From positions 310,001 through 374,000 of the forward strand of contig JAPOVL010000013.1 in the NCBI GenBank assembly GCA_026708115.1: a stretch of 64,000 nucleotides of DNA. Direction: 5' to 3'. Within the stretch, counting starts at the first letter, position 1. Each line of letters opens with the position of its first letter. The notes under the pieces are model-generated. The model was not told where the DNA came from and did no database searches. It saw only the letters and a list, made by a program, of their open reading frames with translations. The translations under genes were made by a program, and so were the position numbers. Positions 1-64,000 of this stretch are shown here, piece after piece. This DNA is from Chloroflexota bacterium. GTDB lineage: Bacteria; Chloroflexota; Anaerolineae; Aggregatilineales; Phototrophicaceae.

Positions 1-242
1 GCGAAGACCGGCGCCATGCCGGCGTGATCCATATCGCCACGCAGGACAATAACGCCCGGGTTTTCAACTACATTGCCATTCTCGTCGTGAACGCTGACGG
101 TGATTTGGGACGGGCCCACCTGCATGCCGGCGACGGAGACCGCGAGGCTGTAGTCGCTGCTAGATTGACGTTGCTGCCGGCAGGATGCCAAGAGCAACAC
201 GAGGATAAGGATGCAGCCAATCTGTCGCAGGGCTATTGTCAA
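1..242 (-). CDS. Lipoprotein with FixH/YtkA-like domain (partial, runs off window; TTG start)
   Basis: Manual minus-strand translation LTIALRQIGCILILVLLLASCRQQ...YSLAVSVAGMQVGPSQITVSVHDENGNVVENPGVIVLRGDMDHAGMAPVF; lipobox LASC and YtkA-like pattern. Confidence 0.6.
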   Translation of the reverse strand, partial: MTIALRQIGCILILVLLLASCRQQRQSSSDYSLAVSVAGMQVGPSQITVSVHDENGNVVENPGVIVLRGDMDHAGMAPVF

Positions 243-251
243 GACGCTGAC

Positions 252-1358
252 CTAGGCCGGCATTTCAACCGGCGAGGCGGGTGGATGGACGAGCAAACTC
301 AGTCCGTAGCCAAATGCGCCAGCCAGCACCGGCGCGCCCAGCCACATGTGTACTTCCCACCAGAGGCCGCCTTTTGCCCAGGCGCCCGCGCCCAGGATGT
401 GAATCACAAGCAGCGCGCCCATACTGAATACGAAAGGGATCAGACAAGAAAACAGGCGCAGGCCCTTGGTCGATTCGGTGATCTTGCGACTGAGCAGCCA
501 ATCACAGAGCAAGCCGACGATTGCGGCATTAATGACCAGCAGGAAGTCGGCATTAGCGCGCAAGTGCATCCAGGTCATCATCAGGGCATTGACCGAATAC
601 ATCAACGTGAACGCGCCAAAGGGCAGGCGCCAGCGCCGGGTGCTGAAGAGAACGACGCCGAGCAGGATGTTGCTATGCATCACCAGCGCCAACACGCCAT
701 AGACGTCATACAAGCTATGGACATCGGGTCTGGGACCGGTCAATATGTGCGTCCTGCCGGTGACGGCGGCGAAAGCCGTGAAAAAGGTGAATACAGAGGC
801 GATCATCGTCAGCGCGAGGATGGCCGGCATTAGATCGCGCCAACTGTTTTCGGTCTGGCGCTGCCAGTACGCGCGGATCGGTCCGCTGATAATCAGCAGA
901 CCGGATGCAGCCAGCAGAAGATGGGTCGGGCTTAGCAGCGCCTCGATGTTCTCTTCAATTCCGAATAGCCCGTGCCAGACCATATCGCCCAGGCCGCCAG
1001 TAGCGAAAAGCAAGGCCCCCGCTAAGGCGGGCATATAACCGGCGGGCAAGGCGCGCCTCCAGTGAGAGCCCTTGCCAACGTTGCGGAAATGAAAAGCGAT
1101 CAGGGTGATCGCGGAAACGCCGTAAGCGCCATACAAGATCGCGTGCCAGGGCGTGAAAAAGCTGTCATCGACGCGATCATGATTGTGCGCCCAGCCATCG
1201 ATGAAGAGGCCGAAGATCATGACGCAGGCTACAATCGCCATCCACCAGTCCAGCCGCGGGTTATCCGCGGGCTGTCCACTTCGCGCGGTCGACAATCCGC
1301 TTGCCATTGCGCGCGTCTTAACTGCCGGGATTGATGACATAGCTCTCGATCCCTTCAC
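252..1358 (-). CDS. Multi-pass membrane protein of unknown function
   Basis: 368-aa ORF with many hydrophobic segments; start may be internal (MSSIPAVKT). Confidence 0.75.
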   Translation of the reverse strand: MKGSRAMSSIPAVKTRAMASGLSTARSGQPADNPRLDWWMAIVACVMIFGLFIDGWAHNHDRVDDSFFTPWHAILYGAYGVSAITLIAFHFRNVGKGSHWRRALPAGYMPALAGALLFATGGLGDMVWHGLFGIEENIEALLSPTHLLLAASGLLIISGPIRAYWQRQTENSWRDLMPAILALTMIASVFTFFTAFAAVTGRTHILTGPRPDVHSLYDVYGVLALVMHSNILLGVVLFSTRRWRLPFGAFTLMYSVNALMMTWMHLRANADFLLVINAAIVGLLCDWLLSRKITESTKGLRLFSCLIPFVFSMGALLVIHILGAGAWAKGGLWWEVHMWLGAPVLAGAFGYGLSLLVHPPASPVEMPA

Positions 1359-1519
1359 AATCCTAAGCGAAGAACAGCACGATGAGGTCTCTATGCGAAA
1401 CTGTACGCGCTATTATAGCACTGGAAACCACAGTTTGTCAGTCCAAGGGCAGTCGCGTAGCGCGATTCACATCTTGATGTAAAATCAGTTTAGTTGTTCG
1501 CTGGCGCGATGATTCTCGT

Positions 1520-3628
1520 ATGGCATTTGAATTGGAAGCTTTGGTCGGTCACCTTTATATTATTGGGGGCCGACCGATCAATGTGAACCCGCCCGGCGCG
1601 CTGGTCGTGGTAGCGCCGCAGGATGCCGCCCGAGGCCGTGAGGGCGACACTTTTTTCACGTTGATTGTCCCCTCGGGAACGATTGCGCCAACCACGTTTT
1701 ATGAACAATTGGCTGTATTGGCGGCGGAACGCTATTTCAATACCGGTGGCAGCGTCACAATTGCCATGCGAACGATGTTTCAAGTGCTCAACCGCAACCT
1801 TTACGAACACAATCAAGCGCATAGCGAGTATGAGCAGCAGCAATTTGAGGCCAGCGCCATCGTCGCCGTCTTGCATGGAGACGATATGTACGTCGCGCGC
1901 GTTGGCCCGGTCGTCTCGGTATTGCAGACAGCTGGCTTGACCCTAACTTTCCCCGATGATTTTACCCAAGAAGAATCGCTCTACAGCGCACCGTTGGGCA
2001 TCTCGCAGGAACCGGAGGTTTCTATGGTGCGTTACGGCGTCGATGCGGGCAGCCGTCTGGTGCTGGCTGATGCCAACCTGTGTGAGATCCCTGTCACTCA
2101 GCTAACCAGCGTATTGTTGGAAAACGACATTAAACAGGTCTTGGACAGTCTGCGCAATGCGATCAAGGTACAAGGGCAATTGATGCTGATGGAATTGCTG
2201 CCGCCAAACATCGAGAGCCCGGTACCGGCTGCGCCAGGCGAATCTTCGCTTGAGGTAAGCGCGAAGTTGAACGAAGCTCGGCTGCAATTGGAAAGCGACG
2301 GGCCGAGCAGACCGGCGCAGCGCAAGCGCGGATTGAGCGCCGTTTTGCGCTGGGGATTGGCGCGCTTGGCGCGGCGCGCGGCCGCCGTTTTGGGCGGCCT
2401 AAGCCGCTTGTTTCAGCGCTTTCTACCCCTGCCGGAACCTGGCAGCGACCGCAATCCCGCTGCGGGTTCTATGGCCTTGGCTGTTCTTCTCATACCCTTG
2501 TTCATTGTTGCTGTTGTCGTATTCTCCTGGGTCTCCAATACTGGAGAATCCGAATTTGAACAGTGCCTGCAGCGATTGCAGGAGACAGCCAGCCTGGCGC
2601 GCTCTATGGACAACAGTAATCGCAGGAGTATCACCTCTGCCTGGAATGCGGCGCTGCAAGTCGTCGATGTATGCGAGAATATGCGACCTGGCGATCCCGT
2701 GATCGAAGCCATGCGTCAAGAAGCGCAGGATGTTGTTGATACGCTCAACAATGTGCAGCGCCGTATCGCTAATCCGCTGACGAATTTCCAGAATGCCAGC
2801 ATCGCGCGTCTCAGGCTCAAGGGTACCGACATGTATGCGCTGGATACCAAGAATCACCTGGTATATCGTATCAAGATCTCGGACGATGGCACGGAGGCGG
2901 AGCGACAGGAGCCAGTGCCCAACATGCGGCGCGGAGCCACAGTGGACGGATTCAGCATTGGACAAATCGTTGATATCGCCTTTGACGATGTATCCAACGA
3001 ACTGGCGATGATCGACGAAAATGGTACGCTGGTTCGCTGCCGGCCACAGTTTATCATGATCTGCAACGCGCAGCGCATTCTGGGGGTCGAGCAGTGGGAA
3101 AACCCCTCGGCGCTGACGGTTTGGGGACGCCGACTGTACATACTGGATAGCGAAGGCGGACAAATCTGGAAGTACGATCCCTCCGGCGCCAGCTATCCCA
3201 GCGCGCCCCGGGAGTATTTCACCAAGGATGCCCGTCCTAATCTGCGCAACGTCGTCGATTTCACCATCAGCCAGGCCGGTGATGTTTACGTACTGTACGA
3301 TGACGGCGTCATGAAGAAATACAATGCTGGTGAAGAGAGGGCCTTCGCCTTTAGCGGATTCAACGAGGGCAGTGAACTTTACACGACCATGACCGAGGGC
3401 TTTTATCTCAATGACAGTCCCTTTGCGCCGGCATTTTTCGTGATTAGTCGCGGCGCCCGCGCTGTATACGAGACAACGCTTGCGGGTACCTTTATGGACA
3501 GCTATCAGGCGGTGGAGCAAGACAAGTTTGAATTGCTCTCTGCCATCGTAGCCTATCCGATCCACGATATCATTTACGTGGCTTCTGGAAACAGCATATT
3601 CCGCTTGCACAAGAGCCCCAATACCTAG
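1520..3628 (+). CDS. Membrane-anchored protein: PP2C-like N-terminus, one TM helix, beta-propeller-like C-terminus
   Basis: 702-aa ORF; PP2C-like pattern (GDDMYVARVGPVVSVLQ), TM segment MALAVLLIPLFIVAVVVFSWV, repeated propeller-like blades. Confidence 0.75.
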   Translation: MAFELEALVGHLYIIGGRPINVNPPGALVVVAPQDAARGREGDTFFTLIVPSGTIAPTTFYEQLAVLAAERYFNTGGSVTIAMRTMFQVLNRNLYEHNQAHSEYEQQQFEASAIVAVLHGDDMYVARVGPVVSVLQTAGLTLTFPDDFTQEESLYSAPLGISQEPEVSMVRYGVDAGSRLVLADANLCEIPVTQLTSVLLENDIKQVLDSLRNAIKVQGQLMLMELLPPNIESPVPAAPGESSLEVSAKLNEARLQLESDGPSRPAQRKRGLSAVLRWGLARLARRAAAVLGGLSRLFQRFLPLPEPGSDRNPAAGSMALAVLLIPLFIVAVVVFSWVSNTGESEFEQCLQRLQETASLARSMDNSNRRSITSAWNAALQVVDVCENMRPGDPVIEAMRQEAQDVVDTLNNVQRRIANPLTNFQNASIARLRLKGTDMYALDTKNHLVYRIKISDDGTEAERQEPVPNMRRGATVDGFSIGQIVDIAFDDVSNELAMIDENGTLVRCRPQFIMICNAQRILGVEQWENPSALTVWGRRLYILDSEGGQIWKYDPSGASYPSAPREYFTKDARPNLRNVVDFTISQAGDVYVLYDDGVMKKYNAGEERAFAFSGFNEGSELYTTMTEGFYLNDSPFAPAFFVISRGARAVYETTLAGTFMDSYQAVEQDKFELLSAIVAYPIHDIIYVASGNSIFRLHKSPNT

Positions 3629-3751
3629 CGACGCTCGTCAGGCGCGATCCACCTCCCCGATCCAGCAGCGGGCGCCACGACAAACATGTAAAATCCAGCA
3701 ACAGGCGTCTATACTTGTGGCAGTTGGCCATTGATCGAAAGTGGAGCGAAA

Positions 3752-4408
3752 ATGAGCAAGAGAGTATTGATCGTTTATGGCGGCTGGGACGGTCACGATC
3801 CCAAAGAGACCTCACACTTATTCGCGGGACTGATGGGAGACGCGGGGGTGGACGTGACGCTCTCGGAGTCATTGGATAGCTTCCTTGACGCCGATCTGAT
3901 GGGATCTGTCGATATGGTCGTGCCGGTGTACACCATGAGCACAATTACAAGTGAGCAAGAAGCGGGTTTGCTGAGTGCGGTACGCGAAGGCGGCGTTCAT
4001 GTCGCGGGATGGCATGGTGGCATGGCCGATGCCTTCCGCCAGAATACCGAGTATCAGTTCATGGTTGGCGGGCAGTGGGTGGCCCATCCGGGCAATATCA
4101 TCGATTATCGCGTCAACATTCGCGATCAGAAGCATCCGATCACGGCGGGCATCGCCGATTTTGATATGCATTCGGAGCAGTATTACATGCACACCGACCC
4201 GTCAAATCAGGTCCTGGCAACAACGACCTTCAACGGTGATCACGCCGACTGGGTCGATGGCGCGGTGATGCCCGTGGTTTGGACGCGACGTTATGGCAAG
4301 GGACGGGTGTTCTACTGCTCGCTGGGGCATGTCATAGGCGATTTCGATGTCCCGGAAGCCCGCGAAATCGTCCGCCGCGGTTTACTCTGGACGATTGATT
4401 GCTTATAG
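3752..4408 (+). CDS. ThuA domain-containing protein
   Basis: [22 protein letters not shown]...[14 protein letters not shown]...[19 protein letters not shown], ThuA/GATase-like motifs. Confidence 0.85.
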
Positions 4409-4422
4409 AATCGAGGCTTGCT

Positions 4423-5202
4423 TTACTCGGTGTCGCAGGGTGCCATGCGCCGCCGAATTGGGGACAGATCGCGGTGGCGGAACATGATCTGTAGGACGCG
4501 CAGCGCCGCCTCCCCGGCGATAGAGGGCGACATCTTGGACACGCCGCGCTCGCGGTCCGGAAAATGTATCGGGATCTCCTTGATCCTGTAACCGAGCTTG
4601 TACATCACATAGATGACTTCTACTTGAAAGACATACCCGTTTGCCTTGATTCGGTCCAGGTCCAGGCCAACGAGGCAATCGCGATGGAACAGCCGGAACC
4701 CGCCCGTGGTATCACGGACAGGAATCCCAAGGATGCTCGGTGTATAAAGCCGATTCGCCCACCAACTGAGCAGCTTGCGGATAGGACCCCAGCGATCGTC
4801 GACGCTGCCGCCGACGACATAGCGTGACCCGACCACAACGTCGTGTGTTGCTGCTTGTTCCAGCAATTGCGGGATATATTTGGGTTGATGCGAGAAATCG
4901 GCATCCATCTGGATGATCAGTTGGGCGTCCAAGGCCAGCGCGCGTTTGTAGCCCGCTATGTACGCCGGTCCCAAGCCTTGCTTTTGCGGTCGATGTAGAA
5001 CGTTGACCTTGCCCCGGTATATTTGCCTTTGGGCGATTTCCTCCGCAATTTTCCCCGTGCCGTCCGGCGAATTGTCGTCGACAATCAGCAGATGGAAATT
5101 CCTGATATCGAGGCCGAAAAGCGCGTCGACAAGCTCACGTACGTTTTCCCGCTCATTGTAGGTCGGCAGGATGACCATCACTTTGGGGGACTCGATAGAC
5201 AT
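4423..5202 (-). CDS. Polyprenol monophosphomannose synthase-like family 2 glycosyltransferase
   Basis: MVILPTYNERENVRELVDALF...VDDNSPDGTG...DADFSHQPKYIPQLL...GSRYV; start could be 5265. Confidence 0.88.
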   Translation of the reverse strand: MSIESPKVMVILPTYNERENVRELVDALFGLDIRNFHLLIVDDNSPDGTGKIAEEIAQRQIYRGKVNVLHRPQKQGLGPAYIAGYKRALALDAQLIIQMDADFSHQPKYIPQLLEQAATHDVVVGSRYVVGGSVDDRWGPIRKLLSWWANRLYTPSILGIPVRDTTGGFRLFHRDCLVGLDLDRIKANGYVFQVEVIYVMYKLGYRIKEIPIHFPDRERGVSKMSPSIAGEAALRVLQIMFRHRDLSPIRRRMAPCDTE

Positions 5203-5367
5203 TTCGTTCTCGCCCTGGGTTCGCTCAAGCGCCTCGCCATCAGCAACGGGCTGGTCCAATATCATTCGTCACTGTCCATGCCGAGAGACTGAGCGCTATG
5301 GTACCCAACCGCAAATATCCATTGCGCATTCGCCTCAGTTAGGCCTGGATGGAATTCAGGCGGCTTT

Positions 5368-7368
5368 CTAGTCGTCGAGAAGCGAATTGACGGCTTCGGC
5401 GACATGCCCTGGTGTGAGACCGAGTTCTTCGTAGATTCTCGTGTAGGGCGAACTGGCGCCGAAGCGGTCGATCCCCAGCGCGATCCCTTCGTCGCCGATA
5501 TAGCGTTCCCAACCGAGCGTGGCCCCCGCTTCAATGCTGACGCGGCGACTTATGTCGGCGGGCAAGACGCTCTCGCGATAGTCGTCGCCCTGCTCTTCAA
5601 AACGCTTCCAACAGGGCATGGAAACGACTCGCACGCGGATATCCGACTCTTCGAGCAGTTCTGCGGCTGCCAGCGCGATGCTCACTTCGCTGCCGGTCGC
5701 CACAATGATCGCGTCAATGTCGCCGGACTTATGTTCGGAAAGCACGTATGCGCCGCGGGAAACGCCTTCGTGTATGCCTTGGTCGTTGCCGGCGAGCACC
5801 GGCAGATCCTGCCGACTGAGCACGATAGCTGCCGGATGATAAAGCTCGGCGATGGTTGCCCAGGCTCCGACAGTCTCCGTGGCATCTGCCGGCCGGAATA
5901 CATAAAGATTGGGCATGGCGCGCAGCGCCATCAGATGTTCAACGGGCTGATGGGTAGGTCCGTCTTCGCCCAGGCCGATGCTGTCGTGCGTGAAGACGTA
6001 GACCGTTGGGATGTCCATCAGGGCGCCCAGGCGCATCGCCGGACGCATGTAGTCGCTGAAGGTGAAGAATGTGGCGCTATATGGCTTGACGATTCCCCCG
6101 TGCAGCGCCAGACCGTTGACGATAGCTCCCATCCCGTGCTCCCTGACGCCAAAGCGCAAATTGCGTTCCGTCCCCCGTCCGGGACCCGTATCCCGGGCGT
6201 CTTTGATCAAGGTCTTGGTACTGCCGGCCAAGTCAGCGTCGCCGCCGATCATGGTCGGCGCATGGCGGGCCAGCGCGTTCAACGCGTCCCCGCCGGCATT
6301 GCGCGTGGCGATCGTTTGACCGGCTTGCCAACGAGGCAAATCGTCGCGCCATCCCTCGTTGAATTGCCCGGCCTGGGCGCGATCCCATTCGTTTGCCAAA
6401 TCGGGATATGCGCCGCGCCAAGCGTCAAACGCGCGATTCCATTCCGCTTCTGCAGCCGCGCCCGTATCAATGGCGCTGCGGAAGTGCTGCAGAGCCTCTG
6501 CCGGAATGAAGAATTTGGCATCCGGATCCCAGCCGAGAGCTTCTTTCGCCAGCCTTACTTCGCCCGCGCCGAGCGGACTGCCATGCGCGTCACTGGTTCC
6601 CTGCTTGTTGGGACTTCCGTGACCAATGATGGTGCGTACCGCGATCAGGCTCGGTTTGTCCCTGACGGATTTCGCCGCTGCAATTGCTTGATCAATTGCT
6701 ACGACGTCCGTACCGTCAGGTAACCAGCCATAATGCCATCCCATCGCCCGGAAGCGCATAGCGATATCCTCGGTGAATATCATATCGGCAGCGCCATCCA
6801 GTGTGATTTGATTGTCGTCGTACAGGAATATCAGCTTGCCTAAGCCCCAATGACCGGCCAAGGCCGATGCTTCTATACAGACGCCTTCCATTAGATCGCC
6901 GTCGCTGACGAGGGCATAGGTGTAGTGATCAACAATCGTTCGGTCGTTTCGGTTGAAGTGCTTGGCGAGAAACGCTTCCGCCAGCGCCAAACCTACGGCC
7001 GTGGCCGCGCCTTGTCCCAGCGGGCCCGTTGTAGTCTCTACGCCAGGCGTATCACCGTATTCCGGATGGCCCGGTGTGCTGCTGCCGAATTGCCGGAAAT
7101 TCTTTATTTCCTCAAGTGACAGGTCATAACCGGTAAGATGCAAAAGCGAATAAAGCAGCATCGAACCGTGCCCGGCGCTCAATACGAAGCGATCACGATT
7201 TGCCCAGTTCGGGTTTTTCGGGTTATGGCGGAGATGCTTCATCCACAGCGTATAGGCCAGTGGGGCGGCGCCCATCGGCAAGCCCGGATGGCCGCTGTTT
7301 GCCTTTTGCACCGCATCCATTGACAGGGTCCGGATCGTATTGATCGCCAAAGTCGCTAATTCTGCCAC
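5368..7368 (-). CDS. tkt: Transketolase
   Basis: 666-aa [65 protein letters not shown]. Confidence 0.97.
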
Positions 7369-7650
7369 CGTACCGCTCCAATCTTGTGTCCACTCGCGTT
7401 GCCCTGTGCATTATAACACCGGTTAATGGATGATGGTTGAGCAGGTTTTGTTGAAACGCCAGCAGGGCACATGAACCAGAAGCGGCGTCAAGCGACAGGT
7501 TTACTTTGTCAGGATATCGCAAGAGTGAAGGCGGATCGCTGTGGTTCGACCAGTATTATGGGGGCGCGGCTGGTCAAGGGGATTCGTTCAGTTGTCGCGA
7601 AAACGAAGAAGGTGAATGCTTAGTATTCACCTGCTCGTCGATATTTGATT

Positions 7651-7674
7651 ATTGGTTGGCAATCGCCAACCAAT
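7651..7674 (-). terminator. Perfect 10-bp stem-loop downstream of the SpoVS-like gene
   Basis: ATTGGTTGGC-AATC-GCCAACCAAT. Confidence 0.5.
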
Positions 7675-7689
7675 GTGATCAATTGCTCT

Positions 7690-8028
7690 TTAGGGACGTG
7701 GTTCAACGCGGAAGCGAACCGCCGTGCGTTCTTGACCGTCGATATCGACCTCTGTGAAGTAGGGCGTACTGACGATGTCGATTTCGTCCCGTTCCAGGTA
7801 TCCCCTAGCGATCGCCAAGGCTTTCACGGCTTGATTAACCGCGCCTGCGCCGATGGCTTGAACCTCGGCAAGTTGATGCTGTCGCATAACACCGGCAATG
7901 GCGCCTGCCACCGCGGTCGAACGCGAACGAGCCGAGACCTTGATTATATCCGGTTTATCTTCCGAGTATGGTCCAACGTCTTCTAGGTAAGAATCGGTCA
8001 GGGGTACGTGGCTTTCGTATTCGGACAT
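7690..8028 (-). CDS. spoVS: Stage V sporulation protein S (SpoVS) family protein
   Basis: IIKVSARSRSTAVAGAIAGVMRQHQLAEVQAIGAGAVNQAVKALAIARGYL...IDIVSTPYFTEVDIDGQERTAVRFRVEPR, near-consensus SpoVS. Confidence 0.93.
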   Translation of the reverse strand: MSEYESHVPLTDSYLEDVGPYSEDKPDIIKVSARSRSTAVAGAIAGVMRQHQLAEVQAIGAGAVNQAVKALAIARGYLERDEIDIVSTPYFTEVDIDGQERTAVRFRVEPRP

Positions 8029-8516
8029 TCATCCCCCTTCTTGTCGGGAACAACCTTCACAATACGTGGAATAACGTTAACGCGATTTTACAACTTTTTC
8101 CGCCGTAAGTCCAACAAATATGATAAATTATGCAGAAATCTATATCACTTACGATACTTTAACCTGTAACAATCAAAATGACATCTTATTTGTGGCAAAC
8201 GAAACTATAAGAAAGGCGAAATCGATTTAGCCGACTCTTCTGCGGAAGTCAGCGCGCCATGTCATCGTCGGATGGGAACGTATCAGAGATGGCAGGGAAT
8301 CTCAAGGATATCCCTGTCCGGAAGGCGCCCTGTGGCGGGGCAAGGGATAATCCAGCGCTCTGGTTTGCATAGATTCGGACGATCAGAAAATGTGGCTCTT
8401 TGGAGGCGCTAAGAAATCGCTTTCGCGGTCACCCTGTAAAGCCGCTGCGCTAGTCGTTAAAATCAGCCTAGGCGCCGGAGCCCGTCGGCGCGTCATCAAG
8501 CGGAATTGGAACCGCC

Positions 8517-11375
8517 ATGCAATTCACCACGCCAACTGCTGGACTGATACTGCTGATCACTTTGCCAATAGTCTGGTATGTGGGCTTTCCACGTCACGCT
8601 TTTCGCCGCCGCCGCGATATCACCAGCTTGGCGTTGCGAACGGCGATTGTTGTGCTGCTTGTCCTGGCCCTGGCGGGATTGCAGAGTGTGCAGGCGGTTG
8701 ATCGGCTGGCGGTGGTCTTCCTGGTTGACGCTTCCGATAGTATGGGCACTGCGGCCGAAGACGCGCAATTGCAGTACATTCGCGGGGCGATCGCCGACAA
8801 GCAGCCCGACGACGAATGGGCGGTCGTCTTGTTTGGCGACAACGCGGTGCCAGAGAGCGATTTCAGCCGCGTACAAGAGATTGATGGATTCTCGTCGCTG
8901 CCGGTCGCGACGCATAGCGATATCGCTAATGCCATTCAGACAGCGCTATCAATGTTCCCGGCCGATGCTTCGCCGCGCATCGTTGTTCTTAGCGACGGGC
9001 AGCCGACACAGGGCGACGCCCTCGCGCGCGCCCAACGCGCCGCGGCTTCGGGCGTCGAGATTAGCTATGTGCCGTTTTTCCGCGAGGCGCAGCCCGACGT
9101 AAGAATTACAGAATTGGACGCCCCAAGCCGCGTCGGTGAAAACCAGAGCTTCGATATCGCCGTCGGCATCCATGCCGAGGAAGCGACATCTGCGACGCTG
9201 TTGATCTTCTCGGGTGGAAGCCTGATCCACGAGGAGGCGCTGAACTTGCAGCGGGGCGACACGCGCTTTGCCCTCACTCAGACCAGCGACAAGAGCGGTT
9301 TTCTTGATTTCACTGCGCAACTGATCGTACCGGGCGAGAGCGACAACTACAATCAGAATAATCAATTGGCGGCTTTCAGCCAGGTGATCGGCCCGGCGCG
9401 CGCGCTGCTGGTTCGTGTGAGCGAGGCGGAAGCGCAGAATCTGTTGCCGGCGCTGGAGCAAGCCGGTCTGCTGGTAGACGCGGTGCCGCCAGGAGCCCTG
9501 CCGGTAAACATGGCTCAACTGGCCAATTACAAGAGTGTCATTTTGGTCAATGTTCCGGCTACCGAATTGAGCAATGCCCAGATGAATCTGCTGGATCAGT
9601 ACGTCAGCGACATTGGCGGCGGCCTGGTGATGATTGGCGGGCCGGAAAGCTATGCGCCTGGGGGATACTATCAGACACCTCTGGAGCGTACCCTGCCAGT
9701 AGAGATGCAGATCAAAGATCAGCAACGTTTGCCCAAATTAACGATTGCCTATTTGATTGATCGCTCTGGCAGTATGGGGCAGATCGGTCGCAGCGGTGTA
9801 CCCAACCTGGAATTGGCGAAGCGGGCAATCGTACTTTCGCTGAGTTTGCTGCAACCGAGTGACCGGGTTGCCATCGGCACCTTTGATACCGGCGGCGCCT
9901 GGGTCGTGCCGTTTCAGCAAGTCAACGACGCGCAGGCGCTGGTCGCCATGACCAATACCATTCGATCGGGCGGCGGCACTGACATTTTGGCGGGCTTGCG
10001 CCTGGTGGAACGAGATATCATCAACGAGCCATCACAGTTGAAACACCTAATCCTGCTGACCGATGGCGGCGCAAGCCCAACCGGATTGGTGGAATTGACC
10101 GGCTTGCTGCACGAGCAGTTCGGCGTCAGCTTATCGTCTATTGCGATCGGTCGCAATCCGGCGGAGTTTCTGGAGCGAATGGCCGAAGCGGGCGGGGGCA
10201 ATTATTATCACGTGGCGGACGTAGCGCAGATTCCCTTGATCTTCGCGCAAGAGACGGTCTTGGCATCGCGCTCTTATATCGTCGAAGAAGACTTCACCGC
10301 GCGTGTGACGGGCAGTAACGCGATCATTGACGGCATCAGCAGCTTCCCGCCCTTGCGCGGGTACGTAGCGACCACGCCCAAGACCGCCGCCCAGCGCATC
10401 CTCAGCGGGCCCGAACCCTATTCCGACCCGATTTTGGCCTCCTGGCAATATGGCTTGGGCCGCGTCGTGGCCTGGACCTCGGACGCGAGCGCGCGCTGGG
10501 CGAACGAATGGGTGGCATGGGATGACTTCTCGCGCTTTTGGGGGCAGGCGGTTAACTGGAGCATCAACGCAGGAGCGAACAACAACCTGGAGACGCGTAT
10601 CGGCTTGGAAGATGAATATGCGCGAATCGTGGTTGACGCGCGTGACAACGCGGGACAGTTCTTGGACGGCTTGTTGCTGAGCAGCGCTGTATTGAACCCC
10701 GCCGGCGACAGCCGTCGCATCCCCTTGCTGCAGACGGCGCCGGGCCGCTACGAAGCCACCTTCAAACCGCAGAACGAAGGGGCGTATTTCTTGACGATCA
10801 ATGGCCAGGCGCAGCTTGATGACGGCGACACGGCGCTAAGCGATCTCAATGGATGGGTCTTGTCCTATTCTCCCGAGTACATTCCTCGCGAACCGGATGA
10901 CCGGCACTTGGCGGCAATCGCCGAGCTAACCGGCGGCAGCAATCTGGCGCAGGATCCAGCGGATGTCTTCGCCCACAATCTGGGAGAGCGGCAAGCAGCG
11001 GTTGGCATTTGGCAGAACTTGGTCTTGCTGGCGCTTGTCTTGTTGCCATTGGATATCGCAGTCCGGCGCTTGATCATTACGCGGGGCGATTTGGCGCGCC
11101 TGCGCGCGTACTTGACCGGCCGTCAAAGTGAGGATCAGCAGCGAACACAGCGCTTGCAGGCGCTGCTCAACGTGCGCAGTCGCAGCCGAGACGCGACTGG
11201 ATACGGTGAAGCGCCACGGATTGATCCCGCTCCGAACGCTGCGGGGCCTCCGACCTTCGGACGTCCCGCGCCGGCGCGATCGGCGGGCGATCCGCCCGAG
11301 CCCGCGCCGGCAGACAATCTTGGCGCGAGGCTCTTGCGCAGCCGGGGCAGGCGCCACAACGAGATTGAAGATTGA
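8517..11375 (+). CDS. Large VWA-domain membrane protein (BatA-like N-terminus)
   Basis: N-terminal TM helices; two VWA MIDAS motifs (VFLVDASDSMG and IAYLIDRSGSMG) and GATase-like segment GGGLVMIGGPESYAPGGY. Confidence 0.88.
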   Translation: MQFTTPTAGLILLITLPIVWYVGFPRHAFRRRRDITSLALRTAIVVLLVLALAGLQSVQAVDRLAVVFLVDASDSMGTAAEDAQLQYIRGAIADKQPDDEWAVVLFGDNAVPESDFSRVQEIDGFSSLPVATHSDIANAIQTALSMFPADASPRIVVLSDGQPTQGDALARAQRAAASGVEISYVPFFREAQPDVRITELDAPSRVGENQSFDIAVGIHAEEATSATLLIFSGGSLIHEEALNLQRGDTRFALTQTSDKSGFLDFTAQLIVPGESDNYNQNNQLAAFSQVIGPARALLVRVSEAEAQNLLPALEQAGLLVDAVPPGALPVNMAQLANYKSVILVNVPATELSNAQMNLLDQYVSDIGGGLVMIGGPESYAPGGYYQTPLERTLPVEMQIKDQQRLPKLTIAYLIDRSGSMGQIGRSGVPNLELAKRAIVLSLSLLQPSDRVAIGTFDTGGAWVVPFQQVNDAQALVAMTNTIRSGGGTDILAGLRLVERDIINEPSQLKHLILLTDGGASPTGLVELTGLLHEQFGVSLSSIAIGRNPAEFLERMAEAGGGNYYHVADVAQIPLIFAQETVLASRSYIVEEDFTARVTGSNAIIDGISSFPPLRGYVATTPKTAAQRILSGPEPYSDPILASWQYGLGRVVAWTSDASARWANEWVAWDDFSRFWGQAVNWSINAGANNNLETRIGLEDEYARIVVDARDNAGQFLDGLLLSSAVLNPAGDSRRIPLLQTAPGRYEATFKPQNEGAYFLTINGQAQLDDGDTALSDLNGWVLSYSPEYIPREPDDRHLAAIAELTGGSNLAQDPADVFAHNLGERQAAVGIWQNLVLLALVLLPLDIAVRRLIITRGDLARLRAYLTGRQSEDQQRTQRLQALLNVRSRSRDATGYGEAPRIDPAPNAAGPPTFGRPAPARSAGDPPEPAPADNLGARLLRSRGRRHNEIED

Positions 11376-11388
11376 GCTGCTGCCGGCG

Positions 11389-12411
11389 TCAATGATCGGT
11401 CTCGCAGCCACTCCCCTCTTCAACGACGCTTTCGTCCACGTAAACGGACTGATCCATGCTGTCGCTGATCTGGTTTTCGTGCAGATACGCGAATGAGCCG
11501 TACAAGACGCTGAGACCATTCAGCGCGCTGCCTGCGATCATGTTTCCTGACAGGAAGGCCTCCGAGTGGTAATCGACGGTGATGCCGTTTCCATTGCGAA
11601 TGCCGTGTAAATCAATGTCGCTGCCGGTATCAACAACAACATTGTCGCATACCAGCGCCATGGACATGTCCAGAACATTGATGCCGATACCGGTTGTGCC
11701 GGCGACGGTATTGCCCAACACATCGGCATGGGACATTTCTGTGACGGCGATGCCATATTCTCCGTTTTGCCGCACGATGTTGTCATTAATGTGAATCATA
11801 GACGTCATATTGGTATAAATCCCGCCATGAGCATTGCCGAAGACAATGTTGCCGGCCACTCGCGATTCTGGCCATTGCATGGTGTTGGTGACATGGATGC
11901 CGAATCCATAGGGCGCTTGCGCGTTGATTACCGAATTGTTCAATATGTCCGCCGCGCCGAGACGAACTTTGATACCCGCCAGGCGACTGTCCAGAACCCT
12001 GTTGTCTTGAACCTTGATCGCCTGGCTGTTGGTGATGAAGATGCCGTATTCACCGCCAACGATCGTTAGCCCCTCGATAGAAACGGCATCGGTGTCACGG
12101 ATCGCGATCGCGGGTGTATCATCGCTCGGGGCAACCAGGGTCACCTGGGCGCCCTCCGCAGCTCGCAGCGTAAGGGGGCGTCCAATAACCAGAGCTTCGC
12201 GATAAGCGCCGGCGGCGATCTCGATGACAGCGTGATCGGGCGCGTCGGCGATTGCCGCGGCAATGCTGTCGTAATCTCCCGGCACATGTAGCTTTACGAC
12301 CATGCCCAGCGCCTTGGGGGCTTGCGCCAGCTGCAGGATCAGGGCGAGCGACAGAAACGCAAATGTCAATCTTCTCGGTCCTGCAAGCGCCTCAATCATC
12401 CCTCGAATCAT
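11389..12411 (-). CDS. Secreted right-handed parallel beta-helix (NosD-like) protein
   Basis: Signal-like N-terminus and repeated short turns (ISNSQAIKVQDNRVLDSRLAGIKV, NGEYGIAVTEMSHADVLGNTVAG). Confidence 0.85.
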   Translation of the reverse strand: MIRGMIEALAGPRRLTFAFLSLALILQLAQAPKALGMVVKLHVPGDYDSIAAAIADAPDHAVIEIAAGAYREALVIGRPLTLRAAEGAQVTLVAPSDDTPAIAIRDTDAVSIEGLTIVGGEYGIFITNSQAIKVQDNRVLDSRLAGIKVRLGAADILNNSVINAQAPYGFGIHVTNTMQWPESRVAGNIVFGNAHGGIYTNMTSMIHINDNIVRQNGEYGIAVTEMSHADVLGNTVAGTTGIGINVLDMSMALVCDNVVVDTGSDIDLHGIRNGNGITVDYHSEAFLSGNMIAGSALNGLSVLYGSFAYLHENQISDSMDQSVYVDESVVEEGSGCETDH

Positions 12412-12418
12412 GGCCGTT

Positions 12419-14017
12419 TTATCCTTTGACGGCGCCGGCTGTGACGCCGCGCACGAAGTAGCGCTGCAAGCTGAAGAAGACGATCAGCGGCACGACCATG
12501 GTGATGAAAGCGCCCGAAGCCAAAATATCCCATTCGTTAGCATATTGCCCGACGAGTTGTCGTATGCCTACCGTGAGCGGGAACTTCTGTTGGTCAACCA
12601 AGAAGATCAGCGCGTTCATCAAGTCGTTCCATACCCAGACAAACTGGAAAATGGCCAGGGACGCCAGCGCGGGCAATGATAGCGGCACAACAATACGGAA
12701 GAACATGCCAAATTCCGAAGCGCCGTCAACCCGCGCGGCTTCAAAGAGTTCACCGGGGAGATCGCGGAAAAAGTTGTAAAGCAGAAAAATGGCGAATGGC
12801 GTCCCGTAAGATGAATGCGCGATCCAGATGCCGGGCCAGGTGCCGATCAGATTGGCCGCATTCAGCATGCGCAGAACCGGGATCCAGGTGGTTTGCAGCG
12901 GCACAATCAACATGGCGATCGCCAACAGATAGAAGACATTGCGATAGGGCAGGTCCAGCCAGGCGAAGGCGTAGGCCGCCATAGCGGCAATAGCGATCGG
13001 TATGACCGTGCTGGGAATCGTGATGATGAAACTGTTTTTGAAAAAGTTGATGAATCCCGGCTCGGCCAATTGTTCCCGCGTGAATACTTCCTCGTAGTTC
13101 TCCAGCGTCAAGAGCGGATTCTGAATGCCGAGTTCCATCTCGACCGCGCCGACGAAGTCCGCCGCGGCCTTGAACTCGAAGCGACCGTCGGCGCCGACCT
13201 CAAGCGTCCCGGCCAGCGGCAGTTGAGTCGTCGATCCGGCGTCGACGGTTTGCAGCGGACCACCGGCGCGTTGCATGGCATAGCTAATCGTGAAAGGCGG
13301 GTCGGAAACGACGCCCTGGTCGATCGTCGCCTCGAAACTGCCGACAAAACTAGCCCTCGGCTCGAATGCATAAGTGCCGTCTTCGTTGACGATGATTTTG
13401 CCGGCGCGCGGCACGCGTTCCGCCTCGCCGATTTCCTCAATGACCAGTTCGCCCGCTATGGATTCGTAGCCTTGCAGTTGGAATTCGGCGGTGAAAGGCG
13501 TCTCCGCGTCGTCGATTTCGGTCACGAAGGCCCCGGAATAGCCGGCCGCCGGCGCGAAATCGTAGGAGCCATCGGCATGAAACGTGACTGTTCCCACGCC
13601 TGCAAGCGCGATGGGCTGGTCGAATTCGCCGACCGCTATAGTGCCGATGATCTGCTGGACGCGGACACGGTCAACGGCGGCGGCGGGCAAGCCCTCTACC
13701 GCGTCAGTCAACAAGTTGCCGCCTGCGGTTTCGCCTGCGACGACGATATTCTCTCCGCTCTCGCCCGCCGCAACCACTTCGATTTCCCAATGCCTATCGG
13801 TAACGGTCCGGGCCCCGCTTGCGATAGTCCACCAGCCGGAGGCCGAGATGTCGCCGCGGGTGCGGAACGAAGTGACCGCCAAGCCCACAGACGGAACCAG
13901 CCAAATGATGCCGATGATAAGCAGAATCGCGTGGACAGGTCCCCGCCGCGTCAAGGCAATGAGCGCCTCGGTGGGGCCTGGGCGTCGCCCGCTGTAGCTT
14001 GCCGATTGCCCGTCCAC
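12419..14017 (-). CDS. Carbohydrate ABC transporter permease (MalG-like) with a large extracytoplasmic insertion
   Basis: C-terminal MalG-type EAARVDGASEFGMFFRIVVPLSLPALASLAIFQFVWVWND; about 250-aa VCBS-like insertion after TM1. Confidence 0.92.
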   Translation of the reverse strand: MDGQSASYSGRRPGPTEALIALTRRGPVHAILLIIGIIWLVPSVGLAVTSFRTRGDISASGWWTIASGARTVTDRHWEIEVVAAGESGENIVVAGETAGGNLLTDAVEGLPAAAVDRVRVQQIIGTIAVGEFDQPIALAGVGTVTFHADGSYDFAPAAGYSGAFVTEIDDAETPFTAEFQLQGYESIAGELVIEEIGEAERVPRAGKIIVNEDGTYAFEPRASFVGSFEATIDQGVVSDPPFTISYAMQRAGGPLQTVDAGSTTQLPLAGTLEVGADGRFEFKAAADFVGAVEMELGIQNPLLTLENYEEVFTREQLAEPGFINFFKNSFIITIPSTVIPIAIAAMAAYAFAWLDLPYRNVFYLLAIAMLIVPLQTTWIPVLRMLNAANLIGTWPGIWIAHSSYGTPFAIFLLYNFFRDLPGELFEAARVDGASEFGMFFRIVVPLSLPALASLAIFQFVWVWNDLMNALIFLVDQQKFPLTVGIRQLVGQYANEWDILASGAFITMVVPLIVFFSLQRYFVRGVTAGAVKG

Positions 14018-14024
14018 AGCGTCC

Positions 14025-14930
14025 TCAGATCTCGCGGCGAACTTGCCGCAGTTGATAAATGATAAAGGGCAGGACCAGCAGCAGCAGAATCACCGCCACT
14101 GCGCTGCCGTAACCGGTTCGGTTGTTGTTGAAGGTTTCCCAGAATACGGTGTAACCGATGATGCGGGTTGCGCCCCTTGGCGCGCCCTTTGTCATCACCA
14201 GGACCAGGTCGATCATCTTCAAAGCGTTGATGATCATGGTGACGGCGACAAAGGTCATCGGCCCGCTGAGCATGGGGGCGGAAACGCGCCAGAACAATTG
14301 CCAGGCATTGGCGCCGTCGATCTTGCCGGCTTCATGTATCTCGTCGGGAATGGCTTTGTAGGCCGCCGAAAGCACCACGACGGAAAGACCCGTCCAAATC
14401 CAGACGCCGGCGAAAATCACCGCCAAATTGGCGACTTCTACGCTGCCTAACCAGGCGACAGGCTCAAAATCAGGGAAGACGGACGCCAGAAACGCGTTGA
14501 GGGAACCGAGGTTCGGATTCTGGTTGTATAGCAGGCGAAAGATGACCGCCGCCGCAGTAGCGGAGATCGCCATCGGCATGAACACGATAGACTTGATTAT
14601 CGCTTCGTACTTGACCTTGTCGGACAAGACGGCGACTAGCAACCCAATGAGTACGACGGCTGTCGGAAATATGATGAGCCAGGCGAAGCTGTTGATCAGC
14701 GCGCCGCTGAAGGCTCCGTCGTCGAAACTCAAGAAAAAGCGATCTTCGGTCAACAGGATGCGATAGTTGTCAAGACCGACGAATTCCTTGGCCGGCGTCG
14801 TGATTGTTCCCCGGGTGAAACTCAGTATGACGGTGACGATCGTCGGGTAGACGTAAAAAAGCGCCATCGCGATCAGCGCCGGGCCAGCGAAGAGCCAGGG
14901 GATTATCTTGCTGAATCTGCTCGTATGCAT
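14025..14930 (-). CDS. Sugar ABC transporter permease (MalF/UgpA-like)
   Basis: EAGKIDGANAWQLFWRVSAPMLSGPMTFVAVTMIINALKMIDLVLVMTKGAP, EAA-loop motif. Confidence 0.92.
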   Translation of the reverse strand: MHTSRFSKIIPWLFAGPALIAMALFYVYPTIVTVILSFTRGTITTPAKEFVGLDNYRILLTEDRFFLSFDDGAFSGALINSFAWLIIFPTAVVLIGLLVAVLSDKVKYEAIIKSIVFMPMAISATAAAVIFRLLYNQNPNLGSLNAFLASVFPDFEPVAWLGSVEVANLAVIFAGVWIWTGLSVVVLSAAYKAIPDEIHEAGKIDGANAWQLFWRVSAPMLSGPMTFVAVTMIINALKMIDLVLVMTKGAPRGATRIIGYTVFWETFNNNRTGYGSAVAVILLLLVLPFIIYQLRQVRREI

Positions 14931-14989
14931 GTTCTGCTGATCAGTCCGATTGCCGCAGGCAGCCTTAATGCGCGGATAGCAGCATTGTC

Positions 14990-15018
14990 AAAAAAGGGCA
15001 GCCACAACGGGCTGCCCT
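14990..15018 (-). terminator. Rho-independent terminator between solute-binding protein and permease genes
   Basis: Minus strand AGGGCAGCC-CGTTGT-GGCTGCCC followed by TTTTTT. Confidence 0.85.
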
Positions 15019-15040
15019 CATAGCGACTCGTGCTGTCAGG

Positions 15041-16330
15041 CTATCCGCCGTAGGCGGTATCGGCCACGTCTTCGATGAACTGGGCCACCTCTGCCACAGC
15101 GTCGGGATTGGCCACCAGGTCTTGCAGGCCGGTGAACATGGCGTCGCCGCCAATCGCGCCCGGCGCCAGGTCAGAACCGTCAAAGGCGACGTAGTTGGCA
15201 TTGGCGACCATGGCCGCCGCAGCGCCATCGCAGGGCTCGGCGTAGACATCGGCCGAAACGTTGTAGTTAGCCGACAACTGCGGCCCCGTTTCCTGTGTCG
15301 CCATGATTTCCTGGGCTTCAGCGCCGGCCATCCAGCGCATCCACTCCCGTACCTCGGGCCTGTCGTTGAACATCAGCCAGAAGTTGCCACCGAGAACGAC
15401 GGAATTGGCGTACATCTCGTTGATGGACGGGAATTGGAAAGAACCAAAATCATCGGGACAAGTCTGACCCGGGAAGTTGGCTTGGGCGAAACTGCGCATG
15501 AAGCTGGCGAGCGGGAACAGCCCGGCTTCACCGTTCATTACGGCGTCCATGGCGCCGATGAATCCACGGGCGAGCGTTCCATCGGAGCCGCCGGCCAGGC
15601 GCGTGTCAGTTGGCGATACCGCTTCGGCGAAATGTTCCAGCGCGCTGATGACGGTGGGATCGGTCCATTCAACTTCGTGGGTCACAAATAGCTTGTGGTA
15701 CATCTCCGGACCGGCGATGTTGAGATAGAGGTTCTCGAAGAAATCGGTCAGCGTCCAGCCATCCAAAGCGCCGAGCGCCAAGGGCGGTATCCCTTCTTCC
15801 GCCAGGATATCCAGGTACTCGATGAACTCAGCCCAGGTTGTGGGCGCGTCTTCGCCGATGTCTTCAAAGACATCCGTGCGGCGCCAGGCGATACTCTTGG
15901 AGCTGACCGCACTGACGACACCGTAGAATTCGCCATCAACTGAACCCAGATCAATCAGCGCCTGACCGTAATTGGCCGCGACGAACTCTGGCGTGAGTAC
16001 CGGGTCGTCGCCGCTGGTCAAGGGTATGATCAAGCCTTCGCGCGCCATATCCGCCATCACGCCGGGGCGCGGCATAGCGGAGATGTCGGGCGGGTTGCCG
16101 GCGCTGGCCATGATCTGTGGCAGCAGGTGGCAATCGCGATCATCAATATGCTCGACCTCAATGCCGGTCGCGTCGGTAAAGACAGCGTTGGTAGCGTTGA
16201 AGCCAACGCCCTCAGCCCCGCCCCAACAGGTGACGATCGTCACCTTGGGGGCGTCCTGGGCAAGCAGCGCCGCCGGAACGAGCGCTAACACGAGAAGCAG
16301 CAGGAAACCTAAAATCAGTAGTCTGCGCAT
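15041..16330 (-). CDS. ABC transporter extracellular solute-binding protein
   Basis: Signal peptide MRRLLILGFLLLLVLALVPAALLAQ then family 1 SBP-like sequence (ITVVTCWGGAEGVG..., WAEFIEYLDILAEEGIPPLALG). Confidence 0.92.
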   Translation of the reverse strand: MRRLLILGFLLLLVLALVPAALLAQDAPKVTIVTCWGGAEGVGFNATNAVFTDATGIEVEHIDDRDCHLLPQIMASAGNPPDISAMPRPGVMADMAREGLIIPLTSGDDPVLTPEFVAANYGQALIDLGSVDGEFYGVVSAVSSKSIAWRRTDVFEDIGEDAPTTWAEFIEYLDILAEEGIPPLALGALDGWTLTDFFENLYLNIAGPEMYHKLFVTHEVEWTDPTVISALEHFAEAVSPTDTRLAGGSDGTLARGFIGAMDAVMNGEAGLFPLASFMRSFAQANFPGQTCPDDFGSFQFPSINEMYANSVVLGGNFWLMFNDRPEVREWMRWMAGAEAQEIMATQETGPQLSANYNVSADVYAEPCDGAAAAMVANANYVAFDGSDLAPGAIGGDAMFTGLQDLVANPDAVAEVAQFIEDVADTAYGG

Positions 16331-16516
16331 GACTTTGTCCTTTCTTATAACTATCTTCCATTGTGCAAACATCCGGAGCCGATATATGCGATCCAATCAG
16401 GCAAATATAGCGCTGGTTGACAGAATCGTGTCGACCAAGGACCTACATTTACTTTACCGCAGCAGAACGTGCGCTGCAAGAAACTAGGCGCGCGCGTCGC
16501 CCGGCGGCCAGGGTCA

Positions 16517-17515
16517 TCAACGCTCCGAAAGAAACACGGTGAAATCGAGATTCCCGGGCGAGTGGCCGAAGCCAGTCAGCAGGGCAGCGCATTCGCCCCG
16601 ATGCTGCGTGCCGTGATTGACCACATGCGCCAGGCAATGCCAGAGGACGCGATGGCGCATGATGCCGTCTCCTTCATAACTTACTGTGCCAGCCAGATCA
16701 TCATCTGACAGGCTGTTCAGGTAGTGCCAGAATGCGCTTCTTTCCTCTGCCCAGCGCGCGCGAATTGCCGAGACATTGGCGAAGTCTTCCGGCTTCAACT
16801 CGCCAATAGACACGCCCCCATTGAGCAAGTTTCGCCAAACGTATTCGGCATCCAGGAGATGCACCAGTGCGCCCCGCAAGCTGCCCCAGCCGAATTCGTT
16901 GGGCGCGGTCAGTTGCTCAACCGAGACCTCTTCCGCCCTATCCAGGATTCGCTCATTTGCCCAATCGTTGTATTGGAAGAGCAACTCAATATCTTTGCAG
17001 TTCATCGTGTCTCCGTTCTTATGTTTGTTCCGGCTATTGAGGAAAAGCGGGAAATCGACATCGCCCGGCGAATAGCCAAAACCTGTCAGCAGCGCCGCGC
17101 ATTCGGCGCGGTGATGACTGCCGTGGTTGATGACGTGGATGAGCAAATGCCAGAGCGGTTCGCCGCGCAATCCGCCCAGCGCTTCATGGTCAAGGCTAGC
17201 GTTCAGTTCTTCGTCGCTCAATTGCCCGAGATAGTTCCAGAAGGCGCGCCTTACCGCCGCCCAGCGCGCGCGGATGCTGGCGACATCGGGAAAGTCTTCA
17301 GGATCGAGCGCCTCTACGTCAATGCCATCTTCAAGCAGGATGCGCCATATGTATTCGGCGTCCAGGGTGTGGACCAACGCGCCGCACAGGCTGCCCCAAC
17401 CGAGATCGTTGGGCGCGATCAGTTGCTCAACCGAGACCTTTGCCGCCGCATCCAGGATTCGCTCATTCGCCCAATCGCTGTATTGAAAGAGAAGCTCAAT
17501 CCCCCCGCGATTCAT
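16517..17515 (-). CDS. Two-domain DinB/DUF664-like protein (in-frame fusion of two tandem paralogs)
   Basis: Two copies of (I)ELLFQYxDWANERILDxA...WGSLxGALVHxLDAEYxWR...; no stop between them (FPLFLNSRNKHKNGDTMNCKDIELLF). Confidence 0.85.
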   Translation of the reverse strand: MNRGGIELLFQYSDWANERILDAAAKVSVEQLIAPNDLGWGSLCGALVHTLDAEYIWRILLEDGIDVEALDPEDFPDVASIRARWAAVRRAFWNYLGQLSDEELNASLDHEALGGLRGEPLWHLLIHVINHGSHHRAECAALLTGFGYSPGDVDFPLFLNSRNKHKNGDTMNCKDIELLFQYNDWANERILDRAEEVSVEQLTAPNEFGWGSLRGALVHLLDAEYVWRNLLNGGVSIGELKPEDFANVSAIRARWAEERSAFWHYLNSLSDDDLAGTVSYEGDGIMRHRVLWHCLAHVVNHGTQHRGECAALLTGFGHSPGNLDFTVFLSER

Positions 17516-17534
17516 GAAGTCTACCCGCCGATGT

Positions 17535-18029
17535 TTATTCGCGGCTGCTGAGGAAGAGCGTGAAATCGACATCGCCGGGCGAATGGCCGAAGCCGGTGAG
17601 CAGAGCGGCGCATTCGGCGCGGTGCTGCGTGCCGTGGTTGACCACATGCACCAAACACTGCCACAAGACCCAGCGATACTCCGTGTCGCCTCGCTGGCTG
17701 ATCACCGGTCCATAGAGGTCTTCGTCGCTCAGCGCATTCAGAAAGGTCCAGAGCGCTTCGTTTTCTGCGTCCCAGCGCTGGCGCAGCGCGGCGATATTAT
17801 TGAATTCCTCGGCGCTTAATATGCCGCGATCACCGGACTCGTCGTTCAGGAACTTGCGCCAGCCGAATTCGGCATCGAGCACATGGACCAGCGCGCCGCG
17901 CAAGCTGCCCCAGCCGAGTTCGTTCGGCGTCGTCAATTGTTCCGCTGTCAGCTTCTCGGCCGCCGCCAGAATGCGCTTGTTGGCCCAATCGTTGTATTGG
18001 TAAAGCAGTTTGATATCATCGGTCTTCAT
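17535..18029 (-). CDS. DinB family protein
   Basis: MKTDDIKLLYQYNDWANKRILAAAEKL...HVVNHGTQHRAECAALLTGFGHSPGDVDFTLFLSSRE; paralog of the neighbouring gene. Confidence 0.9.
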   Translation of the reverse strand: MKTDDIKLLYQYNDWANKRILAAAEKLTAEQLTTPNELGWGSLRGALVHVLDAEFGWRKFLNDESGDRGILSAEEFNNIAALRQRWDAENEALWTFLNALSDEDLYGPVISQRGDTEYRWVLWQCLVHVVNHGTQHRAECAALLTGFGHSPGDVDFTLFLSSRE

Positions 18030-18042
18030 GCTGACTCCTGTT

Positions 18043-18134
18043 TCTATAAACCGCGTCGCTCATGCGACGCGGCGGCTCACAATTTTGCCTGAGCTCGGCA
18101 TTCCTGTAGTCTTCTCGCTGCCGCCGAGCGGCTG
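18043..18134 (+). repeat. Interspersed intergenic repeat, copy A
   Basis: TATAAACCGCGTCGCTCATGCGACGCGGCGG...TTTTGCCTGAGCTCGGCATTCCTG...CTCGCTGCCGCCGAGCGGCTGT; hairpins CGCGTCGC-TCAT-GCGACGCG and GCCGC-CGA-GCGGC. Confidence 0.8.
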
Positions 18135-18221
18135 TCATCTGTCGGCGTCTAATTGAGTGGGCTTCAATGTTATAATCGTATTGCTTGCGCTCGTGATCCA
18201 TTCTAGCGAGGGTTCCATGCC

Positions 18222-19055
18222 ATGACGACCGTGAATTATGACCGGGCGGTAGCCTATTATGATGAAACGCGCGCCTTTCGATCCGGCGTCGCCGAGCAGT
18301 ACCGGCAGGCGATTCTGCCCTTTCTCGACGGTCATGACAATCCGCGCATCCTCGAACTGGCGATTGGAACCGGCTTGATCGGGGCCTCTTTCTTCGCGGC
18401 GGGCGACAGCTATGTCGGCGTCGATATCTCGCGTGGGATGATGGGGCGGATCGCGTCTAAACTGGACAATGGCAACGCGCCGGATTTGGCGCAGGCCGAT
18501 ATCGCTCGGCGCCTGCCCTTTACCGATGACAGCTTTGATCTCGTGCATGCGCTGCGCGTTTTTCACCTCCTGGACGATTGGCAGCGCTGCATTCAAGAGG
18601 TGAGGCGCGTATTGAAGCCGGGCCGGCGCCTGCTGATCGTCCGCAATGCCCCGCTAGAGAGCGAAGCGCAGCCGCCCTGGGCTGTCGTGCACGGCAAATG
18701 GGACGAAATCCTGGCAGAGCTGGGCGTCGGAGTGGAGGGCATCCGTCACGGGATATTCCGAACGGACGACATAATGATGGAATACCTGCGCTCGACCGGC
18801 GCAAAGACGCGGTCAGTTGATCTCTTGCCCTACACAGAAAGAGCGGTTTCCCCCCGCATGATGGTCGAGCGCCGCCGGCAAAAGATGTTCAGCAGCGATT
18901 GGCATCTGCCAGCCGACTTGCACGCGCGCGCGGTCCAGCAACTGAATCGTTGGCTGGAGACAGACTGCGCACAGCCCGACGAGCTGCGCGCCCAGAGCAT
19001 GGTTTTCCGGGCAATCGTCGCGCGTTGGGCGGAACAGGACCAAGTGCGTGGGTAA
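18222..19055 (+). CDS. Class I SAM-dependent methyltransferase
   Basis: ILELAIGTGLIGASFFAAGDSYVGVDISRGMM...LPFTDDSFDLVHALRVFHLL. Confidence 0.92.
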   Translation: MTTVNYDRAVAYYDETRAFRSGVAEQYRQAILPFLDGHDNPRILELAIGTGLIGASFFAAGDSYVGVDISRGMMGRIASKLDNGNAPDLAQADIARRLPFTDDSFDLVHALRVFHLLDDWQRCIQEVRRVLKPGRRLLIVRNAPLESEAQPPWAVVHGKWDEILAELGVGVEGIRHGIFRTDDIMMEYLRSTGAKTRSVDLLPYTERAVSPRMMVERRRQKMFSSDWHLPADLHARAVQQLNRWLETDCAQPDELRAQSMVFRAIVARWAEQDQVRG

Positions 19056-19103
19056 AACAAGCCTTGCCCGGTCATTTCCCGGACCTGGGAATCGGAGACG
19101 AAC

Positions 19104-20180
19104 TTGATCGAGATACTGGCGAGCCTGGCAGCCATCTTGGTATCGGTCTACCTGCTGTCGGTGATCACCGAGGGCTTTTTCATCGTCAGCCTGGATCAAA
19201 TCTCGCGGCGCTTGAGCCTATCCGACGAAGTTGCGGGCGCGTCCTTGATGGCGATGGGCTCGTCGGCGCCGGAACTGGCGATTGCCTTGATAGCGCTGTT
19301 TAGCGGCGGCGGCGCCCATAGCGATGTCGGCATCGGCACGATTGTCGGCTCCGCTGTCTTCAACATCCTGGTGATCACGGGTGTATCCGCGGTGGTGGCG
19401 GGCGGCTTGCGCATTCATCCCTTTGCCGTTCGGCGCGACACGCTCTATTACCTGCTGTCCATCGGCTATCTGGCCTTCATCTTTGTGGACGGCGAAGTGC
19501 TGCTCTGGGAAGCGATTCTGGGTTTGGCAGCTTACGTCGCCTATGTGCTGCTGCTGGTCTTTTACAAAGATCCCTCCAAGGCGGATTCGCCCGCGGCCAG
19601 TGTCGACCGCGCGGTCGTGCCGGAAGGCGCGAGCGGTCACGGCGCCATGCATCATATCGAGTCCGCTATAACCAGGCTGCTTCGCTTGCTCACCGGCCCG
19701 CCAGCAAAGAACTACGTCTGGACATTTATAGTTGCCATCGCCTTGATCATCACCCTCAGTTATATCCTGGTCGAGTCGACCATCGTCTTCGCGGCCGGCA
19801 TCGGGATTCCGCCCGTGATCGTAGCGCTGACTTTGTTGGCGGCGGGTACATCTGCGCCGGATCTGATCTCTTCGATCGATGTCGCGCGCGACGGGCGCGG
19901 CGGCATGGCCGTGGCCAATGCCATCGGTTCCAATATTTTCGACATTTTCATCGGCCTGGGCTTTCCCTGGGTCCTGGCAATCCTGTTCAGCAGCATGGCC
20001 TCGATTCACGTTGGCACCGATGGCTTGTGGATGTCCATCGGCATACTCGTCGCGACCACGCTGGTCTTGTACGTGCTCTTGCAGAGCCAGCGCATGCTCA
20101 GCCGGCGCGAGGGCATCGCTTTGCTAACGCTCTACCTGGCCTATGTCCTCTACACGCTGCTTTCGGGCGTGACAGGTTGA
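19104..20180 (+). CDS. Sodium/calcium exchanger family protein (TTG start)
   Basis: Two alpha-repeat-like segments: GASLMAMGSSAPELAIALIALF...GTIVGSAVFNILVI and TLLAAGTSAPDLISSIDVA...NAIGSNIFDIFIGLGFPW. Confidence 0.92.
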   Translation: MIEILASLAAILVSVYLLSVITEGFFIVSLDQISRRLSLSDEVAGASLMAMGSSAPELAIALIALFSGGGAHSDVGIGTIVGSAVFNILVITGVSAVVAGGLRIHPFAVRRDTLYYLLSIGYLAFIFVDGEVLLWEAILGLAAYVAYVLLLVFYKDPSKADSPAASVDRAVVPEGASGHGAMHHIESAITRLLRLLTGPPAKNYVWTFIVAIALIITLSYILVESTIVFAAGIGIPPVIVALTLLAAGTSAPDLISSIDVARDGRGGMAVANAIGSNIFDIFIGLGFPWVLAILFSSMASIHVGTDGLWMSIGILVATTLVLYVLLQSQRMLSRREGIALLTLYLAYVLYTLLSGVTG

Positions 20181-20193
20181 TACGGTCCACGCT

Positions 20194-21696
20194 ATGAACG
20201 AGCGCGAAAACGCCATCCACCATCGTCCCGCTCTGGGCATTGACCTGCTGCAGGCGCCCATCGTCGGCCGGCTGCTGCGCGGCCGCTATGGCAGGCTGGC
20301 CATGCAGTCGGTCCTGGCTTTGATGGCGCTTGCGCTAATTGTCGACGGCTTTACCGGACCGCAGACCGCGGCCCGCAACCTGGCGACGGTGGGACCCTGG
20401 GTGCAATTTCGCGGCATTGCCGTGCTGGTCCTGCTGCTGGCGGGCAACCTGTTCTGCATGGGCTGTCCCTTTACGCTGCCGCGCACGCTGGCGAAGCGGC
20501 TCTCCCTGCGCGGACGGCGCTTTCCGGGGCGCTTGCGCAACAAGTGGATCGCGATTATCGGCTTGTTCCTGCTTTTTTCCGTCTACGAATACTTGAACCT
20601 CTGGGCCAGCCCCTGGCTCACGGCCTGGGTGATCGTCGCCTACTTCCTGGCGTCCTTCCTTATGGAGGCGATCTTCACCGAGTCGGCATTTTGCAAATAT
20701 GTCTGCCCGCTCGGCGCATTCAATTTCGTCTATTCGACTGCGTCGCCCACTCAGATCGCCGTCAAGTCGCATGATGTCTGCGCGACCTGCGTCGGCAAAG
20801 AATGCGTCAACGGCAGTTACGCCCCGCAGACGGTGATTCGCCTGGATCAGATCGCTGTCGCGGATGCAGATATCCCGCGCGAAATCGAAGTTGAACACGG
20901 CCCGCGCGGTACGCTCGGGTGCGGCACCGAGCTCTTCGCGCCCCAGATTCGCGGCAATATGGATTGCACCATGTGCCTCGACTGCGTGCGCGCCTGCCCC
21001 CACGACAATGTCAGCCTCTTCACGCGCGCGCCGGGGCGGGAATTGAGCCGGGCCGACAGTTGGTCCCGGCGTTGGGACCTGTCCTTGCTCGTCATCGCGC
21101 TGGCCTTCATGGGCATATCCAACGCCTTTGGCATGGTCCCCCCCTATTACGACTTGCAGCGCTGGCTGGCGCTGAACCTGGGCATCACCAGCGAGTTTGT
21201 AGTACTGCTTGTGATCTTTGGCCTCAGCAATTTGCTTTTGCCGGTTGCGGCAGCCTCAGGCGCGGCCCTCGTCGGCATGCGTCTCACCCGCACCGAGAAA
21301 AGGGACTCCCTCCGCGACACGGTGGCGGCGTTTGCGCCCGCCTTTGTGCCGGTCGGCTTTGGCATCTGGTTCGCCCATTACAGTTTTCATCTGCTGACGG
21401 GACCCGGTCTGATCGTGCCCGTCATTCAGGAATTCCTGGGCGCCTTGGGCGATTGGCAGACCTGGAGCTTCAGCCTGGATCTTGCCCTTATCGGCATCAT
21501 TCAGTTCCTGGCGCTGATCGGCGGCTTTCTCTGCAGCCTGCGCCTGGCACAGAAGACCGCCCTGCGCCTCTACCGCCGCAGAGCCTTGCCGGGCCTCTTG
21601 CCCTGGGCCCTGGTATTCCTGCTGATGATGCTGGCCGCCTGGCAGATCTTCGCGCTGCCGATGGAGATGCGCGGGACGCTAGCCCTATTTGGATGA
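20194..21696 (+). CDS. 4Fe-4S binding membrane protein (NapH/NosR-like)
   Basis: Polytopic ORF with MDCTMCLDCVRACPHDN ferredoxin motif, FCKYVCPLGAF and FCMGCPFTLPR. Confidence 0.85.
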   Translation: MNERENAIHHRPALGIDLLQAPIVGRLLRGRYGRLAMQSVLALMALALIVDGFTGPQTAARNLATVGPWVQFRGIAVLVLLLAGNLFCMGCPFTLPRTLAKRLSLRGRRFPGRLRNKWIAIIGLFLLFSVYEYLNLWASPWLTAWVIVAYFLASFLMEAIFTESAFCKYVCPLGAFNFVYSTASPTQIAVKSHDVCATCVGKECVNGSYAPQTVIRLDQIAVADADIPREIEVEHGPRGTLGCGTELFAPQIRGNMDCTMCLDCVRACPHDNVSLFTRAPGRELSRADSWSRRWDLSLLVIALAFMGISNAFGMVPPYYDLQRWLALNLGITSEFVVLLVIFGLSNLLLPVAAASGAALVGMRLTRTEKRDSLRDTVAAFAPAFVPVGFGIWFAHYSFHLLTGPGLIVPVIQEFLGALGDWQTWSFSLDLALIGIIQFLALIGGFLCSLRLAQKTALRLYRRRALPGLLPWALVFLLMMLAAWQIFALPMEMRGTLALFG

Positions 21697-22455
21697 ACCC
21701 GCGGGCTCTAAACGGACGCCATGTTCCAGTAAAGGTTCAGCCCGCCCCCACAATTCACTGCCATCGCGATTCATGATCGGCTCGGCGGAGTACTGCGCCA
21801 GATAACAGCGGCGATACTTGTCTGTCATATTGGGTCCGCTGCGGTGAAAGGTGCGGCTGCTGAAGACGACGATGCTGCCGGCCGGCACGACCGCCGGATC
21901 ACCGGGATCATCGCCCTTGTAGCCGACCTTGTCGTTTGTGCGGTCTTCGACACTGTGGTCGATGATCTCGTCAGTCGAATTGCGCCCGTCGCGCGAGTAT
22001 GGCAGTACAAAAACGGTGCCGTTTTCGATTGACATGTCGTCCAGCGCGCACCAGCACGACAGATAGGCCCGGTGGTAATGCCCCACATAGCCCGAATCTT
22101 GATGCCAGGCGAATTTGGAATCGGTATCCGCCGCTTTGACCACGTATTGTTCATGGAATAAGTAAGCGGTATCGCCCAGCGTAGCGCGGCAGATCTCCGC
22201 CATCAACTCGCTGAAGAGGAATTCGGTCATGATGGGGCTATCTACGCTGCGGTTGGAAACGAAGTAGCGTTTCTTGTAATGATTGATGCCCTGCGTCGAC
22301 AGGCCCTTGGCTTCCATTTCTTTCTCATGAATGTCGACATAACGCATGCATTCGCTGCGCAGCGCTTCCAGAACATCGTCGGGAATCACTGCTTCCAGCA
22401 CGAAGTAACCGTCCCGGTGATACTGCTCAACTTGCTCAGGGCTGACAACCGGCAT
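21685..22455 (-). CDS. Phytanoyl-CoA dioxygenase family protein
   Basis: YHRDGYFVLEAVIPDDVLEALR...FAWHQDSGYVGHYHRAYLSCWCALDDMSIENGTVFVLPYSR...GSIVVFSSRTFHRSGPN. Confidence 0.9.
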   Translation of the reverse strand: MPVVSPEQVEQYHRDGYFVLEAVIPDDVLEALRSECMRYVDIHEKEMEAKGLSTQGINHYKKRYFVSNRSVDSPIMTEFLFSELMAEICRATLGDTAYLFHEQYVVKAADTDSKFAWHQDSGYVGHYHRAYLSCWCALDDMSIENGTVFVLPYSRDGRNSTDEIIDHSVEDRTNDKVGYKGDDPGDPAVVPAGSIVVFSSRTFHRSGPNMTDKYRRCYLAQYSAEPIMNRDGSELWGRAEPLLEHGVRLEPAGSSK

Positions 22456-22620
22456 CGTTCCGCTCTCCCATCCCTCTTTACTGGCTCCATTGTAGGCTGC
22501 CGCGTCACCCTGTCAACCGCGCCCTGTTCGCGCCTCAGGTCGATTGCATCTCGAAACCCACTGTCGGGGTTATACAGAGGCTGGCAATGGGCTACACTTC
22601 TGTCGGTTCTTCCAAGTTTC

Positions 22621-22699
22621 TTTACGTAAACTGCGGCGCTCACGCGTCAAGCAGTCACACTATTCTGTGTCAGCGCGACATTCCTGGGACCATTCGCCG
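22621..22699 (+). repeat. Interspersed intergenic repeat, copy B (degenerate)
   Basis: ACGTAAACTGCGGCGCTCACGCGTC...CACTATTCTGTGTCAGCGCGACATTCCTGGGACCATTCGCC. Confidence 0.6.
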
Positions 22700-22731
22700 G
22701 TTACGCGCTGATCGGTTCATGGAGATCGAAG

Positions 22732-24123
22732 ATGATTGAGCGACCCAATATCGTATTATTCCTGACCGACGACCACGGCGCCTGGGCCAGCGGCTGCTAC
22801 GGCAATCCCGAAGTGCATACACCCGCCATCGACGCGCTGGCGGCGGCGGGTACGCGCTTTGCGCGGGCCTATACCCCGACCCCCGTCTGTTCCCCCGCCC
22901 GCGCTTGCCTCTTGACCGGCAAGACCGCCTCGCAGGTAGGCATACATGACTGGCTGGAAGAGGCGATAGCCGAGATCGGGGAGCGGGACTGGCTGGGCGG
23001 GACACAGACGCTCTTCGAATACCTGAGCGACGCCGGCTATCACACCGGTTTGAGCGGCAAATGGCACCTGGGTCAATCGCATTTGACGCCCCAGGGCGCG
23101 GACTATTATTTCGGGCTGCCCGGCTGGCAAGGCGCCCACAACGGCGCCTATACCTACGTGCGCAATGGCGACCTGGTCGAGCTCACCGGCAACAAGTCGC
23201 GCTTCATTACCGATCACGCCCTCGCATTCCTGGATACCGTTCCCGATGACAAGCCCTTCTTCCTCAACATCGGCTACATCGCCACGCACTCGCCCTATCG
23301 ACAGCAAACGCACGATCCCCTGCAAACGGCGCGCTATCAAGATTGCGCCTTCGCCGAGATACCGACTTGGGACTCCCATCCCTGGGTCAAGAACGAAGGC
23401 GGCGGCAACGAACTCAGCGAAGGCGACCTGCGCGACCGCTACATCGGCTACTATGCCTCGGTCACCGAGATCGACGACAATATCGCCCGCCTTGTCGCTG
23501 CGCTGAAAGAGCGCGGGCACTGGGAAAACACGCTAATCATCTATACCTCCGATCACGGCTGCGCCATCGGCCACAACGGCTTTTTCGGCAAAGGAAACAG
23601 CACGCGCCCGCTAAACATGTACGAGGTCTCGCTGCGCGTGCCCCTCATCATCTCGGGCGCCGGCGTCTCGGCGGGGGTATTGCATAACTATGTCGACCAC
23701 TATGATACATTCACTACCATCTGCGAGCTTGCCGGTGTCACGGCGCCGCAATCCGATGTCAATACCGGCGCATCCTATGCCCCGCTCCTGCGAGGAGAAA
23801 CGATCAACTGGGACGATACGCGCTTCGGCGAATATGGCGATCTGCGCATGATCCGCGACCAGCGCTGGAAGCTGGTCTATCGCTATCCGGCCGGCCCGCA
23901 TGATCTCTTTGATCTGGAAGCCGTCCCGCAGGAACGGCGCAATCTCTACCATGCCTGCCCAGAGATCGCCGCGGAGTTAAAGCGGCGAATGGACGCCTTT
24001 TATGCCGAGCGCGAAGTTGCCGAGCTTTCCGGCTTGCGGGTTAAGGAGCAGCTGGCGCATAACGGGCACAGCGAAGCCTGGCGCGACGGCAGGCGAGAAG
24101 CCAGGGGCCTGCAAGTCTACTAG
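22732..24123 (+). CDS. Cys-type sulfatase
   Basis: NIVLFLTDDHGAWASGCYGNPEVHTPAIDALAAAGTRFARAYTPTPVCSPARACLLTG, CxPxR formylglycine site. Confidence 0.95.
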   Translation: MIERPNIVLFLTDDHGAWASGCYGNPEVHTPAIDALAAAGTRFARAYTPTPVCSPARACLLTGKTASQVGIHDWLEEAIAEIGERDWLGGTQTLFEYLSDAGYHTGLSGKWHLGQSHLTPQGADYYFGLPGWQGAHNGAYTYVRNGDLVELTGNKSRFITDHALAFLDTVPDDKPFFLNIGYIATHSPYRQQTHDPLQTARYQDCAFAEIPTWDSHPWVKNEGGGNELSEGDLRDRYIGYYASVTEIDDNIARLVAALKERGHWENTLIIYTSDHGCAIGHNGFFGKGNSTRPLNMYEVSLRVPLIISGAGVSAGVLHNYVDHYDTFTTICELAGVTAPQSDVNTGASYAPLLRGETINWDDTRFGEYGDLRMIRDQRWKLVYRYPAGPHDLFDLEAVPQERRNLYHACPEIAAELKRRMDAFYAEREVAELSGLRVKEQLAHNGHSEAWRDGRREARGLQVY

Positions 24124-24174
24124 ACGATGCGAAGCCAATCCGGGCGCGCGAGCCTCGCTTAACCGCTGCCCCTG

Positions 24175-24270
24175 TTTTAATAAACCGCGTTGCACATGCA
24201 ACGAGAAGGCTTGTTATTTTGTGTGAGCGCGACATTCCTGTGGACGATTCGCTGCCGCCGAGCGGCTGTG
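24175..24270 (+). repeat. Interspersed intergenic repeat, copy C
   Basis: TTTTAATAAACCGCGTTGCACATGCAACGAGAAGGCTTGTTATTTTGTGTGAGCGCGACATTCCTGTGGACGATTCGCTGCCGCCGAGCGGCTGT. Confidence 0.9.
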
Positions 24271-24281
24271 TTTCCCGGATC

Positions 24282-26840
24282 TCAACGCCGCTCCAGCGAG
24301 ACCGCCAGCGAGATCCTGTCGTCGAAGCCGAATTTCTCCAGGGTGACGACCACCTGGCCGCTCATGGGCGTGATGAACGCCAAAGGTAGCCGATCCGGTA
24401 CGCCCATGGTGCTGTAGGACATCACTTCCATGCCGTCGACCGTGGCCGTGACAAAGAGATCTTCGACCGCCCCCGACAGCACCTCCAGGTTGAGGATCAG
24501 CAATTCGTCTTCTTCAGCGTGGAAGACGACCAGATCGCGAATGGCCTTGTCGCTGAGTGTGACGATGATTTCGCCAGCTTCGAGCGCGCGCGCGGGATTG
24601 CGGCTTATTGTAATGCTACCGCTGCCGGTGGCAAGCTCGTCAAATGCCGATACCGCCAGGATAAAGGTATCATCGCGATCAAAGATCAAATTGCTGATTT
24701 CGGCGTCAAAGCCGGGACCGCTGTCGTCATCGAAGGCCACTTCGAAGCCATCGGACGAGAGCACCTGCAATGTGCTGTCCAGGCTGCCCATGCTCTCGAC
24801 GGCGAGCGTGAGGCTATCGCCTGTTTGCACCGGCAGTTCGTAGTATACCGCAGGGCTCGCGGCGCTGAGCGAAAATGAGGCGGTATCGCCGTCGTCGATT
24901 CTGGCGACGCCTACCGGATCAATGCTCACAACAAAGTCGCCTTCAATGCCCGCTGTATCTGCGAGGGGGGGAGACGGGAAGATTTCCAACACATAGCTGC
25001 CGCTGTAGGGCAATGGCAGCGGACCGATGACCGCCGCCTTGCGCCCGCGGCTGTCGTCATTAAAGGCGATCTCGTTGTCGTCGTGATCGAACAAGGCAGC
25101 CGCGGGGTCAAAATCGTCGGATCGCACCGTGATTCTCATGTACTGGCCACCTTCGCCATCAAACCTGATCTCGGCGCGGCCGTCGGCCAGGCTGCCTTCA
25201 ATCACGTCTCCCGCTCCCATCGACACGATGGTTGTCGGGGCCGCGGGTTCTTCCGTGGTTGCGCTTAAAACGACCGTCGGCTGATTGCCGGTTTCGCGCA
25301 TAGCAGTGATCAGATAATCGCCCGGGGCGTCCCCGGCGCCCGTCACCAGCTCCAGCCGAATCATACCCGCTGCGTCCGCTGTCTTGCTGCTCACGTAGAC
25401 GGACTCGCCGGCGAAGGTCACATCAAAGTTTACCTGCTCGCCCGGCATCAAATTGCTTACCAAAATGACATGGCTCGACCCTATGACAGCGGATTGCGGG
25501 TCAATCGTGGCGATGGCGTCGCGCCCTCTTTCGTCTGTGTCGAAGCTAATCTCGAGTGTGGCGCTTGCCAATAAGACATCACCGGCATCATCGCGGATTT
25601 CGACCGTGTAAAGGCCGATGTCATCGTCAGGCGTGCTGCTGACTCTCAAGTTGAACGCGCCAGCCGCATTGGCAGTGCGCGCGGTCGAGTATTCCTCGTC
25701 GCCATCCGGATCGAGGATAATCAGGGTGTAGTCGTCTTCTGGTTGCAATCCGCTGACCTCAATCAGATGCTCCGAACCGATGGCTGCGCTCGGTGGCGTG
25801 ACAGAGACGACGGCGGCTAAGGCCAATTCAGCATCCGCGACCTCGCCAATCGTCAACATGGCGGTCGCGACATGGTCGCCCTCCGCGAAGACTTCAATGT
25901 CGTAGCGGCCTTCTTCCATGTCGTCGGGACCCGTAAAGGTCAAGTTGACCTCACCGTCCCTCGAGGCGCGCGCCATCAAGCTGTCAATCAACACGCCGTC
26001 GGCCGATTTGACCTGGGCGCTAACGCTATCAAATGCCGAGAGACCGCTGACGCCAATTTCAGCCGAGTTCCCCGCTTCAATAAGGGCTGGCGTAACGATG
26101 ACAACAACTTCCCGCTCAGGTGCCGCGTCGACGGTGAATTCGCCTTCGGCAACCGTTTCGCCTTCCGCGTCGTAAATGGCGATCGCTTGATGACCGGGCG
26201 TATCGCCTTCTTCCGCGAAGACTTCAATCTTGATGATGCCATCCTTGTCGCTGACGCGCGCGCGGCGATAGGCAACCTGCTGCGATTCGGTGGCGGTAAT
26301 CTCTATCGTATAGCGCCTTTGAGCGTCGAGTTCGGCGATCTTGATCTCGTGCAACGTGCCAATGGGTCCGGAGGACGGCGTCACGGTGACATCGCCCGGC
26401 AATTCTCTGACGGCTTCTTTCGCCGTCAGTTCAAAGTCCGCGCTGGCGAGCGCCTCGCCGTCTTGCACCACTTGAACAGTGTAACTGCCGGGAAGATCTC
26501 CTTCGGTACTGCCGACCGGGAAAGTAATGACGCCTTGATCATCGCTTGTTTCCTCGCTGCTGAAAACGACCTCGCCATCAAAGAGAAACTCGATCGAGTA
26601 AGCGGCGTTCGGCTGCAATCCTTCGATCAGAATCATGAGCAAAGCGCTTTCGACCGGTCCCGAATCTGGCGTGACTGTCACGGTCGGCGCATCCTGAGCC
26701 GGCGCGCTTAGGGCCAAGGCAGCGAAAAGCAGAGACACGATAATGAGTCGCAGACCTGAATCCGGCAGATGCTGCGGGGTCAGACGCGTTTCAAACAGCG
26801 AGATGGAAGATGGCATTTCAAATCCCTTCGCCCGGACCAT
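24282..26840 (-). CDS. Large secreted protein with tandem Ig-like repeats and C-terminal PPC-like domains
   Basis: 852 aa; about five diverged ~100-aa repeats (VTPDSGPVES.../VTPSSGPIGT.../VTPPSAAIGS.../IDPQSAVIGS...) then DVUA0089/PPC-like segments; start may be 26816. Confidence 0.8.
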   Translation of the reverse strand: MVRAKGFEMPSSISLFETRLTPQHLPDSGLRLIIVSLLFAALALSAPAQDAPTVTVTPDSGPVESALLMILIEGLQPNAAYSIEFLFDGEVVFSSEETSDDQGVITFPVGSTEGDLPGSYTVQVVQDGEALASADFELTAKEAVRELPGDVTVTPSSGPIGTLHEIKIAELDAQRRYTIEITATESQQVAYRRARVSDKDGIIKIEVFAEEGDTPGHQAIAIYDAEGETVAEGEFTVDAAPEREVVVIVTPALIEAGNSAEIGVSGLSAFDSVSAQVKSADGVLIDSLMARASRDGEVNLTFTGPDDMEEGRYDIEVFAEGDHVATAMLTIGEVADAELALAAVVSVTPPSAAIGSEHLIEVSGLQPEDDYTLIILDPDGDEEYSTARTANAAGAFNLRVSSTPDDDIGLYTVEIRDDAGDVLLASATLEISFDTDERGRDAIATIDPQSAVIGSSHVILVSNLMPGEQVNFDVTFAGESVYVSSKTADAAGMIRLELVTGAGDAPGDYLITAMRETGNQPTVVLSATTEEPAAPTTIVSMGAGDVIEGSLADGRAEIRFDGEGGQYMRITVRSDDFDPAAALFDHDDNEIAFNDDSRGRKAAVIGPLPLPYSGSYVLEIFPSPPLADTAGIEGDFVVSIDPVGVARIDDGDTASFSLSAASPAVYYELPVQTGDSLTLAVESMGSLDSTLQVLSSDGFEVAFDDDSGPGFDAEISNLIFDRDDTFILAVSAFDELATGSGSITISRNPARALEAGEIIVTLSDKAIRDLVVFHAEEDELLILNLEVLSGAVEDLFVTATVDGMEVMSYSTMGVPDRLPLAFITPMSGQVVVTLEKFGFDDRISLAVSLERR

Positions 26841-27000
26841 GCGGACAGCAGACCAAACCGTAGCACCATTTTATTCAGTGGCTATGAACTATTATAGGGT
26901 GAGCGGCTGCCTGAGTTTTGAATCGGGATGACCAAATAACGGACTGGATGAACTCAATGCCTCATTTCGCAATCATATTCCGCAACGGTATAATTGGCGC

Positions 27001-28020
27001 ATGAACGGGAGTATTGACGCTAATCACAACTGGAACATCGTAGGACATGAGTGGGCGGTGGAGCTTCTGCGGCGTGGCCTGCAGAACGGGCGCAGCCGTC
27101 ATGCCTATTTGTTCACGGGCAGTTCGTCCGTGGGCAAGATGACCCTGGCTCAGACCTTCGCTATGGCGCTCAACTGTGAATCGGAAGATATCGCGGGACG
27201 TCCTTGCCGCAAATGCCGATCCTGCCGCGCGATCGTCAAGGGAAGCGATCCTGATCTGATCCTGGCGCGCGCGGATGAAAGCGGTCGCTTGAAAATCGAC
27301 GCGGTTCGAGAAGTGATGCGTCTGCTGGCGCTGAAGCCTTATGCTTCACGTTTTCGCGTGGCGGTGCTGGAAGACTTTGACCACGTGCTGCCGCAAGCGC
27401 AGGACGCGCTGCTCAAGACCTTGGAAGAACCGGCAGAACACGCGGTTCTTTTGCTACTGGCGGGATCGACGGAAGGCATTCTTTCGACCATCCGTAGTCG
27501 TACACAGATCATACCTTTGCGTCCCTTGCCATTGGAGCTTGTTAAGGATCATTTGATCGGCCGCGGCGCGCAAGAAGATCATGCGGACCTGATCGCTCGG
27601 CTGAGCAGCGGGCGCATCGGCTGGGCGCTGGCCGCGCTGGACGATGAAACGCTTCTTGCGTCCAGAGCGGCATACTTGGATCTTCTGCGGGAGGTCCTGC
27701 GCGGTGGCCGGGTGGACCGTCTAAAAACTGCCGAGCAGCTAAGCCGCAAACTGGCGCGGGACAAAGGTCAATTGCGCGCGACCCTGGACATCTGGCAAAC
27801 GTATTGGCGCGACTTGCTGCTAGAGTGTTACGAGACGCCGGTGAAGCCCTGCAACAGCGACCGCAAGGATGAGATACGCGCGCTCGCGCTGCGAGTGAAT
27901 CCGGCGCAAGCATTGCATGCGCTCAATGCCACACGACGGACCGTGCGCGCGCTGGAAACCAATGCCAATGTCAGGCTGGTGCTGGATGTCTTGTTTCTGG
28001 AGTATCCGGGTTTGGAATAA
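27001..28020 (+). CDS. holB: DNA polymerase III subunit delta'
   Basis: RHAYLFTGSSSVGKMTLAQTFAMALNCE...CRKCRSCRAIVKGSDPDL...AQDALLKTLEEPAEHAVLLLLAGSTEGILSTIRSR. Confidence 0.93.
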   Translation: MNGSIDANHNWNIVGHEWAVELLRRGLQNGRSRHAYLFTGSSSVGKMTLAQTFAMALNCESEDIAGRPCRKCRSCRAIVKGSDPDLILARADESGRLKIDAVREVMRLLALKPYASRFRVAVLEDFDHVLPQAQDALLKTLEEPAEHAVLLLLAGSTEGILSTIRSRTQIIPLRPLPLELVKDHLIGRGAQEDHADLIARLSSGRIGWALAALDDETLLASRAAYLDLLREVLRGGRVDRLKTAEQLSRKLARDKGQLRATLDIWQTYWRDLLLECYETPVKPCNSDRKDEIRALALRVNPAQALHALNATRRTVRALETNANVRLVLDVLFLEYPGLE

Positions 28021-28026
28021 GCTCGG

Positions 28027-29064
28027 TCAGTCGATGGGTATCCAACTGTCCGGTTTCTTCGCCGCTTCCAAGACCGAATCGGGCGCCAGAACGATCTTGC
28101 CAAAGCCGGGATTCTTTTCCATTTTTTCATGGGCCTTGCGCGCTTTGCTGAGCGGCAGCGCCTCGTCAATGGCAGGTTGGTACTTGTCTTTCGCAAAATC
28201 CAATAGAATTGATTCGAAATCCTTGATACTGAGCGAGTCGTAGGAACCCAAGATGCTTAGGTTCTTCAAGAAGACGTCAATTAGGTTGATTTGAGAGTCG
28301 CGGCTTTGCGCAGGCGACGCCAGGACTAGCCTTCCCTTGTAGTCGAGCATATCGATGGACTGCGCTAGCCCATCCGCATCCGAGCTATGCAGGACAAGCG
28401 TCGCACCCAGTTCGCCGGTGGCTACCTTAACTTGCCGCACGAGATCGCTACCGGCGTCATCCAGGACGATATTTGCGCCGATCTCTCGCAATTGCGCCGC
28501 GCTTTCGCTGCCGCTGATAGCGATAACTTGCGATCCTTTGGCGCTGGCGATCTGCACAGCGGCGATACCGAGCGGGCTTGCCGCACCCTTGATCACCACG
28601 CGATCGGCCTTCTTGATCTTGCCATTGCCGACCAGCGCCGTCCAGGCATTGGCAAAGGAAGCGCCGGCAGCAACCGCGACTTGGAAGTCTAAGGAGTCGG
28701 GCATTCTAACCAATTGATCGGCTGGCACGGTGCAGTACTCCGCGTAACTGCCGTCGCGCTCGCGTCCGAGGCCCTCGAAGCAGGCAGCGACACGGTCTCC
28801 CGGCTCCCATCCGCTGACGTCTTCCCCGACCTGCGCGATTTCTCCCGCGAGATCATTGCCCAAGATATGCGGCAAGGGCTTGCGGATGATGAAGCGCCCA
28901 TCTCGAAAGAGCAGATCACTGGGATTGGCGGATGTGGCGTGAATTTTAACCAGTGCTTCGTCAGGGGTGGGTATCGGCATCGGGCATCGTTCGTATCTGA
29001 GTACCCGCGGTTTGCCGATTCGGGCAATGCGCACTGCCATCATCGATTCGCCTAGCTCTGTCAT
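28027..29064 (-). CDS. Zinc-type/quinone oxidoreductase (MDR superfamily)
   Basis: ALVKIHATSANPSDLLFRDG...HILGNDLAGEIAQVGEDVSGWEPGDRV...RVVIKGAASPLGIAAVQIASAKGSQVIA. Confidence 0.92.
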   Translation of the reverse strand: MTELGESMMAVRIARIGKPRVLRYERCPMPIPTPDEALVKIHATSANPSDLLFRDGRFIIRKPLPHILGNDLAGEIAQVGEDVSGWEPGDRVAACFEGLGRERDGSYAEYCTVPADQLVRMPDSLDFQVAVAAGASFANAWTALVGNGKIKKADRVVIKGAASPLGIAAVQIASAKGSQVIAISGSESAAQLREIGANIVLDDAGSDLVRQVKVATGELGATLVLHSSDADGLAQSIDMLDYKGRLVLASPAQSRDSQINLIDVFLKNLSILGSYDSLSIKDFESILLDFAKDKYQPAIDEALPLSKARKAHEKMEKNPGFGKIVLAPDSVLEAAKKPDSWIPID

Positions 29065-29133
29065 GAGATAGCCTTTTGAGACATGCGAAGAGTTGGCAAC
29101 AGTCTAAACGACGGCGCCCAGGCTGTAAACAGC

Positions 29134-29406
29134 TTATGAGGCGCCGAAGCGTTTGGCATTGCGCGCCCGCGCTTTGGCGATTTCGGAGGCGCGGTCGCGG
29201 GGCGGGGCGCTCGTTTGCAAGCTGTTGAGCAGCGCCGCGGTCGCGCCGGCAATCTCGGCGACTGCATGTTCAAAGGCCGCTCTGTTGATCGCCGCGGGCT
29301 TGCGAAAGCCACTGACCTTGCGCACGTATTGCAGGGCGGCCGCTTCGATATCGTCGACTGTACTGGGCGGATCGTAATTGTAGAGTGTTCTTATATTGCG
29401 ACACAT
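29134..29406 (-). CDS. DUF2277-like family protein
   Basis: MCRNIRTLYNYDPPSTVDDIEAAALQYVRKVSGFRKPAAINRAAFEHAV. Confidence 0.9.
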   Translation of the reverse strand: MCRNIRTLYNYDPPSTVDDIEAAALQYVRKVSGFRKPAAINRAAFEHAVAEIAGATAALLNSLQTSAPPRDRASEIAKARARNAKRFGAS

Positions 29407-29462
29407 TGCAGTTTCCTCAAGACTTTGTCCAGCATACAAATATTCTAGCATGTCGATAAAGC

Positions 29463-30344
29463 TCAGTCGCGGTGAAGACAGCCATTCAGGTTGCGATACT
29501 CGGCCGGCATATACTCGCTGACGTCGTCCAACTCAAGAAAGGCGCGCAGCACTTCGAAATCGTCCGGACGATCACCGTAGTGCTTTAATTTCCAAAGGAT
29601 GAAAGGATGCACTTGCAGGCGGGCGCTGCGGAATTCTTCTATCACCAGACGCGCTGTCACGCCGCCGCGTTCGGCGAAGTTCTGCCGCTCAAATTCACGG
29701 TAAAGCGGATCGTAGTCGAAGCGAACACGGCGATGCGCCGCCAACTCCCAGCCCTGGGCATGTCCATCCAGGATTATGTAGCTGGCGCTGAATTGGCCAT
29801 CGAGCGGGACACCGACGGAACCGGGATTGAAGATCTGCCAGCGGTCGACCTGCCGTTCCATGGGGATATGGCTATGCGCGCAGATGACTGTGCCTTCTCG
29901 GATACTGCGGAGCCAGTCCGCGACTTCGTCTCTAGTTGTGCCGGGGAAGATCGCCTGCCAGGGATTGTCGGGCACGCCGTGGAACACACGCAGAGGCGGC
30001 GCATCGACAAAGCGCAGGGAGAGCGAATCGGGCAGGCAGCTAATCGCTTTGAGCCAGCGGTCGCCCAGCTGCTCGCGCAAAATCGGCGGCAGGCTGAAAC
30101 TCGACCAGTGATCCGGCGCGCGAGTGGTATTGTAGTCCAGCGCGTAAAAGGCGTTGTTGCCACGGATAAGCGCCCAGCGTCGCTGAAAGACTAGTTCCAG
30201 CACTTGGCGCGAAAAGGGTCCCCAATTGACGCTGTCGCCGGCCACGACAACCTGATCGACTTTGAACTGGCGCATGTCGTCGATCACGGCTTGCAGAGCG
30301 GGCAGGTTGCCATGAATATCGGCTAGCGCCGCGAGTCGGGTCAT
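29463..30344 (-). CDS. Metallophosphoesterase family protein
   Basis: RLAALADIHGNLPALQAVIDDM...VVVAGDSVNWGP...VICAHSHIPMERQVDRWQIFNPGSVGVPLDG. Confidence 0.93.
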   Translation of the reverse strand: MTRLAALADIHGNLPALQAVIDDMRQFKVDQVVVAGDSVNWGPFSRQVLELVFQRRWALIRGNNAFYALDYNTTRAPDHWSSFSLPPILREQLGDRWLKAISCLPDSLSLRFVDAPPLRVFHGVPDNPWQAIFPGTTRDEVADWLRSIREGTVICAHSHIPMERQVDRWQIFNPGSVGVPLDGQFSASYIILDGHAQGWELAAHRRVRFDYDPLYREFERQNFAERGGVTARLVIEEFRSARLQVHPFILWKLKHYGDRPDDFEVLRAFLELDDVSEYMPAEYRNLNGCLHRD

Positions 30345-30397
30345 ATCAGCCTCTCCTTCGGTCGAGAATGATACAAGCTCGCTTTAGGATTTCATCA

Positions 30398-31387
30398 CTA
30401 GGCTTGGTAACCCTGGGGATGGCGGCGATGCCAATTCCAGGCTGTTTCAATGATTGTCTCGAGGCTGTTGTATTGCGTTTCCCAACCGAGTTCGCGCCCG
30501 ATTCTGTCGCTATTGGCGACCAGCACGGGCAGATCGCCGGCGCGGCGCGGCGCTTCGTTTACAGGGATGGCCTGTCCGGTAACTTGTCGCGCGCTCTCGA
30601 TGACCTGGCGCACAGAATAGCCGCTGCCGCTGCCCAGGTTATAGACTCGGCTGGCGCCATCTCGCAAGGCCTCCAGCGCCAGAATATGCGCGCGCGCCAG
30701 ATCAAGCACGTGAACATAGTCGCGGACGCAGGTGCCGTCGGGCGTATCGTAATCTGTCCCGTAGATGTCGATGGCGTCGCGCTGCCCCAGGGCCACTTGC
30801 AGCACCAACGGTATGAGATGCGACTCCGGATCGTGCGCCTCGCCGATATGGCCGTCGGGATGGGCGCCGCAAGCGTTGAAATAGCGCAGGCAACAGTATT
30901 TGATGCCGTACAGCCGGTCCATCCAGGCCAGCAGTCGCTCGGCCATATACTTCGTTTCGCCGTAGATGCTGCCGGGGATAAGCGCTTCCTCTTCGCCAAT
31001 AGGGATGCGCGCGGGATTGTCAAAGAGATTGGCGGTTGACGAGAGGATGAAGCGCTTGACGTCGTGCAGGCTGGCGCACTCCAATACGTTGACGATGGTG
31101 TAAAGGTTGTCGCGTAAATACATGAAGGGTTTCTGCATGCTTTCGCTGACCAGGATTTGCGAAGCAAAATGCAGGATCCCCTCAAACTGATGCGAAGAGA
31201 AGGCAATTTGGAGCGCCTCGACATCGTGAAGGTCGCCCACGACCAATTTGGCATCCGGGTGAACGGCCTGTCGGTTGCCTGTGCTCAGATTGTCGTAAAC
31301 CACAACGTCGTAACCAAGTTCGATCAACATCTGCACGACGTGGCTGCCAATGTAACCGGCGCCGCCGGTCACCAAGACTTGCACCAT
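30398..31387 (-). CDS. galE: UDP-glucose 4-epimerase
   Basis: [42 protein letters not shown]...[12 protein letters not shown]...[25 protein letters not shown]. Confidence 0.95.
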
Positions 31388-31408
31388 GCTTTGCCTCCCT
31401 GCTGCGGC

Positions 31409-31437
31409 ACAATAGCCGCTATTATAGCGGCTCGTCA
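31409..31437 (-). promoter_or_regulatory. Candidate galE promoter with -10 TATAAT inside a palindrome
   Basis: Minus strand AGCCGCTATAATAGCGGCT; TTGTTT lies 16 nt upstream of the TATAAT. Confidence 0.45.
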
Positions 31438-31550
31438 CCCGCAAACAAAACCGGGCTGCGTAGCGGTCAGCGGCGCTGCATTGACAAGCGCCGCCGCTAT
31501 AGGTCTAATCGTGATCGCGACGTCTTTGCGGCTGGATACGTAAGGCAGAT

Positions 31551-31694
31551 ATGGGCGACAAGCGTTCGAGTTGGAGCAAAGCCGAAAAAGAGGCCTTGAT
31601 CAAATTGTTGCGGATGGCGCTGATTCTTTTGCTGGCGCTTGCGGTTGCCGGCACCATAGCAGCGCTTCTGAGTTCGTCCGCAGGCGCGTTTTGA
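31551..31694 (+). CDS. Small single-pass membrane protein (47 aa)
   Basis: Manual translation MGDKRSSWSKAEKEALIKLLRMALILLLALAVAGTIAALLSSSAGAF, between galE and the pseudouridine synthase gene. Confidence 0.5.
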   Translation: MGDKRSSWSKAEKEALIKLLRMALILLLALAVAGTIAALLSSSAGAF

Positions 31695-31730
31695 TCCCAT
31701 ATCGCCGCGAATCGAAGTAAAGAACCCCCC

Positions 31731-32654
31731 ATGCCAGAGCCAAAATTCCACCTGACTGCCGAGACGAGCAAACAGCGACTTGACCTCTTTGTGCTGGAGC
31801 GTCTGGAGGGATTGTCACGCGCGCAGGCGCAAAAGCTAATCCGCGCGGGTCGCGTGCTGGTGAATGGCAGGGTCGAGAAAGCGGGCTTCCGTTTCAAAGG
31901 CGGCGAGCGCGTTGAGATCAATCTGCCCCTTAGTGAAGAAGTTTCAGTCGAACCGGAAGATATCGAACTGGAGATCGTCTACGAAGATGACGATCTGACG
32001 GTGATCAACAAAGCGGCGGGCATGGTTGTGCATCCGGGCGCGGGCAACAGGGGTGGCACTCTTGTTAATGCGTTGCTGGCGCGCTATCCGGAACTGGCGG
32101 CGATGATCGACGATCCCGAAACCGGCGATCGCCTGGGCCTCGTCCATCGCCTCGACCGCGGCACCAGCGGACTGATGGTGACCGCGCGCAAGAAAACGAT
32201 CTTGCTGGCGCTGATGAGCCAGTTCCGGGAACGGGGCGTGGACAAGCGCTACCTGGCGCTGTTGGAAAAACGGCCCAAAAGCGACAAGGGATTGGTCGAC
32301 GCGCCCATCGCCCGCGATCCGCGTCAGCGCAAGCGCATGTGGGTGACGCGCGAGGGCAAGCCCGCCCAGACCGAGTTCGAGGTGCTGGATGATGATTTTC
32401 AGGGAAACCGGGCTTTGGTGGAGTTGTGCTTATTAACCGGACGGACGCATCAGATCCGCGTGCACATGGCCTTTATCGGCTGTCCTGTGGTAGGAGACAC
32501 GGTATACGGCTATCGCAAGCAGCGAGTGAAGTTGAAGCGGCAGTTCTTACATGCGAGCGAACTGGCCTTTGATCATCCGGCGACGGGCGAGCGGATGCGC
32601 TTTGAGTCTGAGTTGCCACGGGGCTTGGCGGACCTGATGAAGAAGTTGCGTTAA
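31731..32654 (+). CDS. RluA-family 23S rRNA pseudouridine synthase
   Basis: S4 domain RLDLFVLERLEGLSRAQAQKLIRAGRVLVNG; DRLGLVHRLDRGTSGLMVTAR; LLTGRTHQIRVHMAFIGCPVVGDTVYGYRK. Confidence 0.95.
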   Translation: MPEPKFHLTAETSKQRLDLFVLERLEGLSRAQAQKLIRAGRVLVNGRVEKAGFRFKGGERVEINLPLSEEVSVEPEDIELEIVYEDDDLTVINKAAGMVVHPGAGNRGGTLVNALLARYPELAAMIDDPETGDRLGLVHRLDRGTSGLMVTARKKTILLALMSQFRERGVDKRYLALLEKRPKSDKGLVDAPIARDPRQRKRMWVTREGKPAQTEFEVLDDDFQGNRALVELCLLTGRTHQIRVHMAFIGCPVVGDTVYGYRKQRVKLKRQFLHASELAFDHPATGERMRFESELPRGLADLMKKLR

Positions 32655-32662
32655 AGATTCAC
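32590..32662 (+). repeat. Native 3' end of the rluA-family gene, diverged duplicate at 35693-35765
   Basis: AGCGGATGCGCTTTGAGTCTGAGTTGCCACGGGGCTTGGCGGACCTGATGAAGAAGTTGCGTTAAAGATTCAC, 64/73 identical to the second copy (hand count). Confidence 0.9.
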
Positions 32663-33735
32663 TCGGCCGCGAGGTAGGTCAATACCGCTTGCTTGAGTTG
32701 TTCTGAGTACTTATAGATATCGAGTATGCTGTCGATCTCGACCCGTCCCTTATGTTCTCCATGAAAAAGGCTCAGGTACATTTTCGCTGGCTTGAAATGC
32801 AAGCGACAAATCGGTTGGCGATTGTCGTTGTCGAGCAGAATATTGCAGTACGGGCGTACGTTGCGCATAATGATCCTTGACGGGTCAATGATGTCGCGCA
32901 GAATCGCTTTTACCACATAGAAACCATCCATCTCGTCCTGCGCCGTTTCGCTGCCGGAGGGCGCTCTCTTGGCGGCCCTATCGTCTTCATTGTGGGCAGC
33001 GGCCCCGTTTTGACTAAGGCCCTCGGATCCAATGGGGGACGTCATCCGATTTGTGATCTTGGCGTTGATGAATTCACGAAAAGAATCCTTGAAGATTTCC
33101 CTAAACTCATCAAGTACGGACGCTCGTAGCCGCCCGGAATAAACTTGCCTGGTGAAGTGTCGGACAATTTCAGTTGAAGGTTCGTGGAATTCGGCCTCAA
33201 TCAGAAGACTGATTTCGCGCTTGTATTTCAATTGATTGGCTGTGGAAAGAATTTGATCCATATTGAAGATTGATTTGGTGAATTCTTTAAGCGCCGCTAC
33301 TTGTCGCGCGTCGAAATTCAGCATATCGACGATGAGGAAAGGCTTCTCGTCCATTTGGTTTGGCTTCTCGAGATCAGTATGGAACTGATACTGAATGCCA
33401 TTGGTCAGAATGCCGAAGCGCGCGTCCGTCGCGCTGAAGTAGCGAAAAAGCTGCGAGGCATGATCCCGGCTAAGATCAGATGTCGCGCACTTGGCTTCGA
33501 TGAGCATGATCGGCTTGCCGTCTCGCACGATCGCATAATCTACTTTTTCGCTCTTTTTGCTGCCTATGTCCGCTGTGTACTCCGGCACAACCTCGGTCGG
33601 ATCGAAAACGTTGTAGCCAAGCGCTTGAATGAAGGGCATGACAAAGGCGTTTTTGGTGGCTTCTTCGGTTTTGATGTATGCGAGCTGTCGTGGAGTTCTC
33701 GTCGAAATTTGAAGCATTCTGTCGATAAAGTCCAT
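32659..33735 (-). CDS. Stand-alone HsdR N-terminal (PF13588-like) nuclease-domain protein N1
   Basis: IKTEEATKNAFVMPFIQALGYNVFDP...KVDYAIVRDGKPIMLIEAKCATSDL...QLFRYF; PD-(D/E)XK pattern; no helicase domain. Confidence 0.85.
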   Translation of the reverse strand: MDFIDRMLQISTRTPRQLAYIKTEEATKNAFVMPFIQALGYNVFDPTEVVPEYTADIGSKKSEKVDYAIVRDGKPIMLIEAKCATSDLSRDHASQLFRYFSATDARFGILTNGIQYQFHTDLEKPNQMDEKPFLIVDMLNFDARQVAALKEFTKSIFNMDQILSTANQLKYKREISLLIEAEFHEPSTEIVRHFTRQVYSGRLRASVLDEFREIFKDSFREFINAKITNRMTSPIGSEGLSQNGAAAHNEDDRAAKRAPSGSETAQDEMDGFYVVKAILRDIIDPSRIIMRNVRPYCNILLDNDNRQPICRLHFKPAKMYLSLFHGEHKGRVEIDSILDIYKYSEQLKQAVLTYLAAE

Positions 33736-34013
33736 TGCTGCGCTCCTGATGAGACGATGAGTTTTCCATAAGGCGGAATGCGTCAATAATTGCAGATCGC
33801 AAGATTCGTATGATAGCGTTATATTTATACTTTTCAATATTAAGATATAACATATCTCATATTGAGTTCTCTTAGCTTTTCTCCGCCGCCCAGCAAAACG
33901 AACATCGGACCCGGCTTCAATGACAGTTTGGAGCTATTTCGTGATTTGCCCTTGGTCTTCTGGCGATAGATAAGCCTGTGGCGGTTTTGCTTGTTTCTGC
34001 GGTTTTGCTGATT

Positions 34014-34031
34014 AAGTTAGCGTGGGGCTTG
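34014..34031 (+). repeat. Possible short remnant of an rluA 3' end
   Basis: AAGTTAGCGTGGGGCTTG versus AAGTTGACGCGGGGCTTG of the 35.7 kb copy, 15/18; weak on its own. Confidence 0.3.
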
Positions 34032-34037
34032 ATTTGA

Positions 34038-34100
34038 ATAACTCGCGCATTCTGCTGATGAGGTCCATACTACTGCTCCGGTAAGAAAGGTCGATAAAAG
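34038..34100 (-). pseudogene. 5' end remnant of a fourth HsdR-N-like gene plus its upstream region
   Basis: Minus strand ATG GAC CTC ATC AGC AGA ATG CGC GAG = MDLISRMRE (cf. MDLIDKMREIS of N2); upstream GCTCCGGTAAGAAAGGTCGATAAA resembles N2 upstream GCTCCTGATGAGCGAGGTAGATAAA. Confidence 0.6.
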
Positions 34101-34418
34101 CGCCGCGCCGAACAATTACGGCTCCGAGATATAACAGAATATTTATGTTACTGAATGCATATTAGATTTCAATGCGCAGACTCTTGTCAATTTTTACAAA
34201 ATCGCTTGGTTTGATTTGTGTAATTGTGCTAAATTATATCGCTAATGAGCCAGTGTTTGCGGTTGTGTGTCAGTGGGAGCAGGGGGATGGGGTGGAGGAG
34301 TTGCGGAGGGATTTACCACAGAGGCTCAGAGGGTACAAAGAGCAACATCAACCACAAAGACACAAAGATCAGGAAGGTTTTGCTGGAGGGGTGCTAGATG
34401 GGGACGCGGGGCTAATCC

Positions 34419-35495
34419 CTAATCATCCGAATCATACTTTGCAACTGCCGCCTTTATCTCGCTGGCGTATTTGTAAATGTCGTCGACTGATTCAATAGGA
34501 ACACGTTCCTCGCTGCTGCCATCAAATAAACTTAAATACTTGGTCGACCTGTTGAAATGTAGCCTACAGATCGGCTGACGGTTGTTGTCGTCAAGTAAAA
34601 TACCGCAATATGATCGCACGTCTCGTATGAACACTCTCGACACGTCGATAGTTTCGCGTAGGATTGACTTGACTACGTAGTATCCGTCCAGCTCTTCTTC
34701 GGTAGTTTCGATACCATCTGACCGGTCTACAACCGCTTCGTCAATTGCACTCTCATCACCTGTCTCGACGCTGTTGCCTGCAGTCGAATCAATAGCGGTC
34801 TGCAGGCGATTAGCTATCTCATCGTTTAGGAATTCGCGAAGTGCCTGCTTCGTAATCTCAGTGAATTCGGCAATAACATTAGCCATCAAGCGTCCTGAAT
34901 ACACCCTACTGGCAAAGTGCCTTACGAAGTCTTCCGATGGCTGGTTGTACTCGCTTTCCAACAAGAGCTTGATTTCCCGCTTGTACTTTAGTTCGTTGGC
35001 GCTGGACAGGATGCGATCTACGTCAAATGCTGATTTCGTGAATTTCTTGAGTTGTGAAACAGAGCGCGGGTCAAAGTTGAGAATGTCAATAATGAGGAAA
35101 GGCTTCTCATCCATGTGATTGGCCTTTTCCAAGTCGGAGTGAAAGCGATATTGAAGGCCATTTGAAAGTATGCCAATTCGTGCTTCCGTCACGTTAAAGT
35201 AGCGAAACAGTTGCGATGCGTGCTCGTCGTTCAAATCCGACGTAGCTGACTTTACTTCTATCAGAATAATAGGTTTTCCATCTTGCATTATGGCGTAGTC
35301 AACTTTTTCATGCTTCTTTGTACCGACGTCGGCAGTAAACTCTGGAACAACCTCGATAGGATTGAATACGTTGTATCCCAGCGCTTGAATGAAGGGCATG
35401 ACAAAGGCGTTTTTGGTCGCTTCTTCGGTTTTGATAAACTCCAGTTGGCGGGGTGCCTGGTTAGATATCTCACGCATTTTGTCAATCAGATCCAT
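34419..35495 (-). CDS. Stand-alone HsdR N-terminal nuclease-domain protein N2 (paralog of N1)
   Basis: MDLIDKMREISNQAPRQLEFIKTEEATKNAFVMPFIQALGYNVFNPIEVVPEFTADVGTKKHEKVDYAIMQDGKPIILIEVKSATSDL. Confidence 0.87.
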   Translation of the reverse strand: MDLIDKMREISNQAPRQLEFIKTEEATKNAFVMPFIQALGYNVFNPIEVVPEFTADVGTKKHEKVDYAIMQDGKPIILIEVKSATSDLNDEHASQLFRYFNVTEARIGILSNGLQYRFHSDLEKANHMDEKPFLIIDILNFDPRSVSQLKKFTKSAFDVDRILSSANELKYKREIKLLLESEYNQPSEDFVRHFASRVYSGRLMANVIAEFTEITKQALREFLNDEIANRLQTAIDSTAGNSVETGDESAIDEAVVDRSDGIETTEEELDGYYVVKSILRETIDVSRVFIRDVRSYCGILLDDNNRQPICRLHFNRSTKYLSLFDGSSEERVPIESVDDIYKYASEIKAAVAKYDSDD

Positions 35496-35680
35496 TGTGG
35501 AGCTCCTGATGAGCGAGGTAGATAAATGTGTCGAAATGGACGTTTCGAAACTGGAATATTACACAATAAAATAATAACACTGCAATGCGAGGATTCAATG
35601 TAGAATCGGACAGAGTGGTTTAGGCGCTGGACGATCACCTTATAAGGCAGATCGAAATGTTTACGGATAACCGCAATATC

Positions 35681-35765
35681 GCTATCGCAAATAGCGGATG
35701 CGGTTTGAATCTAAGTTGACGCGGGGCTTGGCGGACCTGATGAAGAGGTTGCGCTAGGGATTCAC
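35681..35765 (+). pseudogene. Duplicated 3' end of an rluA-family gene with internal deletion
   Basis: 35693-35765 is 64/73 identical to 32590-32662 and keeps the frame ...RMRFESKLTRGLADLMKRLR*; 35681-35692 GCTATCGCAAAT matches rluA GCTATCGCAAGC, implying loss of the segment in between. Confidence 0.85.
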
Positions 35766-35787
35766 CACCGGAAGCACGGTACGTAAT

Positions 35788-36792
35788 TCACCGTCTGTAC
35801 TTGTGCTTACGCACCCTTTCGCGCAATTCCGCGTCAAAAAACAAGCGTCTAAGTGACAATACCTCAATGGTATCTGGGTCTGTGAATTGCCAGAAGTCCC
35901 ATCCGGAGACGAAAGATTCCTCAGGATTTACCGAACGTATTGCTTGGTCGGTCGCTTCTTGATAGTTCATTCTGTCATCTTCAAACACTACATTTCTTCC
36001 ATTTTTTTCCATTGGCTCGGTCACCAGTAACGTTGCTGTAAATCGTTGCCCACGATACTCAGCGAATAACTCGATCTCTGTTACGTCAGCCACAACCATC
36101 CCATATTTCGAAATATGGTTTTTCATTAACTCACTCGCCGCCTCCCGCAAGGCTACCGTGTATCTGTATATAGCGTCCGCCTCTGGCAATTCCATGGCTG
36201 TAACTTGTTTTGCAAAGAACGAGGCAAGTTCTCTTGAGGGTTGGCTTAATTCTCGTTTCAAGATGGGTATAAGAGCGCGTCGTCTCGCGACTGCGAGAAT
36301 ACGGTCAGAACTGAACTTTGCATTCGTAAACCATTCCAGGTCGTCTGCCAGCTTTCGTTCATCTTCGCCACAATTTTGGAAATCTATACGCAAGTCGAAT
36401 TCGAGAAACGGAACCTTGTCCATTATCTTAGCAGTATGAAGATCTGTGTAGAATCGATATTCACGTCCGTTTGTTAGAATTGCGATCTTTGCGTCTGACC
36501 CGCTGAAATAATCTTGGAGTTGCGGCAACCATTTCGATAAATCTTCCGTCGCGTGTTTGGCTTCTATCAGAATAATGGGCTGCCCATTGCGTTTTATCGC
36601 GTAATCAACGTAGCCATCATCCACTTGAGACTCTTCTTTAACCTCACGTGGATTTCCTGTTTCGAATCCAAGAGCAGATATAAACCGAATAATTAACATC
36701 CGTCTGGTTTCAGATTCATTTAGCTCGTGCGAGCGAACAGAGTTACGCTCGACGATTCCGGCAAGGTTACATAGTTCCTCAAGTAAAGTCAC
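35788..36792 (-). CDS. Stand-alone HsdR N-terminal nuclease-domain protein N3 (divergent)
   Basis: SETRRMLIIRFISALGFETGNPREVKEESQVDDGYVDYAIKRNGQPIILIEAKHATEDLSKWLPQLQDYF; C-terminus differs from N1/N2. Confidence 0.85.
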   Translation of the reverse strand: MTLLEELCNLAGIVERNSVRSHELNESETRRMLIIRFISALGFETGNPREVKEESQVDDGYVDYAIKRNGQPIILIEAKHATEDLSKWLPQLQDYFSGSDAKIAILTNGREYRFYTDLHTAKIMDKVPFLEFDLRIDFQNCGEDERKLADDLEWFTNAKFSSDRILAVARRRALIPILKRELSQPSRELASFFAKQVTAMELPEADAIYRYTVALREAASELMKNHISKYGMVVADVTEIELFAEYRGQRFTATLLVTEPMEKNGRNVVFEDDRMNYQEATDQAIRSVNPEESFVSGWDFWQFTDPDTIEVLSLRRLFFDAELRERVRKHKYRR

Positions 36793-36978
36793 TGCGATGC
36801 ACGCCTGTCCACTAAACTCATTTAGTTTCTGGCAAGTTTAGCATATAAGCTGTTACTTTTGTGCGCCTCTGTGGGCAGAGCAATCGCACCAAAACCAATA
36901 ACTGTCGAATGTCGCATAAATCTAGCAAAATGTAGGCGCGCTTTTTTGCATGACTAACTTGGAACTACTTCTGCCCCT

Positions 36979-37071
36979 CTTTTTTAGTAAACCGCGATTT
37001 GCGGTAGCCAAGCAGGTTTATTATTTTGTGTGAGCGCGGTAGCCCAAATTCGCTGCCGCCGAGCGGCTGTG
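36979..37071 (+). repeat. Interspersed intergenic repeat, copy D
   Basis: TTTTTTAGTAAACCGCGATTTGCGG...GGTTTATTATTTTGTGTGAGCGCGGTAGCCCAAATTCGCTGCCGCCGAGCGGCTGT. Confidence 0.85.
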
Positions 37072-37103
37072 GTGAATTATTGAACTATGCTATACTCCCC
37101 ACC

Positions 37104-38402
37104 ATGCAAACCACTACCTACCAACCAACAGCCTTCCACCTGATGACCAAGCCGCGAGGCGCCATCTGCAACCTCGATTGCAAGTACTGCTACTTCCTCT
37201 CCAAAGAACGGCTCTATCCCAACAGCGAATTCCGCATGTCGGACAACCTGCTCGAGGAATACATCCGCCAGTACATCGACGCCCAGCAGGTGGATGACAT
37301 CAACTTCGCCTGGCAGGGCGGCGAACCGACCCTGATGGGCGTCGAGTTCTTTCGTCAGGCTGCTCGCTATCAGCAGAAGCACAAGCGACCGGGCATGCGT
37401 ATCACTAACGCCCTGCAGACCAATGCCGTCACCCTCGACGACGAATGGTGCCAATTCTTCGCCGAAAACGACTTCCTGCTCGGCGTCAGCCTCGACGGAC
37501 CGGCCGACGTGCACGATTTCTACCGGGTTGACAAAGGCGGCAAGCCGACCTTCCATCGTGTCATGGCGGGCATCGAATTGCTGCAAAAGCACGGCGCCGA
37601 ATACAATATTTTGACCACCGTGCACGCCGCCAACGAAGGGCAAGGAGAGCGTGTCTACAGATTCTTGCGCGACGAAGTCGGCACAAGATTCATGCAATTC
37701 ATCCCCATCGTCGAGCGCGACAACGAGACCGGCTATCAAGAAGGTGACCAAGTCACGGACCGCTCGATCAGCGCCGCCGGTTACGGTCAGTTCTTGATCG
37801 ATATGTATGAAGAATGGGTGCGGCGGGATGTCGGGCGCGTCTTCGTGCAGATCTTCGACATTGCGCTGGCGGCTTGGACGGGCGCGCCGCCCGGCCTCTG
37901 CATCTTCGACGAGACCTGTGGGCTGGCATTGGCGATGGAACATAACGGCGATGTTTATTCCTGCGATCACTATGTCGAGCCGGACTACAAGCTGGGCAAT
38001 ATCATGGATATACCGCTCAATGAAATCGTCGTTATGGAAGAGCAGCGCGCATTCGGCTTGGCCAAGCGCGATACTTTGCCGCAGTACTGCCTCGATTGCG
38101 AGGTCAAGTTCGTCTGCAACGGCGGCTGCCCCAAGAACCGTTTCATCAATGCACCCGACGGCGAACCGGGCTTGAATTACCTCTGCGCCGGTTATCGCGC
38201 CTTCTTTAATCACGTAGGTCCCACGATGAACTTCATGGCCCGCGAGTTGTCGCAGCGGCGTCCGCCATCCAATGTCATGATGATGATGGCGCGTCACGAT
38301 GCCGAGATGGGGGCGGCCTTCGCCAAGGCCGGGCGCAACGATCCCTGTCCCTGTGGCAGCGGCCTGAAGTTCAAGCGCTGTCACGGCCAGCGGCGAAAGT
38401 AG
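37104..38402 (+). CDS. Anaerobic sulfatase maturase-like radical SAM/SPASM protein with C-terminal SEC-C motif
   Basis: KPRGAICNLDCKYCYFLSKERLYP (CxxxCxxC), SPASM-like CxxC clusters, C-terminal RNDPCPCGSGLKFKRCHGQ. Confidence 0.93.
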   Translation: MQTTTYQPTAFHLMTKPRGAICNLDCKYCYFLSKERLYPNSEFRMSDNLLEEYIRQYIDAQQVDDINFAWQGGEPTLMGVEFFRQAARYQQKHKRPGMRITNALQTNAVTLDDEWCQFFAENDFLLGVSLDGPADVHDFYRVDKGGKPTFHRVMAGIELLQKHGAEYNILTTVHAANEGQGERVYRFLRDEVGTRFMQFIPIVERDNETGYQEGDQVTDRSISAAGYGQFLIDMYEEWVRRDVGRVFVQIFDIALAAWTGAPPGLCIFDETCGLALAMEHNGDVYSCDHYVEPDYKLGNIMDIPLNEIVVMEEQRAFGLAKRDTLPQYCLDCEVKFVCNGGCPKNRFINAPDGEPGLNYLCAGYRAFFNHVGPTMNFMARELSQRRPPSNVMMMMARHDAEMGAAFAKAGRNDPCPCGSGLKFKRCHGQRRK

Positions 38403-38464
38403 CCGACATTGATGAGGAACATATTGCGTTACAATGGAGGAGATTAAGCGCAGGAGACAAGCTC

Positions 38465-38869
38465 ATGGAAGAGCCGACTAGGGAACTGCAAGTGCCAGCC
38501 TCGATTTTTGAGCGTGCGGAAGCGATCGCCCGCGATTGCGAACGTTCGGCGGAATCTGTAATGCTGGACGCGCTGTCGCTTTATTTCTGTGAGTTGCCAG
38601 CAATGGAGTCGGAGCCGGAAGCGCTGCAGGCTCTGGCAGACGAGCAGCTCTGGGCCCTCGTGCATCGGCGGATCACGCCGAAACAAGACGCTCGCCTGCG
38701 CGAATTGCTAGATCTTGGCAATCAGGGACGGATTCACAGCCGGGATGAGGGCGAATTGGCTCGGTTGGTAGCATTGGTGGATCAGCAGATGGTGCTGCGA
38801 TCGAAGGCGCTTGTCCTGTTGCAGCGGCGGGGGCATGATATCGACCAGTATTTTGACTCCGCGATATAG
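38465..38869 (+). CDS. Hypothetical protein paired with downstream HNH nuclease
   Basis: 134-aa ORF ending 3 nt before the HNH ORF; TRELQVPASIFERAEAIARDCERSAESVMLDAL resembles an RHH-like N-terminus. Confidence 0.75.
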   Translation: MEEPTRELQVPASIFERAEAIARDCERSAESVMLDALSLYFCELPAMESEPEALQALADEQLWALVHRRITPKQDARLRELLDLGNQGRIHSRDEGELARLVALVDQQMVLRSKALVLLQRRGHDIDQYFDSAI

Positions 38870-38872
38870 CGG

Positions 38873-39298
38873 ATGTCGCGCGTAACCGCTGGCATCCGTC
38901 AGCAGGTCTACGAACGCGCCAGGAGACAGTGCGAATACTGCCAGACGCAGCAGAAGCTCGTCGTGACTATGCAGATCGACCACATTATTCCATTGGCGGC
39001 CGGCGGCGCGACAGCGATGGACAATCTGTGTCTTTCCTGCGTGAGTTGCAATAGCAACAAGCGCGACTTTCAGTTTAGGATTGATCCGGCTACTGGTACG
39101 CATGCGCGTCTCTTTCATCCGCGGACGCAGCGCTGGGCGACCCACTTTTGCTGGCGCGACGATGGTCTTTGCATAGTTGGCTTAACCGCGACCGGACGCG
39201 CGACGATTAACCGTCTGAGAATGAACGGCACGGCAATGCTAGAATCGCGCGGCGAATGGGTTGCAATGGGCAAACATCCACCAGTTTCAAGAAGCTGA
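38873..39298 (+). CDS. HNH endonuclease
   Basis: CEYCQTQQKLVVTMQIDHIIPLAAGGATAMDNLCLSCVSCNSNKRD. Confidence 0.93.
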   Translation: MSRVTAGIRQQVYERARRQCEYCQTQQKLVVTMQIDHIIPLAAGGATAMDNLCLSCVSCNSNKRDFQFRIDPATGTHARLFHPRTQRWATHFCWRDDGLCIVGLTATGRATINRLRMNGTAMLESRGEWVAMGKHPPVSRS

Positions 39299-39349
39299 CA
39301 GTCAAACTGCGTTTTACGTCAAGAGCAGGATATTCAGAAGGACTATCAC

Positions 39350-39736
39350 ATGCCAAAGCAAGTCGTATCAACCGAAAACGCGCCCGCCGCGGTTGGCGCC
39401 TATTCGCAAGGCATCATCGCCAATGGATTCGTCTTCACCGCCGGGCAAGTCCCCCTGATCCCCGGCACGTCGAACCTGGCTGAGGGGGGTATCGAAGCGC
39501 AGACGCGCCAGGTCATGAATAACATCAAAGGCGTACTGGAAGCCAGCGGCAGCAGCATGTCGGGCGTGGTCAAGACCACCGTGTTCCTGGCCGATATCAA
39601 CGACTTCGGCGCCTTCAACGCCGTCTACGGCCAGTACTTCGTGGGGGATCCGCCGGCGCGAACGACGGTGCAGGCTGGCGCTTTGCCCATCGGCGCTTTG
39701 ATCGAGGTCGAAGCGATCGCATTGCTGGAATCATAG
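39350..39736 (+). CDS. RidA family reactive intermediate/imine deaminase
   Basis: NAPAAVGAYSQGIIANGFVFTAGQVPLIPGT...NIKGVLEASGSSMSGVVKTTVFLADINDF...PPARTTVQAGALPIGALIEVEAIA. Confidence 0.95.
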   Translation: MPKQVVSTENAPAAVGAYSQGIIANGFVFTAGQVPLIPGTSNLAEGGIEAQTRQVMNNIKGVLEASGSSMSGVVKTTVFLADINDFGAFNAVYGQYFVGDPPARTTVQAGALPIGALIEVEAIALLES

Positions 39737-39812
39737 GCTAGGGATAGCGCTGGCCTTCTGATATACTCGAGTTGATCGATTTAGACAGTCTTTAACTGGC
39801 GGAAACCCTTCG

Positions 39813-40376
39813 ATGATTGATGTCAATCAACTGCGAAAAGGCGCCACCTTTACCCAAAATGGCAACCTCTACCGCGTGATGGAATATCGCCATCACAAAC
39901 CGGGTCGCGGCAAGGCGACCATCCGTGTCACCGTGCGAGACTTGCGCTCTGGCTCGACTACGGAAATGACCTTTAACTCCGGCGAGCGCGTGGAAGATAT
40001 CCGTGTCGAAGCCAGCAATGTGGAATACCTCTACGCCGATGACGATTTTGTCACCTTCATGAACACCGAGACCTACGAGCAGCCACAACTGAACCGCGCG
40101 ATTTTTGGCGATGATCTCAAATACATCAAGGACAGCATGGCCATTAAGCTCTTGAGTTTTGAGGGCGAGATCATTGATTACGAATTGCCCAAGACGATGG
40201 AATACCAGGTGGTCGAGGTCGAAGCGGCTGTGGCGGGCGATACGGCCAACAGTCCAACCAAGAAGATCAAACTGGAAAGCGGCTTCGAGGTCAATGCGCC
40301 TATGTTCATCAACGTGGGCGATGTGGTCAAGGTCAATATTGAAGACGAGGCATATGTCACGCGCGTCAGCAAGTAG
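39813..40376 (+). CDS. efp: Elongation factor P
   Basis: QLRKGATFTQNGNLYRVMEYRHHKPGRGKATIRVTVRDLRSGSTTEMTFNSGERVED...GFEVNAPMFINVGDVVKVNIEDEAYVTRV. Confidence 0.95.
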   Translation: MIDVNQLRKGATFTQNGNLYRVMEYRHHKPGRGKATIRVTVRDLRSGSTTEMTFNSGERVEDIRVEASNVEYLYADDDFVTFMNTETYEQPQLNRAIFGDDLKYIKDSMAIKLLSFEGEIIDYELPKTMEYQVVEVEAAVAGDTANSPTKKIKLESGFEVNAPMFINVGDVVKVNIEDEAYVTRVSK

Positions 40377-40377
40377 C

Positions 40378-41805
40378 TCAGGGGGACAAGCCCGGCGCGA
40401 TGACGCGGAACAGCAGGTAGATATCCAGGGGGAACAGGCACATCAGCGCGGCTGAGGTCAACCAGCGCGACGAGTCCCATCGGGCGAATATTCGCGCGCG
40501 CCAGGCATCAATCCCGGCCACCAGGCTCAGCGCGATTGGTATCAGCGCTGGAAAAAGATAGCGCCCCTGCCACTGCAAGAATTCGAGGTTGTAGTAGAAA
40601 AACGCCAGCAACACAATGAGGATCGCCGCAGTGAAGATGATTCTGATATGTCGGCGCGCGATCATGTCACTGTTTTCGGAAGCGGGCGATGTACGCGCAG
40701 CTAGCAAACTTCCCGACAATCCGGCTAGCGTCAAGAGCGCGAATCCGCGATAGATCCAACCTCCGAGTACGCTGTCCAGCGGCAGCGCCATCCAGCCGAA
40801 TTGTCCCCAGAAACTCTTGAAGCTCACAGCGATGAGTTGCCGCGCGTAGTTGATCCATCCATGCTTGTCGACATAATCTATCGTTCTCGGTTGGTCAGCC
40901 ACGACGGCGTCATGCGCCCCCAGACCCAGAAAATCAGGGAAACCGTAGGCGCTGATGTTGCGCAGCCACCATCCGCCTCCAATGACCAACGCGACTAATA
41001 CAAAGGCTGCAATACGTCCCGCCAATATGGAGATCGGTTTTTCCTGCTTGGTCCAAGCGAGCCATATCGCTAGCGGGAAAAGTAGAAGCAAAAAATAGAT
41101 CGTGATCTTGCACAGGATCACCAGGCCGGCAATCAGTCCCATTTGCCAGATCGGGACCCCATTCCCCTTTAGATAACGGATCATCCACAGCAATCCAAAA
41201 GCAACCAGGGCTTCCGCCAACGCGTCGTTGTTGACTGCGCTCATCATCGCCACGTGCTGCGGGAGGAAGGCCACAAGCGCCATCGCGCCCAGGGCGATCT
41301 GTGCTTGCCCGGGCAGTATGCGCTTGCCTATTGCGTAGGTGAGGCCCACCGTTATGGCTCCCAGCAAAACCGAAAACAGGCGAAGCGCGACCAGGCTACC
41401 ATTGCCGAGCTTGTAGACCAACGATGCCAGCAAGTAATAGAGCGGGGGGTGATGATCTTCGTATTGGATCGTGTAGAGACGCTCGAGCGCTTCCGGCGCG
41501 AATCTGGTTGACGTCAAATCTTGGAGGTAGTCGCTCTGCCAATCGCCGATCTCGACGCGCGGGCAGCAGCTATTTTCCGCCACTTGTCGTACATAGTTGT
41601 AATGCGCCGGCTCGTCAGGCGCTTGCCAGGGCGGTGTATAGACAGCGAAGAGCGCGCCGGCTATCAGATAACCCGCGAGGATGGTAAGGAATAGCGCGAC
41701 TTCGGGGCGGGGGCGGGTCATCACATGGTCCCAAGACATCAGCTTCGGCACCCGTGTATCATGGCACAAAGTCGGGTTTTTTCCACGCCAACTTGTCAGT
41801 GGCAA
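40378..41805 (-). CDS. Multi-pass GT-C/ArnT-like or DUF2142-like membrane glycosyltransferase
   Basis: Polytopic ORF with early acidic loop TPPWQAPDEPAHYNYV and DLTSTRFAPEALERLYTIQYEDHHPPLYYLL. Confidence 0.75.
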   Translation of the reverse strand: MPLTSWRGKNPTLCHDTRVPKLMSWDHVMTRPRPEVALFLTILAGYLIAGALFAVYTPPWQAPDEPAHYNYVRQVAENSCCPRVEIGDWQSDYLQDLTSTRFAPEALERLYTIQYEDHHPPLYYLLASLVYKLGNGSLVALRLFSVLLGAITVGLTYAIGKRILPGQAQIALGAMALVAFLPQHVAMMSAVNNDALAEALVAFGLLWMIRYLKGNGVPIWQMGLIAGLVILCKITIYFLLLLFPLAIWLAWTKQEKPISILAGRIAAFVLVALVIGGGWWLRNISAYGFPDFLGLGAHDAVVADQPRTIDYVDKHGWINYARQLIAVSFKSFWGQFGWMALPLDSVLGGWIYRGFALLTLAGLSGSLLAARTSPASENSDMIARRHIRIIFTAAILIVLLAFFYYNLEFLQWQGRYLFPALIPIALSLVAGIDAWRARIFARWDSSRWLTSAALMCLFPLDIYLLFRVIAPGLSP

Positions 41806-41871
41806 TGCGTATCCGCTTATGCATTTTGAGTTATACTAGGGCAAGTTAATCGCGGTAGACTCGAGGCGTCA

Positions 41872-42897
41872 ATGGTTGTAAACGGGATGAATGTCGTATC
41901 CATCGGCGGCGGTCTCGGCGCGGTCCAAGTGATGCAAGGCTTGAAGAGCCACACCGACCAATTGACCGGCATCATTGCTGTAACCGACACTGGACGGAGC
42001 ACCGGCATCGTCCGTGAATTCGCGCAAATCCCGGCGCCCGGGGATATTCGCAATGCCCTCGCCACGCTCAGCGCCGATGATGGCTCGCTACTGTCGCGGG
42101 TCATGCAGCATCGGATTGTGGCGCCCGGCGACCCCCAGCTTGATGGCATGGCATTCGGCAATCTTTTCATTGCGGCGCTGACACAAATGTCGGACAGTTT
42201 TGTCAAGGCGATACAACAGATCAGTGATTTTCTTGATGTCCAGGCCGACATCTTCCCGGTCACTGAAGAGAATACCCATATCTGCGCCGAGTTGATGGAC
42301 GGGACCATTGTCGAAGAAGAGTTTAACGTTCGCCAACTGGACAAGGCGGCCATCAAGCGTATCTTCGTCCAAAACCCTGAAGCGACAGTCTATCCGCCCT
42401 GTATTGACGCGCTGCGAATGGCCGACTTGATCACCATCGGACCAGGCAGCTTGTTCACAACTGTGATCGCTTGCCTCGCCTTCAAAGAGATCGCGCAGGC
42501 AATTCGTGATTCTTCGGCGCTAAAGGTTTATGTCTGCAATACCACGACCCAGCCCGGTCAAACCGATGGCTATACGCTCTCCGATCATGTCCAGCAGGTC
42601 ATTTCTTATCTCGGCATCGGCGTTCTTGATTATGTGGTGCTCAACTCGTCCGAACCAAGCCCGGAACTGATGGAATTATACGCGCGGGAACGGGTCGATG
42701 TGCTGCTGCCGACACCGCACGAGGTGCACAATATCTTGACGATGAATGTGACGCCGGTAATGGCCGATGTCGCCGATACGCGCTCCGGCAAGCGCGCGCT
42801 CTGGCAGAAGCAGGATACCATCCGCCACAATCCGGAACTGATCGCGGCTATCTTGCTCGACTTGATGAGCGAGCGGGCGGTCAAGACGGTGGGTTAA
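41872..42897 (+). CDS. yvcK: YvcK/CofD-like family protein (gluconeogenesis factor)
   Basis: VVSIGGGLGAVQVMQGLKSHTDQLTGIIAVTDTGRSTGIVRE...PAPGDIRNALATLS...ADLITIGPGSLFTTVIACL...TQPGQTDGYTLSDHV. Confidence 0.92.
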   Translation: MVVNGMNVVSIGGGLGAVQVMQGLKSHTDQLTGIIAVTDTGRSTGIVREFAQIPAPGDIRNALATLSADDGSLLSRVMQHRIVAPGDPQLDGMAFGNLFIAALTQMSDSFVKAIQQISDFLDVQADIFPVTEENTHICAELMDGTIVEEEFNVRQLDKAAIKRIFVQNPEATVYPPCIDALRMADLITIGPGSLFTTVIACLAFKEIAQAIRDSSALKVYVCNTTTQPGQTDGYTLSDHVQQVISYLGIGVLDYVVLNSSEPSPELMELYARERVDVLLPTPHEVHNILTMNVTPVMADVADTRSGKRALWQKQDTIRHNPELIAAILLDLMSERAVKTVG

Positions 42898-44324
42898 GCA
42901 GTCTCTTCGGGCAATTGCGCTTGACTTGTTGTTGACTCAAGCTGTAAATCGGTATTTTCTAGAAGGCCGTCTATATTGTTGAATCGACGATCTAATTCGC
43001 GAGTTCTTACACCTAGAAGCTCCTCGAATTTGTTGTTCGCTCTACTGATGTGATTGCCTAGTGTCGTCATCTCTTTGGTATATTCGCCCCACTGATTTCG
43101 AACTTCGTTTACGACAGCGACGATTTCTCGCGAACGCTGCTCGATAGTGAAGTTCATTGCGGCTTGTCGAATGACAGCTAACACAACATAAAGTGTAATC
43201 GGCGAGCACAAGATAACTTTATGTCTCAGTGCTGTATCAATTACTGATGCGCCTCGTTCATTAATGAACCGATAGATCTGCTCGTTGGGAATAAAAATAA
43301 GCACACAATCCACAGTCTGTGGATTGATATAGTCGCGCTTTGTGATATCAGTGACATGCTTTTCGATGTTTCGCAAGAAATTATCGCTATATTCGGTCCT
43401 TTCTTTGTCGTTTTCGGCTTCGATATACTTCATATAATTATCGATAGGAAACTTGCAGTCCATGTGAAGTGACAATTGATTTGGTAGCGGGAAGGTAAAG
43501 TCCGGGCGTGTGCCTGCTTCGATTGCGGACTGCTTGATGTAATTTACGCCCTCGACCATGCCCATTAACTGAAGAATGTCCTCGGCGATGCGCTCGCCCC
43601 ATTGTCCGCGCGCCTGATTGTCCGCCAGCGCCTTCTGCAAGGATGACGTAGTGTGTGTAAGGTTCTTAAGTTGATCATCTAAAGCGCCAAGTTTGCTTTC
43701 GCGTGCCTTTTCAAACTCATTTATTAGCATTTGCACCTTGCCCAGCTTTTCGTCCATTTCCGAGAGCCGGCGATTGATCAACAGTTCCTTTTCGTCAAGT
43801 TTGGCAATGTGCTCTTTGGTCTGCGTATCAGAACGCTCCTGCAACTGAGTCAAATGAACCATGTTTGATTTTTCCAGACTCTTCGCGGATTTCTCAATAG
43901 TTTCACTCACGTTCTTCTGGTTCTTATCGAGTTCAGTTGGCACAGTCTTCAAGGTGTTTGACATTGACTCTGAAATCTGCTGCAATTGCGTATCTATCAA
44001 CTCCTTCTTGCTGTCCAACTCTGTACTGTGGCGCTCCGTCTGATTGGCGAATTTATCATTGGCGAGGTTGAGGAAACTCTGCTGGCTCTGCTGCAAGGCT
44101 TCGGAGGATAGATTGCCGAAGCTGCTTTTCATCTCGTCCGACACGCCCTTGAACGACGATTGCTGCTCGTCCAAAGCCTGCTTGAAGGTCTTGCTCAGGT
44201 TCAAACGCGTCAGGAACACGAAGCCGACGCCGAATGCGAGACCCGCCGCCAAACCAATGAATAAGCTCAATCCGTCTAGATTCGCCAAGAGCGCAAATAA
44301 ATCATCCATGAAACGGTCTCCCAA
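42894..44324 (-). CDS. rmuC: DNA recombination protein RmuC
   Basis: N-terminal TM, coiled coil, then ARGQWGERIAEDILQLMGMVEGVNYIKQ...RPDFTFPLPNQLSLHMDCKFPIDNYMKY...VLIFIPNEQIYRFI. Confidence 0.93.
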   Translation of the reverse strand: MGDRFMDDLFALLANLDGLSLFIGLAAGLAFGVGFVFLTRLNLSKTFKQALDEQQSSFKGVSDEMKSSFGNLSSEALQQSQQSFLNLANDKFANQTERHSTELDSKKELIDTQLQQISESMSNTLKTVPTELDKNQKNVSETIEKSAKSLEKSNMVHLTQLQERSDTQTKEHIAKLDEKELLINRRLSEMDEKLGKVQMLINEFEKARESKLGALDDQLKNLTHTTSSLQKALADNQARGQWGERIAEDILQLMGMVEGVNYIKQSAIEAGTRPDFTFPLPNQLSLHMDCKFPIDNYMKYIEAENDKERTEYSDNFLRNIEKHVTDITKRDYINPQTVDCVLIFIPNEQIYRFINERGASVIDTALRHKVILCSPITLYVVLAVIRQAAMNFTIEQRSREIVAVVNEVRNQWGEYTKEMTTLGNHISRANNKFEELLGVRTRELDRRFNNIDGLLENTDLQLESTTSQAQLPEETA

Positions 44325-44427
44325 AGCAAGCTTGCAGCGGTCACTGCCGACGCAACTGGCTTGTCAGATTACGCAAGGTTCATTACGCTATCAACACAAA
44401 GTCAGGCTCTCCGAAACACGCCTGCCT

Positions 44428-44455
44428 TTGCGACCATAATCCCCCATGCTATAAT
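44428..44455 (+). promoter_or_regulatory. Candidate sigma70-type promoter of the sdh operon
   Basis: TTGCGA-16 nt-TATAAT with extended -10 (TGC TATAAT). Confidence 0.5.
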
Positions 44456-44528
44456 ACGCCCCGTTGCGTGTTTTGCCGAGACAATCATCTGCCCGTAAAC
44501 GATTTGCGGAAGAGAGAAAGGGCGTCAC

Positions 44529-45638
44529 TTGACTTCGCTTGTTTTGACTGTCAGAGAGACCCTCCGCTACCGCGGCGCGATCGGGCAGTGGAGTTGGGTC
44601 TTGCATCGCCTGACCGGCGTCGGTGTTGTGCTTTTCCTGGCGCTGCACGTGATTGATACCTCCTGGGCGGTCTTTTATCCCGCCTTATATGTCAAAGCGA
44701 TCGCCGCCTATCAGTCGCCGATTTTTACAATTGGTGAGTTTGGCCTGGTTTTTGCCGTGGTTTATCATGCCTTTAACGGGGTGCGCATCATCATCTTCGA
44801 TTACCGGCCCGAGCTTTGGCGCTATCAATCGAACGCGGCGGTGGCGGTCTTGATCGTGACTTTGCTGGTGCTGGCGCCGGTATTCCTGGGCATGGCCGGG
44901 CACGTAGTGGACTTCTACTTCACGGAGCACGCCATCGCTGGCGACAAGCTGCTGGACGTTGTCGTATTCTCCATCATCGAACAATTGCCCTTTATCGCCG
45001 GATTCGTCGGCGCTTTGGCGGCCGCAATCGTGCTGGCGGCGCTTTACGGTATGATCCGCGATGGCGGCTCGACCGTGCCCGGCAAATATCCGGAAGCGAG
45101 CCCGGTCGAGCGGTTCTGGTGGGCCTTCATGCGCCTCAGCGGCATTTTGATCCTGCCCCTCGTCTTTGGGCATCTGGCTTTGATGCACGTCGTGCAAGGC
45201 GTCTTTGATATCACGGCGGCGCAACAAGTGGCGGGTACGCTGCAAGAAAACGGCAGCATCGGCCCGGTGCCCACCGCGGTAGAATTCGTCTACCATCGTT
45301 GGACCTACACCGCCTGGGGCGTCTTCGTCTGGCGCGTCTATGATTTGTTCTTGCTGGTTTTGGTGACCTTGCATGGCTTCAATGGTTTGCGCTATGTTTT
45401 GACCGACTACACCAGCTTCCACCCCTTTGCTCGACGAATATCTACGGCGCTTTGCACGGTGATTGCGGCGGTCTTGTTGGCGGTTGGCGCGGCGGCGCTC
45501 TTTGTGCCCATCGAAAAAGACATTATAGGCGAAGCGCTGGCGGCGACAGCCGAAATCTACGAATTGCGCGGCGAGGAAGTGCCCGCGGAACTGGAAGCCT
45601 ATCTGACCGGCGCCGTCGAAGGCGGGGCCGAAGACTAA
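44529..45638 (+). CDS. sdhC: Succinate dehydrogenase membrane anchor, apparent SdhC-SdhD fusion
   Basis: 369 aa; SdhC-like WSWVLHRLTGVGVVLFLALHVIDT...VYHAFNGVRIIIFDY then SdhD-like MRLSGILILPLVFGHLALMHVVQG...LVTLHGFNGLRYVLTDY. Confidence 0.85.
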   Translation: MTSLVLTVRETLRYRGAIGQWSWVLHRLTGVGVVLFLALHVIDTSWAVFYPALYVKAIAAYQSPIFTIGEFGLVFAVVYHAFNGVRIIIFDYRPELWRYQSNAAVAVLIVTLLVLAPVFLGMAGHVVDFYFTEHAIAGDKLLDVVVFSIIEQLPFIAGFVGALAAAIVLAALYGMIRDGGSTVPGKYPEASPVERFWWAFMRLSGILILPLVFGHLALMHVVQGVFDITAAQQVAGTLQENGSIGPVPTAVEFVYHRWTYTAWGVFVWRVYDLFLLVLVTLHGFNGLRYVLTDYTSFHPFARRISTALCTVIAAVLLAVGAAALFVPIEKDIIGEALAATAEIYELRGEEVPAELEAYLTGAVEGGAED

Positions 45639-45711
45639 TGACTGAACTTGACGGGAAAGCGACTCTGCCAGCTGCGAGCGCGGCGCGGAGCGTCCCGCGC
45701 GGGAGCAATGG

Positions 45712-47556
45712 ATGAAAGTTCATAAACACGAAGCGATTATTGTAGGCGCCGGCGGCGCCGGTTTGATGGCGGCGCTCTATGCCAGCAAAGCCGGCGCGGA
45801 TGTCGCCGTGGTCAGCAAGCTTTATCCCACCCGCAGCCATACTGGCGCGGCCCAAGGCGGCATCGGCGCGGCGCTGGGCAACCTCGACGAGGACCAGCCC
45901 ATTTATCACACTTACGACACCGTCAAAGGCGGCGATTACTTGACCGATCAGGCGGCAGCCAAGATCCTGGCGGAAAACGCCGTCGATGCTGTGATCGAAC
46001 TGGAGCACATGGGTCTGCCCTTTGACCGCACCTCCGAAAAACGCATCAGCCAGCGCCGCTTCGGCGGGCATACGCGCAACTTTGGCGAAGAACTGGTGCG
46101 CCGCGCTTGCCACGCGGCCGACCGCACCGGTCACATGATCCTGCAGACGCTTTATCAGCAGTGCATCAAGAACGAGGTCCACTTTTTCGATGAGTTTCAG
46201 GTTGTCGACATGATCGTAGTTGATGGCGCGGTCGCCGGCGTCATCGCCATCGAGTTGGGCACGGGCGAGTTTCACATCTTCCATGGCAAGGCCAGCTTTT
46301 TCGCTTCCGGCGGCTGGGGGCGCTGCTGGTCGGTTACCAGCAATGCGCACGCGCTAACCGGCGACGGCGCTGCCATCGCTCTGCGCCGCGGGGTGCCGCT
46401 GGAGGACATGGAATTCTTCCAATTTCATCCCACCGGCATTTATCGCATGGGCATTTTGATCACGGAAGGCGTCCGCGGGGAAGGCGGCGTTCTGATCAAC
46501 AGCGTCGGCGAGCGCTTCATGGAGCGTTACGCGCCCAGCGCTAAAGACCTGGCCAGCCGCGATGTCGTCAGTCGCGCGATTTACCTGGAGACGCGCGAAG
46601 GCCGCAGCATCAAGAATCGCGGCTATGTGCACCTGGATATCCGCCCGGGCACGGTCAACCGTTATTTTGCGGAAGAAGGGCGGGACCGCAATGACTTCAT
46701 CGACGACGCCACTGTGGAGCGCAAGCTGCCCGACATCCTCGACTTTTGCCGGACCTATCTGGGCGTCGATCCGGTCAAGGAACCGATGCCAGTACAGCCG
46801 ACCGCGCACTATGCCATGGGAGGCATTCCCACCAATGTCGATGCCGAGGTCGTCATTGACGCGGCCGGTACGGTGATGCCGGGCTTGTACGCCGCCGGCG
46901 AGACCGCCTGCGTGAGTGTGCACGGCGCCAACCGGCTGGGCACCAATTCCCTGGTTGATCTGGTTGTATTCGGGCGACGCGGCGGCATGAGCATGGCGGA
47001 GTTTGTCAAACAGGCCGATTGGAAGGCGCTGCCAGCCAATCCCGAAGGGGAGATCCGCGCGGAATTCGACCGCATTCGCAACGCAACCGGCAAGTCGCGA
47101 TCGGGGGAATTGCGCGCCAAAATGCAAGAAACCATGATGGAGAACATTGGCGTCTTTCGCACCCAGGAAACCATGCAGCGCGGTATTGATGACCTGGCCG
47201 AACTGCGGGAGCGCTTCTATACCGACATTCAGATTGACGACAAAGCGCATGTCTTCAACACTGATCTGATGGAAGCCTGGGAATTGGGTGCATTGCTCGA
47301 TCTGGCCGATGTGACCGCGCGTACAGCCATCGAGCGGGAGGAAAGCCGCGGCGCGCACAGCCGCGAGGACTTCAAGGAACGCGACGACGAAAACTGGCTG
47401 GCGCATTCGCTGATCTCCCACGATGGGGTGCTCGCGGATCCGACCTATACGGTGAGCTTCGACAAGCCGGTCGATCTCTCTCTCTGGGAAGAAGAGATCG
47501 CGCAAGGCCTACCCGAAGACAAACAGAAATTCCGTCCCAAGGCGCGTGTTTATTAG
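45712..47556 (+). CDS. sdhA: Succinate dehydrogenase flavoprotein subunit
   Basis: [50 protein letters not shown]...[18 protein letters not shown]. Confidence 0.97.
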
Positions 47557-47601
47557 GCGACCTGCTGCGAATATCAACAAGCTCATAGGGATAAATAAAC
47601 A

Positions 47602-48345
47602 ATGGACGTAACCTTCAGAATCAGACGACGGAACCCGGAAGTTCCTGGCAAGGAAAAGCCTTACTGGCAAGAATTTGTCCTGTCGGACGTTGATCCGACC
47701 GATCGCGTCCTAGAAATGCTGCATCGCATCAAATGGGAACAGGACGGTTCGCTGTCGTTGCGTCGCTCCTGCGCGCACGGCGTCTGCGGCTCCGATGCCA
47801 TGCGCATCAACGGTGTCAATCGCCTGGCTTGCAAGATGCTCATTCAAGACGTCGGGGAACGCGTGCAAGTCGAGCCGATTTTGGGATTGCCCGTGATCAA
47901 AGATCTGATCGTCGATATGGAACCCTTCTTCGACCATTACAAGCAAGTCATGCCCTTCTTCGTCAATGACAATCCGGTGCCGGAGGACGGACGCGAACGG
48001 CTGCAGACACAGGAGGATCGCGAGCTCTTCGATGATTCCACCAAGTGCATCCTCTGTGCTTGCTGCACGACTTCCTGCCCCAGCTTTTGGGCCAACGACC
48101 ATTACGTCGGTCCCGCTGCGATCGTAGGGGCGCACCGCTTCATATTTGACACCCGCGATCAAGCGGGGAAAGAGCGCCTCGACGTCCTCAGCGAGCCCAA
48201 CGGCGTTTGGCGCTGCCGCACCATCTTTAACTGCACGCCAGCCTGCCCGCGCGATATTGAGGTCACCAAGGCAATCGGCGAGGTCAAGTTGGCGATCCGA
48301 AAAGGAGCAACTGAAGGCATTATTCGACCGAATGAGGTACAATAA
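47602..48345 (+). CDS. sdhB: Succinate dehydrogenase iron-sulfur subunit
   Basis: LSLRRSCAHGVCGSDAMRINGVNRLACKMLIQDV...KCILCACCTTSCPSFWAND...CRTIFNCTPACPRDIEVTKAI. Confidence 0.97.
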   Translation: MDVTFRIRRRNPEVPGKEKPYWQEFVLSDVDPTDRVLEMLHRIKWEQDGSLSLRRSCAHGVCGSDAMRINGVNRLACKMLIQDVGERVQVEPILGLPVIKDLIVDMEPFFDHYKQVMPFFVNDNPVPEDGRERLQTQEDRELFDDSTKCILCACCTTSCPSFWANDHYVGPAAIVGAHRFIFDTRDQAGKERLDVLSEPNGVWRCRTIFNCTPACPRDIEVTKAIGEVKLAIRKGATEGIIRPNEVQ

Positions 48346-48421
48346 TTTTGTATTAGCCAGATTATCTGGTAGAATCTAGGAAATTCTCCCGTACAAATCA
48401 ATGTTTATTAGGAGGTCATGT

Positions 48422-49255
48422 ATGAAGGGCAAAGATTTCCCGAAGACAAGGTCAGTTTTCTGGTCACGGTTGCTTGGCCTGCTGATCGCCTTCGCCATCG
48501 TAGCCGTGATGGCGGTCGGTGGCGTCAAAAACCTTATGGCGGAGCTTTCAGCCGTCCATGACGAATTGGCCGCCAGCCAATATGAGCTCGGCAGAACGCA
48601 GCAAGCGCTAGCGTCGACACAGAGCGAGCTCGCCGCCTCGCGCAGCGAACTTACCGAGACGCAAATGAAAGCTGCGAACATTGCGCGCTCCTTGCAGCAT
48701 CGTAACGAGGAGCTCAAGGCCGCCAACAGCAAGATCGTCGTGCTGGATCACGCCAAGGATCAGTTGAAGCAGCGTTGGGGTCATACGCTGCAGGCCCTCG
48801 CACAGCGCAATGAGCAGCTTGTGGCGACTGATAGGTCCTTGCGCGCGACTCAAGCGGAGCTCGAACAATTGCGCAACCAGCCCCAATGGAGCATGATCGT
48901 GACCTCCGAACGCCAGATGCAAACGGCTTATCGCGAGCGCTTCGCGGCCTCGCGCCTGCGCATGTTTGTCGAGGGCGACGGCGGCATGATGTTCTATGAC
49001 GGGCAAGAGGCGCTGCACGAGATCGAACAATACTTTGGTTATGCCGAGCGAACCCAAGTTGTTCTGACGACGACAGCGCCGGGTCAGGATGTGCTGACAT
49101 GTCTCAATAACCCGAGTCTGGGTTGCGGGACGATCGTCGCGGCAGGCGTGCATGCCTCGCAGATGCAAGCCTATTCCTATGAGTCGCAGTACAGCGCAAT
49201 GGAAACGCTCATGGTGGATGGTCGGCGCGGACGCCGCCCCGGCAGGCGCCGCTAA
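48422..49255 (+). CDS. Membrane-anchored coiled-coil protein of unknown function
   Basis: N-terminal TM helix then long coiled coil (AVHDELAASQYELGRTQQALASTQSELAASRSELTETQ). Confidence 0.75.
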   Translation: MKGKDFPKTRSVFWSRLLGLLIAFAIVAVMAVGGVKNLMAELSAVHDELAASQYELGRTQQALASTQSELAASRSELTETQMKAANIARSLQHRNEELKAANSKIVVLDHAKDQLKQRWGHTLQALAQRNEQLVATDRSLRATQAELEQLRNQPQWSMIVTSERQMQTAYRERFAASRLRMFVEGDGGMMFYDGQEALHEIEQYFGYAERTQVVLTTTAPGQDVLTCLNNPSLGCGTIVAAGVHASQMQAYSYESQYSAMETLMVDGRRGRRPGRRR

Positions 49256-49306
49256 GGTCATCGCTGCGGCATTTGAGTGTAGATTAAACGCTTGACGCAT
49301 CAAGAG

Positions 49307-49334
49307 GCGGAGGACTCCGATCGGGGTCTTCCGC
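49307..49334 (+). terminator. Near-perfect 28-nt inverted repeat
   Basis: GCGGAGGACTCCGATCGGGGTCTTCCGC, G-U pairs only where imperfect. Confidence 0.55.
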
Positions 49335-49382
49335 ATTCTCTGTTTCGTATAGCCTGAATTATCCGATTTGTGGATTTCTTGG

Positions 49383-49405
49383 CAGGCGACCCATTGGGTC
49401 GCCTG
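49383..49405. repeat. Intergenic palindrome (GGCGACC..GGTCGCC type)
   Basis: CAGGCGACCC-ATT-GGGTCGCCTG. Confidence 0.65.
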
Positions 49406-49500
49406 TTCATATTCCAAGTATGAAGCCTTTCGAAGCCAGTTGAAAACCTGATCGGCAGAAGCTGGCAATTCGGCTGACCAACTGATATTCAGGAGCTCAT

Positions 49501-50490
49501 ATGCAGAATAATGTGATGCCACAGCGAGCGGCCATCATCGGCGCGGGGACGATGGGCCTGGGAATCGCCGAATGCTTCGCCCTAGCGGGCAAGGATGTCG
49601 TACTCATTGACGCAAGTCCAGAGTTATCCGAGTTGGCCTTAAAGCGACTCGCTCACCGTGTGCGGGCGCATGTGGACGCGGGTTTGCTTGAGCCATCCGC
49701 CCTGGACAGAACAGCCGCCGTGAAAACGGCAAAGGACCTGGCAACTGCGGTGGCCGATGCCGACCTGGTTCTGGAAGCGGTGCCGGAAAACATCGACATC
49801 AAGCGCGAGGTGCTATCCGCCTGCGACAGGGGCGCGCCCCTCGAGGCCATCATCGCGACAAATACGTCGTCATTGCCCATGGATGAGCTTGCAGCCTTCG
49901 TCAACCGCGATGAGCGCTTCCTGGGCATGCATTGGTTTAATCCGCCTGAGTGGACCCCGGCGGTGGAAATCATCCCATCATCGCGAACCGATGTGGGGGT
50001 TGTCAAACGGCTGCGCGAGTTTCTGCTCGCGATCGGCAAGCGCCCGGCGGCGGTCGGCAGCGCTCCCGGATTTGTGGCTAATCGCATTCAGTTTGCGCTC
50101 TTCCGCGAGGCGATCGCTTGCGTAGCTGAAGGCTTGGCGACGCCGGCGGAATTGGATGAATTGGTCCGCGGCAGTTTTGGTTTTCGCTTGCCATTTTACG
50201 GTCCCTTCCAGATCGCCGACATGGCAGGATTGGATGTTTATTCGAACATCTTTGGGGTGCTGGAGCGGGGCTTGGGCGAGCAGTGGCAGCCGCCCGAGCT
50301 GTTGCGAACGGTCGTCGACGCCGGGCGTCACGGTGTCAAGAGCTTTGCTGGCTTCTACGAGTACAGTGAAGAAGAACGCGACAAGATGCTGCTGGAGCGC
50401 GACCGGCGTTACGCCGCGCTTAACCAGTTGCTGGCTGAACTGCCGCCGCAGACCTTCGCGCCGAGAGGAACTGCTGATGATCAAGATTAA
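49501..50490 (+). CDS. 3-hydroxyacyl-CoA dehydrogenase family protein (copy 1)
   Basis: RAAIIGAGTMGLGIAECFALAGKDVVLIDAS...NTSSLPMDELAAFVNRDERFLGMHWFNPPEWTPAVEII...GFVANRIQFALFREA. Confidence 0.92.
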   Translation: MQNNVMPQRAAIIGAGTMGLGIAECFALAGKDVVLIDASPELSELALKRLAHRVRAHVDAGLLEPSALDRTAAVKTAKDLATAVADADLVLEAVPENIDIKREVLSACDRGAPLEAIIATNTSSLPMDELAAFVNRDERFLGMHWFNPPEWTPAVEIIPSSRTDVGVVKRLREFLLAIGKRPAAVGSAPGFVANRIQFALFREAIACVAEGLATPAELDELVRGSFGFRLPFYGPFQIADMAGLDVYSNIFGVLERGLGEQWQPPELLRTVVDAGRHGVKSFAGFYEYSEEERDKMLLERDRRYAALNQLLAELPPQTFAPRGTADDQD

Positions 50491-51388
50491 GAGCGTGACG
50501 GTGATCGGCGCGGGCACGATGGGTCGACAAATCTCCTTGCAGATCGCCCGGCACGGCTTTTCGGTCGTCTTGTTCGATGCGGACTCTGCCGCTTTGACCG
50601 ATGCGGGGCTGGCTCAAGAGCGAATCGTCGCTGATTGGGTCGCCGCGGGCCTTGAAGCGGAGAATGCGAGCAGCGCGATCCTGGGAAACTTGCGCTATGA
50701 GACCGAGCTTTCCTTCGCAATCCGCGCTGCCGATCTGGTGATTGAAGTGGTGCCGGAACGGCTCGAACTCAAACGGAGAGTGTTCAGGCAAATTGACGGT
50801 CTGGCGCACGAAGGAGCCATCATCGCCAGCAATAGTTCGTCGATCCGCGTCAGCGCCCTGGAAGACGCTACCGAGCGCCCGCAACAGGTGGCGAATTTGC
50901 ATTTTTATCTGCCGGTTTGGGATAACCCAATGGTGGAAATCGGCGGTGGCAGTTCTACGCGCGACGATGTGCTGGACGCCCTGTCCGCATTTGCTCGCGC
51001 AATCGGCCTCTTGCCACTACGGGTGAGGGGAGAAAGCACCGGTTTCATTCTCAATCGTGTCTGGCGGGCGATCAAAAAAGAGGTCATGAAAGTGGCCGAT
51101 AGCGGTGTCGCCACGGTGGAAGATATCGACCGCGCCTGGATGATTAAATTCGGAAGCAAGCAGCCGCCGCCCTTCGCGCAGATGGATCGCATCGGCTTGG
51201 ACGTCATCTACGATATCGAAATGCGCTACGCTGAAGAAAGCGGCGATCCGGACGATCTGCCCCGGCCGATTTTGACGGAAAAGCTTGAACGTGGCGAACT
51301 GGGCCTGAAAACCGGTCGCGGCTTCTACAACTATCCGAACCCAGCTTACCTGGCGGACGATTTTCTGATGTCGGATCAAGCCGAATAG
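50477..51388 (+). CDS. 3-hydroxyacyl-CoA dehydrogenase family protein (copy 2, overlaps copy 1 by 14 nt)
   Basis: MIKIKSVTVIGAGTMGRQISLQIARHGFSVVLFDAD...SNSSSIRVSALED...LERGELGLKTGRGFYNYPNP. Confidence 0.92.
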   Translation: MIKIKSVTVIGAGTMGRQISLQIARHGFSVVLFDADSAALTDAGLAQERIVADWVAAGLEAENASSAILGNLRYETELSFAIRAADLVIEVVPERLELKRRVFRQIDGLAHEGAIIASNSSSIRVSALEDATERPQQVANLHFYLPVWDNPMVEIGGGSSTRDDVLDALSAFARAIGLLPLRVRGESTGFILNRVWRAIKKEVMKVADSGVATVEDIDRAWMIKFGSKQPPPFAQMDRIGLDVIYDIEMRYAEESGDPDDLPRPILTEKLERGELGLKTGRGFYNYPNPAYLADDFLMSDQAE

Positions 51389-51471
51389 AACGCGCTGCCC
51401 GGCCGCGCGCACTTGACACGGCCAATGCGCCGTCGTAGAATACTTGGCGCTACCGCTCCTGGGATATGTCC

Positions 51472-51500
51472 TTGAGCATGCTCTGCCGCTATGCTATACT
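51472..51500 (+). promoter_or_regulatory. Candidate sigma70-type promoter for the tRNA cluster
   Basis: TTGAGC-17 nt-TATACT, ends 11 nt before the first tRNA. Confidence 0.6.
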
Positions 51501-51511
51501 GCATCGGCTAT

Positions 51512-51584
51512 GCCACCATAGCTCAATTGGCAGAGCACCTGTTTTGTAAACAGGTTGTTCTGGGTTCGAGTCCCAGTGGTGGCT
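51512..51584 (+). tRNA. tRNA-Thr(TGT)
   Basis: GCCACCA...TGGTGGC acceptor pairing; anticodon loop TTTGTAA; TTCGAGT T-loop. Confidence 0.95.
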
Positions 51585-51609
51585 TTGGTTTAATAACCAA
51601 ATCTTATAG

Positions 51610-51692
51610 GGGTCGGTGCCCGAGTGGCTAAAGGGGGCGGACTGTAAATTCGCTGGCGAGAGCCTACACTGGTTCGAATCCAGTCCGGCCCA
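51610..51692 (+). tRNA. tRNA-Tyr(GTA)
   Basis: GGGTCGG/CCGGCCC acceptor, anticodon loop CTGTAAA, long variable arm, GGTTCGAATCC T-arm. Confidence 0.93.
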
Positions 51693-51749
51693 CTATCGTT
51701 GCAAACCGCTTCGCCAGTACCGACGTAGCAAACATGGTCGCGGTTGCAC

Positions 51750-51821
51750 GCCTCCGTAGCTCAGGGGTAGAGCGCTCCCTTGGTAAGGGCGAGGTCATGA
51801 GTTCAAATCTCATCGGAGGCT
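51750..51821 (+). tRNA. tRNA-Thr(GGT)
   Basis: GCCTCCG/CGGAGGC acceptor, anticodon loop TTGGTAA, GTTCAAATC T-arm. Confidence 0.94.
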
Positions 51822-51867
51822 CTTGCGAGCAAGACGGGGCAACGGCAATTAGTGGCGAAAATTGTAG

Positions 51868-51888
51868 GGGCGACCAATCTGGTCGCCC
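51868..51888. repeat. Intergenic palindrome between tRNA-Thr and rpmG
   Basis: GGGCGACCA-ATC-TGGTCGCCC. Confidence 0.65.
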
Positions 51889-51937
51889 GAAAATCGCCTC
51901 AACTGCTTGATAAGAGGCTGAGGATGGGGGATAAGAC

Positions 51938-52099
51938 ATGGCAAAGAAGGGACAGCGCATTGTCGTGAAGATGCGCAGCACCGAGAGCGGTCATATCTAT
52001 ATCACCGAGAAGAGCCGTCGCAATACGCAGGGGCGGCTTGAATTGCGCAAATACGATCCCTATTTGCGCCGGCACGTGGTCTATCGGGAAACCAAGTAG
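51938..52099 (+). CDS. rpmG: 50S ribosomal protein L33
   Basis: Manual translation [53 protein letters not shown] (absent from the ORF track because of length). Confidence 0.95.
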
Positions 52100-52149
52100 C
52101 TTTTGGCTGCGTATTAATGTATAGTTGGCTGGACTAGAAAGCGAATCAT

Positions 52150-52222
52150 AGGGGTATAGCTCAGTTGGTAGAGCGACGGTCTCCAAAACCGTAGGTCGAG
52201 AGTTCGAGTCTTTCTGCCCCTG
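52150..52222 (+). tRNA. tRNA-Trp(CCA)
   Basis: AGGGGTA/TGCCCCT acceptor, anticodon loop CTCCAAA, AGTTCGAGTCT T-arm. Confidence 0.94.
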
Positions 52223-52232
52223 ACGAGATCCT

Positions 52233-52260
52233 TAAACACCGTCCACCGAGACGGTGTTTA
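52233..52260 (+). terminator. Perfect 11-bp stem-loop between tRNA-Trp and secE
   Basis: TAAACACCGTC-CACCGA-GACGGTGTTTA. Confidence 0.6.
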
Positions 52261-52304
52261 TTCATCGGCAATCGCCAAAAAGAGTTTGCGAGGAGGCCGG
52301 AACC

Positions 52305-52691
52305 ATGGCAGCGGACAAGAGCGAGGGCGCGATCACCGAACGCAAGGGTACCGCGACCCCGGGTCGCCGGACGCGCAAGATCAAGAAGGGCAAGCCAGAG
52401 CCGCAGGGCAATACCATGACCCGCCCGGTCTTCCAGATGGTAGACTATTTTGTGAATGTTCGATCGGAGTTGAATAAGGTTGCCTGGCCCAACCGCGAAG
52501 ATACGCGGCGCCTGACCATACTTTGCATCAACGTCACGATTGCCTCCGCCATATTTTTGGGTATCCTGGCCGTGATCTGGTCCGAATTCATGCGCATCGG
52601 GCTCAACCCTGGCTATGCCTGGATGTTGCTGGCGGTGATCGTAGCCATGGTGGGTTTCGCCTTGTTTATGATCCGCCGCGGCTCGATTTAG
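52305..52691 (+). CDS. secE: Preprotein translocase subunit SecE
   Basis: VDYFVNVRSELNKVAWPNREDTRRLT then one TM helix; followed by nusG. Confidence 0.92.
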   Translation: MAADKSEGAITERKGTATPGRRTRKIKKGKPEPQGNTMTRPVFQMVDYFVNVRSELNKVAWPNREDTRRLTILCINVTIASAIFLGILAVIWSEFMRIGLNPGYAWMLLAVIVAMVGFALFMIRRGSI

Positions 52692-52823
52692 GCAATTAAC
52701 TGCGGCTTGTGTCAGGTGGTCAATACCAAACCGTAGGGCGGGGGAGCAATCCTTCGCCAATCGCAGGCAGGGAGTCCAGCCCATAGTTGCAACGGGCGAG
52801 GGGGCTTGTTAAAGAAGAGAATT

Positions 52824-53507
52824 ATGAGCGAACAATCGAAAGACATGCGGCAAGCGACCGACTACGATCCGGATCCGGTCTATATGGATGATGCGACTGG
52901 GCCGGAAGAAGATGTCGAAGGACTGAACATCGTTCTCGACGATGGGGGCGACGAAGAAGATTCCAAGCGCAGCTGGTTCTTCATCCACTGCTATTCTGGC
53001 TACGAAAAGAAAGTCGAACACGCCTTGCGTCAGCGCATTGACAGCATGGGCATGCAAGATCAGATCTATGATGTGCTGATCCCCACTGAAGATGAAATCG
53101 AGGTCAAGGACGGCAAACGCCGCACCGTGGAGAAACGCGTCTTCCCCGGTTATGTCATGGTGCAGATGCGTTGGAACAAGGAAGAAGCTGAGCTAGACAA
53201 GGACGCCTGGTACACCGTGCGTAATACGCCCGGCGTGGTTGGCTTTGTCGGGGGCGAGAATCAGCCCACGCCGCTGCGCGACGAAGAGGTCAAGCGCATC
53301 ATGGATCGGATGGATTCCGAAGACATGGTGGTCAAGGTCGATTACAAGATCGGCGAGCGCGTGCGCATCGTCGGGGGGCCATTCAACGATTTTCCCGGCA
53401 CCGTGGCGTCGATCGATTCCGGTCGCGAGAAAGTGCGCGTCATGGTTGATTTCTTCGGTCGCGAAACCGCTGTTGTGCTCAGCTTTATGGAAGTGGAACG
53501 CATGTAA
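52824..53507 (+). CDS. nusG: Transcription termination/antitermination protein NusG
   Basis: WFFIHCYSGYEKKVEHALRQRIDSMGMQDQIYDVLIPTEDEIE...FPGYVMVQM...NTPGVVGFVG...GERVRIVGGPFNDFPGTVASID. Confidence 0.97.
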   Translation: MSEQSKDMRQATDYDPDPVYMDDATGPEEDVEGLNIVLDDGGDEEDSKRSWFFIHCYSGYEKKVEHALRQRIDSMGMQDQIYDVLIPTEDEIEVKDGKRRTVEKRVFPGYVMVQMRWNKEEAELDKDAWYTVRNTPGVVGFVGGENQPTPLRDEEVKRIMDRMDSEDMVVKVDYKIGERVRIVGGPFNDFPGTVASIDSGREKVRVMVDFFGRETAVVLSFMEVERM

Positions 53508-53578
53508 GACCGCCGCCGCAATCCAGGAGGCGGCCTTGCGCTGTCAACCGCAGAACCAGTATTGATGAGGTAAGGGAC

Positions 53579-54004
53579 ATGGCAAAAAAGATCAAGGCAA
53601 TCGTTAAACTACAAATTCCCGCGGGCAAAGCCAACCCCGCGCCGCCGATTGGACCGGCGCTGGCGCAGCACGGCATCAACTTGATGCAGTTCTGCAAGGA
53701 ATACAACGGACGCACCTCCAACCGCATGGGCGATATTGTTCCTGCCGAGATCACGGTCTTTGCGGACGGTTCCTTCAAGTTTGCGCTGAAGAGCCCGCCC
53801 ACGTCATTCTTGATCAAGAAGGCGGCCGGCCTGGAAAAGGCGGCCTCCAACCCGGCCACCGAGACCGTCGCTGTCTTGAACCGCGACCAGGTGCGGGAAA
53901 TTGCGCAGGTCAAGATGACCGACATGAACGCCATTAATATCGAAGGCGCCATGCGCCAGGTCGAAGGCACCGCGCGACAGATGGGCATCAAGGTCGCCGA
54001 ATGA
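53579..54004 (+). CDS. rplK: 50S ribosomal protein L11
   Basis: MAKKIKAIVKLQIPAGKANPAPPIGPALAQHGINLMQFCKEYN. Confidence 0.98.
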   Translation: MAKKIKAIVKLQIPAGKANPAPPIGPALAQHGINLMQFCKEYNGRTSNRMGDIVPAEITVFADGSFKFALKSPPTSFLIKKAAGLEKAASNPATETVAVLNRDQVREIAQVKMTDMNAINIEGAMRQVEGTARQMGIKVAE

Positions 54005-54102
54005 CCACGGCAGTACAGTCCTATTAGTCCGACAACGAGTTTGCGATTCATTTTTGAAATTGTGGGAGGGCAGACGCCCGCTAACCACGAGGAGCGAAGA
54101 TC

Positions 54103-54789
54103 ATGGGCAAGAGATACAAAACAGCGGCGGCGGCATTCGATCGGCAGAGGAACTATCCGATGGAAGAAGCCCTGCGCATCGTCAAGAGCAACGCCACTGC
54201 CAAGTTTGACGAGACAATCGAAATCCATTTTCGCCTGGGCATTGATCCGCGGCATAGTGATCAACAAGTGCGTACCACGGTCATGCTCCCGCATGGCACG
54301 GGCAAAACCGTGCGAATCCTGGCTTTTGTGGATGAAAGCGAGGCCGAGTCGACGCTGGCGGCGGGCGCGGATATCATTGGCACGGATGAAGTGATCAACA
54401 AAATACGCAACGACGGCTGGCTGGAATTTGACGCCACCATCGCCACGCCGCCGATGATGCGCAAGGTCGGTCAAATCGCACGTATTTTGGGCCCGCGCGG
54501 CTTGATGCCCAATCCCAAAGCGGGAACAGTCGTACCGTCAGATGACTTGCCGCGCGTGATCAACGAGCTAAAGGCGGGACGGGTCGAGTTCCGTAATGAC
54601 AAAACTGGCAATTTGCATGTGCCTGTTGGCAAAGCCAGCTTCTCGCACGAACAACTGCAAGAGAACTTGCAAGCCGTGGTGGATACGATCCGCAATGCCA
54701 AGCCGGAATCGCAAAAAGGGACCTATGTGCGTCGTGTTGTGCTAACTTCAACGATGGGACCTGGCGTCCGCGTCGACGGAACTGTTTAG
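54103..54789 (+). CDS. rplA: 50S ribosomal protein L1
   Basis: MGKRYKTAAAAFDRQRNYPMEEALRIVKSNATAKFDETIEIHFRLGIDPRHSDQQVRTTVMLPHGTGKTVRI. Confidence 0.98.
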   Translation: MGKRYKTAAAAFDRQRNYPMEEALRIVKSNATAKFDETIEIHFRLGIDPRHSDQQVRTTVMLPHGTGKTVRILAFVDESEAESTLAAGADIIGTDEVINKIRNDGWLEFDATIATPPMMRKVGQIARILGPRGLMPNPKAGTVVPSDDLPRVINELKAGRVEFRNDKTGNLHVPVGKASFSHEQLQENLQAVVDTIRNAKPESQKGTYVRRVVLTSTMGPGVRVDGTV

Positions 54790-54827
54790 GCCACAGGCAG
54801 ACCGAGCTCATTCGACGTCAATCAATA

Positions 54828-54850
54828 AGGGCGAGCCCACGGCTCGCCCT
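54828..54850 (+). terminator. Rho-independent-type terminator after rplA
   Basis: AGGGCGAGCC-CAC-GGCTCGCCCT then CTTCTTTT. Confidence 0.8.
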
Positions 54851-54880
54851 CTTCTTTTGCCCGGCTCCGAATGAAGCGTT

Positions 54881-55417
54881 TTAGGCTTTGAGGCGCTCGA
54901 AGTATTGCTTGCGGAATTTGGCGACTTTTGGCGCGATGACGTAGGCGCAATAGCCCTGTGTGGGATTGTTGGCGAAGTAGTTCTGGTGGTAGTTCTCGGC
55001 AACCCAGAATGTACTTGCCGGGGTGACCTCGGTCACAAATTGCTTCGGATAAAGCTCCTCCGCTTCCAGGCGCTTGATCGTGTCCTCTGCGATTTGACGT
55101 TGCTCTTCCGTGTGGTGCCAGATACCCGAACGATACTGCGGCCCGCGGTCGTTTCCTTGTCGGTTTAGTGTGGTGGGATCGTGGATGGTGAAGAAGATGT
55201 TCAGCACGTCTTGGAAACTAATGATCTCGTTGTCAAAACTGACATTGACGACCTCCGCATGGCCAGTGGTCTTGGCGCAGACCTGCTCATAAGTCGGGTT
55301 GTCGACATGGCCGCCCATGTAACCGGATATCGCCGATTCAACGCCGGTCAACTGGCTGTAGACAGCTTCCACACACCAAAAGCAGCCGCCGCCCAAGGTC
55401 GCTATTTCATTGCCCAT
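54881..55417 (-). CDS. msrA: Peptide-methionine (S)-S-oxide reductase
   Basis: ATLGGGCFWCVEAVYSQLTGVESAISGYMGG...PTYEQVCAKTTGHAEVVNVSFD. Confidence 0.97.
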   Translation of the reverse strand: MGNEIATLGGGCFWCVEAVYSQLTGVESAISGYMGGHVDNPTYEQVCAKTTGHAEVVNVSFDNEIISFQDVLNIFFTIHDPTTLNRQGNDRGPQYRSGIWHHTEEQRQIAEDTIKRLEAEELYPKQFVTEVTPASTFWVAENYHQNYFANNPTQGYCAYVIAPKVAKFRKQYFERLKA

Positions 55418-55504
55418 GATTCTTGTCCTTCCGTCCTGTTGGTCCTGCTTACAGTATGGACGCCGATTATTGCCGAATTCCTACAGCAGCGTTAAATCTT
55501 CGTC

Positions 55505-55590
55505 AGAGCCGCTCGGCGACGGCGAAAAGTCTGCCCCGCCCGCGTACATGGAGCCCGCTCGTCGAATGAGCGCCGCGGTTTACATAAACA
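55505..55590 (-). repeat. Interspersed intergenic repeat, copy E (diverged)
   Basis: Reverse complement: TTTATGTAAACCGCGGCGCTCATTCGACGAGCGGG...GGGGCAGACTTTTCGCCGTCGCCGAGCGGCTCT. Confidence 0.7.
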
Positions 55591-56422
55591 GTACATCGCC
55601 GCTCTGATGAATGCTCCGGGTCAAGCCGGCCCATTCCGACAGCGTTAGCGTCTCGGCGCGGCGCTGAGGGTCAATGCCGGCCGCGGATAGCAGTTCGCTT
55701 GTCCGTGCGGAGCTGATACCGAGCCCTCCCGACAGCGCGTTCTTGAGCTGTTTGCGTTTCATGCTGAATCCGGCCCTGACCACGCGAAAAAAGGCTTCAG
55801 TGGAAGGCACGGCGACGGGGGCGCGCTCATGCGTTTCGATCCGCACGATGGCGCTGTGGATGTTGGGTCGCGGCCAAAAGACGGCCGGGCTCAACTTGCT
55901 GACGATCTGCGGGGCGCCATAATACTGGAGCGCAACCGAAAGCAGGTTCATCACGCCCTGGCCCGCAACGATTCGTTCCGCTACCTCGTATTGCATCGTC
56001 AACACCATGCGCCGCGGCGGCAAATCGGCTTCGAGGAAGTGCCAGAGAATGGCGCTGCTGATATAGTAAGGCAGGTTGGCGACCACGACGTATTCCTGAT
56101 TCCCCATCAGCGTGTTGATGTCGGTTTTAAGCACGTCATCGAAAACAAGATAGACATTGGACACATCGTCGAAGCGATCTTCAAGTACAGGTTGCAGCCG
56201 TTGATCTACTTCGATTGCGAAAACCTCGCGGCAGCCTTCGGCCAATTTCGCCGTGAGAGAGCCGGTGCCTGCTCCGACTTCCACCACCGTGTCGGCGGCT
56301 GTCAGGGCTGCGGAATCGACGATCTTGTCCAAGGCCTGCGGGTCGTGCATGAAGTTCTGCCCCAGGCTCTTTTTGGGGAAGAGATCGTAGCTTTCGAGAA
56401 GCATTTTGGGATTGGAAACCAT
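55580..56422 (-). CDS. rsmA: 16S rRNA (adenine1518/1519-N6)-dimethyltransferase
   Basis: PKKSLGQNFMHDPQALDKIVDSA...VVEVGAGTGSLTAKLA...VVANLPYYISSAIL...FWPRPNIHSAIVRIE. Confidence 0.96.
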   Translation of the reverse strand: MVSNPKMLLESYDLFPKKSLGQNFMHDPQALDKIVDSAALTAADTVVEVGAGTGSLTAKLAEGCREVFAIEVDQRLQPVLEDRFDDVSNVYLVFDDVLKTDINTLMGNQEYVVVANLPYYISSAILWHFLEADLPPRRMVLTMQYEVAERIVAGQGVMNLLSVALQYYGAPQIVSKLSPAVFWPRPNIHSAIVRIETHERAPVAVPSTEAFFRVVRAGFSMKRKQLKNALSGGLGISSARTSELLSAAGIDPQRRAETLTLSEWAGLTRSIHQSGDVLFM

Positions 56423-56469
56423 CGCGCCTCGCTCACAGGCCGCATACCATCGCGCCGATCAGTAAACCG

Positions 56470-56553
56470 TAGCCGCTCGGCGGAAATGAAAAGATCCGCC
56501 GCGCTCACACTTTAATAAACTCGCTATATGCATGAGCAAGGGAGTTTATTGAA
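56470..56553 (-). repeat. Interspersed intergenic repeat, copy F
   Basis: Reverse complement: TTTCAATAAACTCCCTTGCTCATGCATATAGCGAGTTTATTAAAGTGTGAGCGCGGCGGATCTTTTCATTTCCGCCGAGCGGCT. Confidence 0.85.
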
Positions 56554-56606
56554 AGAGTGCCAGGGCTGTGAATAGGGGAAGCCGGGCAACCGGGCCAAGG
56601 CCGCGC

Positions 56607-57032
56607 CTATCCTCCCTCCAGCGCCATACCGACGAAATAGGTGGGACTGCCTAGCAGACGATGGATGGGGCACCTGCTGGCGATATCGTAAAGACGCTCC
56701 CGCTGCTTGTCGTCCAGATCGCCGTGAAATGTCAAAGCCTTCCGCACCTCATGCACATAGAGGTCTTCGCCGTCATGCATAGGATAGTCCGAGCCTTTGA
56801 ATCGCTCATAATCAACTTTTACGTCGACGGCCTGCAAGTCCCAGCCCTTGCGCTCGGCGTACATTTTGCAAGTGATTGCCATGCACGAGCCCAGCGCGCC
56901 GAGCATCATTTCACCGGGCGTAGGGGCCGTATCGCCGCCGCCATCTTCGACCGGTTCGTCGATATGCCATTTGTGGCGACGCACTTTGATCGTGGTTCGG
57001 GTGTCATCGCTTAACGTGATTTCAACAGGCAT
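56607..57032 (-). CDS. OsmC family protein
   Basis: GGGDTAPTPGEMMLGALGSCMAITCKMYAERKGWDLQAVDVKVDYE...ASRCPIHRLL. Confidence 0.93.
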   Translation of the reverse strand: MPVEITLSDDTRTTIKVRRHKWHIDEPVEDGGGDTAPTPGEMMLGALGSCMAITCKMYAERKGWDLQAVDVKVDYERFKGSDYPMHDGEDLYVHEVRKALTFHGDLDDKQRERLYDIASRCPIHRLLGSPTYFVGMALEGG

Positions 57033-57080
57033 GCCACCCTCCTTGCGTCATTCGATTAGAGCGGTCTTAAGGTTCTGACC

Positions 57081-57662
57081 TCAGTCCTGTCTTTTGGGAA
57101 ACAGAAGGCTGATTTCCAGTTCAAAGCCGGGCAGAATTTCTTGGCCGCTCAGTTGGTCGCCCACACCGAGAAACTCAGAGCGCAATTGACCGGTTTCATC
57201 TTGGCGCCACACTTCGACGATTTCTTGTTTAGGCAATACGAGCCAAACTATGGTCGTGCCGCGCCGTAGATAAACTTCCGCTTTTCGGCGTATTTTAGCA
57301 AGCGTGTCAAAAGGCGAACGAATCTCCACCGCCAGGTCTGGCATCACGGGTACATATTTCTCTGTTGGCGGCTGTGGCAGCCGGTCGTAGCGCATAAAAG
57401 CTACATCGGGACCCAGCAGTGTGTGGCGATCATCCGCCGAAAAATATCCTGATTCTATTGTGATTTCACCTAATTCGTGCTCATTATTGAAAAGGGTCAA
57501 ATAAAACGAAATCTTTGCTGCAAGAATCCCATGTCTTCTACCCGGTGGTACCATAGTGAACAATTCTCCGTCGATGAGTTCGAAGCGGACATTTTCGTTG
57601 TCGGGATCGTGCGCCAATCTCCAGACATCATCCACATCAAATAGGCGCTCTTGAACCACCAT
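57081..57662 (-). CDS. Uma2/DUF820 family PD-(D/E)XK nuclease-like protein
   Basis: NVRFELIDGELFTMVPPGRRHG...LLGPDVAFMRYDRLP...PDLAVEIRSPFDTLAKIRRKAEVYLRRGTTIVWLVLP. Confidence 0.93.
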   Translation of the reverse strand: MVVQERLFDVDDVWRLAHDPDNENVRFELIDGELFTMVPPGRRHGILAAKISFYLTLFNNEHELGEITIESGYFSADDRHTLLGPDVAFMRYDRLPQPPTEKYVPVMPDLAVEIRSPFDTLAKIRRKAEVYLRRGTTIVWLVLPKQEIVEVWRQDETGQLRSEFLGVGDQLSGQEILPGFELEISLLFPKRQD

Positions 57663-57703
57663 CGGAAGTTACACCTTTTGTCTTCGCTTGCCCAAGTATA
57701 TCA

Positions 57704-57791
57704 CAGCCGCTCGGCGGCGGCGAAAAGGTCTGCCACGCTCACACAGAATAACGAGCTTTCTCCTCGAAAGAGCGGGGAGTTTATAAAGAAA
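57704..57791 (-). repeat. Interspersed intergenic repeat, copy G
   Basis: Reverse complement: TTTCTTTATAAACTCCCCGCTCTTTCGAGGAGAAAGCTCGTTATTCTGTGTGAGCGTGGCAGACCTTTTCGCCGCCGCCGAGCGGCTGT. Confidence 0.85.
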
Positions 57792-57828
57792 GTGGCGCCG
57801 GAAGCGTCATTGAAAGCGGTGCTGCGGC

Positions 57829-58221
57829 TTAGATTGAATATCCAGTCGGCGGGATGGCAAGGACGAACATCACCGATAGCGCGGCGATTAGCAGAGGCAG
57901 CAGGAGCACCACTGCTAGGATACGCTTCTCATCTTTCAGGTGCATATAGAACCAGATAACCAGGCTTGACTTGACAATCGCGATCCCAAGTAGCAGGATC
58001 GCCTTGATCGCGGTAAGCGCTGCCGCCGCGCTAGGCGCGTCGTGGATCGCGCTTTTGAGGAATTCGGCGCTGAGGACTTCGATTACGGTCAGGATGGCCA
58101 ACCCGCCAAAGACAACAGTATATATGCCGCCTTCCACGGTGATGTCGCGTCCGAGCAGCGTGACCGTGTTGCTGTGATGTCCGTGATCGTCCTGTGTCAT
58201 TTCCTGGGAAGCTTCAACCAT
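57829..58221 (-). CDS. Cytochrome c oxidase subunit IV (prokaryotic CtaF-like)
   Basis: About three TM helices, ILLLGIAIVKSSLVIWFYMHLKDEKRILAVVLLLPLL; adjacent to subunit III. Confidence 0.85.
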   Translation of the reverse strand: MVEASQEMTQDDHGHHSNTVTLLGRDITVEGGIYTVVFGGLAILTVIEVLSAEFLKSAIHDAPSAAAALTAIKAILLLGIAIVKSSLVIWFYMHLKDEKRILAVVLLLPLLIAALSVMFVLAIPPTGYSI

Positions 58222-58233
58222 GTCTCACGCTCC

Positions 58234-58262
58234 TAGCCCGGCGAAAAGATCTGACGCGCTTG
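58234..58262 (-). repeat. Interspersed intergenic repeat, fragment H
   Basis: AGCCCGGCGAAAAGATCTGACGCGCTTG, partial match to copies F/G. Confidence 0.45.
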
Positions 58263-58269
58263 TGGTTCA

Positions 58270-58905
58270 TCATACCAGATAAATCAAGGTGAACAGCATA
58301 ATCCAGACCACATCGACAAAGTGCCAGTACAGGCCGAACATTTCAATGCCAATCGGGTTCTGATCGTAACGTCCCTTGGCGCCGCGCCGCATCACCTCCA
58401 GCGCCCAAAGCACGCCGACAAAGACGTGCGCGCCGTGGAAGAATGTCGGGGCATAAAAGCGCATGCCAAAAGTCTGCCACTGCGACTCGATGTCGTAGCC
58501 CAGTGTGATGCCCAGGTGCGCAAGTTCGCTGTATTCGATGTATTGACCGGCCAGGAATACTGCGCCGCCCAAAGCTGTCGCGCCGATCCAGCGCAGCATG
58601 CCCTGGCGATTGCCCTGCTGCATAGCCCGCAAACCCATCACCATGAAGAAGCTGCTGGCGAGCAAGACGAAGGTATTGGCGGTAACCAAGCCTACGCCGA
58701 GCTTTGAATGAGCCAGTTCCACGACATCCGGCTCATTGATGCGGAAAAGCACATAGCCGACGATCATCATCGAGAAGATGACGATTTCGGATGCCAAGTA
58801 GAGCCACATGCCGAGCTTCATGTTCTCGTTATGTTCTTCAGCGCTCATGTGGCCGTGATCGTCGTGGGCAGGCGCGCTCAGTTGAGTAGCGGTCATTTCT
58901 GCCAT
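58270..58905 (-). CDS. Cytochrome c oxidase subunit III
   Basis: KLGMWLYLASEIVIFSMMIVGYVLFR...VTANTFVLLASSFFMVMGLRAMQQG...FYAPTFFHGAHVFVGVLW. Confidence 0.94.
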   Translation of the reverse strand: MAEMTATQLSAPAHDDHGHMSAEEHNENMKLGMWLYLASEIVIFSMMIVGYVLFRINEPDVVELAHSKLGVGLVTANTFVLLASSFFMVMGLRAMQQGNRQGMLRWIGATALGGAVFLAGQYIEYSELAHLGITLGYDIESQWQTFGMRFYAPTFFHGAHVFVGVLWALEVMRRGAKGRYDQNPIGIEMFGLYWHFVDVVWIMLFTLIYLV

Positions 58906-58921
58906 GCTATGTCACTCTCCT

Positions 58922-59010
58922 TATTTCACAAACTCCCTTGCTCATGCAAGGAGAGGGCTTGTTATCTTGTGTGAGCGCGGCGGTCCTTCTCGCTGCCGCC
59001 GAGCGGCTTA
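58922..59010 (+). repeat. Interspersed intergenic repeat, copy I
   Basis: TATTTCACAAACTCCCTTGCTCATGCAAGGAGAGGGCTTGTTATCTTGTGTGAGCGCGGCGGTCCTTCTCGCTGCCGCCGAGCGGCTTA. Confidence 0.9.
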
Positions 59011-60015
59011 TTTTTCGTAACCAATGGCGCGCGGAATCGCGCGTATCACGCCCGCGACGCCGCCGGCGATCTTGCCCATTTCTCGGACGGGAAGTATCTG
59101 TGTGCGGTCGCCGTCTGTTGGATCAACTTCTTGCGCCTGCTTGACGCCGCGATGCGCCAGATAAAAGAATACCGCGATCCCGCCGGCTGCCAGCGCCAGG
59201 GAGATGAATATGACGAAGATAAACCCGAGCAGCACTGTGAACTGGCTGGTGCCTTCAATGGTCTGGTTTGAAAAATGATCGGGCGGCAAGAGCAGACCCA
59301 GGATGTCTTGTATGGGAATGACGAAATCGCCGAACCCGTTGGCGGCGGCATCGGCGTTGGGTTCCGTGGCCGTCTGCAAGCGCAGGCCATGCGGGAAAAG
59401 CGCGAAGGCGAATAATATGATCGTGCTGACCACAGAAATCGTTAGCACCAGGAAGAGTTGGCCGGCGTAAAAGACCATGGTCTGCCACAAGCAGGACAGG
59501 CTCATCAAAACCGCGCCCAGCGTACCCGGGATGCCGGCAATAGCGCCCAGAAAGAAGCGCCAGCCGCCGAAGATCGCCAGCCAGATTAAGAACCAGACGA
59601 CATTGATGATCCAGCGGATCAGCAGCAGCCCCAGGTTCAAATAGGGGAATTGCATGGGCTTGGGCGCGTCGTTGATGATCTGCCAGGCCAGGTCCCAGAG
59701 CCATTTCCCCAGCCGAAAGACGGGTCCGCTGGTCCGCAGCGTGAATTCGCTTTCCGGCGCCTTTTCTTCTTCTTCGTGGGCGTGGTCGCCATGTTCGCTC
59801 ATCTTGGGGTCGAAGGCGCCAACACCCCACATGAACGCGAACATGGACGCAAATGCCGCCAGGACCAGCCCGACTTGCGCGCCTTCGCTGCTATCTGCAT
59901 TCATCCAGACCGGATCCATGTCTTGCAAACTGCGAATGCCATAGACAATCGCCAGCGACAAGACGAATACGGCAATCATGTAAGGTATGGCCCGCGCCAG
60001 ACCGGGTTTGTCCAT
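59008..60015 (-). CDS. Uncharacterised multi-pass membrane protein in the cytochrome oxidase cluster
   Basis: 335 aa, about 7-8 hydrophobic segments, His/Glu-rich loop EHGDHAHEEEEKAPE. Confidence 0.8.
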   Translation of the reverse strand: MDKPGLARAIPYMIAVFVLSLAIVYGIRSLQDMDPVWMNADSSEGAQVGLVLAAFASMFAFMWGVGAFDPKMSEHGDHAHEEEEKAPESEFTLRTSGPVFRLGKWLWDLAWQIINDAPKPMQFPYLNLGLLLIRWIINVVWFLIWLAIFGGWRFFLGAIAGIPGTLGAVLMSLSCLWQTMVFYAGQLFLVLTISVVSTIILFAFALFPHGLRLQTATEPNADAAANGFGDFVIPIQDILGLLLPPDHFSNQTIEGTSQFTVLLGFIFVIFISLALAAGGIAVFFYLAHRGVKQAQEVDPTDGDRTQILPVREMGKIAGGVAGVIRAIPRAIGYEK

Positions 60016-60091
60016 GAAATGCTACTCCCTACGACTGATGGCCTGTCCTACCCACAAGTCTTTCTTTCAATCACCTGTTCCGGCCAGAATA

Positions 60092-60709
60092 TTAGCGAAT
60101 CCAATAGAGCACCACGTAAAAGAGCATCCAGGCGAAGGTGACGAAATACCATAACTTGGCCGCGCCTTCCACCGCCCAGGAATCGTGTTCATCGCCACTG
60201 TATTTGCCCAGGTTTGCACCCTGATAAACGCGACACATAATCGCGAGGATTGCCAAGGCATGAACAAAGTGAAATCCTGTCATCAAACGAAAGGTATTGC
60301 CATATTGCGTCGCCATCGCGGCGGCGGACACGTTCAGAAATTCATAGACGATGATCGCCATGAACAGGGCGCCCAGCCCAATCGCCAGCCGCCACTTGAC
60401 AAGAAACGCGGCGCCAAACCCACTGCGCAGGACTTTCAGCGCCTGCGCGACCAATATTGAACTGAAGAGCAAAGCCAGGGTGGCCACGCTGGGCAAGAGC
60501 AGGTCGAAAGGCGGGACGCCGGCTGGCGGCCACTGCGAATAGTTGAAGCGCAGTTGCCAGTTGACTACGATCAAAGCGACGAAAGCCATGATCCAACTGA
60601 CCTGGAAGATGTTCATGCCGAGCCGGTTGTTCTTCAGGCGAATCGCAGCAGCTCGCTGATCGCTGATTTTTTGTTTCTCAACCCGTTCGATGTAGGTCGT
60701 CATGTTCAA
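60092..60709 (-). CDS. Cytochrome c oxidase subunit III-like protein (second paralog)
   Basis: FRLMTGFHFVHALAILAIMCRVYQG...AVEGAAKLWYFVTFAWMLFYVVLYWIR, heme-copper subunit III C-terminal pattern. Confidence 0.85.
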   Translation of the reverse strand: MNMTTYIERVEKQKISDQRAAAIRLKNNRLGMNIFQVSWIMAFVALIVVNWQLRFNYSQWPPAGVPPFDLLLPSVATLALLFSSILVAQALKVLRSGFGAAFLVKWRLAIGLGALFMAIIVYEFLNVSAAAMATQYGNTFRLMTGFHFVHALAILAIMCRVYQGANLGKYSGDEHDSWAVEGAAKLWYFVTFAWMLFYVVLYWIR

Positions 60710-60760
60710 CTCTACAGACTCCGCAACTTGCGCGCGGTTCGCACAAACGCCAAATCGCGC

Positions 60761-62452
60761 CTAGTCGGCGCCGGAAGGCGCTGCTTCGCGCCGGTCAAAT
60801 GCCATATCTATCGCTTCAATATAAGCCGTTGCCGCTTTGGTGCCATAGCCGTAGGGATCTTCGTAAGGAATAGGATCGTCATGGAAGTTGGTTGGCGGCG
60901 GTGGCGAGGTCGTGGCCCATTCCAGGGTCAAGGCGCGCCAGGGATTGGCGCCGGCGATCGGTCCATGAAAGTAGCTGCGCGCAATATTGTAAAGGACGAT
61001 AAAGGTCGAGAATCCCAAGACAAATGCGGCAAGGCTGATTAGCCTGTTAAAGTCGGTGAAGGCGGGATCGTAGACGGCGACGCGACGCGGCATGCCCAGC
61101 ATGCCAACGATGTGCATCGGGAAAAAGGTGATCAGGAAGCCCAAATACGTGAAGACGAAATGGATCCTGCCCAGCGTTTCATCCATCATGCGGCCGGTGA
61201 TCTTGGGGAACCAATGATAGAGCGCCGCGTAGATGGCGAAGACGCTGCCGCCGAATAGCACAAAGTGGAAATGGCTGACGACAAAGTAGGTATCGTGAAC
61301 GTGAATATCAAAGGGCAGCGCCGCCAGCATGACGCCGGTGATGCCGCCGATGACAAACATCGACATAAAGCCGAGCGCGAAGAGCATGGCGCTGGTGAAA
61401 CGGATCTTGCCGCCCCAGATTGTGCCCAGCCAACTGAACATCTTGATGCCGGTGGGCACGGCGATAATCATGGTGGTGATCATGAAGGGAATCCGCAATT
61501 CCGGTTGCAGGCTGGTGAACATGTGGTGCGCCCATACGGTGAAGCCGACAATCGCAATGGCCATGCTGGAAAGCCCGACCATGCGATAACCGAAAACGGG
61601 CTTGCGACTGTGGATTGAGAGCACCTCGGAAAGCACGCCCATGCCCGGCAAAACCATGATGTACACGGCCGGATGGCTGTAGAACCAGAAAATATTCTGC
61701 CAGAGCAAGACGTCCCCGCCGCCGGAGGCGTCAAAAAAAGTGGTGCCCGTCATGCGATCTAGCAACAGCAGTGTCAAGGCGCCCGCCAAGAAAGGCGTCG
61801 CCATTACGGCGATGATGCTCGTCGCCAGCACCGCCCAACAGAGCAGCGGCATGCGCCAGATGGTCATCTCCGGCGGGCGCATGTTAAGAATGGTGACGAT
61901 GAAGTTGATCGAACCCAGAATCGACGACAGCCCCAGCAAATGCGCGCCCAGCGCCCAAAGCGTTTGACCATCTCCGCTGAAAAGCGTCGACAGCGGCGGA
62001 TAGGAGGTCCAGCCGGCTTCGGCAGGACTGACGAAGTAACCCAGCAGCATGACGACCCCCGCCGGTGGTATCAGCCAGAAAGCGAAGGCATTGAGCCAGG
62101 GGAAGGCCATGTCTTTTGCGCCGAGCTGCAGGGGCACGACGAAATTGCCGTAAGCCGCCCACATGGGAATGATGAAGAGGAAGATCATGATGGTGCCGTG
62201 CATGGTGAAGAGGCTGTTATAGGCCGCGCCCGATACCATAAAGTCCAGTTCGGGCGTCCAAAGCTCAAGCCGGATGCCCATGGCTAGCGCGCCACCGATG
62301 ATGAAGAAGAGCAGGGAAGTGACGCCGTATTGTACGCCGATGATCTTGTGATCAACACTCCAACGCAGGTACTCGCTTAGCGCCGGGCGCCTAACCGCTT
62401 CGATCTCTTGTCTTGATTGTCCTCCCCCAAGGGGTACGGCAATTGTCGCCAT
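60761..62452 (-). CDS. ctaD: Cytochrome c oxidase subunit I
   Basis: MHGTIMIFLFIIPMWAAYGNFVVPLQLGAKDMAFPWLNAFAFWL...WQNIFWFYSHPAVYIMVLPGMGVLSEVLS...HDTYFVVSHFHFVLFGG. Confidence 0.98.
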   Translation of the reverse strand: MATIAVPLGGGQSRQEIEAVRRPALSEYLRWSVDHKIIGVQYGVTSLLFFIIGGALAMGIRLELWTPELDFMVSGAAYNSLFTMHGTIMIFLFIIPMWAAYGNFVVPLQLGAKDMAFPWLNAFAFWLIPPAGVVMLLGYFVSPAEAGWTSYPPLSTLFSGDGQTLWALGAHLLGLSSILGSINFIVTILNMRPPEMTIWRMPLLCWAVLATSIIAVMATPFLAGALTLLLLDRMTGTTFFDASGGGDVLLWQNIFWFYSHPAVYIMVLPGMGVLSEVLSIHSRKPVFGYRMVGLSSMAIAIVGFTVWAHHMFTSLQPELRIPFMITTMIIAVPTGIKMFSWLGTIWGGKIRFTSAMLFALGFMSMFVIGGITGVMLAALPFDIHVHDTYFVVSHFHFVLFGGSVFAIYAALYHWFPKITGRMMDETLGRIHFVFTYLGFLITFFPMHIVGMLGMPRRVAVYDPAFTDFNRLISLAAFVLGFSTFIVLYNIARSYFHGPIAGANPWRALTLEWATTSPPPPTNFHDDPIPYEDPYGYGTKAATAYIEAIDMAFDRREAAPSGAD

Positions 62453-62526
62453 TGTCTCGCCTCTTTACTCAGCGTCAAATATGCTGCTGCTTTGCTGCAT
62501 TTTCTGCTATGGTCCCCATCTTGGCG

Positions 62527-63870
62527 CTACGCGGAATCGTTTTGTGCATTCGATTCTGCCGCTTCTTCGACAGCCCCTGTGTCCGGTGTCCCGTCCTCCA
62601 CTGCGGCGTCATCGCTCATGCCAAAAGTTATATCTACCTCCATCGCGAACACGGTCATGATCGCATCGGGAATGGCGGTGACGCTGTTTTCCATATCGCA
62701 GTCGGATTGCTCACCCTGCGTACAAAGGTAAGCCACGATTGAATAGAGTTGTTCGGGTGTCATGACATTGGCGGCATCGACCACGTCCGGCCCAAAAGCC
62801 GCCATTTGCTGGTCATAACCCGGCACCCTGAACGCGCCGGAGTTCCAGATCGAGTTGGCAATGTACTCTTCTGCCGATTGGCCCGGCACGCGCTCCCCGG
62901 CGCGATCGGCGATCCCGTTCAGGGGCGGTCCGGTAAGCCCCGTCCATCCTAGGCTGTCGAGCACGTGGCAACTGTTGCAGATATAGTTTTGGATTTCCAC
63001 TTCACCGCGCAGCACGGGATCCGCCGGCGGATTGAGAATCGCGTGAATCGCCGGCTCAAAGAATTGTTCCAGGTATTGCGCCTCGTCTTCGTATACGATC
63101 ACCGCGCCACGCATGCGTCCATGGCCATCCCCGCACAGTTCGGCGCAGACGATAGGATACTCGGCGGGATACACAACTCCCTCGATACGGACCGGCGTGA
63201 AGCGCAGCTCGGTGGGCCGTCCCCCTTGCCTGGGATCGCCCGGCAGCAAATCCTGCTTGACGCGCATCGCCGGCACCCAATAGGAATGGATGACGTCTTG
63301 CGTCTGCAAACTCAGATCGACATTCTGACCAATGTAAGTATGTAAATTGGCGCCGCTATTGATGATGATTGCATCGCCATTTGGCGTTAGGCGTCCGGTC
63401 TCGTAGGTATGTGTCCAGGCATAGCGCGCCCCTATCACGTTGATCGGAATGGAAGCGCCATTGACCATATTGACGTTGGCTTTGGGCGCGGAGTTCTGGC
63501 TCCAGACATTGAAGCTGATAACCGCCAGAAAGACGACCACCAGCGACGGGATAACTGTCCAAACGATTTCCAGTACCATGTTTCCGTGATAAGTAGGTCC
63601 GTCGCTCGTATCGTCCCCGCGCGCGCGGAACGCGATCACCGAGATCAGCAACATGCCTTGGATCAAGAAGAACACGATGCCGCCGACAATCATCAAGATG
63701 AAGAAGAGCTCGTCCACGCTCTTGGATTCCGCCGAGGCTTGCGGTGGAAAAATGCCGGGAATAAATGTGGTAAACCAGTTGATGCCGACGACGCTAACCA
63801 GCAGATAAACCGCGGCAACGACAATCGTTGTCGGACTTATCGATGGTCTGTTTCCATAGTTGTTAGCCAT
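62527..63870 (-). CDS. ctaC: Cytochrome c oxidase subunit II with fused C-terminal cytochrome c domain (caa3-type)
   Basis: Two N-terminal TMs, CuA region YPIVCAELCGDGHGRMRG, heme motif YICNSCHVLDSLGWTGLTGPPLNG. Confidence 0.95.
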   Translation of the reverse strand: MANNYGNRPSISPTTIVVAAVYLLVSVVGINWFTTFIPGIFPPQASAESKSVDELFFILMIVGGIVFFLIQGMLLISVIAFRARGDDTSDGPTYHGNMVLEIVWTVIPSLVVVFLAVISFNVWSQNSAPKANVNMVNGASIPINVIGARYAWTHTYETGRLTPNGDAIIINSGANLHTYIGQNVDLSLQTQDVIHSYWVPAMRVKQDLLPGDPRQGGRPTELRFTPVRIEGVVYPAEYPIVCAELCGDGHGRMRGAVIVYEDEAQYLEQFFEPAIHAILNPPADPVLRGEVEIQNYICNSCHVLDSLGWTGLTGPPLNGIADRAGERVPGQSAEEYIANSIWNSGAFRVPGYDQQMAAFGPDVVDAANVMTPEQLYSIVAYLCTQGEQSDCDMENSVTAIPDAIMTVFAMEVDITFGMSDDAAVEDGTPDTGAVEEAAESNAQNDSA

Positions 63871-64000
63871 AGCGGGTTTCCACCTGATTTTCGCAGCTTG
63901 GATCGCGCGCCAACGCGAGCGCCCAGAGTCGCGGATATCAACCTTCGCGAACGAACTATGACGGGGACCGCGAAGATCTTCCTAAGTCGGTCGCAAGCGC

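Follow-up and report, generated by a model that had tools for sequence, protein, structure and literature searches.

Why does the 3' end of an rluA-family gene occur twice in this Chloroflexota chromosome, and how did a row of nuclease genes come to lie behind it? The window, that is, the whole stretch of DNA analyzed, comprises 64,000 nucleotides of contig JAPOVL010000013.1. It contains the following parts of the array and of its neighborhood.

31731..32654, forward strand: rluA-family pseudouridine synthase, the host gene (S4 and PseudoU_synth_2 domains; PF00849, 5e-33; PF01479, 3e-12); its last ~15 codons are of a cassette-linked type
32590..32662, forward strand: proximal rluA tail, the functional one, serving as reference for the 73-nt repeat
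32659..33735, reverse strand: N1, HSDR_N (PD-(D/E)XK) nuclease cassette gene, convergent with rluA (PF04313, 4.5e-17, for the longer ORF); motifs E, VDYA and E-x-K intact
33980..34068, reverse strand: decayed 5' end of a further N gene (72.5% over 91 nt relative to the 5' end of N2 in genome G021)
34268..34314, forward strand: old, decayed relic of an rluA tail in the gap between N1 and N2 (local score 19 against a null maximum of 17)
34419..35495, reverse strand: N2, HSDR_N nuclease cassette gene (PF04313, 6.9e-18)
35693..35765, forward strand: second rluA tail, a relic now downstream of N2, conserved in G017
35788..36792, reverse strand: N3, divergent HSDR_N nuclease cassette gene (PF04313, 1.1e-11)
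37104..38402, forward strand: radical SAM/SPASM (rSAM) gene with a SEC-C tail (PF04055, PF13186, PF02810), the distal boundary of the rluA array and in relatives itself host to an HNH cassette
38465..38869, forward strand: HNHup, partner ORF of the rSAM-associated cassette (no Pfam hit); in relatives it lies directly 5' of HNH, at the rSAM 3' end
38873..39298, forward strand: HNH endonuclease gene of the rSAM-associated cassette (PF01844, 1.7e-12), with only one further copy in the genome

The direct repeat formed by 32590-32662 and 35693-35765 is real. The two copies are identical at 64 of 73 positions (88%) and span the last 20 rluA codons, the stop codon, and the start of the downstream flank. 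The second copy reaches a best score of 59, compared with a maximum of 19 in a null of shuffled tails, and is matched by a tail-profile search at E=4e-9. As the preliminary description had stated, two intact reverse-strand HSDR_N genes and a decayed one lie between the copies, and the third gene beyond them is also HSDR_N according to Pfam. The relic at 34268-34314 had been overlooked; its score is reached in 0 of 100 shuffles, as is that of the orthologous place in G017 (23 vs 18, also 0/100). With this old relic counted, an rluA tail precedes each of N1, N2, and N3. Every genome used is a draft assembly, which might speak for an assembly artefact or a chance similarity. Against this, the same gene order and the same second tail are present in the independent sister genome G017, and relics occur in many genomes with lineage-specific sequences and profile matches down to E=6e-16. 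We consider an artefact or chance refuted, with a negligible probability. A sample of 864 kb from the genome to which the window belongs contained only 5 gene-end duplications of the rluA type of geometry, the rluA case included. The GATTCAC at the end of the repeat, a candidate attachment core, is really the start of a short sequence (GATTCACCACAGAGG...) that recurs at many places in these loci.

A direct repeat with paralogous genes, of which N1 and N2 are 61% identical, could also have arisen by local tandem duplication of an rluA tail plus N gene, followed by divergence. The identities exclude this: the N genes on either side of a relic typically share 30-40% (about 33%), whereas the relics themselves share up to 96% with the resident tail. 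Moreover, the orthologues of a cassette behind a relic are found as single cassettes in other species. We therefore regard local duplication as refuted and very improbable. The N2 gene of the window has orthologues in G022 (96%), G017 (93%), G021 (92%), G045 (84%), and G046 (77%), and its N3 gene in G017 only (84%).

N proteins pass the curated HSDR_N cut-off (PF04313/PF13588) and possess the PD-(D/E)XK residues; the catalytic E, D, and E-x-K are retained by 38-39 of the 40 proteins. Identity as a type I restriction HsdR was rejected, given proteins of 358 amino acids with HSDR_N alone, lacking a helicase/translocase and HsdM/HsdS partners, and no hsdM or hsdS among the neighboring genes. A fold search with N gave no match at E<=0.001, the closest being the nuclease domains of BpuSI and HsdR (not significant), and a search of solved structures returned Cas4 only (E=2e-4); these searches add little beyond PD-(D/E)XK. 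PADLOC matches were weak and partial. The N2 family belongs to solitary HSDR_N genes of the same domain architecture that are widespread in many phyla, and outside the genus none of these adjoins rluA.

The sister-genome comparison proposed in the preliminary description revealed presence/absence variation, with other cassettes. Among 34 genomes of the genus, a group of uncultured bacteria, the interval between rluA and rSAM contains one to four reverse-strand cassettes, each encoding either an HSDR_N nuclease (N; one to three genes per interval) or a small coiled-coil protein (cc). Relic rluA tails are present in 14 of 18 multi-cassette genomes and in 0 of 11 single-cassette genomes (Fisher P=5e-5), and they are located at cassette-cassette junctions only. 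Outside the rluA-rSAM interval, the tail-profile search gave no match below E=0.2. On an rpoB tree, at least 5-6 array changes are required, and the type of N is uncoupled from its position, given that one type may stand alone in one genome and occur as an added cassette in another. N is confined to this locus in 30 genomes; the exceptions are G023, in which the array moved together with rSAM, and one extra copy in G021. A dispersed transposon family was rejected, as 25 genomes were searched and N2-like genes, present in 15 of them, are restricted to this locus.

The junctions indicate how the cassettes entered. The 200 nt behind a relic match the DNA just past the intact rluA stop codon of relatives (alignment scores: G024 against G046, 102, and against G011, 85; G014 against G001, 120, and against G041, 118; G006 against G044, 80; G007 against G015, 63), whereas alignment to the same genome's own proximal flank scores 8-21. 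The equivalent matches at rSAM score 128 (G010 to G018) and 100 (G016 to G012), compared with 29 and 7 for the respective own proximal flanks. This shows that a cassette consists of a replacement rluA tail and a reverse-strand gene and entered between the gene body and the native tail. The incoming tail then serves as the working rluA end and the native tail, displaced downstream, decays; repeated entries have generated stacked cassettes with displaced tails in between. The sequence of the tails is consistent with such an exchange. The G022 relic is identical to the G021 tail at 36 of 45 positions and to its own proximal tail at 24 of 45. The last 45 coding nucleotides of rluA are 92.6% identical among N1 carriers compared with 73.7% in other pairs, and the gene body 89.0 compared with 87.5%; the rluA tail thus follows N1, and the body does not. 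Genomes with the main type of cc cassette end rluA in TGA-CTA, and their relics retain TAG-G. The earlier suggestion that the second tail came from a functional homologue is borne out for this class of relics; in the window, both tails belong to the 'RGLADL' type, which leaves the native one indistinguishable, and the rluA ends of G021, G008, and G009 are of the VGLRNV type.

Of the two explanations initially offered for the repeat, repeated import of a module of rluA tail plus nuclease gene agrees with these data. The other, an attL/attR-type attachment site, does not: unrelated cassette types occupy one site, and the left boundary of the relic differs by cassette type, unlike a single att core. 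A broader version, site-specific integration by a recombinase acting in trans on the rluA 3' end in the manner of integrons or islands, would account for ordered stacking with the newest cassette beside the host gene, for the replacement 3' end, a feature shared with islands inserted at the 3' ends of genes, and for the conserved right end shared by several N cassettes. We nevertheless consider it improbable. The relic left boundary lies at about tail position 1, 29, or 37 depending on cassette type and varies at rSAM, the same N family also entered the 5' end of a gene, and the right-end sequence was not found elsewhere in the genomes; a search for this N motif across the genus matched the arrays only, plus one site with 3 mismatches, so that it is not a dispersed repeat. 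In agreement with the preliminary description, no integrase was present in the rluA-rSAM intervals, where a listing of all ORFs of >=80 amino acids contained no integrase-sized gene and, besides N and cc, short spurious frames only.

The finding extends further than initially stated: rSAM, at its 3' end, and an amidohydrolase gene, at its 5' end, have the same anatomy. Tail relics of rSAM are present in eight relatives, the gene having been treated likewise by an HNH cassette, and one N cassette has jumped to the amidohydrolase gene, at whose duplicated 5' end the extra N copy of G021 lies. Taken together, the cassettes comprise one or two genes, mostly for nucleases. At other cc loci, a flank test detected a copy of a gene end only in G043 (a SpoU gene); most dispersed cc genes have none. 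Outside the genus, flanking direct repeats were no more frequent around 80 N relatives from many phyla than at control positions (5/65 vs 4/122, P=0.28). A duplicated tRNA-like 3' end was observed in L240 and a terminator-like repeat in L272.

We propose, with slightly better than even confidence, that mobile endonuclease cassettes, homing into the rluA 3' end, have built up the stack at this locus. The junctions document modular import of a tail together with a gene; cleavage by N or HNH we infer from sequence. The HSDR_N or HNH nuclease would cut alleles at the gene end if they are unoccupied or have a different tail, and the cut gene would be repaired from incoming donor DNA, for example from transformation, copying the donor tail and cassette, before being rejoined to the old tail. 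A recoded tail would shield the new allele from the same nuclease. Homing in a haploid cell needs donor DNA; ComEC is encoded in 34 of 34 genomes, too common to prove competence. Several observations count against homing. HSDR_N domains are usually parts of restriction enzymes, members of the N2 family in many phyla showed no excess of flanking repeats, cc cassettes of the same anatomy encode no nuclease, and the proximal tails of carriers show no visible recoding except for the N1-linked tail. In addition, the second tail, which provides right-hand homology in the homing of yeast WHO elements, is absent from single-cassette genomes.

A rival explanation is passive accretion: homologous recombination would join incoming donor DNA to the rluA or rSAM body on one side, and an illegitimate joint close to the tail of the recipient would complete the insertion. 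Whatever was carried in would be kept as useful (defence) or neutral, and the nucleases would be uninvolved in insertion. The identical anatomy of the nuclease-less cc cassettes fits this explanation, as do the right junctions at rSAM, which vary and, in two genomes (G010 and G024), extend into part of the start of RidA; a proposal of the same kind exists for how displaced ends became stacked in Vibrio T6SS and Rhs loci (PMC5361080). However, junctions at both rluA and rSAM are always within the last ~100 nt of the host gene and never in the body. Five N-type junctions from several lineages cluster around a single point some 63 nt upstream of the stop codon, three or four of them with the conserved right end in common, and N is restricted to one locus. 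Moreover, illegitimate joining has been reported to be orders of magnitude rarer than homologous recombination (PMC5361080), and yet the rpoB tree requires the minimum of array changes given above. Passive accretion is a serious possibility, although we rather doubt it.

Generalizing from homing is more tentative, with chances that we place somewhat short of even. Bacterial chromosomes may harbor a class of homing elements that replace the ends of housekeeping genes and do not splice out, based independently on PD-(D/E)XK and HNH nucleases. Conquered genes would be immunised by the recoded end, stacks would be a fossil record of invasions, and gene 5' ends as well as a non-nuclease passenger could be involved. 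If homing is true, gene-end replacement, so far known from yeast FBA1 and fungal mitochondria, had an independent bacterial origin based on unrelated nucleases, which would make it a general route open to selfish endonucleases. It would give a role to solitary HSDR_N and HNH genes otherwise filed as defence or unknown, explain an import-driven evolution of the last codons of some housekeeping genes, and turn relic tails into dated fossils giving the order of invasions. Even under passive accretion, end-replacing insertions are documented with unusual clarity in the 34 genomes.

Free-standing homing endonucleases of T4-like phages are encoded by genes adjoining their target and spread by cutting unoccupied alleles. 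The position of the nuclease gene beside its target gene is shared with our locus; unlike here, the setting is a phage rather than a chromosome, and replacement and displacement of a gene end are no part of that model. Rhs C-terminal displacement and the Vibrio T6SS immunity-gene arrays are, like our locus, bacterial, with imported modules displacing the older 3' part of a gene and leaving stacked remnants without an integrase (PMC5361080). There, the displaced part belongs to a variable effector or its immunity gene, whereas at our locus the gene whose tail is displaced encodes a conserved housekeeping enzyme, and an independent nuclease gene forms the cargo. Mobile ORFs of fungal mitochondria (Allomyces atp6; Glomus atp6, atp9, cox2, and nad3) also resemble our locus, according to the part of PMC3630166 drawn on here: an endonuclease ORF supplies a foreign in-frame C terminus and the native C terminus is displaced downstream. 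They differ in being organellar and in their LAGLIDADG and GIY-YIG enzymes, and that part of the source describes no long stacks for them. These ORFs and the WHO elements at FBA1 of Torulaspora and Lachancea yeasts (Coughlan et al. 2020, PMC7282813) have the same anatomy as our cassettes, with an endonuclease that is proven or proposed (PMC7282813, and PMC3630166 as far as drawn on). Our locus differs from WHO in its bacterial chromosome, in HSDR_N (PD-(D/E)XK) and HNH enzymes instead of the intein-type endonuclease with zinc finger of WHO/HO, in a replaced tail of ~35-95 nt compared with ~400, in its non-nuclease cc cassettes, and in that cleavage is deduced from sequence. By analogy, the mechanism proposed here would nevertheless follow the logic of WHO: in both, endonuclease genes, some of them convergent, are stacked downstream of a housekeeping gene; every entry replaces the 3' end of the host gene, creating a chimeric gene and leaving displaced 3' fragments between cassettes; the newest cassette adjoins the gene; and jumps to other loci are rare and the elements limited to certain genera (PMC7282813).

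The locus lies in a 4.83 Mb draft genome. Its features are listed below, N denoting a nuclease gene, a tail the last codons of rluA with the stop, and a relic a displaced copy of that tail.

Features of the rluA locus in the window
31731-32654, plus strand: rluA, encoding a protein with S4 and pseudouridine-synthase domains
32590-32662 and 35693-35765: repeat of the rluA tail, 64/73 identical
33980-34068: decayed N 5' end
34268-34314: old rluA tail relic between N1 and N2, score 19 versus a null maximum of 17
Downstream of rluA, reverse strand: N1, N2 and N3, all three with an HSDR_N nuclease domain
Beyond N1-N3, divergent: rSAM, a radical-SAM/SPASM/SEC-C gene
After rSAM: an HNH gene and the ORF before it (HNHup-HNH pair)

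Both the repeat of the rluA 3' end and the decayed 5' end of a further nuclease gene, as reported in the preliminary description, are real. With the additional relic at 34268-34314, whose counterpart in the near relative G017 scores 23, an rluA tail therefore precedes each of N1, N2 and N3. The two good tails are both of the new type, so that the native tail cannot be named in the window. Other repeats are present as well. Intergenic sequence before rSAM (36876-37020) belongs to a dispersed family recurring at many places in the genome, with up to 98% identity over 65 nt, and a 106-nt direct repeat (18030-18135 and 24165-24269, 78%) seems to be a further intergenic repeat, with each copy next to the stop codon of an ORF on the reverse strand. 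Sequences resembling GATTCACCACAGAGGCGCAGAGGGC, found at 35759-35766 and in the rluA-rSAM intervals of relatives, follow gene ends in many of the genomes compared; this is a dispersed intergenic repeat able to mimic an att core.

Among the 34 genomes of the genus, rluA was found in 32, and 29 had an rluA-rSAM interval that was classed. Between one and four cassettes lie on the reverse strand of the interval, each either N (product of ~360 aa) or cc, whose product is small, coiled-coil and hydrophobic at its C-terminus. N proteins are extremely diverse (median identity 33%), and E, VD and E-x-K are retained in 38-39 of 40. As the preliminary description had proposed, sister genomes were compared: G017 has the layout of the window, second tail included, whereas cassette content differs in G022 (rluA-N1-N2, then a different N), in G021 (N2 alone) and in G008 and G009 (one unrelated N each). 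N2-like genes were confined to this locus in the genomes searched, and an N3 query matched in 30/34 genomes, with the sole extra copy in G021. In G023, an N gene pair has relocated together with rSAM. Immediately before rluA, most members of the genus (for example, L045, L046 and L048) have a further HNH gene that overlaps the rluA start codon or adjoins it; this is not so in the clade of the window.

Oriented loci were searched with a profile built on the final 66 nt of rluA. Apart from rluA itself, all matches below E=0.2 lay on the plus strand between rluA and rSAM, just ahead of the stop of the next cassette. At least one relic was present in 14/18 multi-cassette genomes versus 0/11 single-cassette genomes (Fisher P=5e-5, a guide only, as the genomes are related); tails are short, the genomes are drafts and calls near the threshold are subjective. 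The four multi-cassette exceptions (G018, G022, G046 and G049) have relics that are weak or recognisable by eye. On the rpoB tree, relic presence needs at least six changes and N stacking at least five, and several independent events are thus required.

If entry occurs between the gene body and its native tail, DNA after the relic should match post-stop DNA of relatives with an intact end. For rluA, the 200 nt after the relic scored 102 (G024-G046), 120 (G014-G001), 80 (G006-G044) and 63 (G007-G015) against the relatives' flank, versus 8-21 against the genome's own proximal flank. Relatives have an HNHup-HNH cassette and a displaced SEC-C tail at rSAM, and there the corresponding scores were 128 (G010-G018), 100 (G016-G012) and 44-46 in three more, versus 7-29. 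The predicted match holds, and the native end is displaced. In main-type cc carriers, rluA ends TGA-CTA within the cc gene, and relics retain TAG-G. Within the clade of the window, the final 45 coding nt of rluA are 92.6% identical among the three N1 carriers versus 73.7% in other pairs, a distinction absent from the gene body (89.0% versus 87.5%). The G022 relic matches the G021 tail at 36/45 positions versus 24/45 for its own new tail. Judged from these sequences, and with the time direction of the replacements as we infer it, the new gene end arrives with the cassette. Our results show that a unit of replacement tail plus gene is imported into the gene end, that the old tail is displaced and that units are stacked.

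Despite their different N types, the N cassettes of G005, G016 and G044, and to a lesser degree those of G024 and G046, have a right-end sequence in common directly before the relic; within the genus, it is essentially confined to these positions. Their relics begin near one point, 63 nt upstream of the rluA stop, and cc-type relics about 35 nt upstream of it. The cassette boundary is looser at rSAM than at rluA, and in G010 and G024 the right end includes a piece of the RidA start.

The same anatomy recurs at other genes. The sole N outside the array locus (L106:6821-9703; G021:C293) is found at the 5' end of an amidohydrolase gene; a second copy of that gene's first 83 nt (83% identical) lies beyond N. 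In L167:1402-1885 (G043:C98), cc sits between the 3' end of a SpoU/TrmH-family methyltransferase gene and a copy of that gene's final 62 nt (61/62 identical); in six other genomes with cc after SpoU, no relic was detected. Displaced rSAM (SEC-C) ends (L040:5483-5575 and L046:6816-6950, both in oriented coordinates; L041:5669-5761 and 6662-6708; L043:5972-6067; L048:7266-7347; L109) are separated from the intact gene by HNHup-HNH cassettes, which is the rluA anatomy with a different nuclease. Further copies of the initial 26-49 RidA codons lie upstream of the intact gene (oriented coordinates L052:6074-6151, L105:5933-6010, L046:7609-7755 and 8410-8547), and 5'-end duplications thus occur in the neighbourhood too. 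Only five gene-end duplications of comparable geometry, rluA among them, were found in 864 kb of the window's own genome. Outside the genus, flanking repeats were not in excess around N relatives. In a Porphyromonadaceae genome, ~115-nt direct repeats (L240:1025-1136 and 2488-2606, 84%) that appear to include a tRNA 3' end flank a solitary HSDR_N gene.

A cassette nuclease may cut the gene end: donor tail and cassette would be copied in during repair of the break, and the repaired end would be rejoined to the old tail. This model would explain why insertions are limited to the last ~100 nt of the host gene, why N is faithful to one locus, why two of the three cassette types contain a nuclease and why the tail is recoded in N1 carriers. 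That cc encodes no nuclease speaks against it. Homologous entry on one side with illegitimate joining on the other, a passive route already proposed for Vibrio T6SS arrays (PMC5361080), is a serious alternative. ComEC, present in 34/34 genomes, allows DNA uptake without proving it.

A bacterial counterpart was not found in the open-access literature searched, of which coverage was incomplete, and the novelty of bacterial gene-end-replacing arrays is therefore provisional. In yeast, WHO elements are endonuclease genes that lie downstream of FBA1, some of them in convergent orientation; the 3' end of FBA1 is replaced at every entry, displaced fragments lie between the genes, the newest is nearest FBA1 and jumps to other loci are rare (PMC7282813). 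The anatomy of the arrays described here agrees point by point, and it also agrees with that of fungal mitochondrial mobile ORFs (PMC3630166). In contrast to both, the host here is bacterial, and the enzymes are of unrelated kinds. By analogy, the array appears to work like a WHO element, with putative cleavage, while not being a member of the WHO protein family.
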